64,000 nucleotides of DNA from NCBI GenBank assembly GCA_002280725.1, contig NCEM01000009.1, positions 88,863-152,862 of the forward strand, written 5' to 3'. Positions 1-64,000 of this stretch are shown one piece after another (positions within the stretch are counted from its first letter, which is position 1; each line of letters begins with the position of its first letter). The translations under genes were made by a program, and so were the position numbers. The notes under the pieces are model-generated. The model saw nothing but the letters and a program-made list of their open reading frames with translations, was not told where the DNA came from and searched no databases. Origin of the DNA: Alphaproteobacteria bacterium 32-64-14 (GTDB lineage: Bacteria; Pseudomonadota; Alphaproteobacteria; Caulobacterales; Hyphomonadaceae).

Positions 1-709
1 CATGAAGACCTGCACGTCCGCGCCATTCGGGGCCGATCTCAAGGCCGATATCCTCAAGCGCTGGCCCGGCGGGCTGGTCGAGATCTACGGGATGACGGAA
101 GGCGGCGGCTCCTGCCTGCTGCGCGCGCACGAGTTTCCCCACAAGCTGCATACGGTTGGCCAACCGGCCGCAGGCCACGACATCCGCATCATCGGTGAGG
201 ATGGAGTCGAGCTCGCGCAAGGTGAAACCGGCGAGGTCGTCGGCCGCTCCATGTCGATCATGTCCGGTTATCACAACCAGCCGAAGAAGACCGCCGAGGC
301 CGAGTGGTTCAGTCCGGTGGGCGAGCGGTTCATCCGCACGGGTGATGTTGGCCGGTTCGACGAGGATGGCTTCCTCGTTCTCGGTGACCGGAAGAAGGAC
401 ATGATCATCACCGGCGGCTTCAACGTCTATCCCAGCGACCTCGAGGCGGAGTTGGCCAAGCATCCCGCCATCGCCGAGGCCGCCGTTGTCGGCATCCCGT
501 CGCGCGAATGGGGCGAGACGCCAGCCGCCTTCATCGTCCTGCGCGAGGGCGCGGCGGCAGAAGCGGAGGATCTTCGCCAGTGGCTCAACAGCCGTGTCGG
601 CAAGACCCAGCGGCTAAGCTATGCCCGTGTGGTCGATACCTTGCCCCGATCGTCAATCGGCAAGGTGCTGAAACGCCAGCTGCGTGACGAATTCAAGCCG
701 GCCGCCTGA
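1..709 (+). CDS. Acyl-CoA synthetase (AMP-forming), 3' part only
   Basis: C-terminal part of an AMP-dependent acyl-CoA synthetase, which activates a carboxylic acid to acyl-AMP and then acyl-CoA. The reading frame is open to the window edge. The Met at base 2 lies inside the fold (a TSAPFGADL segment that precedes the adenylate-binding loop), so the true start is upstream. Visible are YGMTEGG (ANL motif A5), the hinge segment GDRKKDMIITGGFNVYPSDL, and the C-terminal lysine segment RSSIGKVLKR, whose lysine completes adenylation. It is followed 95 bases later by a second synthetase, then an FMN oxidase, all on the same strand, so the three probably form one catabolic operon. The substrate cannot be told from sequence; a medium-chain or aromatic acid is possible. 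Confidence 0.9.
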   Translation, partial: MKTCTSAPFGADLKADILKRWPGGLVEIYGMTEGGGSCLLRAHEFPHKLHTVGQPAAGHDIRIIGEDGVELAQGETGEVVGRSMSIMSGYHNQPKKTAEAEWFSPVGERFIRTGDVGRFDEDGFLVLGDRKKDMIITGGFNVYPSDLEAELAKHPAIAEAAVVGIPSREWGETPAAFIVLREGAAAEAEDLRQWLNSRVGKTQRLSYARVVDTLPRSSIGKVLKRQLRDEFKPAA

Positions 710-804
710 TCGCCCTGGGGTGGCATTGCATGGCCTTGCCGGCCCGACCTATCTTCACCGGAACAGACGCGGTGCCAGGCCGCCACAGGAAACGCTGAAG
801 TCCA

Positions 805-2382
805 ATGACGAACACCAGCACGGCAGGAGACGAGCAACTCATCGCACAAGGCATGACCGTGGCGGTCCATGCCCGCCGCCAGCCGGATCGTCTCGCGATT
901 ATCTCGCCGTCCGGCAATCGCACGTGGAAGCAGCTGAACGACCGCGCCAACCAACTCGTCCGCCTGTTCCGGCGGCGCGGCCTGAAGCCGGGCGATGGCG
1001 TGGCGCTGTTGGCCCACAACGGCCCCGAGTTCGCGGAGGTCTGGGCGGCGACGCAGCGCGCGGGCTTCCGCCTGACCGCTGTGAACTGGCACCAGTCGCC
1101 GGAGATCATCGCCTACGTCGTCGACAATTGCGACGCGCGCGTGCTGGTCGCTTCAGGCCGGTTCGTTGCGGGCGCGCTTGCGGCCGTGGCCGCGTCGGAC
1201 AAGCTCGGGGTGAAGCTGGCCTTTGCCGGCGCGATCGATGATTTCGACGACTATGAAGGGGCGCTGGCGGCCGAGGATCCTTCCGACATCGATGCGCCCG
1301 AGCCTGGCTCCACCATGCTCTATACATCCGGCACGACGGGGCGGCCCAAGGGCGTCTTCCGCCGCACGCGCCCGGTGGTGTCGCAGCTGACCGCAGTCTG
1401 CAATGAAACCGCGAAGTGGAATCCGGCGACGGATATCTCGCTACTCACCGGCCCGCTGTATCACGCGGCGCCGCTCGGGATTAACTTCGTCATCCCGATC
1501 AATGCTGGCGTCACCACGCTGCTGATGGACAAGTGGGATGCCGAAGAGACGCTGCGGCTGATCGAGCAGCACAAGGCTACGCATACGCACCTCGTGCCCA
1601 CCATGATGCACCGCATGCTCCAGCTGCCCGAGGCTACACGGAACAAGTACGACATCAGATCGATGCGCTGGATCATCCATGGCGCGGCGCCCTGCCCGGC
1701 GCACGTCAAGAAATCGATGATGGACTGGTTCGGTCCGGTGATCTTTGAATACTACTCCTCCACCGAAGGCGGCGGCGTGTTCGTCGGCCCGCACGACTGG
1801 TTGAGGAAGCCGGGCACGGTTGGAAGGGCTGTGCCGGCCGTCGAGGTGAAACTGCTCGATATTGATGGCAACCCCGTGCCGCAGGGCCAGGAAGGCCTCA
1901 TCTACGTGAAGGCGCCGGCCACAGGCCGTTTCGAATACTACAAGGAACAGGGCAAGACCGACGCCAGCTATCGCGGCGACTGGTTCACGCTGGGCGACAT
2001 GGGCCGCTTCGATGACGAGGGCGACCTGTTCCTGACCGGGCGCACCGCCGAGCTGATCATCTCGGGCGGGGTCAACATCTATCCGGTCGAGATCGACGAA
2101 GTTCTCATCCGCCATCCCGATATCGCGGACGCCGCCGTGGTCGGCGTGCCCAACGAGGACTGGGGCGAGGAGATCAAAGCGGTTGTCGAGCTGAAACCCG
2201 GCGTGGCGCGCGGGCCGGAAGCGATCCAGTCGATCCTCGACTTCGCCAAGGAGCGCCTGCCCGGCTTCCAGCGCCCACGTACCGTCGAGTTCGTCGACGC
2301 CCTGCCCCGCAACGCTGCGGGAAAAGTGCTGCGCGCGCAGGTTCGCGCGCCTTACTGGGCTGGCCGGTCGAAGAGTATCTGA
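805..2382 (+). CDS. Acyl-CoA synthetase (AMP-forming), complete
   Basis: A 525-residue ANL-superfamily ligase of normal length. The P-loop [10 protein letters not shown] lies at about residues 174-183, the A5 region is YYSSTEGG, the hinge is [19 protein letters not shown], and the C-terminal catalytic lysine is in [10 protein letters not shown]. It should convert a fatty or aromatic acid to its CoA thioester in the cytoplasm. Its stop codon is one base before the GTG of the downstream alpha-hydroxy-acid oxidase, indicating translational coupling. The upstream partial gene encodes a related but distinct ligase. Two ligases plus an oxidase suggest a pathway for a carboxylic acid, but no substrate-specific residue could be read with confidence. 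Confidence 0.93.
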
Positions 2383-2383
2383 C

Positions 2384-3526
2384 GTGAAGGCTGCGTCAGT
2401 CTCCGACTATCGCGAACTGGCGCGGCGGCGACTGCCAAAGTTCATCTTCGAGTACGTCGATGGCGGCTCGTATGACGAGGTGACGCTCGCGCGAAACGTC
2501 GAAGACCTGCGGGCCATCCGTCTGCGCCAGCGTGTGTTGCGGGATATCTCCAAAATCGATCTGGCGAGTGACTTCTTCGGGCAACCCTCGAACCTGCCTG
2601 TGGCGCTCGCGCCTGTCGGCATCGCCGGCATGCTGGCGCGCCGGGGCGAAGTCCAGGCTGTGCGCGCCGCCGAGGCCAAGGGTGTGCCTTACACGCTCTC
2701 CACCGTCTCGCTCTGCAGCATTGAGGAAGTGCGCAAGGCGTCCGCCAAGCCATTCTGGTTTCAGCTCTACATGATCCGCGATCGCGCCTTCATGCGCGAC
2801 CTGCTGCAGCGGGCGCGCGAGGCGGGCAGCACTGTGCTGGTCTTCACCGTGGATCTACCCGTGCCAGGTTCGCGCTATCGCGACAGCCGCTCGGGCCTGT
2901 CCAACGCCCCCGGACCGATGGGAATGGCGCGGCGCATGCTTCAGGCGGCCGGCAAGCCTGCATGGGCGTGGGATGTCGGCGTCAACGGCGCGCCGCACAA
3001 GCTGGGCAATCTCGGGCCGGTGCTTGGTAATCAAACCGGCCTCGAGGACTTTTTCCGCTGGATGCGCGGCGCGTTCGATCCCTCGGTCACCTGGCGCGAT
3101 CTCGACTGGGTGCGCAGCGAATGGAAGGGGCCGCTCATCCTCAAGGGTATCCTCGATGTGGAGGACGCGCGCGTGGCTGTATCAACCGGGGCGGATGGCA
3201 TTGTCGTTTCCAACCATGGCGGCCGCCAGCTTGATGGCGTCGTCTCCTCCGCCGTCGCTTTGCCCCGCATCGCGGATGCAGTGGGTAGTTCCACGCGCAT
3301 TCTCGCGGATGGCGGTGTGCGGTCTGGGCTGGATGTGGTGCGCATGCTGGCGCTGGGCGCCTCCGGCGTGCTGCTGGGCCGCGCGTGGGCCTATGCGCTG
3401 GGCGGCGGCGGACAGGCGGGCGTGAAGCACATCCTCGATCTCGTCGAGGCGGAGATGCGTGTGGCCATGGCGCTGACGGGTGTCTCCCGTCTCGCGGACA
3501 TCAACCGAAGCATTCTCGACATCTGA
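2384..3526 (+). CDS. FMN-dependent alpha-hydroxy-acid oxidase/dehydrogenase (LldD-like)
   Basis: A 380-residue TIM-barrel flavoprotein of the L-lactate dehydrogenase/glycolate oxidase/mandelate dehydrogenase family, oxidising an L-2-hydroxy acid to a 2-keto acid. The hallmark [10 protein letters not shown] has the catalytic base at about His278. The FMN phosphate region [20 protein letters not shown] follows, and FQLYMIRDR and [14 protein letters not shown] line the flavin and substrate pocket. The GTG start is taken because it directly follows the upstream stop and begins a normal N-terminus ([18 protein letters not shown]). Lactate is the commonest substrate, but co-location with acyl-CoA ligases would also fit a mandelate-like or long-chain hydroxy acid. 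A strong hairpin terminator lies downstream. Confidence 0.9.
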
Positions 3527-3629
3527 GGCGCTGGGCGACTGCTGGCGGCCACTGGCGCCTGGCTGCGCGCTGCGGGGGCGTGTCTGCCCTGCCCTGCCCT
3601 CGGCGCAGCTTGCATCTCGCCGCAAACAA

Positions 3630-3656
3630 AAAGGGCGCGCCAGCGGCGCGCCCTTT
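3630..3656. terminator. Bidirectional intrinsic terminator
   Basis: A perfect 12-bp inverted repeat (AAAGGGCGCGCC / GGCGCGCCCTTT) with a 3-base loop lies between the convergent oxidase gene and TonB-receptor gene. An A-tract precedes it and a T-tract ends it, so it can stop transcription from both sides. Confidence 0.85.
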
Positions 3657-3679
3657 CCGTGTCTTGACGTCGCGTCTTC

Positions 3680-6625
3680 CTAGAACTCGTAACCGAGGCG
3701 GAGGAAGAGCGTGCGGCCGCGCAGGTCGTACTGCGAAGCGAAGGCCGGCGTGTTGCCGAAGCGCGAGGAGACACCCGTCGTGATGATCGGAGGGGGTGCA
3801 TTGAACACGTTCGAGATACCGCCGGTGATGACGAAGTTGTCGCCACGATAGCGGACCGACGCGTCGTGCGAGAGCCATGCGTCCGTCTTGTTGATGCGGC
3901 GGATCGTGCGGCCTTGATAGGCAGCGAGTTCCGGGGCGAACGGCGTGTGGTCCATCTCGCCGACATAATCGACAAACCAGGAGTAGGTGAAGTCGCCCTG
4001 ACGCAGTTGGATCGATGCGTCACCAACCCATCGCGGGTCGCCGAGCGAACCGTTGAAGTCGTCGGTGGTGAAGCCCGAGACCTGGGTAGGCGAGAACAAC
4101 TTATTCACGTCTTCCATCGTGTTCGTCGCCGACATGTTAACAACAAGCGTGCCGAAGTCGAACTCGTGTTCATAACGCGCCGTGATGTCGATGCCATGTG
4201 TCGACTGCAGGTTGGCGTTCAGATAGCTGTCGTTGACCACCGTGATATTATACGGGTTGGTCGGGTGCGTGCTGGGATTTCGCGTAAACAGGCCGCAGAA
4301 CGCGTTCGGATAGACCTGCTGACCATAGCAGCCACCGACGATCGTTCCGGCGCCAAGCTGGGTAACAGCATCTTCGATCACGATGTCGAAGTAATCGATT
4401 GCGAGACTGAAGTCGATGAAGTCGGGAGTCCAGATCACGCCAAGCGTGCGGGCTTCGGATGTCTCAGCCGACAGCACGCCAGCGCCGCCTCCCGTGATGA
4501 TCGTGGCAGAGGAACCAACGCCCGTGTAGTTGTTGGGGATGCCGGCAGCAGCGCAGTTCGCCTGGATGTTCGGGTTCGTTGAGTTGCCCCAGTCGATACA
4601 AGGATCAATGCCGGTCTGTCCGAGGAAGCCGGACTGGTTGCCCAGGAACAGTTCGTAAAGCGCCGGCGTCCTGTAGGACGTGCCTTGGGTGCCGCGGACG
4701 CGCACGCTTGGGATAACCTGCCAGTTAAGGCCAGCTTTCCAGATGCTATCCGAGCCGAATGAATCGTAGTTGAAGGCGCGCGCAGATCCATCGATGGTGA
4801 GTTCTTCGATGAAAGGCAGGCCTTTCAGCACCGGGACATTAACCTCCGCGAAAAATTCGGTGACCGAGTCTTCGCCTGCGGTGACCAGAGCAGACGTAGT
4901 GCCCCAGAATTCGTTATTCTGAGAACGCTGATCCGGGACATCGTTGATCTCGAACTGACGCCATTCGGCGCCGACCGCGACGCCCAGCGGGCCCGCGGGC
5001 AGTTCAAGCAAGTCGCCGGTGACGACGCCAGTGACCGAGGTCTGATCGTATGTGGTATTGCCGACTGACGTTGAGCTGAGCAGGTCGTAAACCGAGTCCG
5101 AGTAGTTGCCCGAAAGGAAGGCGGCGCTGAACGGGTTGTAGTTCGGACCGGCATACAAGCCGTCCGAAGGACGCGCGTAGTTCCAGTCGCCAGCGGTCTC
5201 CTTGAGGATCTGGTTGCCCCGATACTGGCCATCCGAGCTCGAATAACCGCCATTCAAAGACCATGTCCAACCCGGCAGAACGAAATCGCCGGAAAGGGTC
5301 GAGCTTACATAGAGGTAATCGACATCGACTTCGTTGTTCGACGGCCAGATAGTGATCGGCTGGGCAAGCGCCGTGAACGGGCTGTTGCCTAGTCCGCCAA
5401 AGTTTCCAGCGACGTCGTACCCTGAGTTCGGCGCGATGGTCGGGAAGAACTGACGAACCCGCTTGCTGGCGTATTCGCGGCGGTTGAAAAGGGCTTCCGT
5501 CGACCAATCAATGCCGCCAAGCAGATCCAGCGTGAAATCTGCTTTGCCGTAAACGCTGTAACGATCCACGCCCGCGATCGCATCCGACTGCAGGAAGCGC
5601 TGATCGTTCAGAACGTCTTCGTAGTAGGCTTGCGGAGCTTGTGCATAGGTCCGGTTGGCGCGCGGGCGATAACCAGCGAGCGGACCAGACGTGATTCCAT
5701 CGGGCGTCGGGACGTAGCGGGCCGTGCCGACGATGACGGTGTTGAAGTAGATGTTGTTGCAGTCGGCGAGAGACGTGTTCCGCAGCACAGATTGATCGCG
5801 GCGATCAATGCGCGCGCCCGACGTCGCATCGTATGCGAGATCCTGCGAGCACTTGAGATACGAACGGTCGCCCATCTTCAGCGGATCGCGGGTTTCGTAT
5901 TCTGCGGCGAGCATGACGTTGCCGCCAAACAGGTCGAAACCAATCGCGCCGTTGATCTGCAGCGTGTTGCCGCCGCCCTGCTCGGTTGCGTTGTACTGAA
6001 CGTTCAGTTCGGGCTTGTCGACCGAGGAACGGGTGATGACGTTGGCAACACCCGCGACAGCGTCCGATCCGTAGATCGACGAAGCGCCGTCTTTCAGGAT
6101 CTCAACGCGCGAAATGATCGAGTCAGGGATGACCTGAAGGTCAAATGCGGCAACCTGGCCACGCACGCCGGCTGGGCCGGGACGCTGGCCGTTGAGCAGC
6201 ACGAGCGAGCGCTGGGCGCCGAGGCCGCGGAGCGAGACGGAGTTGATGCCGGGGCCGCCTTCGACCACGAACCCGCCGAACTGGTTGTTCAGCTGGAGCG
6301 AACCTTGCGAAATGGACGATCCCTGCAGGATTTCCGAGGTGTCGACGAGGCCTTCGAGCGTCGATTGCTCGGCGGTGATGACCTGGATTGGGGCGCTCGA
6401 CGTGAACGCATCACGCGCGATGCGCGAGCCGGTGATGACGACGCGGTCTTCGGAGGCCGGCGGGCAGTTGGTCTGCACGCCCGGCGTCGCCGGATCGCAA
6501 TCCACAACCGTATCGACCGGTTGGGTTGGCGTCTGAGCAACAGCTGCGCCCATTGCCAGTGAAAGAACGCCAAATGCGGCGCTGCCACGGAAAAGCTTGC
6601 GCAGTGATGCGCTCGAGTTGGACAT
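3680..6625 (-). CDS. TonB-dependent outer-membrane receptor
   Basis: A 981-residue outer-membrane receptor. An N-terminal signal peptide (LFRGSAAFGVLSLAMGAAVAQ) is followed by a TonB-box-like DRVVITGSRI, a plug domain (about residues 60-200, with SVSLRGLGAQRSLVLLNGQR and DGASSIYGSDAVAGVANVITR), and a long beta-barrel ending in the aromatic-terminated strand LFLRLGYEF. The start MSNSSASLRK was preferred to a Met eight codons upstream because it follows a GGGG ribosome site and begins a normal signal peptide. Receptors with an RSLVLLNGQR plug are typical of Caulobacterales and sphingomonads and often import peptides or carbohydrates. A secreted S9 peptidase gene is divergent, which favours a peptide or protein-derived ligand; this is inference only. 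Confidence 0.93.
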   Translation of the reverse strand: MSNSSASLRKLFRGSAAFGVLSLAMGAAVAQTPTQPVDTVVDCDPATPGVQTNCPPASEDRVVITGSRIARDAFTSSAPIQVITAEQSTLEGLVDTSEILQGSSISQGSLQLNNQFGGFVVEGGPGINSVSLRGLGAQRSLVLLNGQRPGPAGVRGQVAAFDLQVIPDSIISRVEILKDGASSIYGSDAVAGVANVITRSSVDKPELNVQYNATEQGGGNTLQINGAIGFDLFGGNVMLAAEYETRDPLKMGDRSYLKCSQDLAYDATSGARIDRRDQSVLRNTSLADCNNIYFNTVIVGTARYVPTPDGITSGPLAGYRPRANRTYAQAPQAYYEDVLNDQRFLQSDAIAGVDRYSVYGKADFTLDLLGGIDWSTEALFNRREYASKRVRQFFPTIAPNSGYDVAGNFGGLGNSPFTALAQPITIWPSNNEVDVDYLYVSSTLSGDFVLPGWTWSLNGGYSSSDGQYRGNQILKETAGDWNYARPSDGLYAGPNYNPFSAAFLSGNYSDSVYDLLSSTSVGNTTYDQTSVTGVVTGDLLELPAGPLGVAVGAEWRQFEINDVPDQRSQNNEFWGTTSALVTAGEDSVTEFFAEVNVPVLKGLPFIEELTIDGSARAFNYDSFGSDSIWKAGLNWQVIPSVRVRGTQGTSYRTPALYELFLGNQSGFLGQTGIDPCIDWGNSTNPNIQANCAAAGIPNNYTGVGSSATIITGGGAGVLSAETSEARTLGVIWTPDFIDFSLAIDYFDIVIEDAVTQLGAGTIVGGCYGQQVYPNAFCGLFTRNPSTHPTNPYNITVVNDSYLNANLQSTHGIDITARYEHEFDFGTLVVNMSATNTMEDVNKLFSPTQVSGFTTDDFNGSLGDPRWVGDASIQLRQGDFTYSWFVDYVGEMDHTPFAPELAAYQGRTIRRINKTDAWLSHDASVRYRGDNFVITGGISNVFNAPPPIITTGVSSRFGNTPAFASQYDLRGRTLFLRLGYEF

Positions 6626-6647
6626 GATTGACCCCAGAATGCCGAAC

Positions 6648-6690
6648 AAAAAAAAGAAAGCCCGTCCTGACTCGGGCCTTGTCGCTTTCT
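6648..6690 (-). terminator. Terminator-like hairpin in the receptor leader
   Basis: Read on the minus strand, a GCCCG/CGGGC stem with an 8-base loop, extended by AGAAA/TTTCT across a bulge, is followed by a T-rich run (TTTCTTTTTTTT). It ends about 23 bases before the receptor ATG. No gene on that strand lies immediately upstream, so it would terminate or attenuate the receptor's own transcript. This is inference from structure. Confidence 0.45.
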
Positions 6691-6719
6691 GGCATGGGAA
6701 AATTCGTCACAGCAATCAC

Positions 6720-6735
6720 CGTGACGTCACGTGAC
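6720..6735. promoter_or_regulatory. Overlapping palindromes in the divergent promoter region
   Basis: CGTGACGTCACG (12-bp palindrome) overlaps GTCACGTGAC (10-bp palindrome) between the receptor and S9 peptidase genes, about 95 bases upstream of the receptor start. It looks like an operator, but no regulator can be assigned. Confidence 0.35.
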
Positions 6736-6915
6736 CGTTTGCTGGCTAACTTGCGACCCGAATGTGGCGCCAATGCCACAAAGTTCTGCCCGGGTCGGGG
6801 CAGGATTTTCCAAATCCCGGCACATCTGCTTGTATCCCCTTGCAGGAATGCTCCAACCGCCGCAGCATATCGCCCACGGTTCAATATAGTTCACCTTAAA
6901 AATCAGAGGTTTGCC

Positions 6916-8934
6916 TTGTTTCGAAGCCTGTTTGGAATCGCGCTGGCGTCAGCATTGGTGGGTTCCGGCGCAGCGGCCGCCCAAAAGCTCGATGTGGAAG
7001 CAATTGCCCGCATGCCGGATGTGACTGGCGTCACAATGTCGGCCGAGGGCGATTTCATCGCCGCCATCCGTTCCGACCCGCGCGATCCCACCAAGCGGGT
7101 CATTGCCACCGCCGATACTTCCAAGGTTGACGGCTCCAAGCCGCTCGACTGGGTCGTCACCCCCAGTGATCGCATGAGCTTCGTGGCTGCCGACGCTCTC
7201 AAGGCCGGCCGCGTGCTGGCCGTCGCCAGCCAGGTCTGGACCGGAAACCTCGGCGGCTGCGGCGAAGGCCGCACCACGGGCTCGACCAAAACCTACCTCT
7301 ACAAGCTCTTCCTGTCCGACAAGACCATCAAGGACTTCAAGGATCCGTTCGACGGCGGCCGCGCCCTGGGCGTGAGCGCTGAAACCCAGCGCTGCCTCGA
7401 GATCGGCGCCAATCCCCAGATCATCGACCTGCCGCTTGACCCGGAAAGTGTCATCGTCCGCCACCTCGACGGCATGACGCTGGATGCGCGCTATTCCAGG
7501 CTGAACCTGCGCACGGGCCAGACTGCCAACCTCTACAAGGACGTAGGCGCGCTCGCGATCGCGCTGATCGATCCGCGTGATGGCACCGTCCGCACCAAGA
7601 CCAAGATCGAGAACAAGGGTGATCTGGCTTATGATTCCGAGACCTACATCCTCAACGCGGCAACGGGGAATTTCGATCTCGAAGCGCCGCTGACGGTCGA
7701 TTTCGCCAACCGCAACGAGATGAACGTCGTCGCGTACGACGAGGAGACGGGCAAATACTTCGTCGTCACGGACAAGTTCTCCGACAAGACGGCGATCTAT
7801 CTTTACGATCCCCGCACCGACAAATTCGACGAACAGCCTCTGTTTGCGCACAAGGATTTCAACGCCTCCGGCGTCGTTCTTGGCCGCAGCAAGGACAAAT
7901 TCGGCAAGATCCTCGGCTTCCGCTACATGGGCGCCGATCCCACCATCTTCTGGACCGATCCTGAGATGGTGTCGGTGCAGAAGGGCCTCGAAGGCGCATT
8001 CAAGGGCCAGACGGTCAACATCATCTCGGGCGCCGGCGATGACGGAAACGCCAAGATCCTGTTCAGCGTCGAAAGCCCGCGCAACGCGCCGAGCTACTAC
8101 CTGCTGCTGAACAAGACGAAGCTTCTGGGCATTGGCGCCGAGCGTCCCTGGATCAAGCCGGAGACGCTGGGCGAACGCTCGCTTGTCTACTACGACGCGC
8201 GCGACGGCCTGAAGATTCCGGGCTACCTCACCCTGCCCCCGGGCTTCAAGAAGGGCGACCCTGCCCCGCCAGCGATCGTTCTCCCGCACGGTGGACCGTG
8301 GGCCCGCGACTTCATCGGCTGGGATGGTTCGGGCTGGACGCAGTTCCTCGCCACGCGCGGCTATGCAGTCCTCCAGCCGCAGTATCGCGGCAGCGATGGC
8401 TGGGGCCACAATCTCTGGCTTGCTGGCGATAGCCAGTGGGGCTTGAAGATGCAGGACGACAAGGATGACGGCGCCAACTGGATGGTCAAGGAAGGCTACG
8501 CCAAGGAAGGCCGTATCGCGATCTTCGGCTACTCCTATGGCGGGTTCGCCGCCTTCGCGGCCTCGGTTCGCCCGGGTGGTCCGTTCAAATGCGCCATCGC
8601 CGGCGCGGGCGTGTCCAACCTCACCCGCATCGGCAACAACTGGGGTGAGAGCCGTCTGGCGCGCGCCTTCCAGGGCCGCACGGTCGGCGGCATGGACCCG
8701 CAGCAGAACACTGCCAAGCTCGCCATGCCGATCCTGATCTATCACGGTGACCGCGACGTGCGCGTGCCGCTGTTCCACGCCACCGACTTCTACAATGCGG
8801 TGAAGGGAACCGGCAAAGCCAAGCTCGTCGTCCTCTCGGACATGGGCCACCAGATGGACAAGTGGACGAGCCAGAACCACCGCGACTCGCTGAAAGCGAT
8901 CGAGGACTTCCTGGCCAACGACTGCAAGCTGTAG
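6916..8934 (+). CDS. Secreted S9-family prolyl oligopeptidase-like serine peptidase
   Basis: A 672-residue exported alpha/beta-hydrolase peptidase. The start is a TTG with AGAGG six bases upstream; it gives a clean signal peptide (FRSLFGIALASALVGSGAAAAQ), whereas the open frame to 6628 adds a non-signal extension. An N-terminal beta-propeller-like part is followed by the catalytic domain. The nucleophile elbow GYSYGGFAA has Ser at about 540, the acid lies in YHGDRDVRVPL (about 612-614), and His is in SDMGHQMD (about 645). LPHGGPWARD is the family's oxyanion-side motif. It probably acts in the periplasm or outside the cell on peptides. Divergent from the TonB receptor, it may supply that receptor's ligand. 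A strong terminator follows. Confidence 0.92.
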   Translation: MFRSLFGIALASALVGSGAAAAQKLDVEAIARMPDVTGVTMSAEGDFIAAIRSDPRDPTKRVIATADTSKVDGSKPLDWVVTPSDRMSFVAADALKAGRVLAVASQVWTGNLGGCGEGRTTGSTKTYLYKLFLSDKTIKDFKDPFDGGRALGVSAETQRCLEIGANPQIIDLPLDPESVIVRHLDGMTLDARYSRLNLRTGQTANLYKDVGALAIALIDPRDGTVRTKTKIENKGDLAYDSETYILNAATGNFDLEAPLTVDFANRNEMNVVAYDEETGKYFVVTDKFSDKTAIYLYDPRTDKFDEQPLFAHKDFNASGVVLGRSKDKFGKILGFRYMGADPTIFWTDPEMVSVQKGLEGAFKGQTVNIISGAGDDGNAKILFSVESPRNAPSYYLLLNKTKLLGIGAERPWIKPETLGERSLVYYDARDGLKIPGYLTLPPGFKKGDPAPPAIVLPHGGPWARDFIGWDGSGWTQFLATRGYAVLQPQYRGSDGWGHNLWLAGDSQWGLKMQDDKDDGANWMVKEGYAKEGRIAIFGYSYGGFAAFAASVRPGGPFKCAIAGAGVSNLTRIGNNWGESRLARAFQGRTVGGMDPQQNTAKLAMPILIYHGDRDVRVPLFHATDFYNAVKGTGKAKLVVLSDMGHQMDKWTSQNHRDSLKAIEDFLANDCKL

Positions 8935-8960
8935 TCGAACGTCACACGGTCAGAACGACA

Positions 8961-8993
8961 AGCGCCCCGGAGGAAACTCCGGGGCGCTTTTGT
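8961..8993 (+). terminator. Intrinsic terminator after the S9 peptidase
   Basis: A perfect 12-bp stem (AGCGCCCCGGAG / CTCCGGGGCGCT) with a GAAA tetraloop is followed by TTTT. It lies 26 bases after the S9 stop codon. Confidence 0.9.
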
Positions 8994-9038
8994 TTGTTGG
9001 TTACGTGTTTCAGCTGCGCGTCTGAGTTGGCCCACTCC

Positions 9039-10460
9039 TCAGTCCGGGTCCTTCTCAACCGGCGCGACCGCCAGCAGTTTCGGCTCTCCATTGAGCGCGG
9101 CCTTCAGCCTGTCGCGGTCCAGTGCGCCTTCCCAGCGGCTGACCACGATGGTCGCAACCGCGTTGCCCACGAAGTTGGTGAGCGCCCGGCATTCCGACAG
9201 GAAACGGTCGACGCCAAGGATGATCGCCATCCCCGCAATCGGGATCGACGGGAATACAGCCAGTGTCGCCGCCAACGTGATGAACCCAGCTCCCGTGACG
9301 CCCGCAGCGCCCTTCGAGCTCAGCATGGCCACCAGCAGCAGGATGATCTGCTGGTCCAGCCCCAGCGGCGTGTTGGTCGCCTGCGCGATGAACAGCGCGG
9401 CCAGCGTCATGTAGATGTTGGTGCCATCCAGATTGAACGAGTAACCCGTCGGCACGACGAGGCCGACCACCGGCCGGGCGCACCCTGCCCGCTCCATCTT
9501 CTCCATCAACGCCGGCAACGCCGACTCCGAAGACGAAGTGCCGAGCACGAGGAAGAGTTCTTCCTTCAGGTAGCGAATGAGCTTCAGGATGTTGAACCCC
9601 GCCCATGCCGCTACGGCCCCCAGCACGACCAGAACAAATACCAGCGACGTCAGCCACACTGCGCCGATCAGTTTTGCGAGATACAGGATCGCGCCGAGCC
9701 CCTGATCCGCAATGATGAAGGCGAATGCGCCAAACGCCCCGATTGGCGCTGCGCGCATCAGGATCGCCACCATCTTGAAGATCGCCGCGCTGAACGAATT
9801 CAGGACGTCGAGCGCCAGCTTCGCCTTCTCGCCAATCGCCGCCAGCGAGATGCCGAACACGATGGCGAGGAACAGCACCGGCAGGATGTTGTTGCCCGTG
9901 AAGGCGCCCACGAACGTCGACGGCACGATGTCGCTGATGAAGCCCATCACGCTGAGCGTGTGGGACTGCTCTTCGTAGCCATGCACGCGGTTCACGGCCG
10001 CCGGGTCGAGCGAGGCCGGGTTGATGTTCATGTTCGCGCCGGGCTGAAACAGGTTGCCGACGATCAGGCCGACAATCAGCGCGAGGGTCGAGAAGAACAG
10101 GAAGTAGGCAAACGCCTTGAACACCACGCGGCCCAGCTTGCCGAGGTCGCTCATGCCCGCGATGCCGATCACGATGGTGAGGAACACCACCGGGGCAATG
10201 ATCATCTTCACGACCTTGATGAACAGGTCGCCCAGCGGCTTGAGGTATTGCGCCACCCACTGGTTCTCCGCGATGGGAACCGCCTTGGTCACCGCCTCGC
10301 CCGTCGCGGGGTCGATCGCCTCGACATAGGTGTTGAGCGGAAACAGGAAGCCGATCAGGCCGCCGAGGAAGATGGCCAGCAGGACCTGGAAATACAGCTG
10401 CGTGTAGAACGGCCCATGCCGCCGTGCGCCACCGCCGGCGGACGCAGGAATAGCTACCAT
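9039..10460 (-). CDS. dctA: C4-dicarboxylate/cation symporter (DctA family)
   Basis: A 473-residue inner-membrane transporter of the dicarboxylate/amino acid:cation symporter family, importing succinate, fumarate and malate (or glutamate/aspartate) with protons or Na+. Family signatures are in order: serine-rich hairpin HP1 ([16 protein letters not shown]), TM7 with [22 protein letters not shown]2 ([14 protein letters not shown]), and TM8 ([18 protein letters not shown]). The N-terminus has an alanine/glycine-rich cytoplasmic leader before TM1. It lies 107 bases downstream of secF on the same strand but is probably transcribed separately. DctA fits the carboxylate theme of the first operon. 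GltP-type specificity cannot be excluded. Confidence 0.9.
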
Positions 10461-10567
10461 GAGGTCTCTCCGCCCCGGCGCGCCTTGCCTGCGTTGCAGG
10501 TGGCTCCACCCTGTTTCCGCACAGTAATGTGCGAAAGCCTCCGGACGCTAGCCCCGGCGCAAGGCGA

Positions 10568-11524
10568 TTAGCGAGCCGCGCTCACCGTGCCGTCGGGGTT
10601 CTGGTACTTCGCGCCCGGCAGGCGTCCCGGCAGGTGGATCAGCATCGGGGCCGCCACGAAGATCGACGAATACGTGCCGATAACGATGCCGAAGATGATC
10701 GACACAGCAAAGCCGAACAGCACCGGACCGCCCAGGAACGCCATGGCGCCCGCCGCAAGGCCGGTGGCCAGCGAGGTGATCAGGGTGCGCGAGAGCGTCG
10801 AGGTGATCGAAATGTCGATGACCTGCGTGATGTCGAGTTTCTTGTACTTCTTCAGCATTTCGCGGATGCGGTCATAGACGACCACGGTGTCGTTGATCGA
10901 ATAACCCGCAACCGTCAGCACGCCGGCCACGATGGTCAGGTCGAACGTCATCTGGGTGATCGAGAACAGCCCGATCACGGCATAGACGTCGTGGAATGTC
11001 GTCACGAATGCGCCTGTCCCGAACTTCACCTCGAAGCGGAACCAGACGTAGGCGCCGATGCCGACGACGGCCAGAACACTGGCGAGAATGCCCTGCATCA
11101 ACAGCTTGTCGCTGACCCGGCCCTCGACGTTGTCGGTCTTCAGTTCCCGCAGATCCGTGCCCAGCGCCGTCTTGGCCTGCGCGGAGACCTCTTCAACACT
11201 GCGTTCCTTGTCGATCGGCACGCGGATCACGACCGTGTTGCCGCCTTGCGTGGTGGTGACGTTGCTTTCCTCGAAGCCCGCCGCCGAAAGCCGCGACCGG
11301 ATCTCGCCTGAGTCGATCTTGCCGCCGTCGAGGCTGGCCGCCTCGATCTGCACGCCGCCGGTGAAGTCGAGCCCGAGATTGAGCCCCTGCGTGACCAGCG
11401 AGAACGTCGTGACGATAAAGATCAGGCTGGTGACGATGAAGCCCAGCCAGCGGATCTTCATGAACGGGAACGGCTTGCCGTCTTCGGCGGGCGCCTTGTT
11501 GGCCTTCGGTCTATCCCACCACAT
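10568..11524 (-). CDS. secF: Protein translocase subunit SecF
   Basis: A 318-residue RND-like membrane protein that with SecD and YajC uses the proton gradient to help pull secreted proteins through SecYEG. TM1 and the periplasmic P1 start are clear (GLNLGLDFTGGVQIEA), followed by the periplasmic domain (about 45-130) and five more TM segments, including TIVAGVLTVAGYSINDTVVV and the SRTLITSLATGLAAGAMAFL region. The start follows from the cytoplasmic leader MWWDRPKANK. SecD usually sits directly upstream in the same operon; here the upstream neighbour is a divergent EF-hand gene and no secD is visible in the window. Confidence 0.95.
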   Translation of the reverse strand: MWWDRPKANKAPAEDGKPFPFMKIRWLGFIVTSLIFIVTTFSLVTQGLNLGLDFTGGVQIEAASLDGGKIDSGEIRSRLSAAGFEESNVTTTQGGNTVVIRVPIDKERSVEEVSAQAKTALGTDLRELKTDNVEGRVSDKLLMQGILASVLAVVGIGAYVWFRFEVKFGTGAFVTTFHDVYAVIGLFSITQMTFDLTIVAGVLTVAGYSINDTVVVYDRIREMLKKYKKLDITQVIDISITSTLSRTLITSLATGLAAGAMAFLGGPVLFGFAVSIIFGIVIGTYSSIFVAAPMLIHLPGRLPGAKYQNPDGTVSAAR

Positions 11525-11594
11525 GCAGGTCTCTCGGCAATCTGTTCAGGCGCCAGCCGGAATCCGGCGCGCCATGGGGTTCCTGCGCTATCAA

Positions 11595-11614
11595 ATGGCG
11601 CCGCAAAGCGCCAT
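11595..11614. repeat. Short hairpin upstream of secF
   Basis: ATGGCGC and GCGCCAT are separated by six bases in the 295-base gap between secF and the EF-hand gene. No T-tract follows on either strand. The rest of the gap shows no gene; two YTGCGACAA direct repeats at 11707 and 11739 are described with the EF-hand gene. Confidence 0.4.
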
Positions 11615-11819
11615 ACCCGAGTTGCGGCTAGCTGTTTTGGGCAGGTTCCGCCCTTCTCTGCCCGATTTGCCGGGCCTAACCCGGATTTCAGCAGTTAACT
11701 GACACCTTGCGACAATTGCGGCCGCCGCGGGCGTAGTCCTGCGACAAACCCACCCCAGTTTCGGAACATTGGAAACAGACGGGCGGCAGCAAGATCGCCC
11801 CAATTCGGAGATGCTCCCC

Positions 11820-12467
11820 ATGAAACGCACTTTGATCGCCGCGGCTTCCCTTACTGTTCTGGGCGCCGCTTCCGTGGCCGGGATCGCCCTTGCCCAGCCG
11901 CGGGGCGACGCCGCCCCCCATGCCCAAGGCTTCGGCCTGGTCGCCTTCGACGCGAATGCAGACGGCAAGATCAGCCGCGCCGAACTCGACAGCGCCCAGC
12001 GCGCCCGCTTCGAAGCCATCGACGCCAGCCGCGACGGCTTTGCCACGCCAGAGGAGTTCAAGGCTGCTCACGAGAAGGATCGCGCCGCCCGCCATGCCCA
12101 GATGGTCGATACCCGGTTTGCGGCGCTCGACAAGGACGGCAACCAGACCATCAGCAAGACCGAATTCTCCACCGGCCTGACGCCTCCCGATGGCGCCCAG
12201 CCGGGTCCGGGGCGCGGCGGTCCTGGCCGGGATGGTTCCGGTCGCGAGTTCCGCGCCGGCAGCCCGGGTGGCCATGGCATGGATCGCGGCCCGCAAGGGG
12301 CGGATGGCAAGCCCGGCCGCATCGGTCCTGACGCCGATGGCGATGGCAAAGTCAGCCTGGCTGAATTCTCGTCCCGCGCTGTTGAGGGTTTCAACCGGGC
12401 CGACACGAACAAGGACGGCGTGGTGACGATTGCCGAACTTCAGGGCTCTCGCCCCGCCCGCCCGTAG
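11820..12467 (+). CDS. Exported EF-hand calcium-binding protein
   Basis: A 215-residue exported protein with a signal peptide (KRTLIAAASLTVLGAASVAGIALAQ) and at least four EF-hand-type loops: DANADGKISRAE, DASRDGFATPEE, DKDGNQTISKTE and DADGDGKVSLAE, with a further DTNKDGVVTIAE near the C-terminus. A Gly/Pro/Arg-rich linker separates the second and third pairs. The start at 11820 was chosen because GGAG lies nine bases upstream and the signal peptide follows. It probably binds Ca2+ in the periplasm. The response regulator and histidine kinase downstream may sense or control it, but this is inference. Two copies of YTGCGACAA, 32 bases apart, lie 70-110 bases upstream. Confidence 0.88.
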   Translation: MKRTLIAAASLTVLGAASVAGIALAQPRGDAAPHAQGFGLVAFDANADGKISRAELDSAQRARFEAIDASRDGFATPEEFKAAHEKDRAARHAQMVDTRFAALDKDGNQTISKTEFSTGLTPPDGAQPGPGRGGPGRDGSGREFRAGSPGGHGMDRGPQGADGKPGRIGPDADGDGKVSLAEFSSRAVEGFNRADTNKDGVVTIAELQGSRPARP

Positions 12468-12478
12468 ATTTCAGGGAC

Positions 12479-12509
12479 TGACGCGCCGTTGTCCCCCCGA
12501 GGCGCGTCA
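12479..12509 (+). terminator. Hairpin after the EF-hand gene
   Basis: TGACGCGCC and GGCGCGTCA form a 9-bp stem with a 13-base loop, 11 bases after the stop codon. There is no T-tract, so it may be a weak or Rho-assisted terminator or a 3'-end stabiliser. Confidence 0.4.
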
Positions 12510-12586
12510 TAACCCCGAAAGTGCGGCCTGTTGCATCGGCCCATGCCGGTGCAGCAGGCTGCAGCCGTTTCCTGAGAGATTCTGCG

Positions 12587-13296
<710 letters not shown>

Positions 13297-13300
<4 letters not shown>

Positions 13301-14802
13301 AGCGGCTGCTGCCCAAGAGCATACCCGGACAGCTGGCGCTGGTGATGGCCGCCGCCCTGCTGATCGCGACGCTCGTCAACTTCGTGCTTCTGCTGGGCGA
13401 GCGGCACCGCGCCTCGGTTATCGAGCAGAGCGTGCCCGCGATCGCGCGCTTTGCCGACATCGCCTTCGAGGTCTTTGAAGTTCCCCCGCCCTTGAATGAG
13501 CGCATTGTGATATCCGGCCGCCGCCAGGGCCCGGGCCGGTACCAACTCGCGGCGGGCAATCCCATTGATAACCGTGGGCTTGAGCGCGATCTTGCGCTTG
13601 AAGACCAGCTGCGCGAGGCGCTGGTCAGCGCTGGCGTTCCTGCTGTTGATGTGCGTGCTTCGAGCCGTATCGTGCGCCGGTCCGACCGTCCGCCCGAAGG
13701 CTTCGGCTTTGATGCGCGCGACAGACCGGGAAGCCCTCCGGAACGTCCCATGCTGGGCCACGTGATGGTGGGGTCTGCTGGCGGAGGCCCGCCGGGTGGG
13801 CCACCACCTGCCGGGGACACGCGCGAAGCGCGCGAAATCCTGCTTGCCGCGCAGCTGTCCGATGGCCGCTGGTTCAGCGGCTTTTCGCTGTCGCCCGAGC
13901 CCAACCGGGGCGATGGCGTGCTGCTCGCCGCCAGTACGTTCGTGACTTTCGTCTTCGTGCTTGGCGCAGCGCTTCTGGTTGCGCGTCAGGTGTCGCGGCC
14001 GTTACGCGATCTGGCGGAAGCGGCGGCCCGCGTCGGCGCTGCAAACCAGCCAGAGGAAGTGCCCGTCCAAGGCCATGGCGACGTGCGCCAGACACTGGAA
14101 GCCTTCAACGCAATGAGCCGGCGCGTGAGTCAGCTGCTCAACGAGAAGGACGTGATGCTCGGCGCGCTAGGGCACGACCTGCGCACGCCGCTTGCTTCCC
14201 TGCGCATCCGGCTCGAGACGATGGAGCCGGAGGCGGAGCGTCACAAAGCTGTCCGCACGATCGAGGAAGCCGGCCAGCTGCTGGAAGATATCCTGCAGCT
14301 CTCTCGCCGCGGACAATCCCGCGAGCCAGAACGGACGATGGACGTATCCGTTCTCGTCCAGGATATCGTCGAGGACTACGCGGATACCGGCGGACCCGTC
14401 TCACTGAAAGAAATCGGCAAGGCGCCCGTGGCCTGTCGCCCCGTCCTGTTTGGCCGCGCGCTGCGCAACCTTATCGACAATGCGGTCACCTATGGCGGTG
14501 TCGCGCGCGTTTCCGTGTCGCGCATGGACGACCAGATCCATGTGCGCATCGAGGACGATGGACCGGGCATGTCCGCCGACGTTCTGGCGACAGCGACCGA
14601 CCCCTTCGTCCGTGGCGAAGTCTCGCGCAGCCGCGAGACCGGCGGCGCAGGTCTCGGCCTCACGCTGGCCGACGCCATCGTCAAGGCGCACGGCGGTAGT
14701 CTGCGGATGCAGAACACCGATCCGAGGGGGTTTGCGGTGACGATCGTCCTGCCCGCCGCCCGCCCCGCGCCAGTCCAGACGCCCGGACCTACCGCCGCCT
14801 AG
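13297..14802 (+). CDS. Sensor histidine kinase (EnvZ-like)
   Basis: A 501-residue membrane kinase. TM1 is at about residues 10-30 (LALVMAAALLIATLVNFVLL) and TM2 at about 205-228. Between them is a periplasmic domain containing a Gly/Pro-rich stretch (GGGPPGGPPP). A HAMP domain follows, then the phospho-acceptor His293 in LGHDLRTPLASLRIRLE, the N box LRNLIDNAVTYGG, DDGPGMS, and the lid GGAGLGLTLADAIVKAHGG. Translation starts at a TTG that overlaps the regulator's stop (TTGA), with AGAGG about ten bases upstream. The stop codon shares the palindrome CTAG with the stop of the convergent MFS gene, so the two coding regions overlap by four bases. Confidence 0.93.
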
Positions 14803-16502
14803 TCGAGCGACCTGCCCTTCGTTTCCGGGAACAGGAACAGGCAGCACACGATGCCGATGACGCCGAACACCACCGGATACCAAAGTCCGGCAAACACATC
14901 GCCGGTCGACGTCGCGATCGCGTAGGCCGTCATGGGCATGAAGCCGCCGACCCAGCCAATGCCGACATGATACGGGACTGACAGCGCCGTGTATCGTACC
15001 CGCGTCGGGAACAGCTCCACCAGCGCCGCCGCCATGGGCCCATAAAGCGCCGTTGCGGCGACCACCATCAGCGTGAAGCCGATGAAGATCAGCGGCCAGT
15101 CGAACGTGGCCGCCTGGGCGTCGAACTCCGCGGAGTTGGACGGCGCCTTCATGGGCGATGGATAGTTGGCGGCCTTCAGTCCAGCGGCGACCTTTGCGTC
15201 GAGACCCACCTTGTGGGTCTTGAGGTTGTCGCCGGTGAGGCCAACGCCATCGGCGAGATCCACCGACACTTCCGTGCTCACGAAGCGGATCGTCGTCGGC
15301 TGGCCTTCGACGGCCTCATGGATGGTGTAGTTGATGCCCGAGTCCGTCAGGTACGAGCGGGCGATGTCGCAGGCCGTCTCGTACTTGCGCCCGCCCAGCA
15401 GGTCGAACTGGAAGGAGCACGTGCCCGCCTTGGCGTGGATCTCCGCAGGCGCTTCGGCCTGCGCCGCGATCAGCGGGCGGTTCGCGCCTTCCGAGAAGGC
15501 CTTAAATGCCGGGAAGATCGCAACGACCGAGAGCACCATGCCGGCAATCAGCACGGGCTTGCGGCCTATCCTGTCCGAGAGTGCGCCGAAGAACACGTAG
15601 AGCGGGATCGACAGGAACGTCGCGCCCAGCAGGAACAGGTTCGTCCACACACTCGGCACATCCATGAAGCGCTCGAGGAAGATCTGGGAGTAGGAGAACG
15701 CGCACCACCAGATCGCGCCTTGCGCCATCAGGAAAGAGACAATGGCGATCAGCACCAGCTTGAGGTTCTTCCACTCGAGGAACACTTCCTTGTAAGGCGC
15801 GCGGCTGATTGTGCCTTCGGCCTTCATCTTCTCAAACGCCGGGCTCTCGTTGAGCCGCAGTCGCATCCACACCGAAATGGCGACAAGGAAGGCTGAGGCG
15901 AGGAACGGGATGCGCCAGCCCCACGCAAAGAACTGCGCCTCCCCCAGCAGCGTCCGTACGCCCAGCACCATGGCGAGCGCTCCGACGAGGCCGAACGCCG
16001 CCGACGACTGGATCCAGCCTGTCGAGGCGCCACGATGATGCGGCTCGCAATGCTCGGCGACATAGATGGCCGCCCCGCCATACTCGCCACCGACCGCCAT
16101 GCCTTGCAGGATGCGCAGCACGACGAGCGCGATGGCGCTGACGCCCATCAGCTCCTTGCTGTCAGGCAGCAGGCCGATGGCGAACGTTGCCCCGCCCATG
16201 ATCACGACGGTGGCGAGGAAGGCGCCTTTGCGCCCGAACCGGTCTCCCAGTCGGCCGAAGATCAGCGCGCCCAGCGGGCGGAACAGCAGGCCCGCCGCAA
16301 ACACGGCCAGCGCCGCAAGCGTCGCGTTGGCTTCACCAATTTCCGCGGCGTTGAAGAACTTGTCGGCAAACAGCTTGGTCAGCGAGCCATAGACGAAGAA
16401 GTCGTACCACTCGAAAGCGGTTCCGGCCGAGGATGCGACAACGACCGTGCGCAACGGCGTACGTTCGCTCTTCTCCGCCGCGTCTGGCGCCGCTTCGGCC
16501 AT
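14799..16502 (-). CDS. MFS transporter, metabolite:H+ symporter type, with a large extra loop
   Basis: A 567-residue MFS permease, longer than the 430-450 residues usual for the metabolite:H+ symporter subfamily. The N-terminus SSAGTAFEWYDFFVYGSL is the subfamily's TM1 motif; GRLGDRFGRKGAF is the MFS loop 2-3 motif and GALSDRIGRKPVL its repeat in the second half. The extra length is about 120 polar residues between TM9 and TM10 (approximately 355-470), with two cysteines (GTCSFQFDL and YETACDIA). It probably lies on the periplasmic side, given the usual topology. Substrates of the subfamily include alpha-ketoglutarate, citrate, shikimate and proline. The stop overlaps that of the kinase gene tail to tail. 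Confidence 0.88.
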   Translation of the reverse strand: MAEAAPDAAEKSERTPLRTVVVASSAGTAFEWYDFFVYGSLTKLFADKFFNAAEIGEANATLAALAVFAAGLLFRPLGALIFGRLGDRFGRKGAFLATVVIMGGATFAIGLLPDSKELMGVSAIALVVLRILQGMAVGGEYGGAAIYVAEHCEPHHRGASTGWIQSSAAFGLVGALAMVLGVRTLLGEAQFFAWGWRIPFLASAFLVAISVWMRLRLNESPAFEKMKAEGTISRAPYKEVFLEWKNLKLVLIAIVSFLMAQGAIWWCAFSYSQIFLERFMDVPSVWTNLFLLGATFLSIPLYVFFGALSDRIGRKPVLIAGMVLSVVAIFPAFKAFSEGANRPLIAAQAEAPAEIHAKAGTCSFQFDLLGGRKYETACDIARSYLTDSGINYTIHEAVEGQPTTIRFVSTEVSVDLADGVGLTGDNLKTHKVGLDAKVAAGLKAANYPSPMKAPSNSAEFDAQAATFDWPLIFIGFTLMVVAATALYGPMAAALVELFPTRVRYTALSVPYHVGIGWVGGFMPMTAYAIATSTGDVFAGLWYPVVFGVIGIVCCLFLFPETKGRSLD

Positions 16503-16664
16503 GCCATCCTCCCCTGCCCGTTCCGGGCGTTATCTCTGCGAAAGACCTGCCCCAGAATCCCAGCCTTCGCCAGAGGGGCCGCGCCCGCACGACTTCAAGC
16601 TGTTGTGCCGTCGCGTTTGCGCAGGTTTACTGGGTCCAGGTGATTTGCCGCCCTGGAGCGTACC

Positions 16665-18593
16665 TTGAAGTTTGCAGTCCTGCTTGCCCTCGCGGGCGTA
16701 TTGGCCGTTACCCCGGCGTTCGCGCAAGGCAGCGTGGTCAACTCGGCCCCGCAACCGATTGCGGCTGCCCCGGCGATACCTGCGCCGCGCGATGTCGCTT
16801 ACCCCGGAACGCTTACGCTCGCAGTCGATGCGACCGATCTCGACCGCCGGATATTTGGCGTCAAGCAGACGATTCCCGTGACGAAGGCTGGCCGCCTCAC
16901 CCTGCTCTATTCGGAATGGATTCCCGGCAACCACGCGCCGCGCGGACCGATCTACAATTATTCGGGGATCAAGTTCACCGCCAACGGCAAGACGCTGAAA
17001 TGGACCCGCGATCCGGCCGACGTCTACGCCTTCCATGTCGATGTGCCCGCGGGCGTCAAAGCCATCCAGGTCGAGGCCCAGTTCCTCTCGGCGATTGAGT
17101 CGGCGCAGGGCCCGATCATGATGACGCCTGAGATGCTGCGCCTCAACTGGTACATCGGCGCGCTCTATCCGGCGGGCCACTTTGCGCGGAAGGTGACCTT
17201 CGATGTCTCGGTGAAACTGCCGCCCGGCTGGGATTATGCAACATCGTTGGAGACGGCATCGGTCGCTAATGGCGTCGTCAGGTTCAAGACCGCATCATGG
17301 GAAACCGTGATCGACAGCCCGCTCTTCGCCGGCAAGTACATGCGCAAATACGATCTCGATCCGGGCGGCCGCTCGCGCGTGACTCTCAATATCATGGGAG
17401 ACGATGCGGCCCAGTCCGATGCTTCGCCCGAGATCATCCAGGTTCACCGCAATCTCGTCGTGCAGGCAGACAAGCTCTACGGCGCGCGTCATTTCAATCA
17501 CTACGATTTCCTGCTCTCGATCAGCGAGCGCCTCGCCACCTCCGGCGTCGAGCACCAGCGCTCAAGCGATAACGGTGTGAGGAGTGGCTATTTCACGGCG
17601 TGGACCACTGGTTTCGTCAGCAAGGATTTGCTGGCGCACGAGTACACCCACTCGTGGAACGGCAAGTATCGCCGCCCGGCCGATCTGTGGGCGCCGAACT
17701 TCAACGTGCCGATGCGCGGTAGCCTGCTCTGGGTCTATGAGGGCCAGACGCAGTATTGGGGCAACGTCCTCGCCGCCCGCGCCGGGTTCGTGTCGAAGCA
17801 GCAGGCGCTCGATCTGATCGCCAACAACGCAGCCGACTATCAATACCGCGCCGGCCGCGAGTGGCGCCCGCTGGCGGATACAACACTGGACCCCGTCATC
17901 GCGGCGCGCCGGTCGCTGCCCTGGCACAACTGGCAACGCAGCGAGGACTATTACCGCGAAGGCCAGCTGATCTGGATGGATGTCGACACGCTTATCCGCG
18001 AGCGCTCCGGCGGCAAGCGGTCACTGGATGACTTCGCCAAGGCCTTCTTCGGCGTGAACGATGGGGACTGGGGCACGCTCACCTATGCGCGCAAGGATCT
18101 GGTCGCGGCGCTTAACAAGATCGAGCCGCATGACTGGGAAGCGTTCTTCGTGAAGCGCGTCGATAGCGTGGCTCCGTCAGCGCCACTCGACGGGCTGGAG
18201 CGCGGTGGCTACCGCCTTGTCTACAGCGACACGGCCAACGCCGTCTGGCGGGATCAGGAAAGCCGTTCGCGTACGGCCAATCTGCTCTATTCCATCGGCC
18301 TCTCAGCCGACGCGGCGGGCAAGATCACCTACATCCAGTGGGATGGTCCGGCGTTCAAGGCGGGTCTCAACACCTCGCTGACAATCACAGGAGTGAGCGG
18401 CCTTCCCTACTCGCCCGAGCGGTTGCGCGCGGCCGTGGCGGCTTCGGTCAATCAGCCGGTCGAATTGCTCGTCCGCTTCCAGGACGAGTTCAAGACCATC
18501 CGCCTCGACTACAACGGAGGCCACCGCTATCCGAAGCTCGAGCGGATCACGGGCAAGCCCGCCTATCTCGACGATATCCTGGCGCCGCGTTGA
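16665..18593 (+). CDS. Secreted M61-family metallopeptidase
   Basis: A 642-residue exported zinc aminopeptidase of the M61 (glycyl aminopeptidase-like) family. Start is a TTG with GGAG six bases upstream, giving the signal peptide KFAVLLALAGVLAVTPAFAQ. The N-terminal M61 domain (about 40-210, with YSEWIPGNHAPRGPI) precedes the catalytic domain with HEYTHSWN at about 325-332 (zinc ligands His325 and His329, catalytic Glu326). The downstream WVYEGQTQYWG supplies the third ligand Glu. The C-terminal part (about 520-620) looks like a PDZ domain (KAGLNTSLTITGVSG). It is convergent with an exported M28 peptidase and close to an M14 enzyme, suggesting a joint role in extracellular or periplasmic peptide breakdown. 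Confidence 0.92.
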   Translation: MKFAVLLALAGVLAVTPAFAQGSVVNSAPQPIAAAPAIPAPRDVAYPGTLTLAVDATDLDRRIFGVKQTIPVTKAGRLTLLYSEWIPGNHAPRGPIYNYSGIKFTANGKTLKWTRDPADVYAFHVDVPAGVKAIQVEAQFLSAIESAQGPIMMTPEMLRLNWYIGALYPAGHFARKVTFDVSVKLPPGWDYATSLETASVANGVVRFKTASWETVIDSPLFAGKYMRKYDLDPGGRSRVTLNIMGDDAAQSDASPEIIQVHRNLVVQADKLYGARHFNHYDFLLSISERLATSGVEHQRSSDNGVRSGYFTAWTTGFVSKDLLAHEYTHSWNGKYRRPADLWAPNFNVPMRGSLLWVYEGQTQYWGNVLAARAGFVSKQQALDLIANNAADYQYRAGREWRPLADTTLDPVIAARRSLPWHNWQRSEDYYREGQLIWMDVDTLIRERSGGKRSLDDFAKAFFGVNDGDWGTLTYARKDLVAALNKIEPHDWEAFFVKRVDSVAPSAPLDGLERGGYRLVYSDTANAVWRDQESRSRTANLLYSIGLSADAAGKITYIQWDGPAFKAGLNTSLTITGVSGLPYSPERLRAAVAASVNQPVELLVRFQDEFKTIRLDYNGGHRYPKLERITGKPAYLDDILAPR

Positions 18594-18594
18594 T

Positions 18595-19977
18595 CTATTT
18601 CGCCGGCGGCGGTGGGAAGAACGCACCCACCACGCCGGCAAACTGCACCGGGCTGGCATAGCCATCGGCGGAGACGGCCTGCACGCCAAAGAACCAGTCG
18701 TCGATCACCACGTTCGTCAGTGTGGCTGTCGTCTCGGAACCGGCCACAACCTTGCTGTGCTGCCAGACCGGAGACGTCGTCTCGCGCCACCAGATGACAT
18801 AGCTCGCAGCGCCCGCGCTCGCGGTCCAGCTGACCTTGGTGTCTGCCGACACGGCACCATCGATCTTCACCTCCAGCGGTGGCCGCGGCGCCGAAGCCAG
18901 CGACGCCATCGTCATGGCGTTGAGCCGCGTCACGCGGGCCAGGTACGGGAAATCCACGCCATCGATCGTGTCGCCATAGACGATGTCGCCTGCCGTGCGC
19001 AGATCCTGATGCTGGCGCGTATAGTTCTCGGCCGCTTCAGTCACGCGAACTGCCGGGAAGCCCGCCTCCACCATCGGCACCTGATCGCCGCCGCGCCCGA
19101 AGCGATCCCGGCGATAGACCATGGACACGTCGAACGCCGGCAGGTGCTGTTCCGCAATCACGTCCATATAGCGCGCCAGATTGCGCGAAGGCGCGTCCAC
19201 TTCACCACCCACAGAGCGGCGCGCAGCAGCGATTGCGTCGGCCTCCAGTGAGCGCACGCCCTCGGAGAACACGCGCACGCGATTATCAACGTGCGCTGCA
19301 AGCCCATGGCTGTTGCCGACGATGTCGTTGTTGAGGACGGCCAGAACCTCCCAGCCCTGCGCCTTGGCATAGTTGGCGAGAATGCGCCCGCCATGCAGCC
19401 CCTGCTCCTCCCCGCTCAGCGCCACAAACACCAGCGTCGCGCCGAACTTGCGTTTGGACAGCACCCGCGCGGATTCCATCACGGCCGCAACGCCGGATGC
19501 ATCGTCGTTCGCGCCCGGCGCATCTGCGGTGAAGTTCATCACGTCAGTCGCCCTGCTATCGAGGTGGCCCTGGATGATGATGACGCGGTTGGGGTCGCTG
19601 GCGCCGCGCTGGATCGCGACAGCATTCGCGATCACGGTGGGGTTGGGCACGCGCGGCAGCGAGGTCACTGTGTCCTTCACCGTCACAACTTCCAGACACC
19701 CGCCGCAATCCGCCGACATCTTGCGGAACTCACCCTCGACCCAGCGCCGCGCCGCGCCGATCCCGCGCGTGTCGGATACCTGATCCGACAGCGTATGGCG
19801 CGTGCCGAAGCTCACCATCTTCTCGATATAGCCGCGCAGGCTCACCTCGCTTACCTCGGCCGACACAGCCGCGAGCGCCTGCTTCACTTGCGCGGGCGTT
19901 TCGACTGAAGCTGGCGAACTTGTGCAGGCGGCAAGAATCAACGCGCTCGCCATTGCTGCCTTGAACAGGACTTTCAC
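18595..19977 (-). CDS. M28-family metallopeptidase lipoprotein with C-terminal FnIII-like domain
   Basis: A 460-residue exported zinc aminopeptidase. It begins at a GTG eight bases after a GGGAG ribosome site and has a lipoprotein signal (MASALILAACTSS). Zinc and catalytic residues are in IIQGHLDSRAT (His, Asp), APGANDDASGVAA (bridging Asp) and VALSGEEQGLHGG (Glu pair); later metal ligands are probably in LNNDIVGNSHG and RVTEAAENYTRQHQD. The last 90 residues (PRPPLEVKIDGAV to the end) resemble a fibronectin type III fold. The protein is probably anchored in the outer membrane or periplasm and trims amino acids from peptides. It is divergent from the M14 gene. Confidence 0.92.
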   Translation of the reverse strand: MKVLFKAAMASALILAACTSSPASVETPAQVKQALAAVSAEVSEVSLRGYIEKMVSFGTRHTLSDQVSDTRGIGAARRWVEGEFRKMSADCGGCLEVVTVKDTVTSLPRVPNPTVIANAVAIQRGASDPNRVIIIQGHLDSRATDVMNFTADAPGANDDASGVAAVMESARVLSKRKFGATLVFVALSGEEQGLHGGRILANYAKAQGWEVLAVLNNDIVGNSHGLAAHVDNRVRVFSEGVRSLEADAIAAARRSVGGEVDAPSRNLARYMDVIAEQHLPAFDVSMVYRRDRFGRGGDQVPMVEAGFPAVRVTEAAENYTRQHQDLRTAGDIVYGDTIDGVDFPYLARVTRLNAMTMASLASAPRPPLEVKIDGAVSADTKVSWTASAGAASYVIWWRETTSPVWQHSKVVAGSETTATLTNVVIDDWFFGVQAVSADGYASPVQFAGVVGAFFPPPPAK

Positions 19978-20077
19978 GGATGGCTCTCCCGCAGACTTTG
20001 CCCATACACCTTGCGTGACGCGATGCTTGGCGCATGGTGCCCGCGATCACAAGAGGCCGCCGGGGCGACGTTCTGAA

Positions 20078-21928
20078 ATGACCATGCGTGGAACGTTGTC
20101 CGCCGCCATCCGGGCGCTGGCCCTCCCCCTCTTTGCAGGAGCAATACTCATGGCGAATGCGCAAACCCCGCCCCCCCGCATCACTTTGGATGATCTGGCG
20201 CCGGAAACCTTCCTGCCGCCCATCCCGGTGTGGAGCGGCGCCAGCCAGGCTCTGATCGCGCCCGCAGGCGACAAGTGGATTACGCCCTCGGAGAAGACGA
20301 GCCTTACCGCCACGCCGAACTACGAAGAGACCACCGCCTTCCTGAAGAAGATGGACCGCCAGTCGGCCCTCATGCGCATCGAGACGATGGGCGTCACGCC
20401 CGAAGGGCGCAAGCTCGCCGCCGTGATCCTCACGAAGGATGGCGAGCAGTTCCAGGCCGCAAAGCCCGTCTTCCTCATCCAGGCCGGCATCCACTCCGGC
20501 GAGATCGACGGCAAGGACGCGATGCTGATGCTGATCCGCGACATGCTGTTCAAGGGCAAGGACAGCCTGCTCGACAAGATCAACATCGTCTTCATCCCTG
20601 TCCTCAACGCCGATGGGCATGAACGCTCCACGCCCTTCAGCCGCCCAAACCAGCGCGGGCCGCAGGAGATGGGCTGGCGCAACACGGCGCAGAACCTCAA
20701 CCTCAACCGCGATTTCATGAAGGCCGATGCGCCCGAGATGAACGCCCTGCTCGGCCTGATGCGGAAATACGATCCCGATTTCTACATCGACCTGCACGTC
20801 ACCGACGGCATGGACTACCAGTACGACATTACCTACGGCTTCGACGGCTGGGACGGGCTCTACGCAGACAGCCCTGCAATCGGCAAATGGCTCAACGACG
20901 TCTATCGGCCCAAGGCCGACGCTGCCCTCGCCGCCGCGGGCCATATTCCCGGCCCGCTGATCTTCGCGCGCGATGATGGCGACGTCTCGAAAGGCACGGA
21001 CCTGCCCGCCTTTGCCCCGCGCTTCAGCCACGCCTATGGCGACCTGCGTCGCCTCCCCACCGTACTGGTCGAGAACCACTCGCTGAAGCCATACTGCCAA
21101 CGTGTGCTCGGCACCTACGTGCTGCTGGAGTCGACGATCAGGACGCTGGGCGCCGAAGCTAAGTCGCTCAAGGCTGCCATCACGGCGGATCGTGCACTGC
21201 GCCCCACCGCGATCAACGCGAACTGGAAGGACAAGGCCGAGCCCGTCAGCTGGCTGAACTTCCTCACCATCGCTTCGGACGAGGTGATGTCGCCCGCTTC
21301 CGGCGCGATGGTCACGCGCTTCAACGGCAAACCGGGGCCGGCGGTGAAGATCCCCGTCTACGGTTCCGAACCGGGCCTGCAGTTGCCCGTAGCGAAGGCC
21401 TATTGGGTGCCTTCCACCAAGCCTGATGTCATCGCCCGCCTGAAGGCGCACGGCATCGCCATGGAGACGCTGAAGGCCGCGCAGACTGTCGAGGTCGACA
21501 GGGTTCGTCTCACCAGCTTCAAGACCAACGCTCCCGCCGAAGGCCGCGTCGCCGTTACGGCCACCGGCTTCACCCATGAAACGGCGAAGGTGACTTACCG
21601 GCCCGGCTCCGTCCGCATCTCCACCGACCAGCCGCTCGGCGCCCTCGCCGCCTACCTGCTGGAACCAGAGAGCGAGGACTCGTTCCTGGCCTGGGGATTC
21701 TTCAACGAGATCCTGAGCCGGGTCGAATACATGGAGCCCTACGCCATCGCCCCGATGGCCGAACGCATGCTGGCAGAGAGTCCCGCTCTCAAGGCAGAGT
21801 TCGAGAAGCGTCTTCGCGAGGAAAAGGAGTTTGCCGCGTCGCCGCTCCGGCGCCTGCAGTTCTTCTACGAACGCAGCCCGTTCTACGACGACCGCTACCT
21901 ACTTTATCCGGTGGGACGAGAGCCTTAG
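20078..21928 (+). CDS. Secreted M14-family metallocarboxypeptidase
   Basis: A 616-residue exported enzyme. The likely start MTMRGTLSAA gives a signal peptide ending MANAQ; the next in-frame ATG two codons later is an alternative, and the open frame upstream lacks signal character. Zinc ligands are His139 and Glu142 in IHSGEIDGK and His240 in DLHVTDGMDY. Arg in NLNLNRDFMKADAPEM fits the substrate-carboxylate role. The C-terminal 250 residues are not assignable and include GALAAYLLEPESEDSF. It presumably removes C-terminal residues from peptides. The 100-base gap to the divergent M28 gene probably holds both promoters. The stop overlaps the next, convergent gene by four bases. Confidence 0.9.
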   Translation: MTMRGTLSAAIRALALPLFAGAILMANAQTPPPRITLDDLAPETFLPPIPVWSGASQALIAPAGDKWITPSEKTSLTATPNYEETTAFLKKMDRQSALMRIETMGVTPEGRKLAAVILTKDGEQFQAAKPVFLIQAGIHSGEIDGKDAMLMLIRDMLFKGKDSLLDKINIVFIPVLNADGHERSTPFSRPNQRGPQEMGWRNTAQNLNLNRDFMKADAPEMNALLGLMRKYDPDFYIDLHVTDGMDYQYDITYGFDGWDGLYADSPAIGKWLNDVYRPKADAALAAAGHIPGPLIFARDDGDVSKGTDLPAFAPRFSHAYGDLRRLPTVLVENHSLKPYCQRVLGTYVLLESTIRTLGAEAKSLKAAITADRALRPTAINANWKDKAEPVSWLNFLTIASDEVMSPASGAMVTRFNGKPGPAVKIPVYGSEPGLQLPVAKAYWVPSTKPDVIARLKAHGIAMETLKAAQTVEVDRVRLTSFKTNAPAEGRVAVTATGFTHETAKVTYRPGSVRISTDQPLGALAAYLLEPESEDSFLAWGFFNEILSRVEYMEPYAIAPMAERMLAESPALKAEFEKRLREEKEFAASPLRRLQFFYERSPFYDDRYLLYPVGREP

Positions 21929-22203
21929 CCGCCCGCCTTCGGCCGAATCGCCAAATACGCTTGTTGCTCTGCTGCCTGCTCACTGGTGAAGGGCTGGTCC
22001 GCGCCGGGTGCCGGATCGTAGTCGCCCCAACCTTCGGCGCCGTAGTGCTGCTGCATGGCGTCTTGAAAAGACGAAGCCGCAAATGCCCGAACGAATACGG
22101 CTTCGGGATTTACCTTCCGGCGCGCCTCGTCTGATCTCCGTTCAACGGCCCAGCATGATGTGCCGTCGGCGTCACGCCAGACTTCAAAAAGAAGATCAGC
22201 CAT
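21925..22203 (-). CDS. Hypothetical protein, 92 aa
   Basis: A small acidic protein of unknown function, MADLLFEVWRDADGTSCWAV at the start, with Trp and acidic residues and no signal peptide or membrane segment. It overlaps the M14 peptidase stop tail to tail by four bases. Its codon use and amino-acid composition look like a real protein and not an antisense shadow. It lies between the peptidase and tRNA-Lys. No family is recognised. Confidence 0.6.
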   Translation of the reverse strand: MADLLFEVWRDADGTSCWAVERRSDEARRKVNPEAVFVRAFAASSFQDAMQQHYGAEGWGDYDPAPGADQPFTSEQAAEQQAYLAIRPKAGG

Positions 22204-22261
22204 GCGTTCACCGTGACCCGCGAGATTGTTCGGAGCAAGGATCGAAGAAGGCGCCGGTCTT

Positions 22262-22310
22262 CTCCCTCCAATCCAGCGGAAAGTAGTGTCTGCAGGATTG
22301 TAGGGAGGGA
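22262..22310. repeat. Imperfect inverted repeat downstream of tRNA-Lys
   Basis: CTCCCTCCAATCC and GGATTGTAGGGAGGG form an imperfect inverted repeat just beyond the tRNA-Lys 3' end. It could act as a transcript end, but there is no T-tract on the minus strand. Confidence 0.4.
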
Positions 22311-22312
22311 CT

Positions 22313-22388
<76 letters not shown>

Positions 22389-22426
22389 GTTCAAGAGCGG
22401 CGGAACCTAGCGTTATTTTGATCGCC

Positions 22427-22966
22427 ATGCTGGCGTGGGCGCCCATGGCTGCCTGTGCTTCGTCAGGCGGCGACAGTCCGGCGGGACTGAGTGACGCGGC
22501 CATGGCGCCGCTGAACGATCTCAATCTGCGGCGCGACGAGATTCCCCAGATGCTTCGGGACATCCGCTCGCCCTACGAGCCAATCCCGAATGTCAGCTGC
22601 AAAGCCATCGGCGAAACCGTGGTCGCGTTGACAATCATTCTGGGCCGGGATTCGGATGCTGAAGCGCTTCCCGAGAAGTCCTTCGGCGACAAGGCAAGCC
22701 AGGGCGCAAGCGACATGACGCTGGATGGCATCGCCTCGGCGATGACGGGTTTCATCCCGTTCCGGTCCCTTGTGCGCGACGCCACGGGCGCCAACCGCCA
22801 CGACAAGCGCCTGCGCGCCGCCTATGAGCGTGGTGTCGCCCGGCGGGCGTATCTGAAAGGTGTCGGCGCCCAACTGGGTTGCGCACCGCCTGCAGCGCCC
22901 GATCCCAGCGCCGGCATCCCGAAGGATCCCGACGCGGAGTTCCGCGGAACGTCCCAAGCCAGCTAA
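22427..22966 (+). CDS. Hypothetical exported protein, possible lipoprotein
   Basis: A protein of about 179 residues with a short hydrophobic N-terminus (MLAWAPMAACASSGG) that could be a lipoprotein signal, although the lipobox (MAAC) is not canonical. A TTG three codons upstream is an alternative start. The body contains VSCKAIGETVVALTIILGRD, and a charged C-terminal half with a basic helix (HDKRLRAAYERGVARRAYLK). Two cysteines, in VSCK and QLGCAPP, could form a disulfide. The last 25 residues are Pro-rich. It is convergent with tgt. No function is recognised. Confidence 0.7.
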   Translation: MLAWAPMAACASSGGDSPAGLSDAAMAPLNDLNLRRDEIPQMLRDIRSPYEPIPNVSCKAIGETVVALTIILGRDSDAEALPEKSFGDKASQGASDMTLDGIASAMTGFIPFRSLVRDATGANRHDKRLRAAYERGVARRAYLKGVGAQLGCAPPAAPDPSAGIPKDPDAEFRGTSQAS

Positions 22967-24100
22967 TCAGGCGAGCTGATCGCCAGGCGTCTTCGACCAG
23001 CGCTGTTGCATCTCGGAGCGGAACGCTGCGAAGCGCCCCTCCGCGATAGCGGCGCGCATGGCCGCCATCATCTCCTGGAAGAACGCGATGTTGTGCCAGG
23101 ACAGCAGCATCGGCCCCAGATATTCGCCCGCCTTGAACAGGTGGTTGAGATAGGCCTTGGAATAATCGCGGCTGGCCGGGCAGTTCGAGGTCGCATCGAT
23201 CGGCGTGTCGTCCTCGGCGTACTTGGCGTTCTTGATGTTGATCGCGCCATCCCACGTCCACGCCTGACCGTGGCGGCCTGATCGCGTCGGCAGGACGCAG
23301 TCAAACATGTCGATCCCACGCGCCACGGCTTCGAGAATATCGATCGGCTTGCCAACACCCATCAGATAGCGAGGCCGATCCTTCGGTAGCAGCGGCGCGG
23401 TCAGGCTTATGGTATCGCACATCGCCTCATGCCCCTCCCCCACCGCAAGGCCGCCGATGGCGTAGCCGTCAAATCCGGTCTCGACGACACGTTCGGCGCT
23501 TTCCTTGCGCAGGTCGGCATAGGTCGAACCTTGCACGATGCCGAACAGGGCCTGGCGATCGCGCTTGCCAAAGTAGGCCTTGCTGCGCTCGCCCCAGCGC
23601 GCCGAAAGCCGCATCGCGGCGGAGGCGGGCGCGTGCTCGCACGGGTTGGCGACGCATTCGTCCAGCTGCATTGCAATGTCCGAGCCCAGCAAATCCGACT
23701 GGATCTCGATGGAGCGCTCCGGCGATAGGAAGTGCTGCGAGCCGTCAATATGCGAGCGGAACTCGACCCCCTCTTCCTTCATCTTGCGCAGCTCGGACAG
23801 CGAGAAGACCTGAAACCCGCCGCTGTCGGTCAGGATCGGGTGCGTCCATCCCATGAACTTGTGCAGCCCGCCGAGCCTCTTCACGCGCTCGGCGCTGGGG
23901 CGCAGCATCAGGTGATAGGTGTTGCCCAGGATGATGTCGGTCCCCGTGGAGCGCACATCGTCAAGGAACATCGCCTTCACGGTGCCCGCGGTTCCCACCG
24001 GCATGAACGCCGGCGTCGCGATGTCGCCGCGCGGTGTCGACAGGCAGCCCGTGCGCGCCTCGCCGTCAGTCGCGGAGACGTGGAAGGGAAACTCAGCCAT
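22967..24100 (-). CDS. tgt: tRNA-guanine transglycosylase (queuosine pathway)
   Basis: A 377-residue enzyme exchanging guanine-34 for preQ1 in GUN-anticodon tRNAs. The nucleophile region is [13 protein letters not shown] (Asp267), with the general-base/substrate Asp92 in [13 protein letters not shown] and the base pocket GGLAVGEG. The start [13 protein letters not shown] overlaps the queA stop by eight bases, so the two genes are coupled. The usual zinc motif CxCxxC is here SxCxxS (Ser305, Cys307, Ser310) with the fourth ligand His336 kept (SWHN). Length and all other motifs are normal, so the enzyme is probably active. The substitution may be clade-wide or mean a weaker or absent zinc site. 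Confidence 0.95.
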
Positions 24101-25160
24101 GCGCGCGGTTCCTTTCCGGCAGCAACAGACACGCATCGCCATAGGAGAAGAAGCGATACCGCTCCTTCACCGCATGCGCATAGGCCCGCCGCATCACGTC
24201 CAGACCCATCATCGCGCTGACGAGAATGAACAGCGTCGATTTCGGAAGATGGAAATTGGTCATCAGCCCGTCCGCGACCCGGAACCTGTAGCCCGGCTTG
24301 ATGAAGATCGATGTCTCGGCGCTGAACGCGCCAAGCTCGCCACCCGCCGCCGCGCTCTCCAGCGTACGCAGCGCGGTGGTGCCGATGGGGATGCAGCGCC
24401 CGCCAGCCGCCCGCGCCGCGTTGATCGCCACGGCGGTCTCCGCCCGAAGCTCCGCATACTCGGCATGCATCTTGTGCTCGGACAGATCATCCGTCTTCAC
24501 CGGCAGGAACGTCCCGGCGTTCACATGCAGCGTCACGCTCGTCCGTGCGATGCCTGCGCGCTCAATCGCGGCCAGCAGCTCAGGTGTGAAGTGCAGCCCC
24601 GCCGTCGGAGCCGCCACGGAGCCGGCCTCGCGCGCGAACGCAGTCTGATAGTCGGCGACGTCCTTCTCATCCACCGGGCGCTTGGCGGCGATATAGGGCG
24701 GTATCGGCATGTCACCCGCCGCGTCGATCGCGGCATCCAGCGCCCCGCCCTCCCGGTTGAACCCAAGCCGCACCTCGGCCTCGGACTTGGACAGCACACG
24801 CGCCTCGAGCCCGCCAGCGAACAGGATGGCGTCGCCCTCCTTCAGGCGCTTGCCCGGCCGCGCGAACGCCGACCACCCCGAAGGCGACAGCCGCATGTTG
24901 AGATTGACGGAAACTGCCACGTCTTCGGCGCCCGTCCGCGACGGCCGCCGCCCCTCCAGCGCCGCCCGCAACACGCGCGTATCGTTCGCGACCAGCATGT
25001 CGCCTGCGTCAAGCAGGGACGGCAGGTCGCTCACCAGGCGATCCTCGATCACGCCCTCCGGGCCGCGCACCACCAGCAACCGCGCGGAATCCCGCGGAAC
25101 TGCTGGCCTGAGCGCGATCAATTCTTCAGGCAGGTCGAAGTCAAAGTCCGAAAGTTTCAT
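24093..25160 (-). CDS. queA: S-adenosylmethionine:tRNA ribosyltransferase-isomerase
   Basis: A 355-residue QueA, which transfers the ribosyl part of AdoMet to preQ1 in tRNA to give epoxyqueuosine. The start [19 protein letters not shown] is the family's usual N-terminus; an upstream extension (MVPRYGRR) is rejected. Motifs include [56 protein letters not shown] as separate blocks and [19 protein letters not shown]. It forms an overlapping pair with tgt. About 100 bases separate it from a divergent lipoprotein gene. Confidence 0.96.
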
Positions 25161-25258
25161 GCGGCGCCCATAGCGGGGAACCAATCTCGGCGCCAGTCTG
25201 CCTTTGCGCCGCCCGGGTTATGGGGTTCTATGGCAGTGTTGCGTCGGGAGGACGGACG

Positions 25259-25729
25259 ATGAAATTGATCGCACTGGGTTTCGCGTTGATCGCCGCCGGG
25301 TGTGCGATGGGGCCCACCAACCCCGGACCCGAGACCCTGGCGGATCTCGAAGCCGCCTATGACTGGCAGTACGAGCCCGGCCAGAAGCTGAATGCCGACT
25401 GGGCCACAGGCGTCCAGGGTATCCTGGGCGACCTCAGCCGCCCGAAGGCCATCGAGGCGATCGAGGCTGCCGGCTTCGAGTGCATGTATGGCGAAGCGCA
25501 CGAGGACTATCCCGATCCGATGGCCGTCTGCACGCGCGGCTTTGCCACGCGCAGTTGCCAGATGGACTGGGAGATCTCCTCCACCGCCGACAAGGGCATG
25601 GTCACCTGGGTCGATGGCGCATTCCGGCGCGACTGTGTCGGCCTCGAGTCCGACTGGCCCGATCAGGTGAAGTCGGCGATCGACGACCAGCTTGCGCCGA
25701 TGACGCCGCCGGTCGCTCCCAAGAGCTAG
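25259..25729 (+). CDS. Hypothetical lipoprotein, 156 aa
   Basis: The start at 25259 follows GGGAGGA and gives a classic lipoprotein signal (KLIALGFALIAAGC, lipobox AAGC). The mature part contains four cysteines (FECMYG, AVCTRG, RSCQMD, RDCVGL), likely two disulfides in the periplasm, and ends in a Pro-rich tail. No known family is recognised. It is convergent with ntrC. Confidence 0.8.
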   Translation: MKLIALGFALIAAGCAMGPTNPGPETLADLEAAYDWQYEPGQKLNADWATGVQGILGDLSRPKAIEAIEAAGFECMYGEAHEDYPDPMAVCTRGFATRSCQMDWEISSTADKGMVTWVDGAFRRDCVGLESDWPDQVKSAIDDQLAPMTPPVAPKS

Positions 25730-25738
25730 GCCGCCGCC

Positions 25739-27154
25739 CTAGTCGCCTTCAGCGATCCCGAGCGAATTGATCTTCGAGCGCAGCGTGTTGCGGTTGAGGC
25801 CCAGCAGGGCTGCCGCCCGCACCTTGTTCCCGTTGGTCGCCGCCAGCGCCAGCTTGATCAGCGGCCGCTCTACCTGCTCGATCACAGTCTGGTAGATTTG
25901 TCCGCCATCCGGATCGCGATCGGGATCGGCGGAGAGCGCCGAGATGAAGTGACGCGACAGCAGCGCCTCGATCTCCGCCTCGAACTCGCGCTCGGTCGCA
26001 GCGGCGCGGGTAGTGGAACGAAGCTCCCGCTCCACTTCGCGCGCCGAGATCACCGGTTCCGGGCTCAACGCTGATAGCCGGCGGATAACGTTCTCAAGCT
26101 CGCGCACGTTGCCCGGCCAATCATAGGCGACCAGCAGATCGTACGCGCTCTTGTCGAGCTGCTTCTCGGGAAGGCCTTCCTTCTTCGCGCGGATCAGGAA
26201 TGCCGATGCCAGGTCCGGAATGTCTTCCTTGCGCTCGCGCAGAGGCGGGAGCTGCAGCGCCACAACGTTCAGGCGGTAGTAGAGATCCTCGCGAAACAGC
26301 CCCTGGTCCACGAGCGAGCGCAGATCGTGCTTGGTCGAAGCAATGATGCGCACGTCGAGATCGTCGCCCGAACTCGCAAAGCGCCCATCCTGCAGGAAGC
26401 GTACAAGCCGCGTCTGCGCTTCCAGCGGCATGTCGCCAACTTCGTCCAGGAACAACGTGCCCCCGTCCGCCTCGCTGACCTTGCCGCGGCGCTTGCCACT
26501 GGCGTCGCGCCCACCGCCGAACAATTCATCCTCAACCTGCTCGCGCTGCAGGGCCGCAAGGCTCACCGCCACAAACGGCCCGGCCTTGCGCTTGCCCAGT
26601 TGGTGGATCGCCCGCGCCGCCAGATCCTTGCCCGATCCGCTCTCACCTTCGATCAGTACGGTGAGGTCATTGTTCATCACCCGCGCGATCACGCGATAGA
26701 CGCCCTGCATCGGCTTCGACCGGCCGATCAGCGGCAGCGCTTCATCCTTCTCCGCGCGGCGGCCCGTTGTCTCCTGCCCGCGCGTCGGCTTGCGCTGAAG
26801 CGCGCGGCGGACCGTCTCGGCCAGTTTGTCGATGTCGAACGGCTTCGGGAGATAGTCATAGGCGCCATGGTCAGAGGCCATCGCCGCGGTCAGCACGGTC
26901 GACTGCGCGGAGATCACGATGATAGGCAGTTCGGGTCGCGTGCGCCGGATTTGCGGTAGCAGGTCGAAGATCGATTCATCCGGCATGTAGACGTCGGTGA
27001 TCAGCAGGTCGCCCTCGCCCGCTTGGATCCAGCGCCACAAGGCCGACATCGTGTTGGTCGCCCTGACATGATACCCCTCCTGCGCCAGTGTCTGGCTGAT
27101 CACGAGGCGCACACTGGCGTCGTCATCGGCAACCAGGATTGTCGGACCGCTCAT
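25739..27154 (-). CDS. ntrC: Nitrogen regulator NtrC lacking the GAFTGA loop
   Basis: A 471-residue NtrC: receiver domain (phospho-Asp54 in LITDVYMPD, Lys104 in PKPF), AAA+ domain (Walker A GESGSGKD around Lys176, Walker B TLFLDEVGD at about 233-241, arginine region LREDIxxL-like SLVDQGLFREDLYYRLNVV), and a Fis-type helix-turn-helix at the end (RAAALLGLNRNTLRSKINSL). The loop that normally reads ELFGHEKGAFTGA is ELFGGGRDASGKRRGK, so the sigma-54 contact motif is absent and the region is a few residues shorter. Rhodobacter capsulatus NtrC, known to act with the housekeeping sigma, lacks this motif too. ATG overlaps the ntrB stop (ATGA). Confidence 0.95.
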   Translation of the reverse strand: MSGPTILVADDDASVRLVISQTLAQEGYHVRATNTMSALWRWIQAGEGDLLITDVYMPDESIFDLLPQIRRTRPELPIIVISAQSTVLTAAMASDHGAYDYLPKPFDIDKLAETVRRALQRKPTRGQETTGRRAEKDEALPLIGRSKPMQGVYRVIARVMNNDLTVLIEGESGSGKDLAARAIHQLGKRKAGPFVAVSLAALQREQVEDELFGGGRDASGKRRGKVSEADGGTLFLDEVGDMPLEAQTRLVRFLQDGRFASSGDDLDVRIIASTKHDLRSLVDQGLFREDLYYRLNVVALQLPPLRERKEDIPDLASAFLIRAKKEGLPEKQLDKSAYDLLVAYDWPGNVRELENVIRRLSALSPEPVISAREVERELRSTTRAAATEREFEAEIEALLSRHFISALSADPDRDPDGGQIYQTVIEQVERPLIKLALAATNGNKVRAAALLGLNRNTLRSKINSLGIAEGD

Positions 27155-28239
27155 TTGGCCGCTCCCTTGTGGCGCGCGATCGGGAAGAGAAGCCGCAAGC
27201 AGGCCCCACCCGGATTGTTGTCGAGAACAACGAAGCCGCCATGCGCCTGCATGATCTCGGCGACGACAGCGAGGCCGATGCCCGCGCCGCCGGATTTCGT
27301 CGTGAAGAAAGGCTCAAACACGCGCGCGACCGATGCCTCTGGCACGCCCGGCCCGTTGTCCGTGACCGAAATCTCCAGCGCGCCGCGCGTGCGCGGGCCG
27401 TCGCGTCCGGTGAAGCGGAAACCGGCGCGATAACGTGTGGAGACCGCAACGCGCGCCTGCCGCGCGGTGCCCGTCGCAGCTTCGATTGCGTTCTTTACCA
27501 GGTTGAGCGCGGCTTCGTGCAGGTGATCGGGGTCGACGTCGATCTCTGGCAAAGACGGGTCATACTGAAGGTCAAACCGCGTGTTGGCGCCGAAGCTTGC
27601 CTTGGCGAGGTCGATCACGCTGTCGAGCACGATGTGAACATTGGTGATGCGCGTGCGTGGGCTGAAGAACGTCTCGAACGCCGCAAAGCGATCGACGATC
27701 CGTTCGATGCGCGCGCCTTCTTCCCGGATCAGCGTCAGCAGCGCCTGCTGATCGTCGCGGGCGTGCCTGCCCAGCAGCTGCGCCGCGCCGACAATGCCCG
27801 CCAGCGGGTTCTTCACTTCGTGCCCCAGCATCCGCGCGACCTGCGCAAATGCGTTTACTTCAGCGTTCGTCGTGTCGTCCTGCGCCGAGCGGCTGCTCAG
27901 AAGCGTGAGCACGAGGCCAGCATCGTCCCCGTCGGGAGACGCCGTCACATCCATGTCGATCGGCGCGATCTGCGGGCTCGCAATGCGGATTGCTCGCGCC
28001 GACATCACCCCGCCCTCGCGCCGCGCTCGAGCGATAAAGTCCAGCAGCGGCGCATCGTCGGTCAAAAGATCAGTCAGCGGCCGCCCACGCAGCAACGGCG
28101 CGCTCCGCTGCAGCAGGGCCTCGGCAGCCGTGTTCACATAAGAGACCGTGTCGCGCTTGCTCAGCGCCACCACGGCGAACGGCACGGCATCCAGCGCCCG
28201 CGCCGCAAGTCCCCCGGTTTCAGAGGTCGTCGCAATCAT
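27151..28239 (-). CDS. ntrB: Nitrogen sensor histidine kinase NtrB
   Basis: A 362-residue soluble kinase, partner of NtrC. A PAS domain (about 10-120) is followed by the H-box LGHEVKNPLAGIVGAAQLL, N box NLVKNAIEAA, DNGPGVPE, and the lid TTKSGGAGIGLAVV. The start MIATTSETGG overlaps the dusB stop by four bases (ATGA), and the stop overlaps ntrC in the same way, so dusB-ntrB-ntrC is one coupled operon. NtrB phosphorylates or dephosphorylates NtrC according to PII signals. ntrY and ntrX, which often follow in alphaproteobacteria, are not present here. Confidence 0.94.
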   Translation of the reverse strand: MIATTSETGGLAARALDAVPFAVVALSKRDTVSYVNTAAEALLQRSAPLLRGRPLTDLLTDDAPLLDFIARARREGGVMSARAIRIASPQIAPIDMDVTASPDGDDAGLVLTLLSSRSAQDDTTNAEVNAFAQVARMLGHEVKNPLAGIVGAAQLLGRHARDDQQALLTLIREEGARIERIVDRFAAFETFFSPRTRITNVHIVLDSVIDLAKASFGANTRFDLQYDPSLPEIDVDPDHLHEAALNLVKNAIEAATGTARQARVAVSTRYRAGFRFTGRDGPRTRGALEISVTDNGPGVPEASVARVFEPFFTTKSGGAGIGLAVVAEIMQAHGGFVVLDNNPGGACLRLLFPIARHKGAAK

Positions 28240-29228
28240 GCTGCTGCCTGCCTGCTGGAGAGCGCCGCCACGAGGCCGTCGATCAGGGCGTTCGGGCAAT
28301 CAAGCCGGCACAGCGCAACGCGCGTGTCGTCCATCGGCGCTAGGCCGTGGTCCTCGCACCACGCATCGACAAAGGCGGCGACATGCTTGCGCACAACGCG
28401 AATGCCAAGCCGGTCGCCATAGAGCGCAACCGACGCCCTGACCTGCGCCAGCATGGAAGCCAGCTTCTCGTCTGCGCTCGGCGCCGTGTAGGGCGTTCCG
28501 AACAGCGCATGCGAAATCTCGCCAACGCGCCATGGGCGGCCCGTCGCGCCGCGCCCCAGCATCACGCCGCGTGCGCCCGAATCCTTCATCGCTTCGCCAG
28601 CGCTTGCTGCATCGACAATGTCTCCATTGGCGATGACAGGCAGGCTCACGCTTTCCACCACCGGCGCGATCCGCGACCAGTTGGCATGTCCCTCATAGAA
28701 CTGCATCCGTGTGCGTCCGTGCACGGTAATCATCTGCGCCCCCTCGCCCTCGGCGATACGCGCTATCTCCGGGGCGTTGAGCGTGGCGTCGTCCCAGCCC
28801 AGCCGCATCTTCACGGTCACGGGCCGCTTCGTGCCCGCCACGGTCGCCGCGATCAGTTGCCGCGCCAGACCCGGCTCGCGCATCAGCGCGCAACCCGACT
28901 GACCACCCGTGACCTTTTTCGCGGGGCAGCCCATGTTGATGTCGATGATGTCAGCCCCTGCCGCCTCGCTGAGTTCGGCCCCGATGCGCATCCATTGCGG
29001 GTCGCGCCCGGCGAGCTGGATGATGAATGGTCCTTCGCCATTGTGCGGCGCAACGCGGCGGACGAACTCTTCATGCTCCCGCGCGAGCTCTGCTCCCGGC
29101 ACCATTTCGGTCACAACGGCCGGCGCACCGAACCTGTCGGCCTCATACCGTGCAGGTGCGTCCGTCACGCCTGACATCGGCGCGAGGAACACCGGCGCTG
29201 CGAGCTGGACATCTCCGACCAAGAACAC
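28236..29228 (-). CDS. dusB: tRNA-dihydrouridine synthase B
   Basis: A 330-residue FMN enzyme reducing uridines in the tRNA D-loop. Motifs include APMSGVTDAPARYEADRFGA, the catalytic-cysteine segment INMGCPAKKV, VKMRLGWDD, TVHGRTRMQFYEGHANW and LGRGATGRPW. The start is uncertain: a GTG at 29228 has GGAG eight bases upstream and gives MFLVGDVQLAAPVFLAPMSG; a GTG at 29288 would run into the ispDF leader. The gene heads the ntrBC operon, as in the old nifR3-ntrB-ntrC arrangement of Rhodobacter. It is divergent from ispDF. Confidence 0.93.
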   Translation of the reverse strand: MFLVGDVQLAAPVFLAPMSGVTDAPARYEADRFGAPAVVTEMVPGAELAREHEEFVRRVAPHNGEGPFIIQLAGRDPQWMRIGAELSEAAGADIIDINMGCPAKKVTGGQSGCALMREPGLARQLIAATVAGTKRPVTVKMRLGWDDATLNAPEIARIAEGEGAQMITVHGRTRMQFYEGHANWSRIAPVVESVSLPVIANGDIVDAASAGEAMKDSGARGVMLGRGATGRPWRVGEISHALFGTPYTAPSADEKLASMLAQVRASVALYGDRLGIRVVRKHVAAFVDAWCEDHGLAPMDDTRVALCRLDCPNALIDGLVAALSSRQAAA

Positions 29229-29318
29229 CAGACAGACTCCGAACCATCCGTCATTATGCCTATTAATTGGGCAAAACCGGACCACCACTTAGAGCTTGTC
29301 TCTGCAAAGGCGTCAAGA

Positions 29319-30479
29319 ATGCACAATCAAGAGGCGTTTTCGGCGATCAAGGTCGGTGCGATCATAGTTTCCGCTGGGTCAGGCTCGCGAGCTGGAGAGG
29401 GCGAACCCAAGCAGTATCGCCTCCTTGGCGGCAAGCCTGTGCTCGTGTGGTCCGTTCTGGCTATGCTGCAGCGCAACGAAATTGCCGCGGTGGTCGTTTG
29501 CGTTTCTGTCGGCGGCGTGGCCCAGGCGCAGGCCATCCTGCCCAACTCGCCGCGAGTCATCGTCGTCGAGGGCGGAAAAACCCGCACCGACTCGGTCCGC
29601 GCCGGCCTCCGCGCGCTTCAGCCGCACGCGCCCGATAGCGTCCTGATCCACGACGCGGCCCGCCCTGGCCTCAGCCAGACCGTCCTGCAGGAGCTTCTTG
29701 CCGCGCTGTCCGGCGCCGATGCGGCGGCGCCCGCCCTGCCCGTCGCCGACGCCCTGAAGGACCGGTCCGGCCCCAGCCTGCGCTCGGTCGACCGTGACCA
29801 TCTCGTGCGGGTCCAGACGCCACAGGCCTTCCGCTGGAATGTCATCACCCGCGCCTACGAAACAGCGGCTAGCTCCGCCGTCGATGATCTTGCTCTCGTC
29901 GAAGCCTCCGGCGCGAAAGTGGTGCTGACGCCGGGCCGGGCGGAGCTTATGAAGATCACCTATCCGGAGGATTTCGCGGTGGCCGAGAAACTGATCGCTG
30001 GCCCCACGATGCGTGTCGGCACGGGTTTCGATGTCCACGGCTTCGAGCCCGGCGACGCCGTCATCCTGTGTGGCGTCCGCGTCCCCCACACAAAGAAGCT
30101 GGAAGGGCACTCAGACGCAGACGCCGCCTGGCACGCGCTGACCGACGCCATCCTTGGCGCGCTGGCGCTGGGCGACATCGGCGATCACTTCCCGCCCTCC
30201 GACCCGCAATGGAAGGGCGCGGCCTCGGTCAAATTCCTGCGGCACGCCGTGAAACTGGCGAACGACCGTGGCTTCCACGTCGCCAACGCAGACATCACGA
30301 TCCTCGCCGAACGTCCCAAGATCTCGCCCCACAAGGAAGCGATGCGCCAAGCCACTGCCGGAGCTATGGGCGTCTCACCGGAAGTGGTCAGCGTGAAAGC
30401 AACCACCACCGAAAAGCTTGGCTTTGTCGGTCGCGAAGAAGGCATCGCGGTGCAGGCGACAGTGTTGCTGTCCCGCTAG
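29319..30479 (+). CDS. ispDF: Bifunctional IspD/IspF, isoprenoid (MEP) pathway
   Basis: A 386-residue fusion. The IspD half (about 1-225) makes CDP-methylerythritol from MEP and CTP: IIVSAGSGSRAGEGEPKQYR is the CTP-binding loop, with HDAARPGLS and RVQTPQAFRW later. The IspF half (about 228-386) forms the cyclodiphosphate: RVGTGFDVHGFEPG holds the metal-binding Asp and His, LEGHSDADAAWHALTDAILG the active site, and KATTTEKLGFVGREEGI the C-terminal motif. The start at 29319 is preceded by AAGG; a longer frame from 29256 is unlikely. The fusion is typical of alphaproteobacteria. pncC follows after 14 bases. Confidence 0.97.
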   Translation: MHNQEAFSAIKVGAIIVSAGSGSRAGEGEPKQYRLLGGKPVLVWSVLAMLQRNEIAAVVVCVSVGGVAQAQAILPNSPRVIVVEGGKTRTDSVRAGLRALQPHAPDSVLIHDAARPGLSQTVLQELLAALSGADAAAPALPVADALKDRSGPSLRSVDRDHLVRVQTPQAFRWNVITRAYETAASSAVDDLALVEASGAKVVLTPGRAELMKITYPEDFAVAEKLIAGPTMRVGTGFDVHGFEPGDAVILCGVRVPHTKKLEGHSDADAAWHALTDAILGALALGDIGDHFPPSDPQWKGAASVKFLRHAVKLANDRGFHVANADITILAERPKISPHKEAMRQATAGAMGVSPEVVSVKATTTEKLGFVGREEGIAVQATVLLSR

Positions 30480-30493
30480 GACCGGAGACCGGA

Positions 30494-30985
30494 ATGTTCG
30501 ACGATCAACTCCTCATGCTCGCCCGCCTCACGCTGGACGAAGCACAGCAGCGGCGGCTCAAGATAGCGACGGCGGAAAGCTGCACCGGTGGTCTTATCGC
30601 CGGCCTGCTCACCGAAATCCCCGGCTCGTCCGCCACGGTGGAGCGGGGCTTCGTCGTCTACTCGAACAAGGCCAAGGAAGAGATGCTCGGCGTGCCCGGC
30701 GATCTCATTGCCGATGCGGGCGCGGTGTCGGAGCCAGTGGTCCGCGCCATGGCCGAAGGCGCGCTTCAGGAATCGCGCGCCAATCTCGCGGTCGCTGTCA
30801 CAGGCGTCGCCGGCCCCGGCGGCGGCACGCCGCTCAAGCCTGTGGGTCTCGTGCACCTCGCCGTCGCCCGCGAGAACAAGCCGATCTTCCACCAGGCCAT
30901 GCGCTATGGCGAAATCGGCCGCGACCGCATCCGCCGCGAGACAATCGCGACCGCGCTCGAAATGCTGCGCAAGATGATGAGCTAG
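30494..30985 (+). CDS. pncC: CinA C-terminal-domain protein / nicotinamide-nucleotide amidohydrolase
   Basis: A 163-residue stand-alone CinA C-terminal domain, which deamidates NMN to nicotinate mononucleotide in the pyridine-nucleotide cycle. The motifs TAESCTGGLIAGLLTEIPGS, GFVVYSNKAKEEMLGVP and VAVTGVAGPGGGTPLKPVGL are the family's active-site blocks. The start ATG at 30494 has GGAG upstream. The gene sits 14 bases after ispDF, probably in one operon. It is convergent with the next, repeat-containing gene. Confidence 0.94.
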   Translation: MFDDQLLMLARLTLDEAQQRRLKIATAESCTGGLIAGLLTEIPGSSATVERGFVVYSNKAKEEMLGVPGDLIADAGAVSEPVVRAMAEGALQESRANLAVAVTGVAGPGGGTPLKPVGLVHLAVARENKPIFHQAMRYGEIGRDRIRRETIATALEMLRKMMS

Positions 30986-30998
30986 CAGCCGCGCGCCG

Positions 30999-31802
30999 CT
31001 AACAGTCACGCGAGGAGAAAGTCCGTACGTCGGTCACGCGGCCATTGTAGGACGTGAAGCCGATGCAGGCGTCGCCCCGCCCGCGCGCGTCATACCACAG
31101 GTCCCACTGCTGCCCGCCGGACCGGATATTCCGCGCCTTGCGGAATCCTGAGTCAGACAGGGCGCGCTTGGCGTCGTCAACGCTACGGCCCTGCAGGTCG
31201 CGAATGTCCAGCCAGCCGCTACCGCCGCCCCAACCGCCGCCACTCCAGTCGCCATCCGTGCACTCGCCACCGCGGAACTCGCGCACGTCAGAGATCGTGC
31301 CCTTGTACGAGGCGAAGCCGATGCAGTCGCGCCCGCGCGAGTTCGACCATAGATCCCATTGCTGGCCATCGATGCGAACATTGCGTTCTGGCTCGTACCC
31401 ATAGTTGCGCAGGTTACGCTTGCCATCATCAACGCGCATGCCCCGGAGGCCGGAGGGGAAGCCGCTCTGTCCCCATCCGCCGTTCACCACGCCGCAATCG
31501 GCGCCATCGAACGACCGCGTCTCCGTCACCCGGCCCTTGTAGGACGAGAAGCCGACACAGGCATCGCGCGAGCGCGGGTTCGACCAAAGGTCAAACTGCT
31601 GTCCGCTCACGCTGATGTTGCGCGCCTTGCTGTAGCCGGCGCTGGATAGCTGGCGCTTGGCTTCGTCCACGCTCAGGCCATTGATGTCCACACCGTAACC
31701 GTATCCACCGCCCTGGTAGCGATAGTCGCCCGGCTGGGCCAGTGCAGGCAGGGCGGCGCTCAGGGTGGCGGCGCTTAGCATCGCGGCGACCAGGGATTTC
31801 AT
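30999..31802 (-). CDS. Secreted protein with three PASTA-like/WDLW repeat modules
   Basis: A 267-residue exported protein with signal peptide KSLVAAMLSAATLSAALPALAQ, preceded by a strong GGAGGT ribosome site. The mature part is three tandem modules of roughly 75-80 residues. Each begins with a PASTA-like helix segment (GLSVDEAKRQLSSAGYSKAR, GMRVDDGKRNLRNYGYEPER, GRSVDDAKRALSDSGFRKAR), continues with GQQ(F/W)DLW(S/Y) and a cysteine-containing CxGFxSYxGRVT(D/E) strand, and closes with a second cysteine. The modules are joined by Gly/Trp-rich linkers (GDWSGGGWGGGSGW). One disulfide per module is likely. No catalytic motif is seen; a ligand-binding or wall-binding role is possible. No described family is recognised for the whole. 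Confidence 0.85.
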   Translation of the reverse strand: MKSLVAAMLSAATLSAALPALAQPGDYRYQGGGYGYGVDINGLSVDEAKRQLSSAGYSKARNISVSGQQFDLWSNPRSRDACVGFSSYKGRVTETRSFDGADCGVVNGGWGQSGFPSGLRGMRVDDGKRNLRNYGYEPERNVRIDGQQWDLWSNSRGRDCIGFASYKGTISDVREFRGGECTDGDWSGGGWGGGSGWLDIRDLQGRSVDDAKRALSDSGFRKARNIRSGGQQWDLWYDARGRGDACIGFTSYNGRVTDVRTFSSRDC

Positions 31803-32027
31803 GCTCACCTCCATCTCAAGGCGAAAGCGGGCAGCGCGCGGCCCCATCGACATGGAACCTGATCCCCGGAACATGAACTGCGCCTGATCGGGCCTTTCAG
31901 GAATGGAGCTCGCCCCCTACTCGCGACACCCCCGGTCTATGCCTTTGGCCGCCTTCATGCCGCCATGAACGCTGGCAATTTCTGGGGTGAGCCCAGCCGG
32001 AAGAGCCGGGCGCCAAGGGAGATACCG

Positions 32028-32334
32028 ATGCGTCTCGCGCTATTCCTCGCCCCCACCGCTCAAGGGCTCCGGCGACGACAACTGGCGTCCGGACTGCAAT
32101 TTCGAGACGCTGGGCTTCACTTTCGCGGCTTACACCGCGCTACCGCCGGGATCGGACCCGTGAACCACCCTGAAGTGGGTCGCCTTCCAGAAACCGGCCT
32201 ATGACGGCCGGGGCGCGACGGTTGCGACTGAAATCGTGCATGGACCGCTGGCGGGCATCGGCTATGAATGCCGCCTTCATTCGGGTATCGCCGGGTGGAC
32301 GGTTGGTGCGTGCAAGACAGGCTGGATATCGTGA
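32028..32334 (+). pseudogene. Degenerate paralogue of the downstream lipoprotein gene
   Basis: An ATG with GGGAG six bases upstream begins a signal-like MRLALFLAPTA, but the family sequence continues in another frame: PPPLKGSGDDNWRPDCNFET aligns with the live gene's LRLQGEDAPWTPDCDWQS. An in-frame TGA at 32161 interrupts it. The same frame then resumes with family sequence (FQKPAYDGRGA..., YECRLHSGIAGWTVGAC), matching FARPRYDKLGA... and LCRVVRGDAGWSLDSC. About 35-40 residues after the signal peptide appear deleted. The final TGA overlaps the next gene's ATG (TGATG). So this is a dead tandem copy with a deletion/frameshift and a nonsense codon. Confidence 0.8.
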
Positions 32335-32921
32335 TGAATAGACTGGTGTTGTCGGTAGGGCTTCTTGCCCTGTGCGCCTGCGAAAGCGGTCCGGAAGAGG
32401 TTGCCGCGAAAACACCGATCTTTGTCACGGATGACTGCGCGCTGATCGCTGCCGTTGGCCGGGACCAGTACAAGCTCAGCCGCGACGATCCGCCGATGAG
32501 CCTACGCCTCCAGGGCGAGGATGCGCCATGGACCCCGGATTGCGACTGGCAGTCCGTCGGATTCAACCTGGTCGAAGTTCGCGGCCCGGAAGGCGAAGCC
32601 GCAACCGCGAGCTTCAACAAGCTGACCTTTGCGCGCCCGCGCTATGACAAGCTCGGCGCTCTGATCCGCACGTCAGTGACGGCCGATGGCGAAACCACTG
32701 CCGCGCTCTGCCGCGTCGTGCGTGGCGATGCGGGCTGGTCGCTGGATTCCTGCGGCCCCGATCCCAAGCTTACGCAGCCGCGCCCCGTCGCGCCGAGCCC
32801 CGCCGACCAGACGCCGGAAGGCCGCGCGCCTGTTCCGCTTGATGCGCCGCCGGATGCGCTGCGCGACGCCGTCATCCCGACGCCCGATCCGGGCCAGTCG
32901 CCGATCGGCCGCCCGGGCTGA
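32334..32921 (+). CDS. Hypothetical lipoprotein, intact member of a tandem pair
   Basis: A 195-residue exported protein. Its signal NRLVLSVGLLALCACESG has a cysteine in a plausible lipobox (LCAC). The conserved core has Cys pairs in TDDCALIAAVG/TPDCDWQSVGF and AALCRVVRG/LDSCGPDP, joined by LTFARPRYDKLGALIRTSV. The C-terminal 55 residues are Pro-rich and low-complexity. The ATG overlaps the TGA of the degenerate copy upstream, so it was probably once translated as the second gene of a pair. Function unknown. It is convergent with the Coq10-like gene, separated by a 17-base tandem duplication. Confidence 0.82.
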   Translation: MNRLVLSVGLLALCACESGPEEVAAKTPIFVTDDCALIAAVGRDQYKLSRDDPPMSLRLQGEDAPWTPDCDWQSVGFNLVEVRGPEGEAATASFNKLTFARPRYDKLGALIRTSVTADGETTAALCRVVRGDAGWSLDSCGPDPKLTQPRPVAPSPADQTPEGRAPVPLDAPPDALRDAVIPTPDPGQSPIGRPG

Positions 32922-32946
32922 TCGCTCAGCTGGGCTGATCGCTCAG
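32915..32946. repeat. Tandem duplication at the stop codons of convergent genes
   Basis: GGGCTGATCGCTCAG occurs at 32915-32929 and again at 32932-32946. The first copy contains the lipoprotein gene's TGA and the second overlaps the Coq10-like gene's stop on the other strand. Confidence 0.85.
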
Positions 32947-33398
32947 GCGGCAGCGCCCGCGTAGCGGCGGGCGGCTTCCTTCACGAACGCATCGATCACG
33001 CGCTTCACGGCGTAGGCCTTGTTGGCGTCGGCCAGCGTCTGCAAGACGAAGTTGCGAAACTCGAACTCGATCGAGAACTCCACACGCGATCCCTCGCCGC
33101 CCGGCGCGAACCGCCACGTATTGCGCAGCTTGCGGAACGGCCCACGGACCAGCGAAACGTCGATTGCAAACCCTTCCCGGCGCGCATCGACATCCGTGAC
33201 AAACGTCTCGCTGAAGCCCTTGAAGCCAACGCTCGCCTCGGCGTGGCACTGCATGCGGCCGTCGCTCTCGCGCCTGTCCGACACCTGCAGCGCCTTGATC
33301 CACGGAATGAATTCGGGATAGCGCGCAACGTCGGATGCAAGCTCGAACAGATCTTCGGGCCGATACGGCAGTTGAAGCGTCTCGCGATGCGTCGTCAC
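32943..33398 (-). CDS. Coq10/RatA-like START-domain protein
   Basis: A 151-residue SRPBCC (START-like) protein. The GTG start gives TTHRETLQLPYRPEDLFELA; it follows the lipA stop after one base. The motifs VARYPEFIPWIKALQV, FVTDVDARREG, VRGPFRKLRNTWRFAPG and VEFSIEFEFRN are those of Coq10-type ubiquinone-binding proteins. The family is known to bind ubiquinone and support respiration in mitochondria; the bacterial members are often called RatA, a name from one E. coli report. Coupling to lipA and nearness to pdh genes is a conserved alphaproteobacterial arrangement and favours the respiratory role. Confidence 0.92.
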   Translation of the reverse strand: MTTHRETLQLPYRPEDLFELASDVARYPEFIPWIKALQVSDRRESDGRMQCHAEASVGFKGFSETFVTDVDARREGFAIDVSLVRGPFRKLRNTWRFAPGGEGSRVEFSIEFEFRNFVLQTLADANKAYAVKRVIDAFVKEAARRYAGAAA

Positions 33399-33399
33399 G

Positions 33400-34362
33400 C
33401 TACCGCCTCGCCAGCTGTACCTCGCGCGCTTGGCGCAGCTTCGCGAAATCCTCATCCGCGTGATAGCTCGACCGCGTCAGCGGGGATGCAGACACCAGCA
33501 GGAAGCCTTTCGATTTCGCGATGGTCTCCAGTGTCGCAAACTCGTCGGGTGTCACGAACCGATCAACCGCCGCATGCTTGCGCGTAGGTTGCAGGTACTG
33601 GCCGATGGTCAGAAAGTCGACGCCGGCGGACCGCATGTCGTCCATCACCTGCATGACCTCTTCCTTCGCCTCGCCCAGTCCAACCATGAGTCCAGACTTG
33701 GTGAACTGCGAAGGATCGCGTTCCTTCACCCGCTCAAGCAGGCGAAGCGAATGATAGTAACGCGAGCCCGGCCGAATGGTCAGGTAAAGTCGCGGCACGG
33801 TTTCAAGGTTGTGGTTGAACACGTCTGGCTTGGCGTCGATCACGACGTTCGCGGCATCGCCCTTGCGCAGGAAGTCCGGCGTCAGGATCTCGATGGTCGC
33901 TTTCGGCGCCGCCGCACGTATCGCGCGCACCACGGCGGCGAAATGCTCCGCCCCGCCATCGGCGAGGTCGTCGCGGTCCACCGAGGTGATCACCACATGG
34001 CCAAGGCCCATGGCGGCCACCGTCTCGCCCACGCGGCGCGGTTCATCGGCGTCGAGCGCTGCGGGCATCCCCGTGCGCACGTTGCAGAACGAGCAGGCGC
34101 GCGTGCACGTGTCGCCCATGATCATCAGGGTGGCGTGCTTCTTGGTCCAGCACTCGCCGATATTGGGGCAGCTGGCCTCCTCGCAGACAGTCACCAGTTT
34201 CGCGTTGCGCACGAGTTCGCGGGTCTCGAGGTATCCCGCGCTGGTGGGGGCTTTCACCCGAATCCACGGCGGCTTGCGCAGCAGGGGCGTGTCCTCGCGA
34301 CCCTGCTTCTCGGGGTGGCGGGGGCGCTCCCCCTTGTCCTTATGGTCCAGTAGTGTGGGCAT
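33400..34362 (-). CDS. lipA: Lipoyl synthase
   Basis: A 320-residue radical-SAM enzyme that inserts two sulfurs into protein-bound octanoate, making the lipoyl cofactor of PDH and related complexes. Both [4Fe-4S] sites are visible: the auxiliary cluster [12 protein letters not shown] (Cys60, 65, 71) and the radical-SAM motif CTRACSFC (Cys86, 90, 93). The C-terminal auxiliary ligand is the serine in LTRSSYHAD. The start [20 protein letters not shown] is normal. Its product would lipoylate PdhB and PdhC encoded 4-7 kb away. Confidence 0.97.
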
Positions 34363-34506
34363 AACCGCCTGTTACCCTGCTTTGCCGCACTGCGAAATCA
34401 GGTTTCCCGGGTCGCCGCATCCAGCGTTTGTGCTTTCCGGGCCACCGTCTATATTAACACCAAGAAATATAAGAGCGCTGAGGGGCGCCCAAGGGAGGTT
34501 GTCTCG

Positions 34507-36102
34507 ATGGCGTCTTTGCGCTCCGCCTATGATCCTCGCAATGCCGAAACCGGCGTGTTCACCGCTTTGCTTGCGGCGCGCAAGGAATATGGGGGCAAGA
34601 AGATCGTTCTGCACGATGCAGACGACCGGAAATTGTCCTACGACGACATCATTCGCGCCGCCTTCGCGCTGGGCTCCGCCCTCAAGAAGGGCACCCGCAA
34701 GGGCGAGGCGGTTGGCGTCATGCTGCCAACGGGCGCGGGCGCGATCATCACCTTCTTCGCCGTGAACGCCTATGGCCGCGTGCCGGCCATGCTCAACTTC
34801 TCCGCCGGCTCCCGCAACGTGCGCGCGGCCCTTAAGGCAGCGCAGGTCCAGCGCATCATCACGGCCCGCGCCTTCATCGAAAAAGCCGAGCTGCACGAAC
34901 TGATCGGCGACCTGAAGTCGGACGCCGAGTTCATCTACCTCGAGGACGTTCGCGCAGGCCTCGGCACGAAGCAGAAAGCCGCCGGTGCTCTTGGCCCCGT
35001 CGCGCCGTGGATGTTCACCTCCTCGCCCAATTTCGACGAGCCGGCCGTAATCCTGTTCACCTCGGGCACCGAGGGCGATCCCAAGGGCGTCGTCCTCTCC
35101 CATCGCAACATCGTCGCGAACATCCATCAGATCCTCGCGCACGTGCCGGAGGCGCTCGGCCTCGACGACGTGCTGTTCAATCCGCTGCCGACCTTCCACT
35201 GCTTCGGCCTCACGGCCGGCGCGCTGCTGCCTCTGCTCGGCGGCATGAAGTCGGTGCTGCATCCCTCGCCGCTGCAGACCAAGATCATTCCCAAGCGCGT
35301 GGAAGAAACCGGCGCGACCATCCTGTTCGCCACTGACACCTTCCTCAACCAGTACATCCGCGCCTGCCAGGGTGATGAGCTGGGCAAGCTGCGCTTCGCC
35401 GTCTGCGGAGCTGAGCGTGTCCGCGATGAAACGCGCCAGCTGGTACGCCGCCGCTTCAACGTGGAGCTGCTGGAGGGCTATGGCGCAACCGAGGCCTCGC
35501 CCGTGATCGCCGTCAACCAGCCGGGCCATAACCGTCCCGGTACAGTGGGCCGCATGCTTCCCGGCATGGAAGCAAGGTTTGAAGACGTGCCCGGCATCAC
35601 AAAGGGCGGCCGCATGCTCGTGCGCGGCCCCAACGTGATGCGCGGATATCTGTCTCCCGCGCGCCCCGGCGAACTCCAGCCACCTACAGATGGCTGGCAC
35701 GATACCGGCGACGTCGTCTCGATGGATGAAGAGGGCTACGCCACCATCAAGGGCCGTCTCAAGCGCTTCGCCAAGATCGGCGGTGAGATGGTGTCCCTCG
35801 CAGTCGCAGAGAACTGCGCCTCAACGCTGTGGCGCGAGCACGATCACGCCGCCGCCGTCCTGCCCGACAAGCGCAAGGGCGAGCAGATCGTTCTGCTCAC
35901 CACTTTCCCGAAAGCAGACCGCAGCGATCTGCAACGCTGGGCTCAGGATCACGGCGTCAACGAGCTGTCGCTCCCGCGCAAGATCTTCCAGGTGAAGGCG
36001 ATCCCCGTGCTCGGCACCGGCAAGATGGACATCGGCGCCGTCCAGAAACTCGCCGCCGACATGGCCGCCCGCGCCGAAGCAGGAACGCAGGCGGCGGAGT
36101 AG
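34507..36102 (+). CDS. Acyl-CoA/acyl-ACP synthetase (ANL family, Aas-like)
   Basis: A 531-residue adenylating enzyme. P-loop LFTSGTEGDPKGVVLSH, A5 YGATEASPV, hinge GRLKRFAKIGGEMVSLA, and C-terminal catalytic lysine region VLGTGKMDIG. The (K/R)FAKIGGEMVSL segment resembles the acyl-ACP synthetase half of Aas (2-acylglycerophosphoethanolamine acyltransferase/acyl-ACP synthetase) more than ordinary fatty acyl-CoA ligases, so it may recycle fatty acids into phospholipid. No acyltransferase domain is attached. The ATG has GGGAGG upstream. It stands alone between the divergent lipA and the convergent lpdA, breaking the otherwise conserved pdh-lipA arrangement. A large palindromic element begins one base after its stop codon. 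Confidence 0.88.
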   Translation: MASLRSAYDPRNAETGVFTALLAARKEYGGKKIVLHDADDRKLSYDDIIRAAFALGSALKKGTRKGEAVGVMLPTGAGAIITFFAVNAYGRVPAMLNFSAGSRNVRAALKAAQVQRIITARAFIEKAELHELIGDLKSDAEFIYLEDVRAGLGTKQKAAGALGPVAPWMFTSSPNFDEPAVILFTSGTEGDPKGVVLSHRNIVANIHQILAHVPEALGLDDVLFNPLPTFHCFGLTAGALLPLLGGMKSVLHPSPLQTKIIPKRVEETGATILFATDTFLNQYIRACQGDELGKLRFAVCGAERVRDETRQLVRRRFNVELLEGYGATEASPVIAVNQPGHNRPGTVGRMLPGMEARFEDVPGITKGGRMLVRGPNVMRGYLSPARPGELQPPTDGWHDTGDVVSMDEEGYATIKGRLKRFAKIGGEMVSLAVAENCASTLWREHDHAAAVLPDKRKGEQIVLLTTFPKADRSDLQRWAQDHGVNELSLPRKIFQVKAIPVLGTGKMDIGAVQKLAADMAARAEAGTQAAE

Positions 36103-36103
36103 G

Positions 36104-36209
36104 TCTCTGGACCGCCGGGCCCCCGCCCGGCAATCGCGGCGAAGCCGCGACATCAGTGTCGCACCGCTAACGCGACGCGCTGCCGGGCGGGGGCCCGGCG
36201 GTCCAGAGA
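36104..36209. repeat. Palindromic element, family 1, complete copy
   Basis: Two perfect 29-base arms (beginning TCTCTGGACCGCC) face each other at 36104-36132 and 36181-36209. An inner hairpin TCGCGGC-GAA-GCCGCGA lies at about 36134-36150. The left arm starts one base after the synthetase TAG; the right arm ends at the base before the lpdA stop codon on the other strand. A related one-armed copy lies at 57179. It may serve as a terminator for both convergent genes. Confidence 0.9.
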
Positions 36210-37573
36210 TCAGATATGCAGCGGCCGCCCATAGGCGGCGAGCACGCTCTCGTGCATCATCTCGCTCAGCGTCGGGTGCGGGAACACCGTCTCCATCAGC
36301 TCCGCCTCCGTCAGCTCGCCCTGACGCGCGATGGCGGCTCGCCGGTCTCGGCGTCGAAGATTGTCTTCACGATGCCTTCCGGCTCGCCCAGCGCAATGGC
36401 CTTGCCATTGCCCATGAACGGGAACTTGCCGACTTTCAGCTTCTTGCCCGTCTTCTTTGCCGCCTCTTCCGTCAGCCCAACGCTCGCCACCTGCGGATGT
36501 GAGTAGGTGCAGCCCGGCACGTTCCATGGATCGAACTTGTGCTTCGGCGCCTGTCCCGCGATGCCCTCAACAACGATCACGCCCTCATGCATCGCCTTGT
36601 GCGCCAGCCACGGTGGCCCGGTGACATCGCCAATCGCATACAGCCCCGGCACGTTCGTCTTGCCGAAGCCATCCGTCACGATGTGCGTCTTCTCGACCTT
36701 CACACCCAGCGCCTCGAGCCCAATGTTTTCGACATTGCCCACGATGCCGATGGCGAGGATCACCTTGTCCGCCTTCAGCGTCTGCGCGCCGTCTTTCGCC
36801 GCGATCTCCGCCGTCGCCACGCCCTTGTCGACCTTCAGCGACTTCACCTGCGCCGACGTCAGGAACTTGATCCCCTGCTTGCCCAGCTGCTTCAGCATGA
36901 AGGCGGAAATCTCCGCGTCCTCCACCGGCAGGATGCGATCCATCGCCTCCACCACCGTCACCTCCGCGCCCAGCGTGCGATAGAAACTCGCGAACTCGAT
37001 CCCGATGGCGCCCGAGCCGATCACCAGCAGGGTCTTCGGCATTTCGGTCGGCACCATCGCCTCGCGATACGCCCACACCGTCTTGCCATCGACCTTCAGC
37101 CCGATGTCCGGCAATTCCCGCGCCCGCGCGCCCGTCGCCAGCATCACATTCTTCGCGGTGTAGATCCCCTCGCCCTTGCCCTTCTCGACAATCACCTTCG
37201 GCGCAGGCGAGCCCTTCTCCAGCCGCGCCGTGCCGACCAGCACATCGATCTTGTGCTTCTTCATCAGGAACGTGACGCCATTGGAAAGCTGCTGCGCCAC
37301 GCCCCGCGAACGCTTCACGACGCCATCGAGAAGCACCTTCGGGTTCTCGACGGAGAGCCCATAATCCTTCGCGTGCGTGATGAGGTGAAACACCTCGCTC
37401 GACCGCAGCAACGCCTTCGTCGGAATGCACCCCCAGTTGAGGCAGATCCCGCCCAACTCCGCCCGCTCTACGATGGCTGTCTTCATGCCGAGCTGTGACG
37501 CCCTTATGGCGGCGACATACCCGCCGGGGCCTGAGCCGATGATGATGAGGTCGTAGGATTTGGCGTCAGTCAT
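36210..37573 (-). pseudogene. lpdA: Dihydrolipoamide dehydrogenase (E3), frameshifted
   Basis: E3 re-oxidises dihydrolipoyl groups of PDH. The N-terminal 405 or so residues look normal: FAD motif IIGSGPGGYVAA, redox pair Cys44-Cys49 in GGICLNWGCIPTKAL, NAD site LVIGSGAIGIEFASF. After KTIFDAETGE the frame goes on for only about ten residues and stops. In the next frame, AIARQGELTEAELMETVFPH and then TLSEMMHESVLAAYGRPLHI follow, the normal C-terminus with the catalytic His-Glu pair. The expected LLGAH...ELIQGY block (about 18 residues) is missing, so roughly 50 bases are deleted at about 36338-36345. As read, no active E3 can be made. A real deletion or an assembly error are both possible. Its ATG overlaps the upstream gene's TGA (TGATG). 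Confidence 0.85.
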
Positions 37574-38037
37574 CAGATGTCTCGCGTAACTTCAACTGCC
37601 ACCCAGTGCGTCGCACTCGGTTGAGGAATAAAGGCTAACGATTGCCAGCAATCGCTTTTTTCAGTCCCAACATGATTGCCGCATCGGCAGACACGGTTAG
37701 GCCCATCACACCCGTCAAGGCCGCAGCATCCGTTCAGTCGATCGCCGTGAGGTGACCGGTCGACAAACCCAAATAGATCGTCGAGATTCATCCAGACTTG
37801 CGGCACGAACCGCAGAGGGGGTGGCGGCCCACGCTCCACGTATGCCCACGGCTCACGCGACAGGAACGCTTCGCCACGCGGCATGATCGGCTCTGTGGGT
37901 CCGGCCTGGGGTTTAAGTCCCGCACCGTTGCAATGATCAAGGACCAAGACTTCTCGACTAATCTCGGCTCCGCATTCCGAACAAGCCAACAATGCGCGTC
38001 GACCCGCGAGTTGCTCGTAGGTCAGGCGCGCACTCAC
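37573..38037 (-). CDS. Cys-rich hypothetical protein inserted between pdhC and lpdA
   Basis: A 154-residue cytoplasmic protein with a GTG start overlapping the pdhC stop (GTGA) and a stop overlapping the lpdA start. It has a CSECG pair near residue 20, DHCNG, and a C-terminal block [18 protein letters not shown] followed by SDCW. The cysteine spacing suggests one or two zinc sites. Similar GCCG-x2-G-x-DG-x-NR-x-C blocks occur in small bacterial proteins of unknown function. It is not a known PDH component, yet it is translated as part of the operon. Confidence 0.82.
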
Positions 38038-39341
38038 AGCAACATCGCCTCAGGCGTCTCGACGAACTGCTTGAAGCTCGCCAGCCATCTCGCGCCTGTC
38101 GCGCCATCGACCACGCGGTGATCGCACGTCAGCGTCACGGTCATCATCGTTGCGACAACCACCTTGTCGTCCTTCACCACCGCGCGCTTCTCGCCCGCAC
38201 CGACCGAGAGGATCATTCCCTCCGGCGGATTGAGGATCGAGGCGAACTGGCGGATGCCCATCATGCCAAGGTTCGAGATCGAGAACGTGCCGCCCATGTA
38301 TTCCTGTGGCTTCAGCTTCTTGTCCCGCGCCCGCGCCGCGAGATCCTTCATCTCCGCCGCGATCTGCGCCAGACCCTTGCGCTGAGCGTCCCGCACCACC
38401 GGCGTGATCAGCCCGCCCGCAATGGCCACCGCCACCGAAACATGCGCCGACTTGTGCTGCGCCACGCCCTTGTCGGTGTAGCTGGCGTTCGCATCCGGAT
38501 GCGCCATCAAGGCCATCGCGCAAGCCTTGATCAGCATGTCGTTCACCGACACCTTCACCCCGGCCTTCTCGCCCGCCTCGTTGATCCGCACACGCGCCGA
38601 CAACAGGTGATCGATCTCAAGATCGATCGTCAGCGGGAAGTGCGGCACCTGCATGAAGCTCTGCGTCAGCCTGCGCGCCGTCACCTTGCGCACGCCATCG
38701 AGCGGGATCAGCTCATAGCTGTCCGGCGCATAAACGCGATCATCCAACGTCGCAGGTTCGATCAGGCTCGTGATGCCCGCGCCGCCGGGCGCCTGCCTCG
38801 CCGCGCCTGGCTGCGCCTTCTCCACGTCCGCCTTGATGATCCGGCCGTGCGGCCCCGACCCCTTCAGCGCTACAAGATCGACCCCTTTCGCGCTCGCCAG
38901 CCGTTTCGCCAACGGCGAGGCTTTGACGCGCGCTCCGCCCTTCGCTGTCGCGGGCGCCGCTTGCGGCGCGGCGCTCACAGCCGGCGCGCTGGACTTTGCA
39001 GGCGCCGGCTCGGCTTTGGCCAGTGCGGGCTTCGCTGCTTCCGGCTTTGGCGCTTCCGCCTTTCCACCCTCGCCCTTGGCCGGCGCCGCCGCATCACCGC
39101 CGCCGCCATCAAGCTCGGCAATCACAGCGTTCACCTTCACGCCCTGCGCGCCTTCCTCGACCAGCAGTTTGGTGACTGTGCCTTCATCCACGGCCTCGAC
39201 TTCCATCGTCGCCTTGTCGGTCTCGATCTCGGCAATGATGTCGCCGGGCTTCACCTTGTCGCCAACCTTAACGTGCCACTTGGCGAGGTTCCCCTCCTCC
39301 ATCGTGGGCGACAGCGCAGGCATGGTGATGGGAGTTGTCAT
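38034..39341 (-). CDS. pdhC: Pyruvate dehydrogenase E2, dihydrolipoamide acetyltransferase
   Basis: A 435-residue E2. The single lipoyl domain (about 1-77) has the lipoylated Lys in [17 protein letters not shown]. An Ala/Pro/Lys-rich linker precedes the peripheral subunit-binding domain ([33 protein letters not shown], about 137-175). The catalytic acetyltransferase domain follows, with the active-site motif TCDHRVVDG. The start overlaps the preceding DUF5076-like gene's stop by four bases (ATGA). It forms the core of the PDH complex and transfers acetyl groups to CoA. Confidence 0.97.
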
Positions 39342-39664
39342 TGCTTTTTGACCTTGAGCTGTCCTGTCAAATCCGCTCGCAACGACTCAACGCGGTCGGC
39401 GAAGCCCTTCTGCAGTTCGGCCATCATCTGGTCTGCGCTACCTCGTGAAGGATCATCCTGCTGCATTCCACGGACAGCATGTTTTGCAATATCGGCGCAT
39501 ATCATTCCCCAATAGCGCGCTTCATCGGAGGCGGCGAATACACCAACTTTCAGAATCACATGGTCTACGCCGCCAGCGACCCAGAAGCGGATAAACTCAA
39601 CAGCTTCGTCCTCATGTTCGAAGACACCGTCAGGAACGTCGAGGGGGCGTAGGTCAGTCGACAT
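39338..39664 (-). CDS. DUF5076-like small protein in the pdh operon
   Basis: A 108-residue protein, start ATG at 39664, overlapping the last eleven bases of pdhB; the stop overlaps pdhC by four bases. The pattern [40 protein letters not shown] and a C-terminal amphipathic helix fit the DUF5076 family, seen in other Caulobacterales-like genomes (recognised from memory, not searched). Function unknown. Its full translational coupling to both neighbours suggests a role tied to PDH, perhaps assembly or regulation. Confidence 0.82.
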
Positions 39665-41072
39665 AGCAAACCTTCTTCGCCGCCTCGACGATGTCATGCG
39701 CATTCGGCAGCGAGAGCTTCTCCAGGTTCGCCGCGTAAGGCAGCGGCACGTCCTTCTGCGCCACGCGCAGCGGTGGGGCGTCGAGATAGTCGAATGCGTG
39801 CTCCACGACGGCTGCCGCAATCTCCGCGCCGACGCCGAAGAAGCGCCAGCCTTCCTCGCAACAGACGATGCGGTTGGTCTTCTTCACGCTCTCGATCACC
39901 GTTGCCGTATCCAGCGGACGCAGGGAGCGCAGGTCGATCACCTCCGCCTCGATGCCGATGCCGGCCAGTTCCTCCGCCGCCTCCAGTGCGAACTTCACCA
40001 TGCGCGAATGCGCCACGAGCGTCACATCCGCGCCTTCGCGGCGAATGCGCGCCTTGCCGATCGGCAGTACGAAATCATCCACGTTCGGCACGTCGAACTC
40101 GACGCCGTACATCAGCTCATGCTCGAGGAAGACCACCGGGTTCGGATCGCGGATCGCCGCCTTCAGCAAGCCCTTGGCGTCCGCTGCATCATAAGGCGCC
40201 AGAACCTTGAGGCCCGGGATCTGTCCATACCAGGCCGAGAAGTCCTGGCTGTGCTGCGCGCCCACGCGCGAGGCCGCGCCGTTCGGCCCACGGAACACGA
40301 TGGGGCAGCCCATCTGCCCGCCCGACATGTACAGCGTCTTGGCCGCCGAGTTGATGATGTGGTCGATGGCCTGCATCGCGAAGTTGAACGTCATGAACTC
40401 CACGATCGGTTTCAGTCCGCCGAACGCCGCGCCCACGCCAAGGCCCGCAAAGCCATACTCGGTGATCGGCGTATCGATCACGCGCCGGTCGCCGAACTCT
40501 TCCAGCAGCCCGCGCGAGACCTTGTACGCGCCCTGATACTGGCCGACTTCCTCGCCCATCAGGAACACGCGGTCGTCGTTGCGCATCTCCTCGGCGATGG
40601 CGTCACGCAATGCATCGCGAACGGTGGTCTTGGTATACGTCACGCCGTCCGGCAGCGTCGGATCGTGCAGCCCCTCGGCCGCCGCAACTTTTTGCTCCGG
40701 CGCGCGCAGGCGATGTCCGTCATTCTTGGCATTCTGTTCCGGCGCCGCCGTCTCGGCGACAGCCTGCGCAGGCGCTTCCACTTTCGCGGCCTTGCCTTTG
40801 CCGTTGGCCTTCGGCGTGGGCGCCGCTGCTTCGCCCTCGGCCGTCAGTTGCGCGATGATTGCGTTGACCTTCACGCCTTCGGTGCCGGCCTCGACCATCA
40901 GTTTGGAGATCACGCCTTCATCCACGGCCTCGACTTCCATCGTGGCCTTGTCCGTCTCGATCTCGGCGATCACATCGCCGGGCTTCACGGTATCGCCTTC
41001 CTTCACCAGCCACTTGGCCAGCTTGCCCTCTTCCATGGTGGGCGACAGCGCGGGCATCAGAATGTCGGTCAT
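39654..41072 (-). CDS. pdhB: Pyruvate dehydrogenase E1 beta with N-terminal lipoyl domain
   Basis: A 472-residue E1-beta fused to a lipoyl domain, a layout typical of alphaproteobacteria. Residues 1-78 form the lipoyl domain ([20 protein letters not shown]); an Ala/Pro-rich linker follows; the transketolase-like Pyr domain begins near residue 140 ([20 protein letters not shown]) with the catalytic Glu in the [16 protein letters not shown] block, then [20 protein letters not shown] and the C-terminal transketolase domain ([15 protein letters not shown]). The start [20 protein letters not shown] lies two bases after the pdhA stop. It forms the active site with PdhA. Confidence 0.97.
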
Positions 41073-41074
41073 GA

Positions 41075-41998
41075 TCAGCGCGACTCCACCAGCACGTCGG
41101 TCCACAGCTCGTCCGGATGCGGCTCCGGGCTGTCCTGCGCGAACTGCGCGCTATCGTTCACGATCTCACGCACCTCGGCTTCGATCTTCTTGAGGTCGTC
41201 CTCGGTCACGTGCTTCGCGTCGAGCAGTTTCTTCTTCAGCGCCTCGATCGGGTCGCGATGCTCGCGCATGTCCTGCACTTCTTCGCGCGTGCGATACTTG
41301 GCGGGGTCAGACATCGAGTGGCCGCGATAGCGGTAGGTCTTCATCTCGAGGATGTACGGCCCATCGCCATCGCGTGCGCGCTTCACGGCCTTGGCCGCCG
41401 CCTTGCGCACGGCCAGCACGTCCATCCCGTCCACTTCCTCGCCGGGGATCTCGAACGAGATGCCGCGCTTGAACAGCTCCGTCTCGGCCGACGCCCGCGC
41501 GATCGACGTGCCCATGGCGTACTGATTGTTCTCGATCACGTAGACGACGGGCAGCTTCCACAGGCTCGCCATGTTGAACGCCTCGTAGACCTGCCCCTGG
41601 TTCGATGCGCCATCGCCGAAATACGCGATGCACACCGCATCCGTGCCCTTGTACCTGTTCGAGAACGCCAGCCCGGTTCCCAACGGCACCTGCGCGCCGA
41701 CAATGCCGTGGCCGCCGAAGAAGTTCTTCTCGCGGCTGAACATGTGCATCGAGCCGCCCTTGCCGCGCGCATAGCCGCCCTCGTCTGGCTCGAGAATCGA
41801 CTGTACGCCGACCACCACGGCTTCCTGACCGATATAGAGGTGGCAGAACCCGGCGATGAGGCCCATGCCATACAGCTGGCCGGCCTTTTCCTCGAAGCGG
41901 CGGATCAGAAGCATGTCGCGATAAAAGCCAATCAATTCAGCTTTCTGCGGTTCTGACACCGGTTTCCTAACCTTCGCCCCAGTCGCCTTGCCTGTCAT
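41075..41998 (-). CDS. pdhA: Pyruvate dehydrogenase E1 alpha, with an internal in-frame deletion
   Basis: A 307-residue E1-alpha, shorter than the usual 335-345. N-terminal [61 protein letters not shown] and the TPP motif [16 protein letters not shown]-type block are normal, as is [17 protein letters not shown]. But VQSILEPDE runs straight into GGYARGKGG: the usual block of about 30 residues containing ITGYRDHGH and MAELTGR is missing, in frame. The Tyr-Arg of that block contacts TPP in studied E1 enzymes, so activity is doubtful. Start [10 protein letters not shown] was chosen; an earlier start adds 29 unlikely residues. Confidence 0.9.
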
Positions 41999-42104
41999 AG
42001 CCTGGAATCCCTGCTCTGTCGGGTAAGATAGGGGGAGAACCGCCCCCTTTCCTAGCTTATCGCGAGAAAGGGCGGCCTGTTCCACTCATATTTTGGGTAT
42101 AGCT

Positions 42105-42407
42105 TTAGCGGGCCGAGACCAGCAGCTCGTCCGGGCGCACATAGGAAAGCTTGGTGCGCGCGATTTCCTCTACGTAATCCATGTCCATCGTGCGGTCACG
42201 CAGCCGCGCCAGCGATTCCTGGATATCCGCGCGCTGGCTTTCGAGGTCGACGATCTGCTTTTCGAGGGCCGCTTCCTCGGTCTGGAGTTCGGCCCAGGCC
42301 GCAAGGCCCTGATCTCCGGCGAGTGCGTGATAGCAAAAGTAGAGGACGAGCGCGCCGATAGCGGCGGGCAACAGGAAGGTCTTTGCCGTTCCCAGAACCC
42401 CGTTCAT
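42105..42407 (-). CDS. ftsB: Cell-division protein FtsB/DivIC family
   Basis: A 100-residue bitopic membrane protein. A TM segment at about 12-30 (LLPAAIGALVLYFCYHAL) is followed by a periplasmic coiled coil (ELQTEEAALEKQIVDLESQR) and the conserved C-terminal segment DYVEEIARTKLSYVRPDELL. FtsB forms a complex with FtsL and FtsQ that activates septal peptidoglycan synthesis. Location upstream of pdhA on the same strand is common in alphaproteobacteria. The longer open frame upstream is not coding. Confidence 0.92.
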   Translation of the reverse strand: MNGVLGTAKTFLLPAAIGALVLYFCYHALAGDQGLAAWAELQTEEAALEKQIVDLESQRADIQESLARLRDRTMDMDYVEEIARTKLSYVRPDELLVSAR

Positions 42408-42560
42408 CGACGCAAACGACTCCCTCTCACACACCCCGGCACGGCGCAGGAGTGCCCGCGCCATGGTTAAGCACCTGTAAAGCGAACCGGCCAACCTTGA
42501 CGTCAGCTTTGGCGGTCCTGCCCTTGCATCTCGCCCCGGAGGCGAACTGCGAGGCTCGTT

Positions 42561-43526
42561 ATGACACGAACGGTTGAATCGAACATGACTGGAGTTGCTA
42601 TCCCCGCCGTCGTCCATCACGACGTTCCGGCGTATCTGGCCTCCGACGAGGCGCTGATCCACCTGCTCGACCGCTATCCCGCGCATCTGTTCGACATCAA
42701 CCGCTACGAATTCGACGCCGAGGGCCAGGCCTCGCTGACCACCGGAACCCGTGGCGAGGCCGGCGGCCGCGCCGTGCTCGAGGCCATCAAGGCTGGCCAG
42801 CTCTGGGTCAACCTGCGCAGCTGTGAAGACGCCCACCCCGGCCTCTGGGCCGAGGTCCAGCAGGCGTTCGGCAAGCTTCATCCCGAGTTGGGCGTTGCCG
42901 CCAAGGGCCTCAAGGCCGCCCGCAAGATAACCGGCCAGCTGATCCTGTCCTCGCCCGTCACCCGCGTTCCTTTCCATTTCGACGCCGCCGGCGTGGTGCT
43001 GTTCCATCTGCGCGGCGTGAAGCGCGTGTGGGTTTACCCCACCACCGAAGCCTTCCTGCCCCAGGCGGCAATGGAAAAGGTGATCATGCGCGCCACCACC
43101 GAGGATCTGCCCTACCAGCGTCTCATGGATGGCGCCGCCTATCGTTTCGATGTCGCTCCCGGTCAGGCGCTCACCTGGCCGCTCTATGCCCCGCACCGCG
43201 TGGAAAACCAGGAAGGCCTCTGCGTCTCCCTGTCGATGGATTACCAGACCTGGGCCTCGCGCATCACAACGGGCGCGCATCGCGCCAACGGCGTGCTGCG
43301 CGGCCGCGGCTGGACCATCCACCCGATGGCGCAGACCGGCTGGGCGCAACGCACCCTGCTGTGGGCGGCCTCGCTCGTCTTCACGCGCCTCGGCTTCGTG
43401 AAGAACAACATCAAGGATTTCGAGCGCACATTCGATGTCGCCGCAGCGCCTGCGCAGGCGGGTCAGGCAGCGTCCGTCCAGCCGAAAACGGAAACGGCGC
43501 CGGTTGCCCGGCGCCGCGCCGCCTGA
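42561..43526 (+). CDS. Cupin/JmjC-like 2-oxoglutarate-dependent oxygenase homologue
   Basis: A 321-residue protein with a JmjC/cupin core. RVPFHFDAAGVVLFHLRGVK gives an HxD-type iron site (His, Asp) and a later His in YAPHRVENQEG is the third ligand. The N-terminal segment YPAHLFDINRYEFD and the phrase GVKRVWVYPTTEAFLP are typical of small cupin-like proteins of alphaproteobacteria. The start at 42561 has GAGG upstream; a second ATG eight codons on is possible. Substrate unknown. It is convergent with ssb, and its C-terminus is Ala/Pro-rich. Confidence 0.82.
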   Translation: MTRTVESNMTGVAIPAVVHHDVPAYLASDEALIHLLDRYPAHLFDINRYEFDAEGQASLTTGTRGEAGGRAVLEAIKAGQLWVNLRSCEDAHPGLWAEVQQAFGKLHPELGVAAKGLKAARKITGQLILSSPVTRVPFHFDAAGVVLFHLRGVKRVWVYPTTEAFLPQAAMEKVIMRATTEDLPYQRLMDGAAYRFDVAPGQALTWPLYAPHRVENQEGLCVSLSMDYQTWASRITTGAHRANGVLRGRGWTIHPMAQTGWAQRTLLWAASLVFTRLGFVKNNIKDFERTFDVAAAPAQAGQAASVQPKTETAPVARRRAA

Positions 43527-43559
43527 TCGCTCAGGTGGAATTCGCCTGAACGTAAAAGC

Positions 43560-44078
43560 CTAGAACGGAATCTCGTCGTCGAAATCGCCGCCGCGCGAGA
43601 AGTCTTCGGCCGGGCCCTTGCCGCCCTTGCCCTTCTGTCCGGCGCCGCGCGCAGGCGCGCGGTCCTGCCCACGATCTTGGTTGTACTCGCCGCGATCTCC
43701 ACCGGCGCCAGCGCCGCCGCCTTCATTGCGGCCGTCCAGCATGGTCAGCGTAGCGTTGAAGTTCCGCAGCACGACCTCGGTCGAGTATTTGTCGTTGCCG
43801 TCCTTGTCCTGCCACTTGCGGGTTTCGAGCGCGCCCTCGAGATAAACCTTCGCGCCCTTCTTGAGATACTGCTCGCAGATGCGCACCAGCCCCTCGTTGA
43901 ACACTACGACGCGGTGCCACTCGGTCTTTTCCTTGCGCTCGCCCGACGCTTTGTCGCGCCACGTCTCGGACGTCGCGATCGAAAGGTTGGCGAGGGAGGA
44001 GCCCGAGGGCATCTGCTTGATTTCGGGATCCCGGCCCAGATTGCCGATGAGGATCACCTTGTTGACCGATCCGGCCAT
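43560..44078 (-). CDS. ssb: Single-stranded DNA-binding protein
   Basis: A 172-residue SSB: the OB-fold (about 1-112) begins [20 protein letters not shown] and has [24 protein letters not shown] and [21 protein letters not shown] Gly/Arg/Gln-rich disordered linker follows, then the acidic C-terminal tip DFDDEIPF that recruits repair and replication partners. The start at 44078 gives [13 protein letters not shown] LexA-type box (GTTC-N7-GTTC) lies 181 bases upstream, indicating SOS control. ssb is usually divergent from uvrA; here 4.2 kb of accessory genes lie between. Confidence 0.97.
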
Positions 44079-44416
44079 TGTCGTCTCCGTTTGCTCTCCG
44101 GCCCCGATTGCCTTCCGCAACCGCTCCGGTTCCTGACACAGGACAGGAATACTAGGGCGGCCCGTCATTCCGCGCGACACGGGCAAGCCGCCTTCGCCAA
44201 ACCAAGCTGTGGAGCCATTTGCATGTCCACAAGATGGTCGCCGAACGGGCTGGACAGTGTTCGTCATTTGTTCTTTCACAGAACCGACGCCGGCGCAAGC
44301 TAGTGTTTCTGTCACGACCGGTCCTCGCCCTGCCCTCCACTTCCAGTCTCGGAGCGCCGATTAGCCCCCGGCGCCTGGGTGGTCCCTGAAGCGGAGGTGG
44401 GCGGGGACCGTAGCGG
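44079..44416. other. Intergenic region upstream of ssb
   Basis: No gene is supported in these 338 bases. It contains a LexA-type box at 44259-44273 and a short inverted repeat (TTCCTG ... CAGGAA) around 44128-44147. The rest shows nothing recognisable. Confidence 0.7.
44259..44273 (+). promoter_or_regulatory. LexA (SOS) box upstream of ssb
   Basis: GTTC-GTCATTT-GTTC matches the alphaproteobacterial LexA consensus GTTC-N7-GTTC exactly. It is followed by TTTCAC, as in the uvrA box. The direct repeat can act in either orientation; ssb is the nearest downstream gene, on the minus strand. Confidence 0.75.
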
Positions 44417-44698
44417 CTAGTTGTGGCCAGGTCGGTTCTCCGGAACGAACTCGGCGCCCAGCCAGCGCGTCCCGGCCTTGATCACCCACTGATTTGCCGG
44501 ATGGTTCAGCCACTCCATGGCTTTCTGCTCAGCGATCTCGGCTGTCGGCCACCGGCCATGGCCGTCGATCTTCCCCTTGGGATGCTGAACGCCCGCGTCC
44601 GACATGAACGCCCGAGCATTCCACCACGTGTTCAGCCAGTAGCCGCGGCCCGGGCGCGCCAGCTTTCGTTTCGTTGCTGTGACGATCTTCGTGGACAT
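44417..44698 (-). CDS. Hypothetical protein, 93 aa
   Basis: A small basic, Trp-rich protein (MSTKIVTATKRKLARPGRGY, then WLNTWWNARAF, EWLNHPANQW, RWLGAEF). The start is set by a strong GGAGGG ribosome site. No signal peptide or membrane segment. No family is recognised. It lies downstream of the DUF4287 gene on the same strand, 79 bases away. Confidence 0.68.
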   Translation of the reverse strand: MSTKIVTATKRKLARPGRGYWLNTWWNARAFMSDAGVQHPKGKIDGHGRWPTAEIAEQKAMEWLNHPANQWVIKAGTRWLGAEFVPENRPGHN

Positions 44699-44777
44699 GC
44701 CTGACCCTCCTTCCGGAAGCCCCACGCCCCTTCCAGAAGCGAAGTCTTGTCCCTTCCCGAGTCGCTCGGCCAGCGCC

Positions 44778-45338
44778 TTATGCAGCGTCGTAGGCCTGCT
44801 TCAGCCAGGCCTTCACCTCGGCGTCGATATCCGCCGGGGTGGCCAGCTTCACGCGATGCGTACACATCGCGTTCCACGACCCCGACGCCTCAAGCCGTCC
44901 CGCCGGCGCGACGCCCTTCAGGTTAAGCCCGAGATCGAGGCGCGTCGCCGTCGATGGCTGGATCAGTCCGAACTGTTTGGACCGGCGCAACGACACGTAA
45001 GCCTTCTTCGGCGAGAACTCGACGTCCTTGCCGAAACCCTCGACCATCTTCGCCAGCTTGTCATAGGCCGGCTTCAGCACAGCCTTCGCGCCGGCGTACT
45101 GCGCCGACACCAGATCTTCCCCATCGCTGCTGCCCGCGTCGGACGCCAGCGCTTTGTGCGCCACGAGATTGGCGAAGCCATGACCCAGCGCATGATCCGC
45201 CTTCAGCATCGCGACGATCTCGCCGTGCTTCGCCAGCTTCGTCTTCGCGACGATCTTCAGCCATGCCTCCAGCGTCTTGCCGGTCTTCTCCGGCATATTG
45301 GCGATCATGCTGGCGGTTGCGTCTTCTACCTTGCCCAT
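44778..45338 (-). CDS. DUF4287 and DUF5655 domain protein
   Basis: A 186-residue cytoplasmic protein. The N-terminal part (ASMIANMPEKTGKTLEAWLK, HALGHGFANLVAHKAL) matches DUF4287; the C-terminal part (AYDKLAKMVEGFGKDVEFSP, AYVSLRRSKQFGLIQPSTAT, LDLGLNLKG) matches DUF5655, as commonly paired. GGGAG precedes the ATG at 45338. A related fold is found in transport-associated or nuclease-associated proteins, but function is unknown. A pair of GTTATCGA repeats lies just upstream. Confidence 0.85.
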   Translation of the reverse strand: MGKVEDATASMIANMPEKTGKTLEAWLKIVAKTKLAKHGEIVAMLKADHALGHGFANLVAHKALASDAGSSDGEDLVSAQYAGAKAVLKPAYDKLAKMVEGFGKDVEFSPKKAYVSLRRSKQFGLIQPSTATRLDLGLNLKGVAPAGRLEASGSWNAMCTHRVKLATPADIDAEVKAWLKQAYDAA

Positions 45339-45356
45339 GACGTCTCCCCTTTTGTG

Positions 45357-45386
45357 GTTATCGAAATTGCCCGTACTTGTTATCGA
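45357..45386. promoter_or_regulatory. Direct-repeat pair upstream of the DUF4287 gene
   Basis: GTTATCGA occurs at 45357-45364 and 45379-45386, 22 bases apart, beginning 19 bases upstream of the DUF4287 gene's start. The spacing of two helical turns suggests an operator. Confidence 0.35.
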
Positions 45387-45472
45387 CGCCAGATGTCGCG
45401 CGTTGCTTGAAATGTGGCGATAGGGCGCCGTTTTGCCTGCCCCTCTGTCAACGGAACGATCCTGCCCGCGAA

Positions 45473-45509
45473 GCATTTGCTTGCCGGAATGGGCATTTGA
45501 TTGCCGGAA
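45473..45509. promoter_or_regulatory. 17-base direct repeats, 20-base period
   Basis: GCATTTG(C/A)TTGCCGGAA occurs at 45473-45489 and 45493-45509, differing at one base, 18 bases upstream of the glycine-zipper gene's start. Two helical turns apart, it looks like a tandem binding site overlapping the promoter. Confidence 0.5.
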
Positions 45510-45527
45510 CATAACAGGAGCTTCCCC

Positions 45528-45926
45528 ATGACAAACGCTGGCTTGCTTGCTGCCGGATTCGCTGGCGCAGCCCTGCTGACTGTCGGCGTCGGCTTCGCCA
45601 TGAGCAACAACTCCCCCGCGCTGCTTGATAACCGCGCCGCCATCGCGTCGGCCGATGATGCCCCGCGCGGCATGAGCGAGGCCGATATGGAGGCGCGCAT
45701 CGCTGATGAACGCGCCGCCGCGAACGCGCGCGCCAACGCCAAGATCGCTTGCGAAAAGCGCCGCCAGGAAGCGTCCAACCAGGGCGCCGTTGTCGGCGGC
45801 GTGGCCGGCGCCGTGATCGGCAGCAACGTTGCCGGCAAGGGCGCGAAATCCGAAGGCGGCGTGATCGGCGCCCTCGCTGGCGCCACCGTCGGCCGCGACA
45901 TCGCCAAGGAAGATCATCGCTGCTGA
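45528..45926 (+). CDS. Glycine-zipper 2TM-type membrane protein
   Basis: A 132-residue protein. A hydrophobic N-terminal segment (LLAAGFAGAALLTVGVGFAM) is a signal anchor or signal peptide. An acidic/Ala-rich helical part (SEADMEARIADERAAANARA) precedes the glycine zipper GAVVGGVAGAVIGSNVAGKG and GGVIGALAGATVGRDIA. Glycine-zipper proteins insert in or stabilise the outer membrane or envelope, sometimes under stress. AGGAG lies eight bases before the ATG. A terminator follows. Confidence 0.83.
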   Translation: MTNAGLLAAGFAGAALLTVGVGFAMSNNSPALLDNRAAIASADDAPRGMSEADMEARIADERAAANARANAKIACEKRRQEASNQGAVVGGVAGAVIGSNVAGKGAKSEGGVIGALAGATVGRDIAKEDHRC

Positions 45927-45961
45927 TCGCCTCCACAATTCCTCAACCTCCCCCCGCCTCG

Positions 45962-45996
45962 CGCCGCCCGTCTGATCAGACCGGGCGGCGTTTTTT
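45962..45996 (+). terminator. Intrinsic terminator after the glycine-zipper gene
   Basis: CGCCGCCCGTCTGA and TCAGACCGGGCGGCG pair with one bulged base, followed by TTTTTT. It ends at the stop of the convergent SRPBCC gene and may serve both. Confidence 0.85.
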
Positions 45997-46546
45997 ATTC
46001 CCGCTCCAGCGGCCAGTTCTCGATGCGGCAGGCCTTTGGCGTCATCCAGCCCATCAGCGCGTTCACCACGCCAACCATCTTGCCGGAGAAGGCGGGCTTG
46101 CCCGTTTCCACCAGCGCCTTGAGGTTCTGGATGATGAAGGGCCCGCCCTGCGCCATCGCCTTGCCGGACTTCGTGCCTGCGGGCACATTGGTCGTGATCA
46201 GCGAGAACTCCGTGCCTCCCGGCACTTCCTTCAACTCATACGTCACGGTTGAGGCCGCCTCACCGGGATAGCCGGTGAACGCCATCGTGTGCGAATAGCG
46301 ATACGGCGGCGAGAACTCGAGCACGTCGCCGACGACGCTGGCGAACTTGCCGTTCGGCGTCACCATCCGCATTTTGCGTCCGGGCTTCAGTCCGTCCTTC
46401 GTCTCGCACACCGCGCCAAAGAAGAACGGCAGAACGGCGTCTGTCTTCACCAGCGTGTTCCACACTGTCTCGATCGGCGCGTTGATCACGACCTTGTAGA
46501 TCTGCCTGCCGCCGCTTGCGGCGGTCGCCTTGGTGTCCCCGCTCAT
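45995..46546 (-). CDS. SRPBCC (AHSA1-like) protein
   Basis: A 183-residue START-like/Aha1-like protein: RQIYKVVINAPIETVWNTLV at the N-terminus, FFFGAVCETKDGLKPGRKMR, VLEFSPPYRYSHTMAF and TVTYELKEVPGGTEFSLITT. The start ATG overlaps the upstream ArsR-type regulator's stop (ATGA). This ArsR-SRPBCC pair is a very common bacterial two-gene unit; the SRPBCC protein probably binds a small hydrophobic ligand, but none is known. Confidence 0.9.
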   Translation of the reverse strand: MSGDTKATAASGGRQIYKVVINAPIETVWNTLVKTDAVLPFFFGAVCETKDGLKPGRKMRMVTPNGKFASVVGDVLEFSPPYRYSHTMAFTGYPGEAASTVTYELKEVPGGTEFSLITTNVPAGTKSGKAMAQGGPFIIQNLKALVETGKPAFSGKMVGVVNALMGWMTPKACRIENWPLERE

Positions 46547-46899
46547 TTGCCCGGCCCCTTCTTCGATTTCTGGAAAGCCGCCTCGGCGGCGTACTTGATG
46601 CCCGTAACCGTGCGCGCCCAATGCCCTGCGAAGTCATCCAGCCAGCGGTCGTTGATCATCTGGATCGGCGCCGCGTTGAGATAGAGCCGCCGCACCCGGC
46701 CGTCCTTCTCGGAGACGACAAGCCCCGCCTGCTCCAGTACGGCAATATGGTTCATCACCGCGATGCGCGTGACATCGAACTCCGCCGCCAGTTCTCCGAC
46801 GCCAATCCCAGGCCGCACTTTCAACACGTCCATGATCCGCCGCCGCGTCTCGTGTGCGAGCGCATGAAACACAGCCGTCATGTCGTCGTCAGCGGACAT
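46543..46899 (-). CDS. ArsR-family transcriptional regulator
   Basis: A 118-residue winged-helix repressor: MTAVFHALAHETRRRIMDVL, recognition region VGELAAEFDVTRIAVMNHIA, wing DGRVRRLYLN. No metal-binding CxC motif is present, so it is a non-metal ArsR member. It precedes, and is coupled to, an SRPBCC gene. A perfect inverted repeat overlaps its start codon and is its likely operator. Confidence 0.93.
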   Translation of the reverse strand: MSADDDMTAVFHALAHETRRRIMDVLKVRPGIGVGELAAEFDVTRIAVMNHIAVLEQAGLVVSEKDGRVRRLYLNAAPIQMINDRWLDDFAGHWARTVTGIKYAAEAAFQKSKKGPGK

Positions 46900-46919
46900 G
46901 TAATGATATGATTACATGT
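46896..46919. promoter_or_regulatory. ArsR-regulator operator
   Basis: ACATGTAAT and ATTACATGT are perfect 9-base inverted arms separated by GATATG. The left arm overlaps the ArsR-type gene's ATG, so binding would block transcription or translation start. A further ACATGTAAT direct copy overlaps the right arm (46914-46922). Confidence 0.7.
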
Positions 46920-46977
46920 AATGCGCGGAGTCAACCCGCAGCGTTGCGCAGCCGCCGCAGGCAGCCCGGACGAACAG

Positions 46978-47520
46978 TCACTTCATGCAGACAAAGCTCG
47001 ATACGCCATTGCGCGTGAGGAAAGTCAGACGCTCGGGCGCCGTGCACTTAATGTTGGCCGGTGGCGCCATCGGCGGCGTCCCGCACTTCATCTCCATCGC
47101 GCCCGTCACTTCCGTGCGCAGCATGATCTGCGGCGGAGAGCAGCCTGTGACGGACGGCGTTGGGGCGGGCGGAGGTGTCGGCGTCGGCGGCTTCGGCATT
47201 TGCGAGGGACCTCCCGTGACGGGTCGCGCCGGAGTCGGCGGCGGTGTCGCGGTTGGCGGCTTGGGCATCTGGCTGGGCCCGCCCGTCACGGGCGGTACGG
47301 GAGGCGCAGGATGCGCCGGGAACGACGATCCCATTGGCGGCATCGGCGGCGGCTGCATGCCCGGATTTCCCGGCATCGGCGACATCGGCGGGATCACGGA
47401 GCCAGCGCTCGCAACGCCCGTGTCGCCCATCATGTCGTCATAACCGCCCGGCGCCATGCCTTCGCAAGCTGCAAGCCCAAGCACGGCAGCCATCGCCGCC
47501 GCAGACAGCATCAGCCTCAT
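46978..47520 (-). CDS. Proline-rich lipoprotein
   Basis: A 180-residue lipoprotein with signal RLMLSAAAMAAVLGLAACEG. A Met two codons earlier is possible, but GAGGGG sits at a proper distance only for this start. A Pro/Met/Gly-rich middle carries a repeated unit, VTGGPSQMPKPPT, twice, joined by TATPPPTPARP. The C-terminal 55 residues have four cysteines (TGCSPP, MKCGTPP, IKCTAPE, SFVCMK). It may span the periplasm or peptidoglycan. No family is recognised. Confidence 0.8.
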   Translation of the reverse strand: MRLMLSAAAMAAVLGLAACEGMAPGGYDDMMGDTGVASAGSVIPPMSPMPGNPGMQPPPMPPMGSSFPAHPAPPVPPVTGGPSQMPKPPTATPPPTPARPVTGGPSQMPKPPTPTPPPAPTPSVTGCSPPQIMLRTEVTGAMEMKCGTPPMAPPANIKCTAPERLTFLTRNGVSSFVCMK

Positions 47521-47609
47521 CGTCATCCCCTCTTTCCATGTCCCATAGGCAGAGGATGCGCTGCAGCAGAAGCGAACGCAAGGCGACGCCGGCGCCCGAC
47601 GCTGCTACG

Positions 47610-48026
47610 TCAGGCGCCCTTCTTCGCCTTCGCCCGCCGCGCCGTGCACTTCGGGCAGAGACAGTTCTCCTTGCCGATGAAGGCGTCGAAATAGCTATTG
47701 CCGTAGTCGTAGGTGATCTCTTCGCCCGGCAGGATCTTGCGTAGCGACTTCACCCAGATCCGCCCGCCATAGACATAGATGATCCCATTGGGCGCGCACG
47801 AATGGTTCGCATAGCGTCCGACATTCGAGCGTGGCGATCCGTCCAGCGTGTGTGTCTTGTTGAGGTCGTAGAGATAGCGCGGCTTGCCCGGCATGGCGTC
47901 CGCTTCTTCATTCGTGATGATCTTGCCGGTGTACTCGAACACCCGCACCCCCTTCGGGATCTCCTCCGTGGCGAAGAGACCAAGGCCGGTCGTTGCGCGG
48001 CCGATGCGGAAGGGATGTTTGGGCAT
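47610..48026 (-). CDS. Small SET-domain protein
   Basis: A 138-residue protein that is almost only a SET domain: GLGLFATEEIPKGVRVFEYT, the SAM/lysine pocket RYANHSCAPNG, the catalytic-Tyr segment GEEITYDYG, and a post-SET-like CLCPKC. The start MPKHPFRIGRATT is set by domain alignment. SET proteins methylate lysine; bacterial members are scattered and their targets mostly unknown. It sits upstream of, and divergent from, uvrA. Confidence 0.9.
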   Translation of the reverse strand: MPKHPFRIGRATTGLGLFATEEIPKGVRVFEYTGKIITNEEADAMPGKPRYLYDLNKTHTLDGSPRSNVGRYANHSCAPNGIIYVYGGRIWVKSLRKILPGEEITYDYGNSYFDAFIGKENCLCPKCTARRAKAKKGA

Positions 48027-48172
48027 GGAGGAGGCCCTACCTGCGGATTCGCCTGCTTTCAATTCCGGCAATCGCCACGCCCGCCCCGTTTCAGCTTCTG
48101 CTGCGTTCTCTGGCCGCTGCTGCCACTCCCCCGGCAGCAAGCCGCTGCAGGAACCGTGGACGAAGCGCCGCT

Positions 48173-48187
48173 GTTCCTTTTTCGTTC
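48173..48187 (+). promoter_or_regulatory. LexA (SOS) box upstream of uvrA
   Basis: GTTC-CTTTTTC-GTTC matches the GTTC-N7-GTTC LexA consensus, 69 bases before the uvrA ATG. It is followed by TTTCAC, as in the ssb box. Confidence 0.8.
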
Positions 48188-48256
48188 TTTCACGTGTAAT
48201 CGACTCACCGCACCCCTATCTGGCAAGAAACGCTGAACCCAGCCTCCCGGTAGAAC

Positions 48257-51208
48257 ATGTCATCCGAACCTAACGCCATCCGCGTGCGCGGCGCCCGCGA
48301 GCACAATCTCAAGAACGTGGATGTCGACATCCCGCGCAACCAGCTCGTGGTCATCACGGGCCTGTCGGGGTCCGGCAAATCCTCCCTGGCGTTCGACACG
48401 ATCTACGCCGAGGGCCAGCGCCGCTATGTCGAGTCGCTCTCGGCCTACGCCCGCCAGTTCCTCGAACTGATGCAGAAGCCGGATGTGGAGCGGATCGAAG
48501 GCCTCTCCCCCGCCATCTCGATCGAGCAGAAGACCACCTCCCGCAACCCGCGCTCCACGGTCGGCACGGTCACCGAAGTCTACGACTACATGCGCCTGCT
48601 GTGGGCGCGCGTCGGCGTTCCCTATTCGCCCGCCACCGGCCTCCCCATCGAAAGCCAGACCGTCAGCCAGATGGTCGACAAGACGATGGCCTTCGGCGAC
48701 GGCGCCAAGTTCCACCTGCTCGCGCCCATGATCCGCGGCCGCAAGGGCGAATACCGCAAGGAGTTCGCAGACCTGCTGAAGCGCGGCTTTGCCCGCGTGA
48801 AGGTCGATGGCGAGTACTACGAACTGGAAGACCCGCCCAAGCTCGACAAGAAGCTGAAGCACGACATCGACGTAGTGGTGGATCGCATCGTCATCCGCGC
48901 CGGCCTCGAACAGCGCTTGGCCGAAAGCTTCGAAGCCGCGCTCGGCCTCGCAGACGGCATCGCCGTCGCCGAGTTCGCAGACAAGGATCCGGAAACGAAG
49001 GAGCCCAAGCGCATCACCTTCTCCGCCAAGTTCGCCTGCCCCGTCTCCGGCTTCACCATCCCGGAGATCGAGCCGCGCCTGTTCTCGTTCAACAACCCCT
49101 TCGGCGCCTGCCCCGCCTGCGACGGCCTCGGCGAGCAGCTGAAGATCGACCCGAACCTCGTCGTCCCCGAAACCGACAAGGCGCTCGGCGATGGCGCCAT
49201 CGCGCCGTGGGGCAAGTCGGCCTCCCCGCTTCAGGAACAGACGCTCAAGGCGCTCGCAAAGAAGTACAAGTTCTCGCTCACGGTTCCCTGGAACAAGCTG
49301 CCGGAGGCCGTGCACGACATCATCCTGAATGGCACGGGCGAGGAAGAAGTCGATTTCGTCTTCGACGACGGCGTCCGCCGCTACGAAGTGACGAAACCGT
49401 TCGAAGGCGTCGTCGGCAATCTTGAGCGCCGTTTCCGCGAAACCGACAGCGCCTGGATGCGCGAGGAAATAGGCCGCTACCAGTCCGCCGCGCCCTGCCC
49501 CACCTGCATGGGCGAACGCCTGCGCCCCGAAGCGCTCAGCGTGAAGATCAACAACTTCACCATCTCCAACGCCACGCACCTGTCGATCCGCCTCGCGCGC
49601 GACTGGTTCGAGGCGCTGCCCAAGAAGCTGACGAAAAAGCAGAACGAGATCGCGACCCGCATCCTCAAGGAAATCCGCGATCGTCTGCAATTCCTCAACG
49701 ATGTCGGCCTCGACTATCTCTCGCTCTCGCGCGCCTCGGGCACGCTGTCCGGCGGCGAAAGCCAACGCATCCGCCTTGCTTCGCAGATAGGCTCGGGTCT
49801 CTCCGGCGTCCTCTACGTGCTCGACGAACCTTCCATCGGCCTGCACCAGCGCGACAACGAACGCCTGCTCGGCACGCTCAAGCGCCTTCGCGATCTCGGC
49901 AACTCCGTCATTGTGGTGGAACACGATGAGGATGCGATCCTCACCGCCGACCACGTCATCGACATGGGCCCCCGCGCGGGCGTCAACGGCGGCGAAGTCA
50001 TCGGCTTCGGCTCGGCTGAAGACTTGATGGCCAACGAACGCTCCATCACAGGCAAGTACCTCTCCGGCGAGGAAGAGATCGCCATCCCCGAAAAACGCCG
50101 CTGGGCTGACAAGAAGAAGATGATCCGCGTCATCGGCGCGACGGGCAACAACCTCAAGAACGTCACCGCCGAAATCCCGCTCGGCGTCTTCACGTGCGTC
50201 ACCGGCGTGTCCGGCGGCGGCAAGTCCACGCTCATCATCGAGACGCTCTACAAGGCCCTCGCCCGTCGCCTCAACGGCGCCAGCGATGGCCCCGCGCCGC
50301 ACCAGAAGATCGAAGGCATCGAACACCTCGACAAGATCATCGACATCGACCAGTCGCCCATCGGCCGCACGCCGCGCTCCAACCCCGCGACCTACACCGG
50401 CGCCTTCGGCCCGATCCGCGACTGGTACACCGGCCTCCCCGAAGCCAAGGCGCGCGGCTATCAGGCCGGCCGCTTCTCCTTCAACGTGAAGGGCGGCCGC
50501 TGCGAGGCGTGCCAGGGCGATGGTGTCGTCAAGATCGAGATGCACTTCCTGCCCGACGTCTACGTCACCTGTGATGTCTGCAAGGGCAAGCGCTACAACC
50601 GCGAAACGCTCGAAGTGCTCTACAAGGGCAAGTCGATCGCAGACGTGCTGGATCTCACCGTCGAGGAAGCCCGCGTTTTCTTCGGCGCCGTCCCCGGCAT
50701 CCGCGGCAAGATGGAAACGCTCTGCCGCGTCGGCCTCGGCTATGTGAAGGTCGGCCAGCAGGCCACGACGCTCTCGGGCGGCGAAGCCCAGCGCGTCAAA
50801 CTCGCCAAGGAACTGTCCAAGCGCGCCACCGGCCGCACCATGTACATCCTCGACGAGCCCACCACCGGCCTCCACTTCGATGACACACGCACGCTGATGG
50901 AAGTGCTGCAGGAGTTGGTCGACGCCGGCAACACCGTGGTCGTCATCGAGCACAACCTCGACGTCATCAAGGTCGCCGACTGGATCATCGACATGGGCCC
51001 CGACGGCGGCGATGGCGGCGGCCAGCTCGTCGCAGTCGGGACGCCGGAGGACGTTGCAAAGAACAAGGCCAGCCACACCGGCCGCTTCCTCGTCGAAACC
51101 TTCAAGCGCCAGGAAGAGCGCCGTGCGCGTCAGGCCAAGCGCGCGAAGACTGCGCCCGCCAAGGCCGCAGCGAAGGCAAAGAAAACGACGCGGCAGGCGG
51201 CCGAGTAG
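48257..51208 (+). CDS. uvrA: Excinuclease ABC subunit A
   Basis: A 983-residue damage-recognition ATPase of nucleotide-excision repair. Both ABC halves are complete: Walker [11 protein letters not shown] near residue 36 and [10 protein letters not shown] near 655; signature [20 protein letters not shown] and [20 protein letters not shown]; Walker [13 protein letters not shown] and [12 protein letters not shown]. Zinc modules are seen in CPACDG and in [20 protein letters not shown]. The C-terminus is a Lys/Ala-rich tail. UvrA with UvrB finds bulky lesions. A LexA box upstream indicates SOS induction. Confidence 0.98.
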
Positions 51209-51230
51209 GCAGACGCGCAGCCGAAACACG

Positions 51231-51347
51231 CCTCGTCCTTCGACAGGCTCAAGGATGAGGCTTGGTGGTTGTTGTGCCTAGCTATGGGCGCGCAATCGCG
51301 GACAGGCCTCATCCTTGCCTGTCGAAGGACGAGGCCGTGCTTACCGG
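51231..51347. repeat. Intergenic repeat, family 2, inverted pair
   Basis: One copy on the minus strand (51231-51261, CCTCGTCCTTCGACAGGCTC on plus) faces a copy on the plus strand (51305-51347, with CCTGTCGAAGGACGAGGC). They could fold into a long hairpin between uvrA and the convergent membrane-protein gene and act as a terminator. Confidence 0.85.
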
Positions 51348-51368
51348 CCTCACCCAAGCCACCCCTGA

Positions 51369-52253
51369 CTACTTCGCCACAAAATCCGCAGGCCGCAGGC
51401 CTTTGTAGAGAATGGCGCCCAGCGCGATCGAGGGAATGCCTCCCATCGCCAGCACGAACCCGACCAGTGCGTTGGTGGCCACCAGCGTCACCATGCCCGG
51501 CGCCGCCTCCAGCACGCCCAGCCGCAGGGACTCGAGAATGTTGCCAAGGAAAAACACAGGCAGCGCGGTGAGGATCAGGGCCCCCAGCGCGCGCCACATG
51601 TTCCCGCGCGACCACGCCCATGTCTGAAAGATGACCACGCGCCGCTCGCCGATCGTGGCCGCGTTCACCATCACCAGCTTCACCGAAATGTAGACCGCCA
51701 GCGCCATCACCAGGATCGCGAACAGCACGAAGGCCAGCACGCCCGTCGGCCCAAGCGCTGCTTCCAGAGCCGCGCTCATCGCCTCGGGATCGTTCAACAG
51801 GATGTCCAGCTGCTCCGGGCTGCTGGCCAGCCGCGACAGCACCACGCCCGTCATCACGAAGAAGAACAGCCCGCCCAGCGGCAGAAGCAGGCACATCAGC
51901 GCCAGCGCCACGGCCAGCAGGCGCACCTCGTCCGCGCCAAAGGCCAGACCCGTGGGGCCGATGAATTCGTCGCGGATCGCCTTGCGCAGCACCACAGCCG
52001 TGAACAGCATGCTCGCCACCATCGCCGGCAGCATCGCGATCACATCCCATAGGGTCACCGCCAGCATAGATTGCGTGGCGTTGGTCGGACGCACCGCAAG
52101 CACCAGCGCCACGCCCGCCTGCGACAGCACGGCTGTAATGGCCGCCGCCGCCAACAGAAGCCGCCAGTTGGCGTTCATGAAACGCCACGCAAGCGTGAAG
52201 CACTCGATGACCGGAACTTTCCCCGCCGTCTCCGGTCTCATCGTTTCCGGCAT
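51369..52253 (-). CDS. Hypothetical polytopic membrane protein, 294 aa
   Basis: About six to seven hydrophobic segments, for example LLLAAAAITAVLSQAGVALV, LLAVALALMCLLLPLGGLFF, VLAFVLFAILVMALAVYISV and LIGALIL-type segments near the C-terminus. The N-terminal stretch VPVIECFTLAWRFMNANWRL and the loop TWAWSRGNMWRALGALIL resemble glycerophosphodiester-phosphodiesterase-like membrane domains and other DUF membrane proteins, but the match is weak. Function unknown. Confidence 0.8.
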   Translation of the reverse strand: MPETMRPETAGKVPVIECFTLAWRFMNANWRLLLAAAAITAVLSQAGVALVLAVRPTNATQSMLAVTLWDVIAMLPAMVASMLFTAVVLRKAIRDEFIGPTGLAFGADEVRLLAVALALMCLLLPLGGLFFFVMTGVVLSRLASSPEQLDILLNDPEAMSAALEAALGPTGVLAFVLFAILVMALAVYISVKLVMVNAATIGERRVVIFQTWAWSRGNMWRALGALILTALPVFFLGNILESLRLGVLEAAPGMVTLVATNALVGFVLAMGGIPSIALGAILYKGLRPADFVAK

Positions 52254-52337
52254 GCAGCTCTCCTGAACGAGCCCCGCAATAGAGCACGTTCGGCGGCGAT
52301 GGAAGCCGCAGACTGCCCCGAAGGCGCAGGTTCAGGC

Positions 52338-53474
52338 TTAACGGCCCAGCGCGAATTCGAATGTCAGGATGTGTGTTTCCGGCATGCGGCAGGCTGGCGG
52401 CTGCGCGCCTCCGTCGATCCGCCACCGCCAGGTGCTGATCACGTCCTGCACGGCTTCCGCGACGCCATCGTGCGGCGCCGACACCAGCAGGCGCGGTTCG
52501 GAGAATGTGCCCCCCGGTTCCACGTTCAGCGCATACACAACCACGCCGCCAAAATCCTTGAACCGGTTGTTGAACGGAAAGCCCGGCTGCTTGAACGTCC
52601 GCGCAAGGGATATCCGGCATCGCGGCAGCGACACATCCCCCGGCGCTGGATACAACAACTCGCCGATCGCCTTGCGGTTGGCGCCGCTGGTGTTGCGCCG
52701 GTCCGGCGTCGCGCGCTGCCTTGATCCCAGCGCGCTGTACATCGCATCGCCCCACGCCGCCGCCGAAAAGTACTCCGACGCCAGCCTGTCGCGGATCGAT
52801 CCGTCCGGCGTCACCGCGATCAGGTCGTGCAACTCTTCCACGATGTCATACGTTGCGTTGTACGCCTCCGGAGTCTTTGCGCGCATGAAGGCCGCCGCCG
52901 CCATGCCGCGCCGCATCTCGAACCGCGCGGGCGATTGCCCGGCGCCCAGTTCGTCGATGAAACGGATCGCCAGTTCGGCCGAAAGGCTCGCCTGCGCCCA
53001 ATCGCCCGCGCGCCAGGCCTCTACATGCAACACCTGCGCCGCCCGTGCCGAAATCAGGTCGCGCCCGCTTGTCGCCGCACGCGCGTTCAACGCCGCCACC
53101 AGCTTCGCGCGCGAGTTCGGGCTCGCTGCCGCCGCCAGCCCCGCCCACTCCATCAACACACGCGACACAGCCGGGCTCGTATCCGGATGCGGCAGCCCCT
53201 GCCCCTGCTCGACAAGAAACTTCGCATAGACCAGCGCCGCCGACGGCTCGTCCGCCAGCATGGCGATCCACCCGAACTCGCGCGCAATGTCGGCCGCGTC
53301 GGGCGACGCCCGATCCACCTCAGGCCACGTCTCCGCCGCCGCCAGAACAGCGCCCCGGAAATCGCCCGCCTCCACGGCAGAGTTGAACGAGCGAATGTCC
53401 GCATGCGCCGGATCAGCCAGGCATGTCCCCGACATGCACGCCAGTGCAGCGATTGTTGCGATCGTCCCGCGCAT
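52338..53474 (-). CDS. Exported protein with TonB-C-like end, paralogue 1
   Basis: A 378-residue periplasmic protein: signal RGTIATIAALACMSGTCLAD, then helical repeats resembling TPR/Sel1 (FNSAVEAGDFRGAVLAAAET, IAREFGWIAMLADEPSAALV), and a C-terminal domain of about 90 residues with GVVVYALNVEPGGTFSEPRL and VQDVISTWRWRIDGG, like the C-terminal domain of TonB/TolA-like proteins. The start has GGAG five bases away. The next gene upstream encodes a clear paralogue of similar layout; the two are 53 bases apart. No TM anchor is present, so it is not a classical TonB. Confidence 0.82.
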   Translation of the reverse strand: MRGTIATIAALACMSGTCLADPAHADIRSFNSAVEAGDFRGAVLAAAETWPEVDRASPDAADIAREFGWIAMLADEPSAALVYAKFLVEQGQGLPHPDTSPAVSRVLMEWAGLAAAASPNSRAKLVAALNARAATSGRDLISARAAQVLHVEAWRAGDWAQASLSAELAIRFIDELGAGQSPARFEMRRGMAAAAFMRAKTPEAYNATYDIVEELHDLIAVTPDGSIRDRLASEYFSAAAWGDAMYSALGSRQRATPDRRNTSGANRKAIGELLYPAPGDVSLPRCRISLARTFKQPGFPFNNRFKDFGGVVVYALNVEPGGTFSEPRLLVSAPHDGVAEAVQDVISTWRWRIDGGAQPPACRMPETHILTFEFALGR

Positions 53475-53527
53475 TGCGTCTCCGTAGCCCTGCCCGCGAT
53501 TCCCATGCAGCCGCGGCGAAATGATGG

Positions 53528-54655
53528 CTACAGCATCCGGAAGGTGAAGTACGTGATCATGGACTTCTGCGCGAGGGTGCAGCCAGGCGGATCGTCCTTC
53601 GCCCGCCGCAGCGTCATCCTCGGCACCGCTTCCTCCACCGTTTTGGCAAAATGCCGTGCAGGCACGGCAGCCAGCGTCTCCGAACTTAACGGCCGGCCCT
53701 GCTCGTCGATCTCGACGCGCAGCACCACCGTGCCGATCATGCCGCGAAAGGCAGCGGCCTGCGGATACTGCATGTCCGGCCACTGCGGATCGCCCTTGCA
53801 GATCGTCTCGGTCGACTCGGGTTCAAAGATCGGCTGCGCCGGAACCTTCAGTTTGCGCTCCTTCACGCGGATCGGAATGTTGGAGCCGATCTGATCGGCC
53901 GCCTTGAAGTAAAGTACGGTCGAGATCGCCCACGCCTCGAGCTGGTATTTCAGCGGCGCGAATGCGGTGCGCCGCGCCGGGTCGGCTGCATCGATCGCGG
54001 CGATCACCGCGTCGTGCGTATCGACGATGCGATCATAGTCGTCCTTGTCCGGTCCGCCGAGAAAGCCCGCCGCCGCGCCGGCCGCCCGCGCATCCAGCGC
54101 GCGCAACGCCAGCTGGATACCCGCGCGATCAAGCAGGCGCCAGGCAAGGTCGCCCGTCTCGCTCGCCTTGGTCCAGTCGCTCTTGACCCAGTCGGATTTG
54201 TACAGCGCCTCCGCGGCAAGAACCGAAAGATTGTCGATGCCCGCCTGTCCCTCGCGCGCCTTCAACGCGGCAAGCAGCGCCGCCCGCGTGGCGTCACTCG
54301 CGCCCAACCTGAAATCCGCCGCTGCCAGCAGCACAGCAGACGACACAGGCTGGTTGTCCGGCGTCGGCAAGGTCTTTCCATTGTCGCGCAGGAAAATCCC
54401 GTACTCACGCGCCGCCGCGAAATCGCCCGCGACATAGCTCGCAAACCCAAACTCGCGCGCCACGATGGCGGTGTCCGGGTCAGCCTTGTCCCAGCTCGGC
54501 CACGCCGTCTTCGCCTCAGCCGCCGCCTTGCGGTAATCGCCTGCCTGCACGGCGGCGTTGAACCCCTTGATGTCGCCAAACGCCGGCCCGGTGGACGTCG
54601 CGGCCACCACAGCGGCCAGGCACACAGACGCAATTACCCGCCCCATGCGCATCAT
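53528..54655 (-). CDS. Exported protein with TonB-C-like end, paralogue 2
   Basis: A 375-residue exported protein with signal VIASVCLAAVVAATSTGPAF. Like its neighbour it starts with DIKGFNAAVQAGDYRKAAAE and IVAREFGFASYVAGDFAAAR helical repeats. The C-terminal domain (MIGTVVLRVEIDEQGRPLSS, AVPARHFAKTVEEAVPRMTL) is a good match to the TonB C-terminal fold. GGGAGGG lies six bases before the chosen ATG; nearby in-frame ATGs are possible. The pair probably arose by tandem duplication. A role in outer-membrane signalling or transport is conceivable but not shown. Confidence 0.84.
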   Translation of the reverse strand: MMRMGRVIASVCLAAVVAATSTGPAFGDIKGFNAAVQAGDYRKAAAEAKTAWPSWDKADPDTAIVAREFGFASYVAGDFAAAREYGIFLRDNGKTLPTPDNQPVSSAVLLAAADFRLGASDATRAALLAALKAREGQAGIDNLSVLAAEALYKSDWVKSDWTKASETGDLAWRLLDRAGIQLALRALDARAAGAAAGFLGGPDKDDYDRIVDTHDAVIAAIDAADPARRTAFAPLKYQLEAWAISTVLYFKAADQIGSNIPIRVKERKLKVPAQPIFEPESTETICKGDPQWPDMQYPQAAAFRGMIGTVVLRVEIDEQGRPLSSETLAAVPARHFAKTVEEAVPRMTLRRAKDDPPGCTLAQKSMITYFTFRML

Positions 54656-54715
54656 CGTTTTCCCTCCCAAAACGGTGCTGTTATTTTGGGCGCAAGATAG
54701 CCTATACGGGCGGCC

Positions 54716-56161
54716 ATGACAGCCTCAAACAACACAATCGAACCTATACACATCATCGGCGGCGGCATGGCCGGCTCCGAAGCCGCGTGGCAGGCCGCAA
54801 ACCTTGGCGTTCCCGTGATCCTGCACGAGATGCGCCCCGTGCGCGGCACCGACGCCCACCACACGGATGGCTTGGCCGAACTCGTCTGCTCCAACTCCTT
54901 CCGGTCGGATGACTGGGAGTACAACGCGGTCGGCCTCCTGCACGAAGAGATGCGCCGCGCCGGCGGCATCATCATCGCGATGGGTGACCGCCACCGCGTC
55001 CCCGCAGGCTCCGCCCTCGCCGTCGACCGCGATAACTTCTCGGCAGACGTCACCGCCGCGCTAAAGAAGCATCCGCTCATCACCATCGAACGCGGCGAAG
55101 TCGACGGCTGGCCGCCGGAAAGCTGGTCCAGCGTCATCATCGCCACCGGACCGCTCACGTCCGACAATCTCGCGAAAGCCATCCTCGCGAAAACGAGCGA
55201 AGACTCGCTCGCCTTCTTCGACGCAATCGCCCCCATCGTGCATCTCGACTCCGTCGACATGTCGAAAGCGTGGAAGCAGTCGCGCTACGACAAGCCCGGC
55301 CCAGGCGGAGACGGCGCCGAAGCCTACATCAACTGCGCGATGAACCGCGAGCAGTACGAATCTTTCATCGCTGCGCTGTTGGCCGCGCCGAAGACCGAGT
55401 TCAAGGAATGGGAAGGCACGCCCTACTTTGAAGGCTGCCTCCCCATCGAAGTGATGGCCGAGCGCGGCGCCGAAACACTCCGCTTCGGGCCGATGAAACC
55501 CGTCGGCCTTACCAACCCGCACGACCCTTCCGTGAAGTCCCACGCCATCGTCCAGCTCCGCCAGGACAACAAGCTCGGCACGCTGTGGAACATGGTCGGC
55601 TTCCAGACCAAGCTGAAGCACGGCGCCCAGACCGACATCTTCCGCATGATCCCCGGCCTCGAGAACGCGCAATTTGCTCGTCTGGGAGGTATTCACCGCA
55701 ACACCTTCATCAACTCGCCCGTGCTGCTCGATCGCCAGCTGCGGCTCAAGGCCGATCCGCGCGTGCGCTTTGCCGGACAGGTCACGGGCGTCGAAGGCTA
55801 TGTCGAAAGCGCCGCCATGGGCCTCGTCGCCGGCCGCATGGCCGCCGCCCAGCGCCTCGGCCGCACGGTCGAGCCGCCACCCAACACCACCGCGCTCGGC
55901 GCCCTCGTCAACCACATCACCGGCGGCCACGTCGTCGGCCAGATCGAGGATTCCACCGCCCGCTCGTTCCAGCCGATGAACGTCAATTACGGCCTGTTCC
56001 CCGAGCTTGTCGGCCCCATCGACCTCAAGGGTCCGGACGGCAAGCGCCTCAAGGGCGCCGACAAGGGTCGCGCCCGCAAGCGCCTGATGTCGTTGCGCGC
56101 GCTGGATGATCTGGGCGCGTGGCTCGGCGAACAGCCCGCCGTTCAATCCGCCACAGCCTGA
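54716..56161 (+). CDS. trmFO: tRNA (uracil-5-)-methyltransferase TrmFO (folate-dependent)
   Basis: A 481-residue FAD/folate enzyme that methylates U54 in the tRNA T-loop, using methylenetetrahydrofolate. FAD motif [33 protein letters not shown] with the catalytic Cys; [40 protein letters not shown]-type segment; [14 protein letters not shown]. The start [17 protein letters not shown] follows a 60-base gap to the divergent paralogue gene. TrmFO replaces TrmA in many alphaproteobacteria and Gram-positive bacteria. Confidence 0.97.
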
Positions 56162-56218
56162 TAAAGGCGGCTTCCCTTCGCTCCGGGTCTTGCTAGGACT
56201 TGGGCAACGGAGGGGTTG

Positions 56219-57178
56219 ATGGCGCGCGAACACCTGACGCGGAAGGCGCAACTCGGCAACGAGATCGACGAGGAAACCTTCGCCATCGGCGAACGTCTCC
56301 GCGCCGCCATCGAAAATGCCGAACAGGCGCCCGCTCCCAAATCCGCGTCGAACGCGGCCCTCAAGCGCAAGGTCGAGGTCGCAATCGAAGCCGTGGAGAC
56401 GGCCGATGTCGCCGCCGCCGCGCCCGCGCCATCCATGGCCGGCGCCGAAGCTTCACGGATCGAAGAGGATGCCGTGGTCGATGGCGCCGAAATCCTGTTC
56501 GAGCTGAACAAGGAAGGTCCGATCACCTCGCTCGCGATCATCCTCATCCCGGAGGAGTTCAAGCAGAACCGCCGCATAGCCGTCCTCGCCGCCACCTTCG
56601 GCTTCGTGGCCTACCTGCCCGGCCGCCGTCACATCGCCATCGCCGTGCCCAAGGGCTACGTCACCGACTTCGCCTCCATCCCCGGCTGGATCCAGTGGCT
56701 CATCGCGCCCTTCGGCCGTCACTCCGAAGCCGCCGTCGTCCACGACTGGCTCTACACGCTCGGCACGAAAGGCGACAGCAAGTCACGCAAGCTCGCCGAC
56801 CAGACCTTCCGCCGCGCGCTCGCCATCGTCGGCGTCAAGTTCATCCGCCGCAATCTCATGTACTGGGCCGTGCGCATGGGCGGCGCCAGCGGCTTCGGCC
56901 TCGAGAACGACTACGACTTCCGCGACCTCGTCCGCCTCAAGCGCCGCAAGCCACCGCCCGAGCGCAGCCTGTTCGCCATCACCTGCCGCGACCGCTCCTT
57001 CACACGCCCGGAATGGAAGGCGCTCCAGCACGAGGCGAAACAGCGCGCCAAAGCCGCCCGCAAGACGCGCGCGCCAGCTGACGACGCGCCGATGGCCGCC
57101 TCACCCGCCACCATGCCCACCGAAGCCGCCGCCAAGGTGCAGGCGCAGGAAACAATGGTCGCTGTCGAGAAGAAGTAG
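56219..57178 (+). CDS. DUF1353 protein with extended N-terminus
   Basis: A 319-residue protein. The first 100 residues are low-complexity and Ala-rich. The DUF1353 core (about 130-220) has YLPGRRHIAIAVPKGYVTDF, ASIPGWIQWLIAPFGRHSEA and AVVHDWLY, with a His-Asp pair suggestive of metal or peptidase-like chemistry. The C-terminal part is basic, then Ala-rich. GGAGGGG precedes the ATG at 56219. DUF1353 is often phage- or envelope-associated; function unknown. A family-1 palindromic arm starts immediately after the TAG. Confidence 0.85.
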   Translation: MAREHLTRKAQLGNEIDEETFAIGERLRAAIENAEQAPAPKSASNAALKRKVEVAIEAVETADVAAAAPAPSMAGAEASRIEEDAVVDGAEILFELNKEGPITSLAIILIPEEFKQNRRIAVLAATFGFVAYLPGRRHIAIAVPKGYVTDFASIPGWIQWLIAPFGRHSEAAVVHDWLYTLGTKGDSKSRKLADQTFRRALAIVGVKFIRRNLMYWAVRMGGASGFGLENDYDFRDLVRLKRRKPPPERSLFAITCRDRSFTRPEWKALQHEAKQRAKAARKTRAPADDAPMAASPATMPTEAAAKVQAQETMVAVEKK

Positions 57179-57225
57179 TCTCTGGACCGCCGGGCGCCTG
57201 CCCGGCAGTCGCTGCGCAGCAGCGA
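57179..57225. repeat. Palindromic element, family 1, one-armed copy
   Basis: A 29-base arm (57179-57207, starting TCTCTGGACCGCC) differs from the 36-kb copy at a few bases. It is followed by the inner hairpin TCGCTGC-GCA-GCAGCGA. The opposite arm is missing. It starts directly after the DUF1353 gene's stop codon. Confidence 0.85.
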
Positions 57226-57240
57226 TCACCGCGTGCCCGC

Positions 57241-58074
57241 TCACCGGCCCTGCGGTCCCTTCCCATCCTCATCCATGTTCGGATTCTCGCCTCGCATCGC
57301 CTTCTCGAAATACTCGCGGCCGGAGGCGGCCTTGAGCGCCTTGTTGATACCGGTTTCAAACCCGAAGGCCTCGGGCGAGTTGGTGACGACGCCATAGATC
57401 GCCCGGAACACGATCAGCGCCAGCACGCCGACGATCGGCTGCCCCAGAACGAACAGCGCGCCCGCGCCCGCGAAGATCGCAAAGTGCAGCACGATGATCC
57501 GGCCATAGGGCGCAAACATCTCCACCATCGGATTGGTGTTCTTCCACTCGCCCTTGATCAGGAACTCCCACACGAAAACGAGCACCTGGAAAGCGATGAT
57601 CGCGTACACGAACCAGTCGACATGCAGGCCCGAATTCATGCCGAAATTGAACATGCCGAACACGTCCATCATTATCGGCTCCTGCTCCGTCATGGTCCCG
57701 TTGCCCATGGCGATGAACAGCATCAGGAAGGTCCCGTGCACCGCGCAGAACAGGCCATAGTGGAAAACAAAGAACGCGCTCAGGAACGTGCCCATCGCCA
57801 GCCCGCCGGCGCCGAACGTCGCGCCCGAGATGAAGATGCGCGGCAGCGTCATCACGCCCGCGATGATGTTCTCCATCCAGTACAGCATCACCAGCGGCAC
57901 GGCGTTCCACCCGAACGCGATCACCCCATAGATCGGGAACAGGTCCACCACGAGGCCGACGATCACCAGCGGCTGGCCGAGCGCCCGCACCCAGCTCATT
58001 GGATTGAAAAGATTGCCCACGCCCGCCCCGCTTCCGATTCCACCCCCGGCGGAGAAGACAGCGCCCCGGCGCAT
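57241..58074 (-). CDS. DUF6498-like polytopic membrane protein
   Basis: A 277-residue membrane protein with about six hydrophobic segments. GWNAVPLVMLYWMENIIAGV and FFVFHYGLFCAVHGTFLMLF are the characteristic blocks of DUF6498 (recognised from memory). The charged C-terminus (KAASGREYFEKAMRGENPNM) is cytoplasmic. The start at 58074 is the first ATG; an internal Met at residue 26 (MSWVRALG) is an alternative. Function unknown. It is flanked by repeat elements on both sides. Confidence 0.83.
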   Translation of the reverse strand: MRRGAVFSAGGGIGSGAGVGNLFNPMSWVRALGQPLVIVGLVVDLFPIYGVIAFGWNAVPLVMLYWMENIIAGVMTLPRIFISGATFGAGGLAMGTFLSAFFVFHYGLFCAVHGTFLMLFIAMGNGTMTEQEPIMMDVFGMFNFGMNSGLHVDWFVYAIIAFQVLVFVWEFLIKGEWKNTNPMVEMFAPYGRIIVLHFAIFAGAGALFVLGQPIVGVLALIVFRAIYGVVTNSPEAFGFETGINKALKAASGREYFEKAMRGENPNMDEDGKGPQGR

Positions 58075-58128
58075 TTGTCATCCCGTAAGGCGCAAAGGAC
58101 TGCTGGCCACACGCGGATCGCGCTCCGG

Positions 58129-58252
58129 TGTCATTCCCGCCGTAGCGCTTTAGCGCGAAGAGCGGGAACCTAGGAGCCAAGGTCGAGATGCCTGTCTTTG
58201 CCGCTCCTGGGTTCCGGGTCTTCGGCGCTTTGCGCCTTCGCCCGGAATGACA
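58129..58252. repeat. Intergenic palindromic repeat, family 3
   Basis: Outer arms TGTCATTCC (58129) and GGAATGACA (58244) enclose GGAACCTAGGAGC and GCTCCTGGGTTCC inner arms, so the whole 124-base element is a long imperfect palindrome. It lies between two same-strand genes. Such TGTCATTCC...GGAATGACA elements are widespread in alphaproteobacterial genomes. Confidence 0.85.
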
Positions 58253-58280
58253 GGTATGGGTGAGGAGATATCTCGCGCCT

Positions 58281-59003
58281 TTACAACTTCCGCCACAGCG
58301 CCGCGCTGAACATCCGCCAGCGCTTCGCAAACGGAGAAGGCTCGCGCCCTTTCGCATCCACACGCGCCGCCAGATGCAGCAACGCCGGCCACATCACGGA
58401 AGGCACAGCCCTCGCCTGCCGCCGCGCCGCGTCCCAGCGCGCCTGCGCCTCCGGCAACTCCGCCTTCAGCGCCAGCGCCGCCTCGCCCATGCCCGCCATC
58501 GCGTCGAGGTCCGGTTCCGGCGCCGCTGGCATCAAGGCTATTCCCGCCAGCCGCATCAGCCTGCCCTCGACCGCCAGATGCCGCGCCTCATGCTCGCCGC
58601 CCGGCTGATGCCCGCCCGCGTGCAGGTGATCGTCGAGAATGTCGTCGAACGCATCCACCAGCGCGCCCATCGGCGCCACCAGGTCCGCCCGCTTCGCGGT
58701 CACACGCGCCAGCTCCTCGGCAAGGTCATGCCGCCGCACCGGTCCCGCGCCGCCCACCTGCTCCAGCGTCTCCCGCCACCATTGCAGCCGGATCTTCCCC
58801 AGCATCGGCTCCTTGGTGTGCAGCGTGCGCTGCAACTCCTGGTTCAGCAGGTAGATCGCAACCAGCCGCTCCCGCCCCGCCACGTCTGCATACCGGGTCG
58901 CCAGCCAGCGGTCCTCGTCCGTCCGCTTCAGGCGGTCGTCGAATTCTCCGGCCCCGGCGAGTGGGGCGCTTGCAAGAGTTGGCGGATTGGCCGTATCGCT
59001 CAT
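58281..59003 (-). CDS. Squalene/phytoene-synthase-like protein lacking the first Asp motif
   Basis: A 240-residue protein with the isoprenoid-synthase fold: RERLVAIYLLNQELQRTLHT, IRLQWWRETLEQV, LVDAFDDILDD. The position of the first Asp-rich motif (normally RxxDDxxD) is LLNQELQRT, with no aspartates, so prenyl-diphosphate chemistry is unlikely. The same degeneration is known in the mitochondrial NDUFAF6/C8orf38 complex-I assembly factor, which descends from this alphaproteobacterial group. I infer a role in respiratory-complex assembly. The ATG at 59003 was chosen; a TTG two codons earlier is possible. Confidence 0.85.
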   Translation of the reverse strand: MSDTANPPTLASAPLAGAGEFDDRLKRTDEDRWLATRYADVAGRERLVAIYLLNQELQRTLHTKEPMLGKIRLQWWRETLEQVGGAGPVRRHDLAEELARVTAKRADLVAPMGALVDAFDDILDDHLHAGGHQPGGEHEARHLAVEGRLMRLAGIALMPAAPEPDLDAMAGMGEAALALKAELPEAQARWDAARRQARAVPSVMWPALLHLAARVDAKGREPSPFAKRWRMFSAALWRKL

Positions 59004-59020
59004 GTGCAAATTCAGGGTTT

Positions 59021-59040
59021 CAGCCCTATATTCAGGGCTG
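59021..59040. promoter_or_regulatory. Inverted repeat upstream of sodB
   Basis: CAGCCCT and AGGGCTG flank ATATTC in the 73-base gap between the divergent phytoene-synthase-like gene and sodB. It could be an operator, for example for an iron or redox regulator, but it matches no motif I know. Confidence 0.35.
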
Positions 59041-59076
59041 CACGGTCAGAAAAACAGAAGAGAACGAGGGTAAACC

Positions 59077-59679
59077 ATGGCTTTCACGCTTCCGCCCCTG
59101 CCATATGCGCGCACGGCCCTGCAGCCGCACATTTCCGAAAACACCCTGAACTTCCACTATGGCAAGCATCATCAGGCCTATGTGGACAACCTCAACAAGC
59201 TGGTCGCCGGCACGCCGCTGGAAAACGCATCGCTTGAGGAAGTCGTCAAGCAGAGCTGGGCCGACAAGAAGCCCGGCATCTTCAACAATTCCGGCCAGGT
59301 CTGGAACCACACCTTCTACTGGCACTCCATGAAGCCCGACGGCGGCGGCAAGCCCACCGGCCTCGCAGCCGACAAGATCAACAAGGATCTGGGCTCGCTC
59401 GACGAGTTCAAGCGCCTCTTTGCTGAAGCGGGAGCTACCCAGTTCGGCTCGGGCTGGGCCTGGCTGGTGCTCAAGGACGGTAAGCTCGCCGTAACCAAGA
59501 CGCCGAACGCTGAAACCCCGCTGACGGAAGCTGGCGTTACCCCGCTGCTAACCATGGATGTCTGGGAGCACGCCTATTACCTCGACACCCAGAACGCCCG
59601 CCCGAAGTACATCGAGACCTTCATCAACGAACTGGTGAACTGGGACTTCGTGAACCAGAACCTGTCGGACGCGAAGTAA
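59077..59679 (+). CDS. sodB: Superoxide dismutase (Fe)
   Basis: A 200-residue SOD converting superoxide to O2 and H2O2. Metal ligands are His27 (LNFHYGKHHQAY), His78 (VWNHTFYW), Asp161 and His165 (TMDVWEHAYYLD). Gln74 in NSGQVWNHTF sits where Fe-SODs carry the second-sphere glutamine, so the iron type is favoured. There is no signal peptide, so the enzyme is cytoplasmic. A good terminator follows. Confidence 0.96.
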   Translation: MAFTLPPLPYARTALQPHISENTLNFHYGKHHQAYVDNLNKLVAGTPLENASLEEVVKQSWADKKPGIFNNSGQVWNHTFYWHSMKPDGGGKPTGLAADKINKDLGSLDEFKRLFAEAGATQFGSGWAWLVLKDGKLAVTKTPNAETPLTEAGVTPLLTMDVWEHAYYLDTQNARPKYIETFINELVNWDFVNQNLSDAK

Positions 59680-59708
59680 GCTACACCGCATCGAATCATC
59701 TGCCAAAG

Positions 59709-59745
59709 CCCCCATCGTGCTTGATTGCGCGGTGGGGGTTAGCTG
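59709..59745 (+). terminator. Intrinsic terminator after sodB
   Basis: CCCCCATCGTGC and GCGCGGTGGGGG form a 12-bp stem (two G-U pairs) with a 6-base loop, followed by a T-rich tail. It starts 30 bases after the sodB stop. Confidence 0.7.
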
Positions 59746-59822
59746 TTTTGAGATGATTGCGTGGTCAGGTGAACCCTGAGACCTTGGCAAAAGGCCGGGG
59801 CGCAGGTGGGCACGGCTAGGTT

Positions 59823-60629
59823 ATGATTCCCAACGTTCCGGGCATTGGCGGTACGGCAGACGACACGGCGCGCCGACCCGCGCCAGCCAGCTCCAGCCTT
59901 CTTGAAGCCGCCATCGAGCGCGGCGGTCTCCATCCCTTCTTCCAGGCCAAGGTCGCCATCGGCACGCGCGCCATCGTCGGCGTCGAAGCCCTCGCGCGTA
60001 TCGCTTCCGCCAACCAGAGCTTGGCCTCCCCCGCCGGTTACATCGAGCTCGCCGAGCGCACGCAGCGCATCGACGCTCTCACGCTGGTCATGGCCCGCGC
60101 CGTCGCCACGCACGCGGTCGCCTTCAACGGCCTCTCCTGCGCCATCAACATCAGCCCGCTCTCGCTTGAGCGTCTTGAGTTCGCCGGCGAACTCGCCGCC
60201 GCCATCGCGCCGTCTGGCCTGCCCTGCTCGCAGTTCGTCCTCGAGATCACCGACACGCGCAACGCCGACTACGGCCTCAAGGCCTTCGAGACGATGACCG
60301 CCCTGCGCGCCCTCGGCTTCGGTCTCTCGCTCGACGATTTCGGCGCCGGCGCCAGCAACATTGACCGCCTGCGCAACTACCCCTTCACCGAAGTGAAGAT
60401 CGACCCCGCTTTCATCCGCCTCGCCATGGACGAAGCCTTCGCCAAGGCCGCCCTCGTCTCCTGCGTCCGCCTCGCCCGCGACCACGGCCTCAAGGTCGTC
60501 GCCGAAGGCATCGAGACCGCCCAGATGTGGGACTTCATGACATGGCTCCGCGTCGACGAAGCCCAGGGCTACCTCCTCCACCGCCCGATGCAGCCGCAGG
60601 ACTTCCGCGAGCTCATCAAGAAGAGCTGA
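59823..60629 (+). CDS. EAL-domain protein (cyclic-di-GMP phosphodiesterase or sensor)
   Basis: A 268-residue stand-alone EAL domain. Motifs in order: VEALARI (EAL at 55-57), AINISPLS (Asn109), LEITD (Glu141, with Asp144 where a second Glu is usual), LDDFGAG (Asp171-172), KIDPAF (Lys192), VVAEGIET (Glu228), AQGYLLHRP. The two catalytic Asp residues and Lys are kept, so it is probably an active phosphodiesterase, lowering c-di-GMP and favouring motility. No GGDEF, sensor or TM part is present. The ATG at 59823 has no strong ribosome site. Confidence 0.92.
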   Translation: MIPNVPGIGGTADDTARRPAPASSSLLEAAIERGGLHPFFQAKVAIGTRAIVGVEALARIASANQSLASPAGYIELAERTQRIDALTLVMARAVATHAVAFNGLSCAINISPLSLERLEFAGELAAAIAPSGLPCSQFVLEITDTRNADYGLKAFETMTALRALGFGLSLDDFGAGASNIDRLRNYPFTEVKIDPAFIRLAMDEAFAKAALVSCVRLARDHGLKVVAEGIETAQMWDFMTWLRVDEAQGYLLHRPMQPQDFRELIKKS

Positions 60630-60646
60630 CCCTGCGTTAGTTTTCA

Positions 60647-60690
60647 GGCCTCATCCTGAGCCTGTCGAAGGACGAGGCCGTGCTCACCGG
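60647..60690. repeat. Intergenic repeat, family 2
   Basis: A copy beginning GGCCTCATCCTGAGCC and ending GTGCTCACCGG lies 17 bases after the EAL gene's stop. The core pairs CCTCATCC with GGACGAGG to form a hairpin. Confidence 0.85.
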
Positions 60691-60747
60691 TCGTAGTTGA
60701 ATTTGCCTCGCGCCCGCGCAACTATCCGCGCAACGAGGAACCGCGCC

Positions 60748-61602
60748 ATGTCCGCTGCCGCCTACAAGACCATCAAAGTAAACCCCCTCTCCTCCCATCT
60801 CGGCGCCGAGATCGAGGGCGTGGACCTGTCCCAGCCGCTCTCGAACGCCCAGTTCGACGACATCCACACCGCCTTCCTCAAGCACCACGTCATCTTCTTC
60901 CGCGATCAAAAGCTTACCCCCGACCAGCACGTCGCCTTCGGCAAGCGCTGGGGCACGCTCAACGTCCATCCCTATGTGAAGGGCATGAGCACCCACCCCG
61001 AAATCCTCGAGATCATCAAGGAGCCCACCGAGAAGATAAACTTCGGCGGCGGCTGGCACTCGGACATGAGCTTCCTCGAAGTCCCCGCCCTCGGCTCCAT
61101 ACTCCACGCCATCGAAGTCCCCGAAGTCGGCGGCGACACCCTGTTCGCCAGCCAGTACGGCGCGTGGGACGCCCTCTCCCCCGGCCTCAAGGCGACGCTC
61201 GAAGGCCTGCGCGCCATTCACTCGGCAGCGGAAGAATACGGCTCCGCCGGCGCCTCCTCGAAGAAGCGCGCGTCGATGGATTCGGAAGTCGTGGGCGATG
61301 AAGTCCCTGAATACGAACACCCCGTCGTCCGCACCCATCCGGAAACCGGCCGCAAAGGCCTCTACGTAAACCCCGCCTTCACGCTCCGCTTCGCCGGCTG
61401 GACGAAGAAGGAAAGCCGTCCGCTTCTCGAATACCTCTTCGATGTCGCCCGCCGCGAGGTCTACACCTGCCGCTTCCGCTGGCGTCACGGTTCGGTCGCG
61501 ATGTGGGACAATCGCTGCGTCTGGCACTACGCCCTTAACGACTATCGCGGCCAGCGCCGCCACATGCGCCGCGTCACCGTCAACGGCGACAAGGTGCGGT
61601 AG
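60748..61602 (+). CDS. TauD/TfdA-family dioxygenase
   Basis: A 284-residue Fe(II)/2-oxoglutarate dioxygenase. GGWHSDMSF holds the HxD pair (His104, Asp106); the distal His260 is in NRCVWHYALNDY; the 2-oxoglutarate arginine is in RRHMRRVTV. The start MSAAAYKTIKVNPLSSHLGA is preceded by GAGGA at good distance. Family substrates include taurine, 2,4-D and alkyl sulfates; none can be assigned. The next gene starts two bases after its stop, so they form an operon. Confidence 0.92.
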   Translation: MSAAAYKTIKVNPLSSHLGAEIEGVDLSQPLSNAQFDDIHTAFLKHHVIFFRDQKLTPDQHVAFGKRWGTLNVHPYVKGMSTHPEILEIIKEPTEKINFGGGWHSDMSFLEVPALGSILHAIEVPEVGGDTLFASQYGAWDALSPGLKATLEGLRAIHSAAEEYGSAGASSKKRASMDSEVVGDEVPEYEHPVVRTHPETGRKGLYVNPAFTLRFAGWTKKESRPLLEYLFDVARREVYTCRFRWRHGSVAMWDNRCVWHYALNDYRGQRRHMRRVTVNGDKVR

Positions 61603-61603
61603 G

Positions 61604-62425
61604 ATGCGCATCCGCCTCGCGGCCATTGCGGTCGCCAGCGCACTCCTGTCGCCAGTCGCCGCCTCGCAAGAACCCTATGCGCCGCCGCGCACCGTCGATG
61701 GCCATCCCGATATCGGCCGCGTCTGGACCAATCGAGACGTCGATGCGGTGTTCGATCCGCCGGAAGACCAGCTGCCCTTCCGCGATCGCGCCACGGCCAT
61801 GGTCTGGCGCGAGAAGTATGGAATCTACATGAAGGGCGAGCCCATGCCCGAGTTCACGCAGGGCGTCGACACGCTGCCCAATCGCGACCGCTGCCTCATG
61901 GCCGCCAACGCCGCCGCCCCGCCGATGACAAGCCAAGGCTACAACGACGCCTACCACATCGTGCAGACGCCCTCCGTCATCGTGATCTCCATCGAGATGA
62001 TGAACGAGACCCGCATCATCCCCGTGGTCGCCGATGCCGCCGCCGCCAAGGCCGCGCACGGCCCGGCTGTCCTGCAACGCTGGACCGGCGACAGCGTCGG
62101 CTGGTGGGAAGGCGATACCTTCGTCGTCGAGACCATCAACGTGCGGCTCCAGCAGGGCCAGCAAAGTCCCTACCCGACATCGCCAAACGCCGTCTGGATC
62201 GAGCGCTTCACCCGAACAGCCAGAGACGCCCTCGCCTACCATGTCGATGTCATCGATCCGGCGACCTACACGCGCACATGGACAGTCGACTACACGTTCC
62301 GGCCAACACCGCGCGTATGGGAATACGCCTGCCACGAAGGCAATTACGGGATGGAGCACATCCTCTCCGGCGCCCGCCGCGTCGAACGCGACAAGGCGAG
62401 ACCTGCAGCGCCACCCAAAGAGTAG
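61604..62425 (+). CDS. Exported hypothetical protein, WWEGDT family
   Basis: A 273-residue exported protein: signal RIRLAAIAVASALLSPVAAS, then VDGHPDIGRVWTNRDVDAVF, the block TGDSVGWWEGDTFVVETINV, AVWIERFTRTARDALAYHVD, and EYACHEGNYGMEHILSGARR. Similar sequences are common in sphingomonads, Acidobacteria and other bacteria with large hydrolase repertoires, and have no known function. It is translated two bases after the TauD-like gene. A family-2 repeat begins at the last base of its stop codon. Confidence 0.87.
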   Translation: MRIRLAAIAVASALLSPVAASQEPYAPPRTVDGHPDIGRVWTNRDVDAVFDPPEDQLPFRDRATAMVWREKYGIYMKGEPMPEFTQGVDTLPNRDRCLMAANAAAPPMTSQGYNDAYHIVQTPSVIVISIEMMNETRIIPVVADAAAAKAAHGPAVLQRWTGDSVGWWEGDTFVVETINVRLQQGQQSPYPTSPNAVWIERFTRTARDALAYHVDVIDPATYTRTWTVDYTFRPTPRVWEYACHEGNYGMEHILSGARRVERDKARPAAPPKE

Positions 62426-62482
62426 GCCTCATCCTGAGGGATCGCGAAGCGATCGTCTCGAAGGACGAGGCCGTGCTCACAG
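62425..62482. repeat. Intergenic repeat, family 2, with an internal palindrome
   Basis: Starts at the last base of the preceding TAG. The usual loop region has been replaced by GATCGC-GAA-GCGATC. The outer CCTCATCC/GGACGAGG pairing and the GTGCTCAC tail are kept. Confidence 0.85.
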
Positions 62483-62493
62483 GCACCGCAACG

Positions 62494-63219
62494 CTACTCC
62501 TTCACCACAGTCGCCTTTTTGATCACGACCGCGACCTTGGGAAGCTTGCCGGGGAACGGATGCTTCTCGCCAGGCGGGGCCAGCTCCACCGCCGCGATCG
62601 CATCAACGATATCCATGCCCTGCACGACATGGCCAAACACGGCATAGCCCGTCGTGTTCGGCGGCGCGCCCGGCGTGGCGCCAAGTCCGGTGTTCTCCGA
62701 CAGGTCGATGTAGACAGTCGACTGCCCGCTGCCCGGCTCCTCCGCGCGCGCCAGCGCAATGGCTCCGCGCGTGTGCCGGTTGTTCTCCGTCTCCAGCGGC
62801 ACATTGCCAGTCTTCGGCTTGCGATAGTCCAGCTTGGCGTCAAGATCGCCGAACTGGATCACGAAGCCCGGCTCGATGCGATAGACCGCAGCCCCGTTGT
62901 AATGCTTGCCCTTCACGAGGGTGAGAAACTGCTTCGCCGTCTTCGGCGCGCCCTCCATGTCCAGCACGATCACGATGTCGCCCATCGAGGTTTCAAGCTT
63001 CACCTCCGGCCCCACCCATTGCGGTGCCGCCGGCGCCGGTGCGGGGTCGTTGATCGTTGCAGGTTCAACCGGCTGCGCCGCACCATCCGGCAGGGTCGTT
63101 ACAGTCGCGGGATCAACCGGCGCCGCCGCCGGATCGATCGGCGGCTGCGTCGTCTCCTGCGCCATCGCCCCGCCGCTCAACGCCGCCGCCAACACGGCCA
63201 TCGCCAGAATCCGCTTCAC
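62494..63219 (-). CDS. Periplasmic cyclophilin-type peptidyl-prolyl isomerase
   Basis: A 241-residue exported cyclophilin. The GTG at 63219 has GAGGT six bases before and gives signal KRILAMAVLAAALSGGAMAQ; a TTG two codons earlier is less likely. A Pro/Ala-rich linker (DPAAAPVDPATVTTLPDGAA) precedes the domain: VKLETSMGDIVIVLDMEGAP, YNGAAVYRIEPGFVIQFGD, STVYIDLSENTG, YAVFGHVVQGMDIVDAIAAV. It probably helps fold exported proteins. Confidence 0.93.
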   Translation of the reverse strand: MKRILAMAVLAAALSGGAMAQETTQPPIDPAAAPVDPATVTTLPDGAAQPVEPATINDPAPAPAAPQWVGPEVKLETSMGDIVIVLDMEGAPKTAKQFLTLVKGKHYNGAAVYRIEPGFVIQFGDLDAKLDYRKPKTGNVPLETENNRHTRGAIALARAEEPGSGQSTVYIDLSENTGLGATPGAPPNTTGYAVFGHVVQGMDIVDAIAAVELAPPGEKHPFPGKLPKVAVVIKKATVVKE

Positions 63220-63599
63220 ACCCAAACCTCACCTCTGCTTCGCGCCCAGACTACCACCCCCCACCCGATGTCCAAGTCCCGCACGCAGGCTGGGAACCCT
63301 GTGACACGCCGAAGCGCAGCGAAGGCGGGAGGGGGCTCACGGTCGTGCCCACCCGCGCCTCGTCCTTCGACAAGCTCAGGATGAGGCGCTCCCTTCCCAG
63401 CAGTGGAGAAGGCCTCATGGTGAGCCTGTCGAACCACGAGGCCGTGCTCACAGCTGCCCAAAACCGGGGAAACAGCCTTCCCCAATCCGTAGGAAAACTT
63501 CTCCACTGCACCTCACAAACTCAACGCACTAGCCACGCAATTTGTACGACAAAGCCTCTTAGATTCAGCCGGCCCAAAACCTGACTCCATACTCAGCAC
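63220..63599. other. Intergenic region rich in family-2 repeats
   Basis: No gene is supported in these 380 bases. It holds two family-2 repeat copies (63356-63453). The remaining sequence is unremarkable. Confidence 0.6.
63356..63453. repeat. Intergenic repeat, family 2, inverted pair
   Basis: A minus-strand copy (63356-63388, CCTCGTCCTTCGACAAGCTC on plus) faces a plus-strand variant (63411-63453) with CCTCATGGTGAGCC and GAACCACGAGG, where compensating changes (CC/GG) keep the stem. Confidence 0.85.
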
Positions 63600-64000
63600 A
63601 TGGAATGGCTCTGGATCATCCTGCGCTACCTCTTCCCACTGGACCCCGTCCGCCAGTGCATCGCGGCCCTGTGTGACCGCGTCGGCGTGATGGTCCAACT
63701 GATCCTCAACGATGACGCCCTAGACGAACTCGCAGCCGACCCTGACGCCCGTATCGCCCTCGAAGCCGCGCTGATCGACTACGAGGCCACCCTCCGCCTC
63801 ACCATCTCCGCCCGCGCGCACCAGATCGCGAAGCTGCGTTTCATCCCCGGCAGGAAATCCTTCCACCGCCCGACACGCGCAAGATCACTCGTCGATCTCG
63901 TCAAACGCATCCAGATCCTCGCAAAGGACTGCGCCGGCATCGAACGCCTCGCGCAATTGCAGGCCATCCGCCTCAAGCGCGAACGCGCCGCCGATCCGCT
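63600..64000 (+). CDS. Hypothetical protein, cut by the window edge
   Basis: An open frame from ATG at 63600 to the end, at least 133 residues. It begins MEWLWIILRYLFPLDPVRQC, a hydrophobic, possibly membrane-associated start, and continues with charged helices (LIDYEATLRLTISARAHQIA, LVDLVKRIQILAKDC). No family is recognised and no clear ribosome site is seen. Confidence 0.6.
   Translation, partial: MEWLWIILRYLFPLDPVRQCIAALCDRVGVMVQLILNDDALDELAADPDARIALEAALIDYEATLRLTISARAHQIAKLRFIPGRKSFHRPTRARSLVDLVKRIQILAKDCAGIERLAQLQAIRLKRERAADP

Follow-up and report, generated by a model that had tools for sequence, protein, structure and literature searches.

A shared LexA switch between ssb and uvrA appears to have been copied and divided repeatedly among alphaproteobacterial relatives

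In the window (the whole 64-kb stretch of DNA analysed here), ssb and uvrA each stand beside a predicted LexA operator. Comparison with relatives suggests that a switch once shared by the two genes was copied and divided repeatedly. The best account, which we favour with some reserve, is duplication of the operator, complementary loss from the two copies, and then insertion of genes between the separated promoters. The duplication and partition probably preceded insertion, and did so several times, because relatives with two boxes and no inserted gene exist and the copies lose complementary elements.

The features of the locus are listed in Table 1. The window contains only two exact GTTC-N7-GTTC matches, one upstream of ssb and one upstream of uvrA, both pointing to uvrA. 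Each is directly followed by TTTCAC, giving the common 10-base end GTTCTTTCAC, and box plus edge form a 22-nt direct repeat with 82% identity (repeat search, family D6). The first-pass annotation had described these two boxes, their common end and seven intervening genes, all of which were confirmed in the sequence; a divergent ssb/uvrA promoter sharing one box is not the state of the window. The distance between the ssb and uvrA starts is 4178 bp (~4.2 kb). The gene block covers 44417-48026, and the box-to-box span (44259-48187) is slightly larger. Pfam matches were obtained for five of the seven ORFs.

Table 1. Features of the ssb-uvrA locus in window coordinates
Feature	Position	Strand	Evidence and remarks
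ssb	43563..44078 (stop 43560-43562)	-	Pfam SSB, E 6.2e-37; single strong match in genome
ssb-side LexA-type box GTTCGTCATTTGTTC	44259..44273	+	Exact match; points away from ssb; ssb ATG 181 bp off
GCAAG (CTTGC on ssb strand)	44295..44299	+	20-25 bp right of ssb-side box; possible -35-like element of ssb
93-aa ORF	44420..44698	-	No Pfam match; ssb direction; not found in congener regions
DUF4287 + DUF5655 protein	44781..45338	-	Pfam; also in G007, G010, G009, G004
Glycine-zipper protein	45528..45923	+	Pfam Rick_17kDa_Anti, E 1.2e-7; whole or partial in G007, G010, G008, G009, G006, G004, G003
AHSA1 / SRPBCC-type protein	45998..46543	-	Pfam AHSA1, E 6.8e-18; also in G007, G010, G009, G006, G004
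ArsR-type HTH regulator	46546..46899	-	Pfam HTH_20, E 5.3e-11; 2 bp upstream of AHSA1 gene, which it accompanies in relatives
Proline-rich, lipoprotein-like ORF	46981..47526	-	No Pfam match; not found in congener regions
SET-domain protein	47613..48026	-	Pfam SET, E 1.6e-23; present divergent neighbour of uvrA
uvrA-side LexA-type box GTTCCTTTTTCGTTC	48173..48187	+	Exact match; uvrA ATG 84 bp off
GACTC (GANTC), uvrA promoter region	48202..48206	+	14 bp past uvrA-side box
uvrA	48257..51205 (stop 51206-51208)	+	ORF list

The bare motif is not rare, with 1.73 matches expected per shuffled window and at least two in 55 of 100 shuffles. The weight rests on position and conservation: the matches in 64 kb both lie upstream of ssb or uvrA, a placement not ascribed to chance, and congeners have boxes at the equivalent places. 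Genome-wide, 82 matches were counted against 84 for a reversed control pattern, that is, without excess. These counts favour reading one or both boxes as chance matches that are not LexA operators, a reading to which we give almost no credence: both boxes lie where relatives keep exact boxes, and the same pattern precedes recN, imuA, ruvB and comM in the window's genome as well as lexA itself. The lexA gene was found by family search on the window's contig (G000:C8:169071), with its box just upstream, whereas recN, imuA, rmuC, comM, ruvB and parE were named by eye from translation starts. The boxes run with the gene at recN, comM, ruvB and parE and against it at lexA, imuA and rmuC, and recA boxes occur both ways; the idea that LexA or the promoter in general dictates box orientation was rejected on these mixed directions. 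The matches at 44259 and 48173 are predicted operators of the alphaproteobacterial type.

The spacing of ssb and uvrA was compared in relatives, as the first-pass annotation had proposed. In total, 185 loci were read (108 from a genome search and 77 named, after three named duplicates were dropped), and the family sample comprised 82 of 105 genomes. Classified by the ssb-uvrA gap (compact, up to 450 bp; split, above 700 bp), they comprised 82 compact, 60 split and 1 intermediate locus, and 42 that were unlinked or cut by contig ends. The usual state was a divergent pair with a gap of 126-450 bp and one box in the window's orientation, and a single exact box counted for both genes in 64 compact loci, indicating a compact divergent pair around one box as the ancestral state. 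As earlier suggested, both genes tend to keep a box after separation: an exact box lay next to both in 49 of the 60 split loci, and 233 of 234 boxes near ssb or uvrA had the single, ancestral orientation, although P values on such counts are overstated because the genomes are related. In the other 11 split loci, an exact box was missing from at least one side. Versions with one mismatch were frequent in ssb/uvrA regions.

Two exact boxes within a compact gap were present in G061, G053, G049, G062, G045 and G084, against a chance expectation of 0.79 such loci over all 82 compact ones. Two-box regions without an inserted gene thus occur in several lineages, and four of these six genomes form, together with four genomes carrying one gene between the boxes, a clade with 95% SH-aLRT support in an 87-genome tree. 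The trees were quick ones with many open forks; the changes needed and forced numbered 14 and 5 in the 87-genome tree and 6 and 4 in the other. Compared with close single-box relatives, G048 and G045 carry about 25 bp twice: on the ssb side, homology extends from the gene across the box and CGTCAAG; on the uvrA side, it extends from the box across TTGTCG to the gene. In G082, the box core is found at both ends relative to a close compact relative, with the ssb-side flank matching weakly. Two-box compact regions could alternatively be former inserts stripped of their genes.

Some class assignments require comment. In G065, the first match stands 11 bp from the ATG of ssb; it was rejected as a box and taken for a chance match in a conserved leader, and G042 has the same type of match with one mismatch. 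The G065 match was left out of the element class counts and the 87-genome tree and retained in one further locus list; in the box table it lies beyond the range counted for ssb, yet the locus was scored as two-box (match within 260 bp of uvrA). G063, G019 and G070, whose second box has one mismatch, count as two-box in the 87-genome tree and as shared in the element counts.

The flanking elements are divided between the two copies. Within the family, GTCAA at +6 to +10 of the box was present in 39/43 shared regions, 2/31 ssb copies and 2/35 uvrA copies. GANTC, on the uvrA side, was found in 39/43, 0/31 and 34/35, CACA in 30/43, 0/31 and 23/35, and TTGTCG in 24/43, 0/31 and 14/35, respectively. 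The uvrA copies have lost GTCAA, the presumed ssb element, and the ssb copies have lost GANTC and TTGTCG, the presumed uvrA elements. We take TTGAC and TTGTCG to be -35 elements, from the promoter consensus. Among the 31 ssb copies, GTCAA remains at its old place in only 2 and anywhere right of the box in 4, and lies left of the box in 13, where no shared region has it, indicating that the partition on the ssb side is a rebuilding rather than plain retention. In the window's genus, [G/T]CAAG stands on the ssb side instead of GTCAA.

An alternative order, which we regard as unlikely, is that genes were first inserted beside a single box, and that the gene left without an operator later regained one by point mutation under selection. 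The 8-base motif is readily created by mutation, one-mismatch boxes are common in these regions, and the box is limited to one side in ten named split loci (G014, G002, G018, G067, G110, G073, L140, L149, L165 and L199). Moreover, no long homology links the two copies beyond the box and some 10 bp of edge, and in two-box compact regions none was found between the promoter copies beyond 9 bp exact; de novo gain could therefore have operated in most lineages. Regained boxes would be expected in either orientation, yet nearly all are ancestral, and the gene-free two-box regions in several lineages and the box plus edge at both ends in G048 and G045 also stand against it.

The first-pass annotation had proposed that the block was inserted in the shared promoter and the box duplicated with it. 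The outline of this proposal holds, whereas the gene-free two-box regions of several lineages speak against a single insertion with simultaneous duplication as the likeliest course. A close variant, insertion of a mobile element in one step with a target-site duplication covering the box, appears highly unlikely. In its favour, the outermost direct repeat of the block consists of the box with its edge. Against it, two-box regions occur without any insert, no integrase, transposase or recombinase was found among the block ORFs (ORF list and Pfam), and neither a tRNA nor a deviation in GC, which is even across the block, was seen. Inserts at other loci are unrelated metabolic or envelope genes (FA hydroxylase, PAP2, VIT1, FMO and an outer-membrane barrel).

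Furthermore, five of the seven block genes (DUF4287, glycine zipper, AHSA1, ArsR and SET) are also present at the corresponding locus in several congeners, where some genes are missing and others added. In G007, G013, G011, G001, G005, G006, G004 and G003, the SET gene is found either in the ssb-uvrA interval or upstream of uvrA; in G009, it lies on the far side of ssb on the contig. Since these genes recur piecemeal, the block is, judged by its gene content, old and variable and no fresh insert. A recent mobile insertion was rejected on this ground together with the lack of a recombinase, tRNA or GC change.

The congeners readable there carry an exact ssb-side box in the same orientation (in G004 via the named copy L137), and [G/T]CAAG occurs at the place equivalent to 44295 in 12 of the 12 listed ssb-side genus regions with an exact box. 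Apart from G002 and G014, which have none, the congeners read at this position carry an exact uvrA-side box 84-99 bp from uvrA. The place of the uvrA box is conserved, but most congener boxes end in TTGGC, TTTGCC or TTCCG; TTTCAC is confined to the window and G007, and G013 has TTTCCC. As most orthologous uvrA boxes end differently with the GACTC spacing unchanged, the common 10-base end, previously noted, was rejected as a duplication scar. This comparison of the same block with differing boxes removes the 10-base clue and leaves the wider duplication idea standing. No two-box compact relative was found within the window's genus, and G023, of the sister genus, has one box, with a mismatch.

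Taken with the survey, the favoured history of duplication, division and later insertion would run as follows. In the ancestor, ssb and uvrA would have been divergent neighbours separated by about 200 bp, and a single LexA operator would have lain inside two overlapping, opposed promoters. The operator and its immediate edge would have been duplicated, after which each copy would have retained the elements required by its own gene and shed those serving the other. With the promoters no longer overlapping, insertions between them could leave both genes in the SOS regulon, and in the genus of the window small genes would have accumulated there as a block of changing content; for the window's own lineage this order is presumed. 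At both ends, LexA is predicted to bind the box, repress, and release upon DNA damage, and both genes in the window are probably still damage-inducible. More tentatively, and with less than even confidence, duplication with complementary loss might be a general, repeated alphaproteobacterial route for dismantling overlapping bidirectional promoters, one that turns a locked 200 bp into a safe landing zone; genes landing beside a box, such as the SET gene by uvrA, may join the SOS response.

The consequence for the window itself is modest. One operator is commonly shared by a divergent pair of genes, and it is seldom visible how such a pair separates without loss of control. Here, close relatives in several lineages show three stages: one box at the start, two boxes without an insert in the middle, and two boxes with one to many genes between them at the end. 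A general question of promoter evolution thereby becomes testable with small reporter constructs.

The E. coli SOS box motif is of the enterobacterial type and that of the window of the alphaproteobacterial type. The two loci are alike in that ssb and uvrA are divergent, and differ in that E. coli has one box and nothing between, whereas the window has seven genes enclosed by two boxes. According to one study, the single LexA box between E. coli ssb and uvrA is able to control both (PMC9505508). For alphaproteobacteria, the LexA motif is GTTC-N7-GTTC, as in the window, and uvrA is SOS-induced in Caulobacter; the accessible sections of that work do not treat ssb/uvrA spacing or operator division (PMC12700426). 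Bidirectional bacterial promoters, with two opposed promoters on one short stretch, have been studied for activity and regulation; the sharing resembles the proposed ancestral ssb/uvrA state, and the abstract holds nothing on such promoters coming apart (PMC12825309).

Searches of open-licence PubMed Central papers returned no account of the division of the ssb/uvrA operator, and the window is provisionally one case of a route, apparently not described before, by which a bidirectional promoter is split. Duplication-degeneration-complementation is a model for duplicate genes, in which two copies lose complementary elements. The complementary loss is alike. Unlike in that model, the duplicated unit here is not a gene but an operator together with overlapping promoter edges, and the ssb side rarely retains its element in place.

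On the proposed path from a shared to a divided ssb/uvrA operator, the window stands at an ordinary end point. ssb and uvrA are divergent in the window, 4178 bp apart, and the boxes beside them (see table) are the sole exact matches to the LexA-type motif GTTC-N7-GTTC in the 64 kb searched. Between the genes lie seven ORFs: one without family, DUF4287/DUF5655, glycine zipper, AHSA1, ArsR-type HTH, a proline-rich ORF without family and SET. The first-pass annotation had reported a LexA-type box at each gene with seven genes between them, which was confirmed: both boxes are exact and seven ORFs were counted. Because 1.73 exact matches are expected per shuffled window against 2 present, and the source genome (a 3.86-Mb draft in 98 contigs) contains 82 matches versus 84 for the reversed control pattern, the number of boxes proves nothing; the weight is carried by their distances from the gene starts. 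The same motif also precedes lexA (confirmed by search) as well as recN, imuA, rmuC, comM, ruvB and parE (named by eye), making it a plausible LexA operator in this genome. The SET-domain gene, at present the divergent neighbour of uvrA, could have been brought under LexA control.

Features of the ssb-uvrA region in window coordinates; LexA boxes are predicted
Feature	Position	Strand	Remark
ssb	43563-44078	minus	
ssb-side LexA box	44259	plus	exact GTTC-N7-GTTC, 181 bp from ssb start
SET-domain gene	47613-48026		147 bp from uvrA-side box
uvrA-side LexA box	48173	plus	exact GTTC-N7-GTTC, 84 bp from uvrA start
GANTC (CcrM-type) site	48202-48206		just past uvrA-side LexA box
uvrA	48257-51205	plus	

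The spacing of the two genes was compared across 185 loci, of which genome searches supplied 108 (from 82 of 105 family genomes found and from 16 further genomes of the same order); the other 77 were named public loci, counted after three duplicates had been dropped. The first-pass annotation had described ssb and uvrA as divergent neighbours in many proteobacteria, and a divergent, closely spaced pair prevails across the family and order: the gap was at most 450 bp in 82 of 185 loci, and in 64 of these 82 a single exact box counted for both genes. In the family, the distance of the shared box is about 125 bp to ssb and about 90 bp to uvrA, and the consensus around it is ATGTTCACATTTTGTTCTTGTCGTCAAGCTGGACTC. 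The compact divergent pair with one shared box is, on this distribution, the probable ancestral state.

A gap above 700 bp was found in 60 loci, with an exact box beside both genes in 49, on one side only in 10 and on neither in 1. Wider separations also occur: in two genomes of the window's genus (G001:C3 and G005:C138) the genes are convergent and about 26 kb apart, each with an exact box, and in four genomes belonging to a single family within the order (G025, G029, G033 and G037) they are found on separate contigs. An exact box at each gene was kept in all six genomes but G037, whose ssb box has one mismatch. Moreover, the orientation is from ssb to uvrA in 233 of the 234 exact boxes counted close to these genes. 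On the 87-genome order tree the split label required 14 changes, of which strongly supported branches force 5, and among 56 other alphaproteobacterial loci 6 changes, 4 of them forced; these counts cover changes in either direction and are not numbers of insertions.

The window's genus contained only the end state, the genes being either 1.1 to 4.5 kb apart or widely separated; in the sister, G023, the gap is 318 bp and holds one box, which carries a mismatch. Five block genes were found again in congeners with differing losses (of the five, G013 has SET alone and G008 the glycine-zipper gene alone), indicating that the block is old and changing. In G002 (L079) and G014 (L078), which carry a VIT-family gene, the ssb box is kept and no exact box lies near the uvrA start; in these two genomes uvrA may no longer belong to the SOS regulon. 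The first-pass annotation had noticed the 10-base end common to the window's two boxes. Measured from GACTC, the window's uvrA box is in register with those of most congeners, but its end TTTCAC is common to the window and G007 only, and other congeners end in TTTCCC (G013), CGCCC (G008), TTGGC, TTTGCC or TTCCG. Since most congeners' uvrA boxes end differently, the 10-base match cannot be relied on as a mark left by the original duplication.

Middle stages survive outside this genus. Two exact boxes without an intervening gene were found in six compact regions, G061, G053, G049, G062, G045 (genus g4) and G084 (genus g5), versus 0.79 expected by chance over all 82 compact loci; in G063, G019 and G070 the second box has one mismatch. 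Four of the six form one clade (95% SH-aLRT) with G055, G056, G059 and G060, in which a single fatty-acid-hydroxylase gene lies between the boxes. The simplest reading of this clade is that operator doubling preceded gene arrival, although the two-box regions could instead be former split loci after gene loss, which would leave the same trace. Comparison of the two-box compact regions revealed no long homology between copies beyond the core. Doubling was traced best in G048 and G045, compared with close single-box relatives. Their ssb end matches from the ssb start across the box and on through CGTCAAG; at their uvrA end the match begins with the box, takes in TTGTCG, GGACTC and CACACAT and reaches uvrA. 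Two copies of the box with about ten bases therefore exist, and each retains the old flank on its outer side. G082 is almost identical to G112 at the uvrA end from the box rightwards, and its ssb end keeps a box with a poorer flank. The remaining pairs were less clear, and the G111 and G066 ssb ends were unalignable.

Two gene families, a fatty-acid hydroxylase and a PAP2 protein, occur between ssb and uvrA across different genera, among compact congeners (G059, G058, G066, G106 and G021; G018, G110, G111, G082, G073 and G043), as if by repeated entry or movement between genera. In the G059 group (L285-L288) the inserted hydroxylase ORF, as called, takes in the ssb-side box at its 3' end, an apparent overlap of operator and coding sequence.

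The flanking elements were counted in the family at 43 shared boxes, 31 ssb-side copies and 35 uvrA-side copies, counts for which Fisher values ignore relatedness. GANTC in the uvrA promoter region was present at 39 shared boxes, 34 uvrA copies and no ssb copy, CACA at 30, 23 and none, and TTGTCG at 24, 14 and none. GTCAA directly right of the box (TTGAC on the ssb strand, a -35-like element) accompanied 39 shared boxes and only 2 uvrA copies, indicating that neither uvrA nor LexA needs it. It also occurs in the stretch adjoining 11 of the 14 listed lexA boxes, the majority of which are likewise oriented against the gene. At ssb copies GTCAA was in place in 2 and on the opposite side of the box in 13, and the window's genus has a conserved [G/T]CAAG further right; these GTCAA positions speak against a simple story. 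The counts thus indicate that elements serving one gene are lost from the copy beside the other, and that the ssb promoter is often rebuilt.

LexA on one box would formerly have served both genes, and LexA on each box would most likely now repress ssb and uvrA separately. The conserved GANTC suggests added cell-cycle control, with uvrA possibly governed jointly by the SOS response and by GcrA/CcrM. As a separate observation, at 24 of 30 recA loci of the order (L217-L246) the 400 bp preceding the matched start contained no exact GTTC-N7-GTTC, and the recA match in the sister genus (G023:C1:2750137-2751092) is in pieces with two in-frame TGA, reflecting either a broken gene or a sequence error.

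In searches of openly licensed papers, nothing listed described a divided ssb/uvrA operator. Each kind of part is known already; what appears new is the repeated path from a shared to a divided operator, of which middle stages survive. PMC12700426 gives uvrA as a late SOS gene in Caulobacter. In Brucella, lexA and uvrA are among the GcrA ChIP targets, and the same paper suggests that uvrA may be lowered, not raised, by the SOS response there (PMC6813329), so uvrA induction is not to be assumed in every alphaproteobacterium. In contrast to E. coli, where one box is common to ssb and uvrA (PMC9505508), the window has a separate box for each gene.
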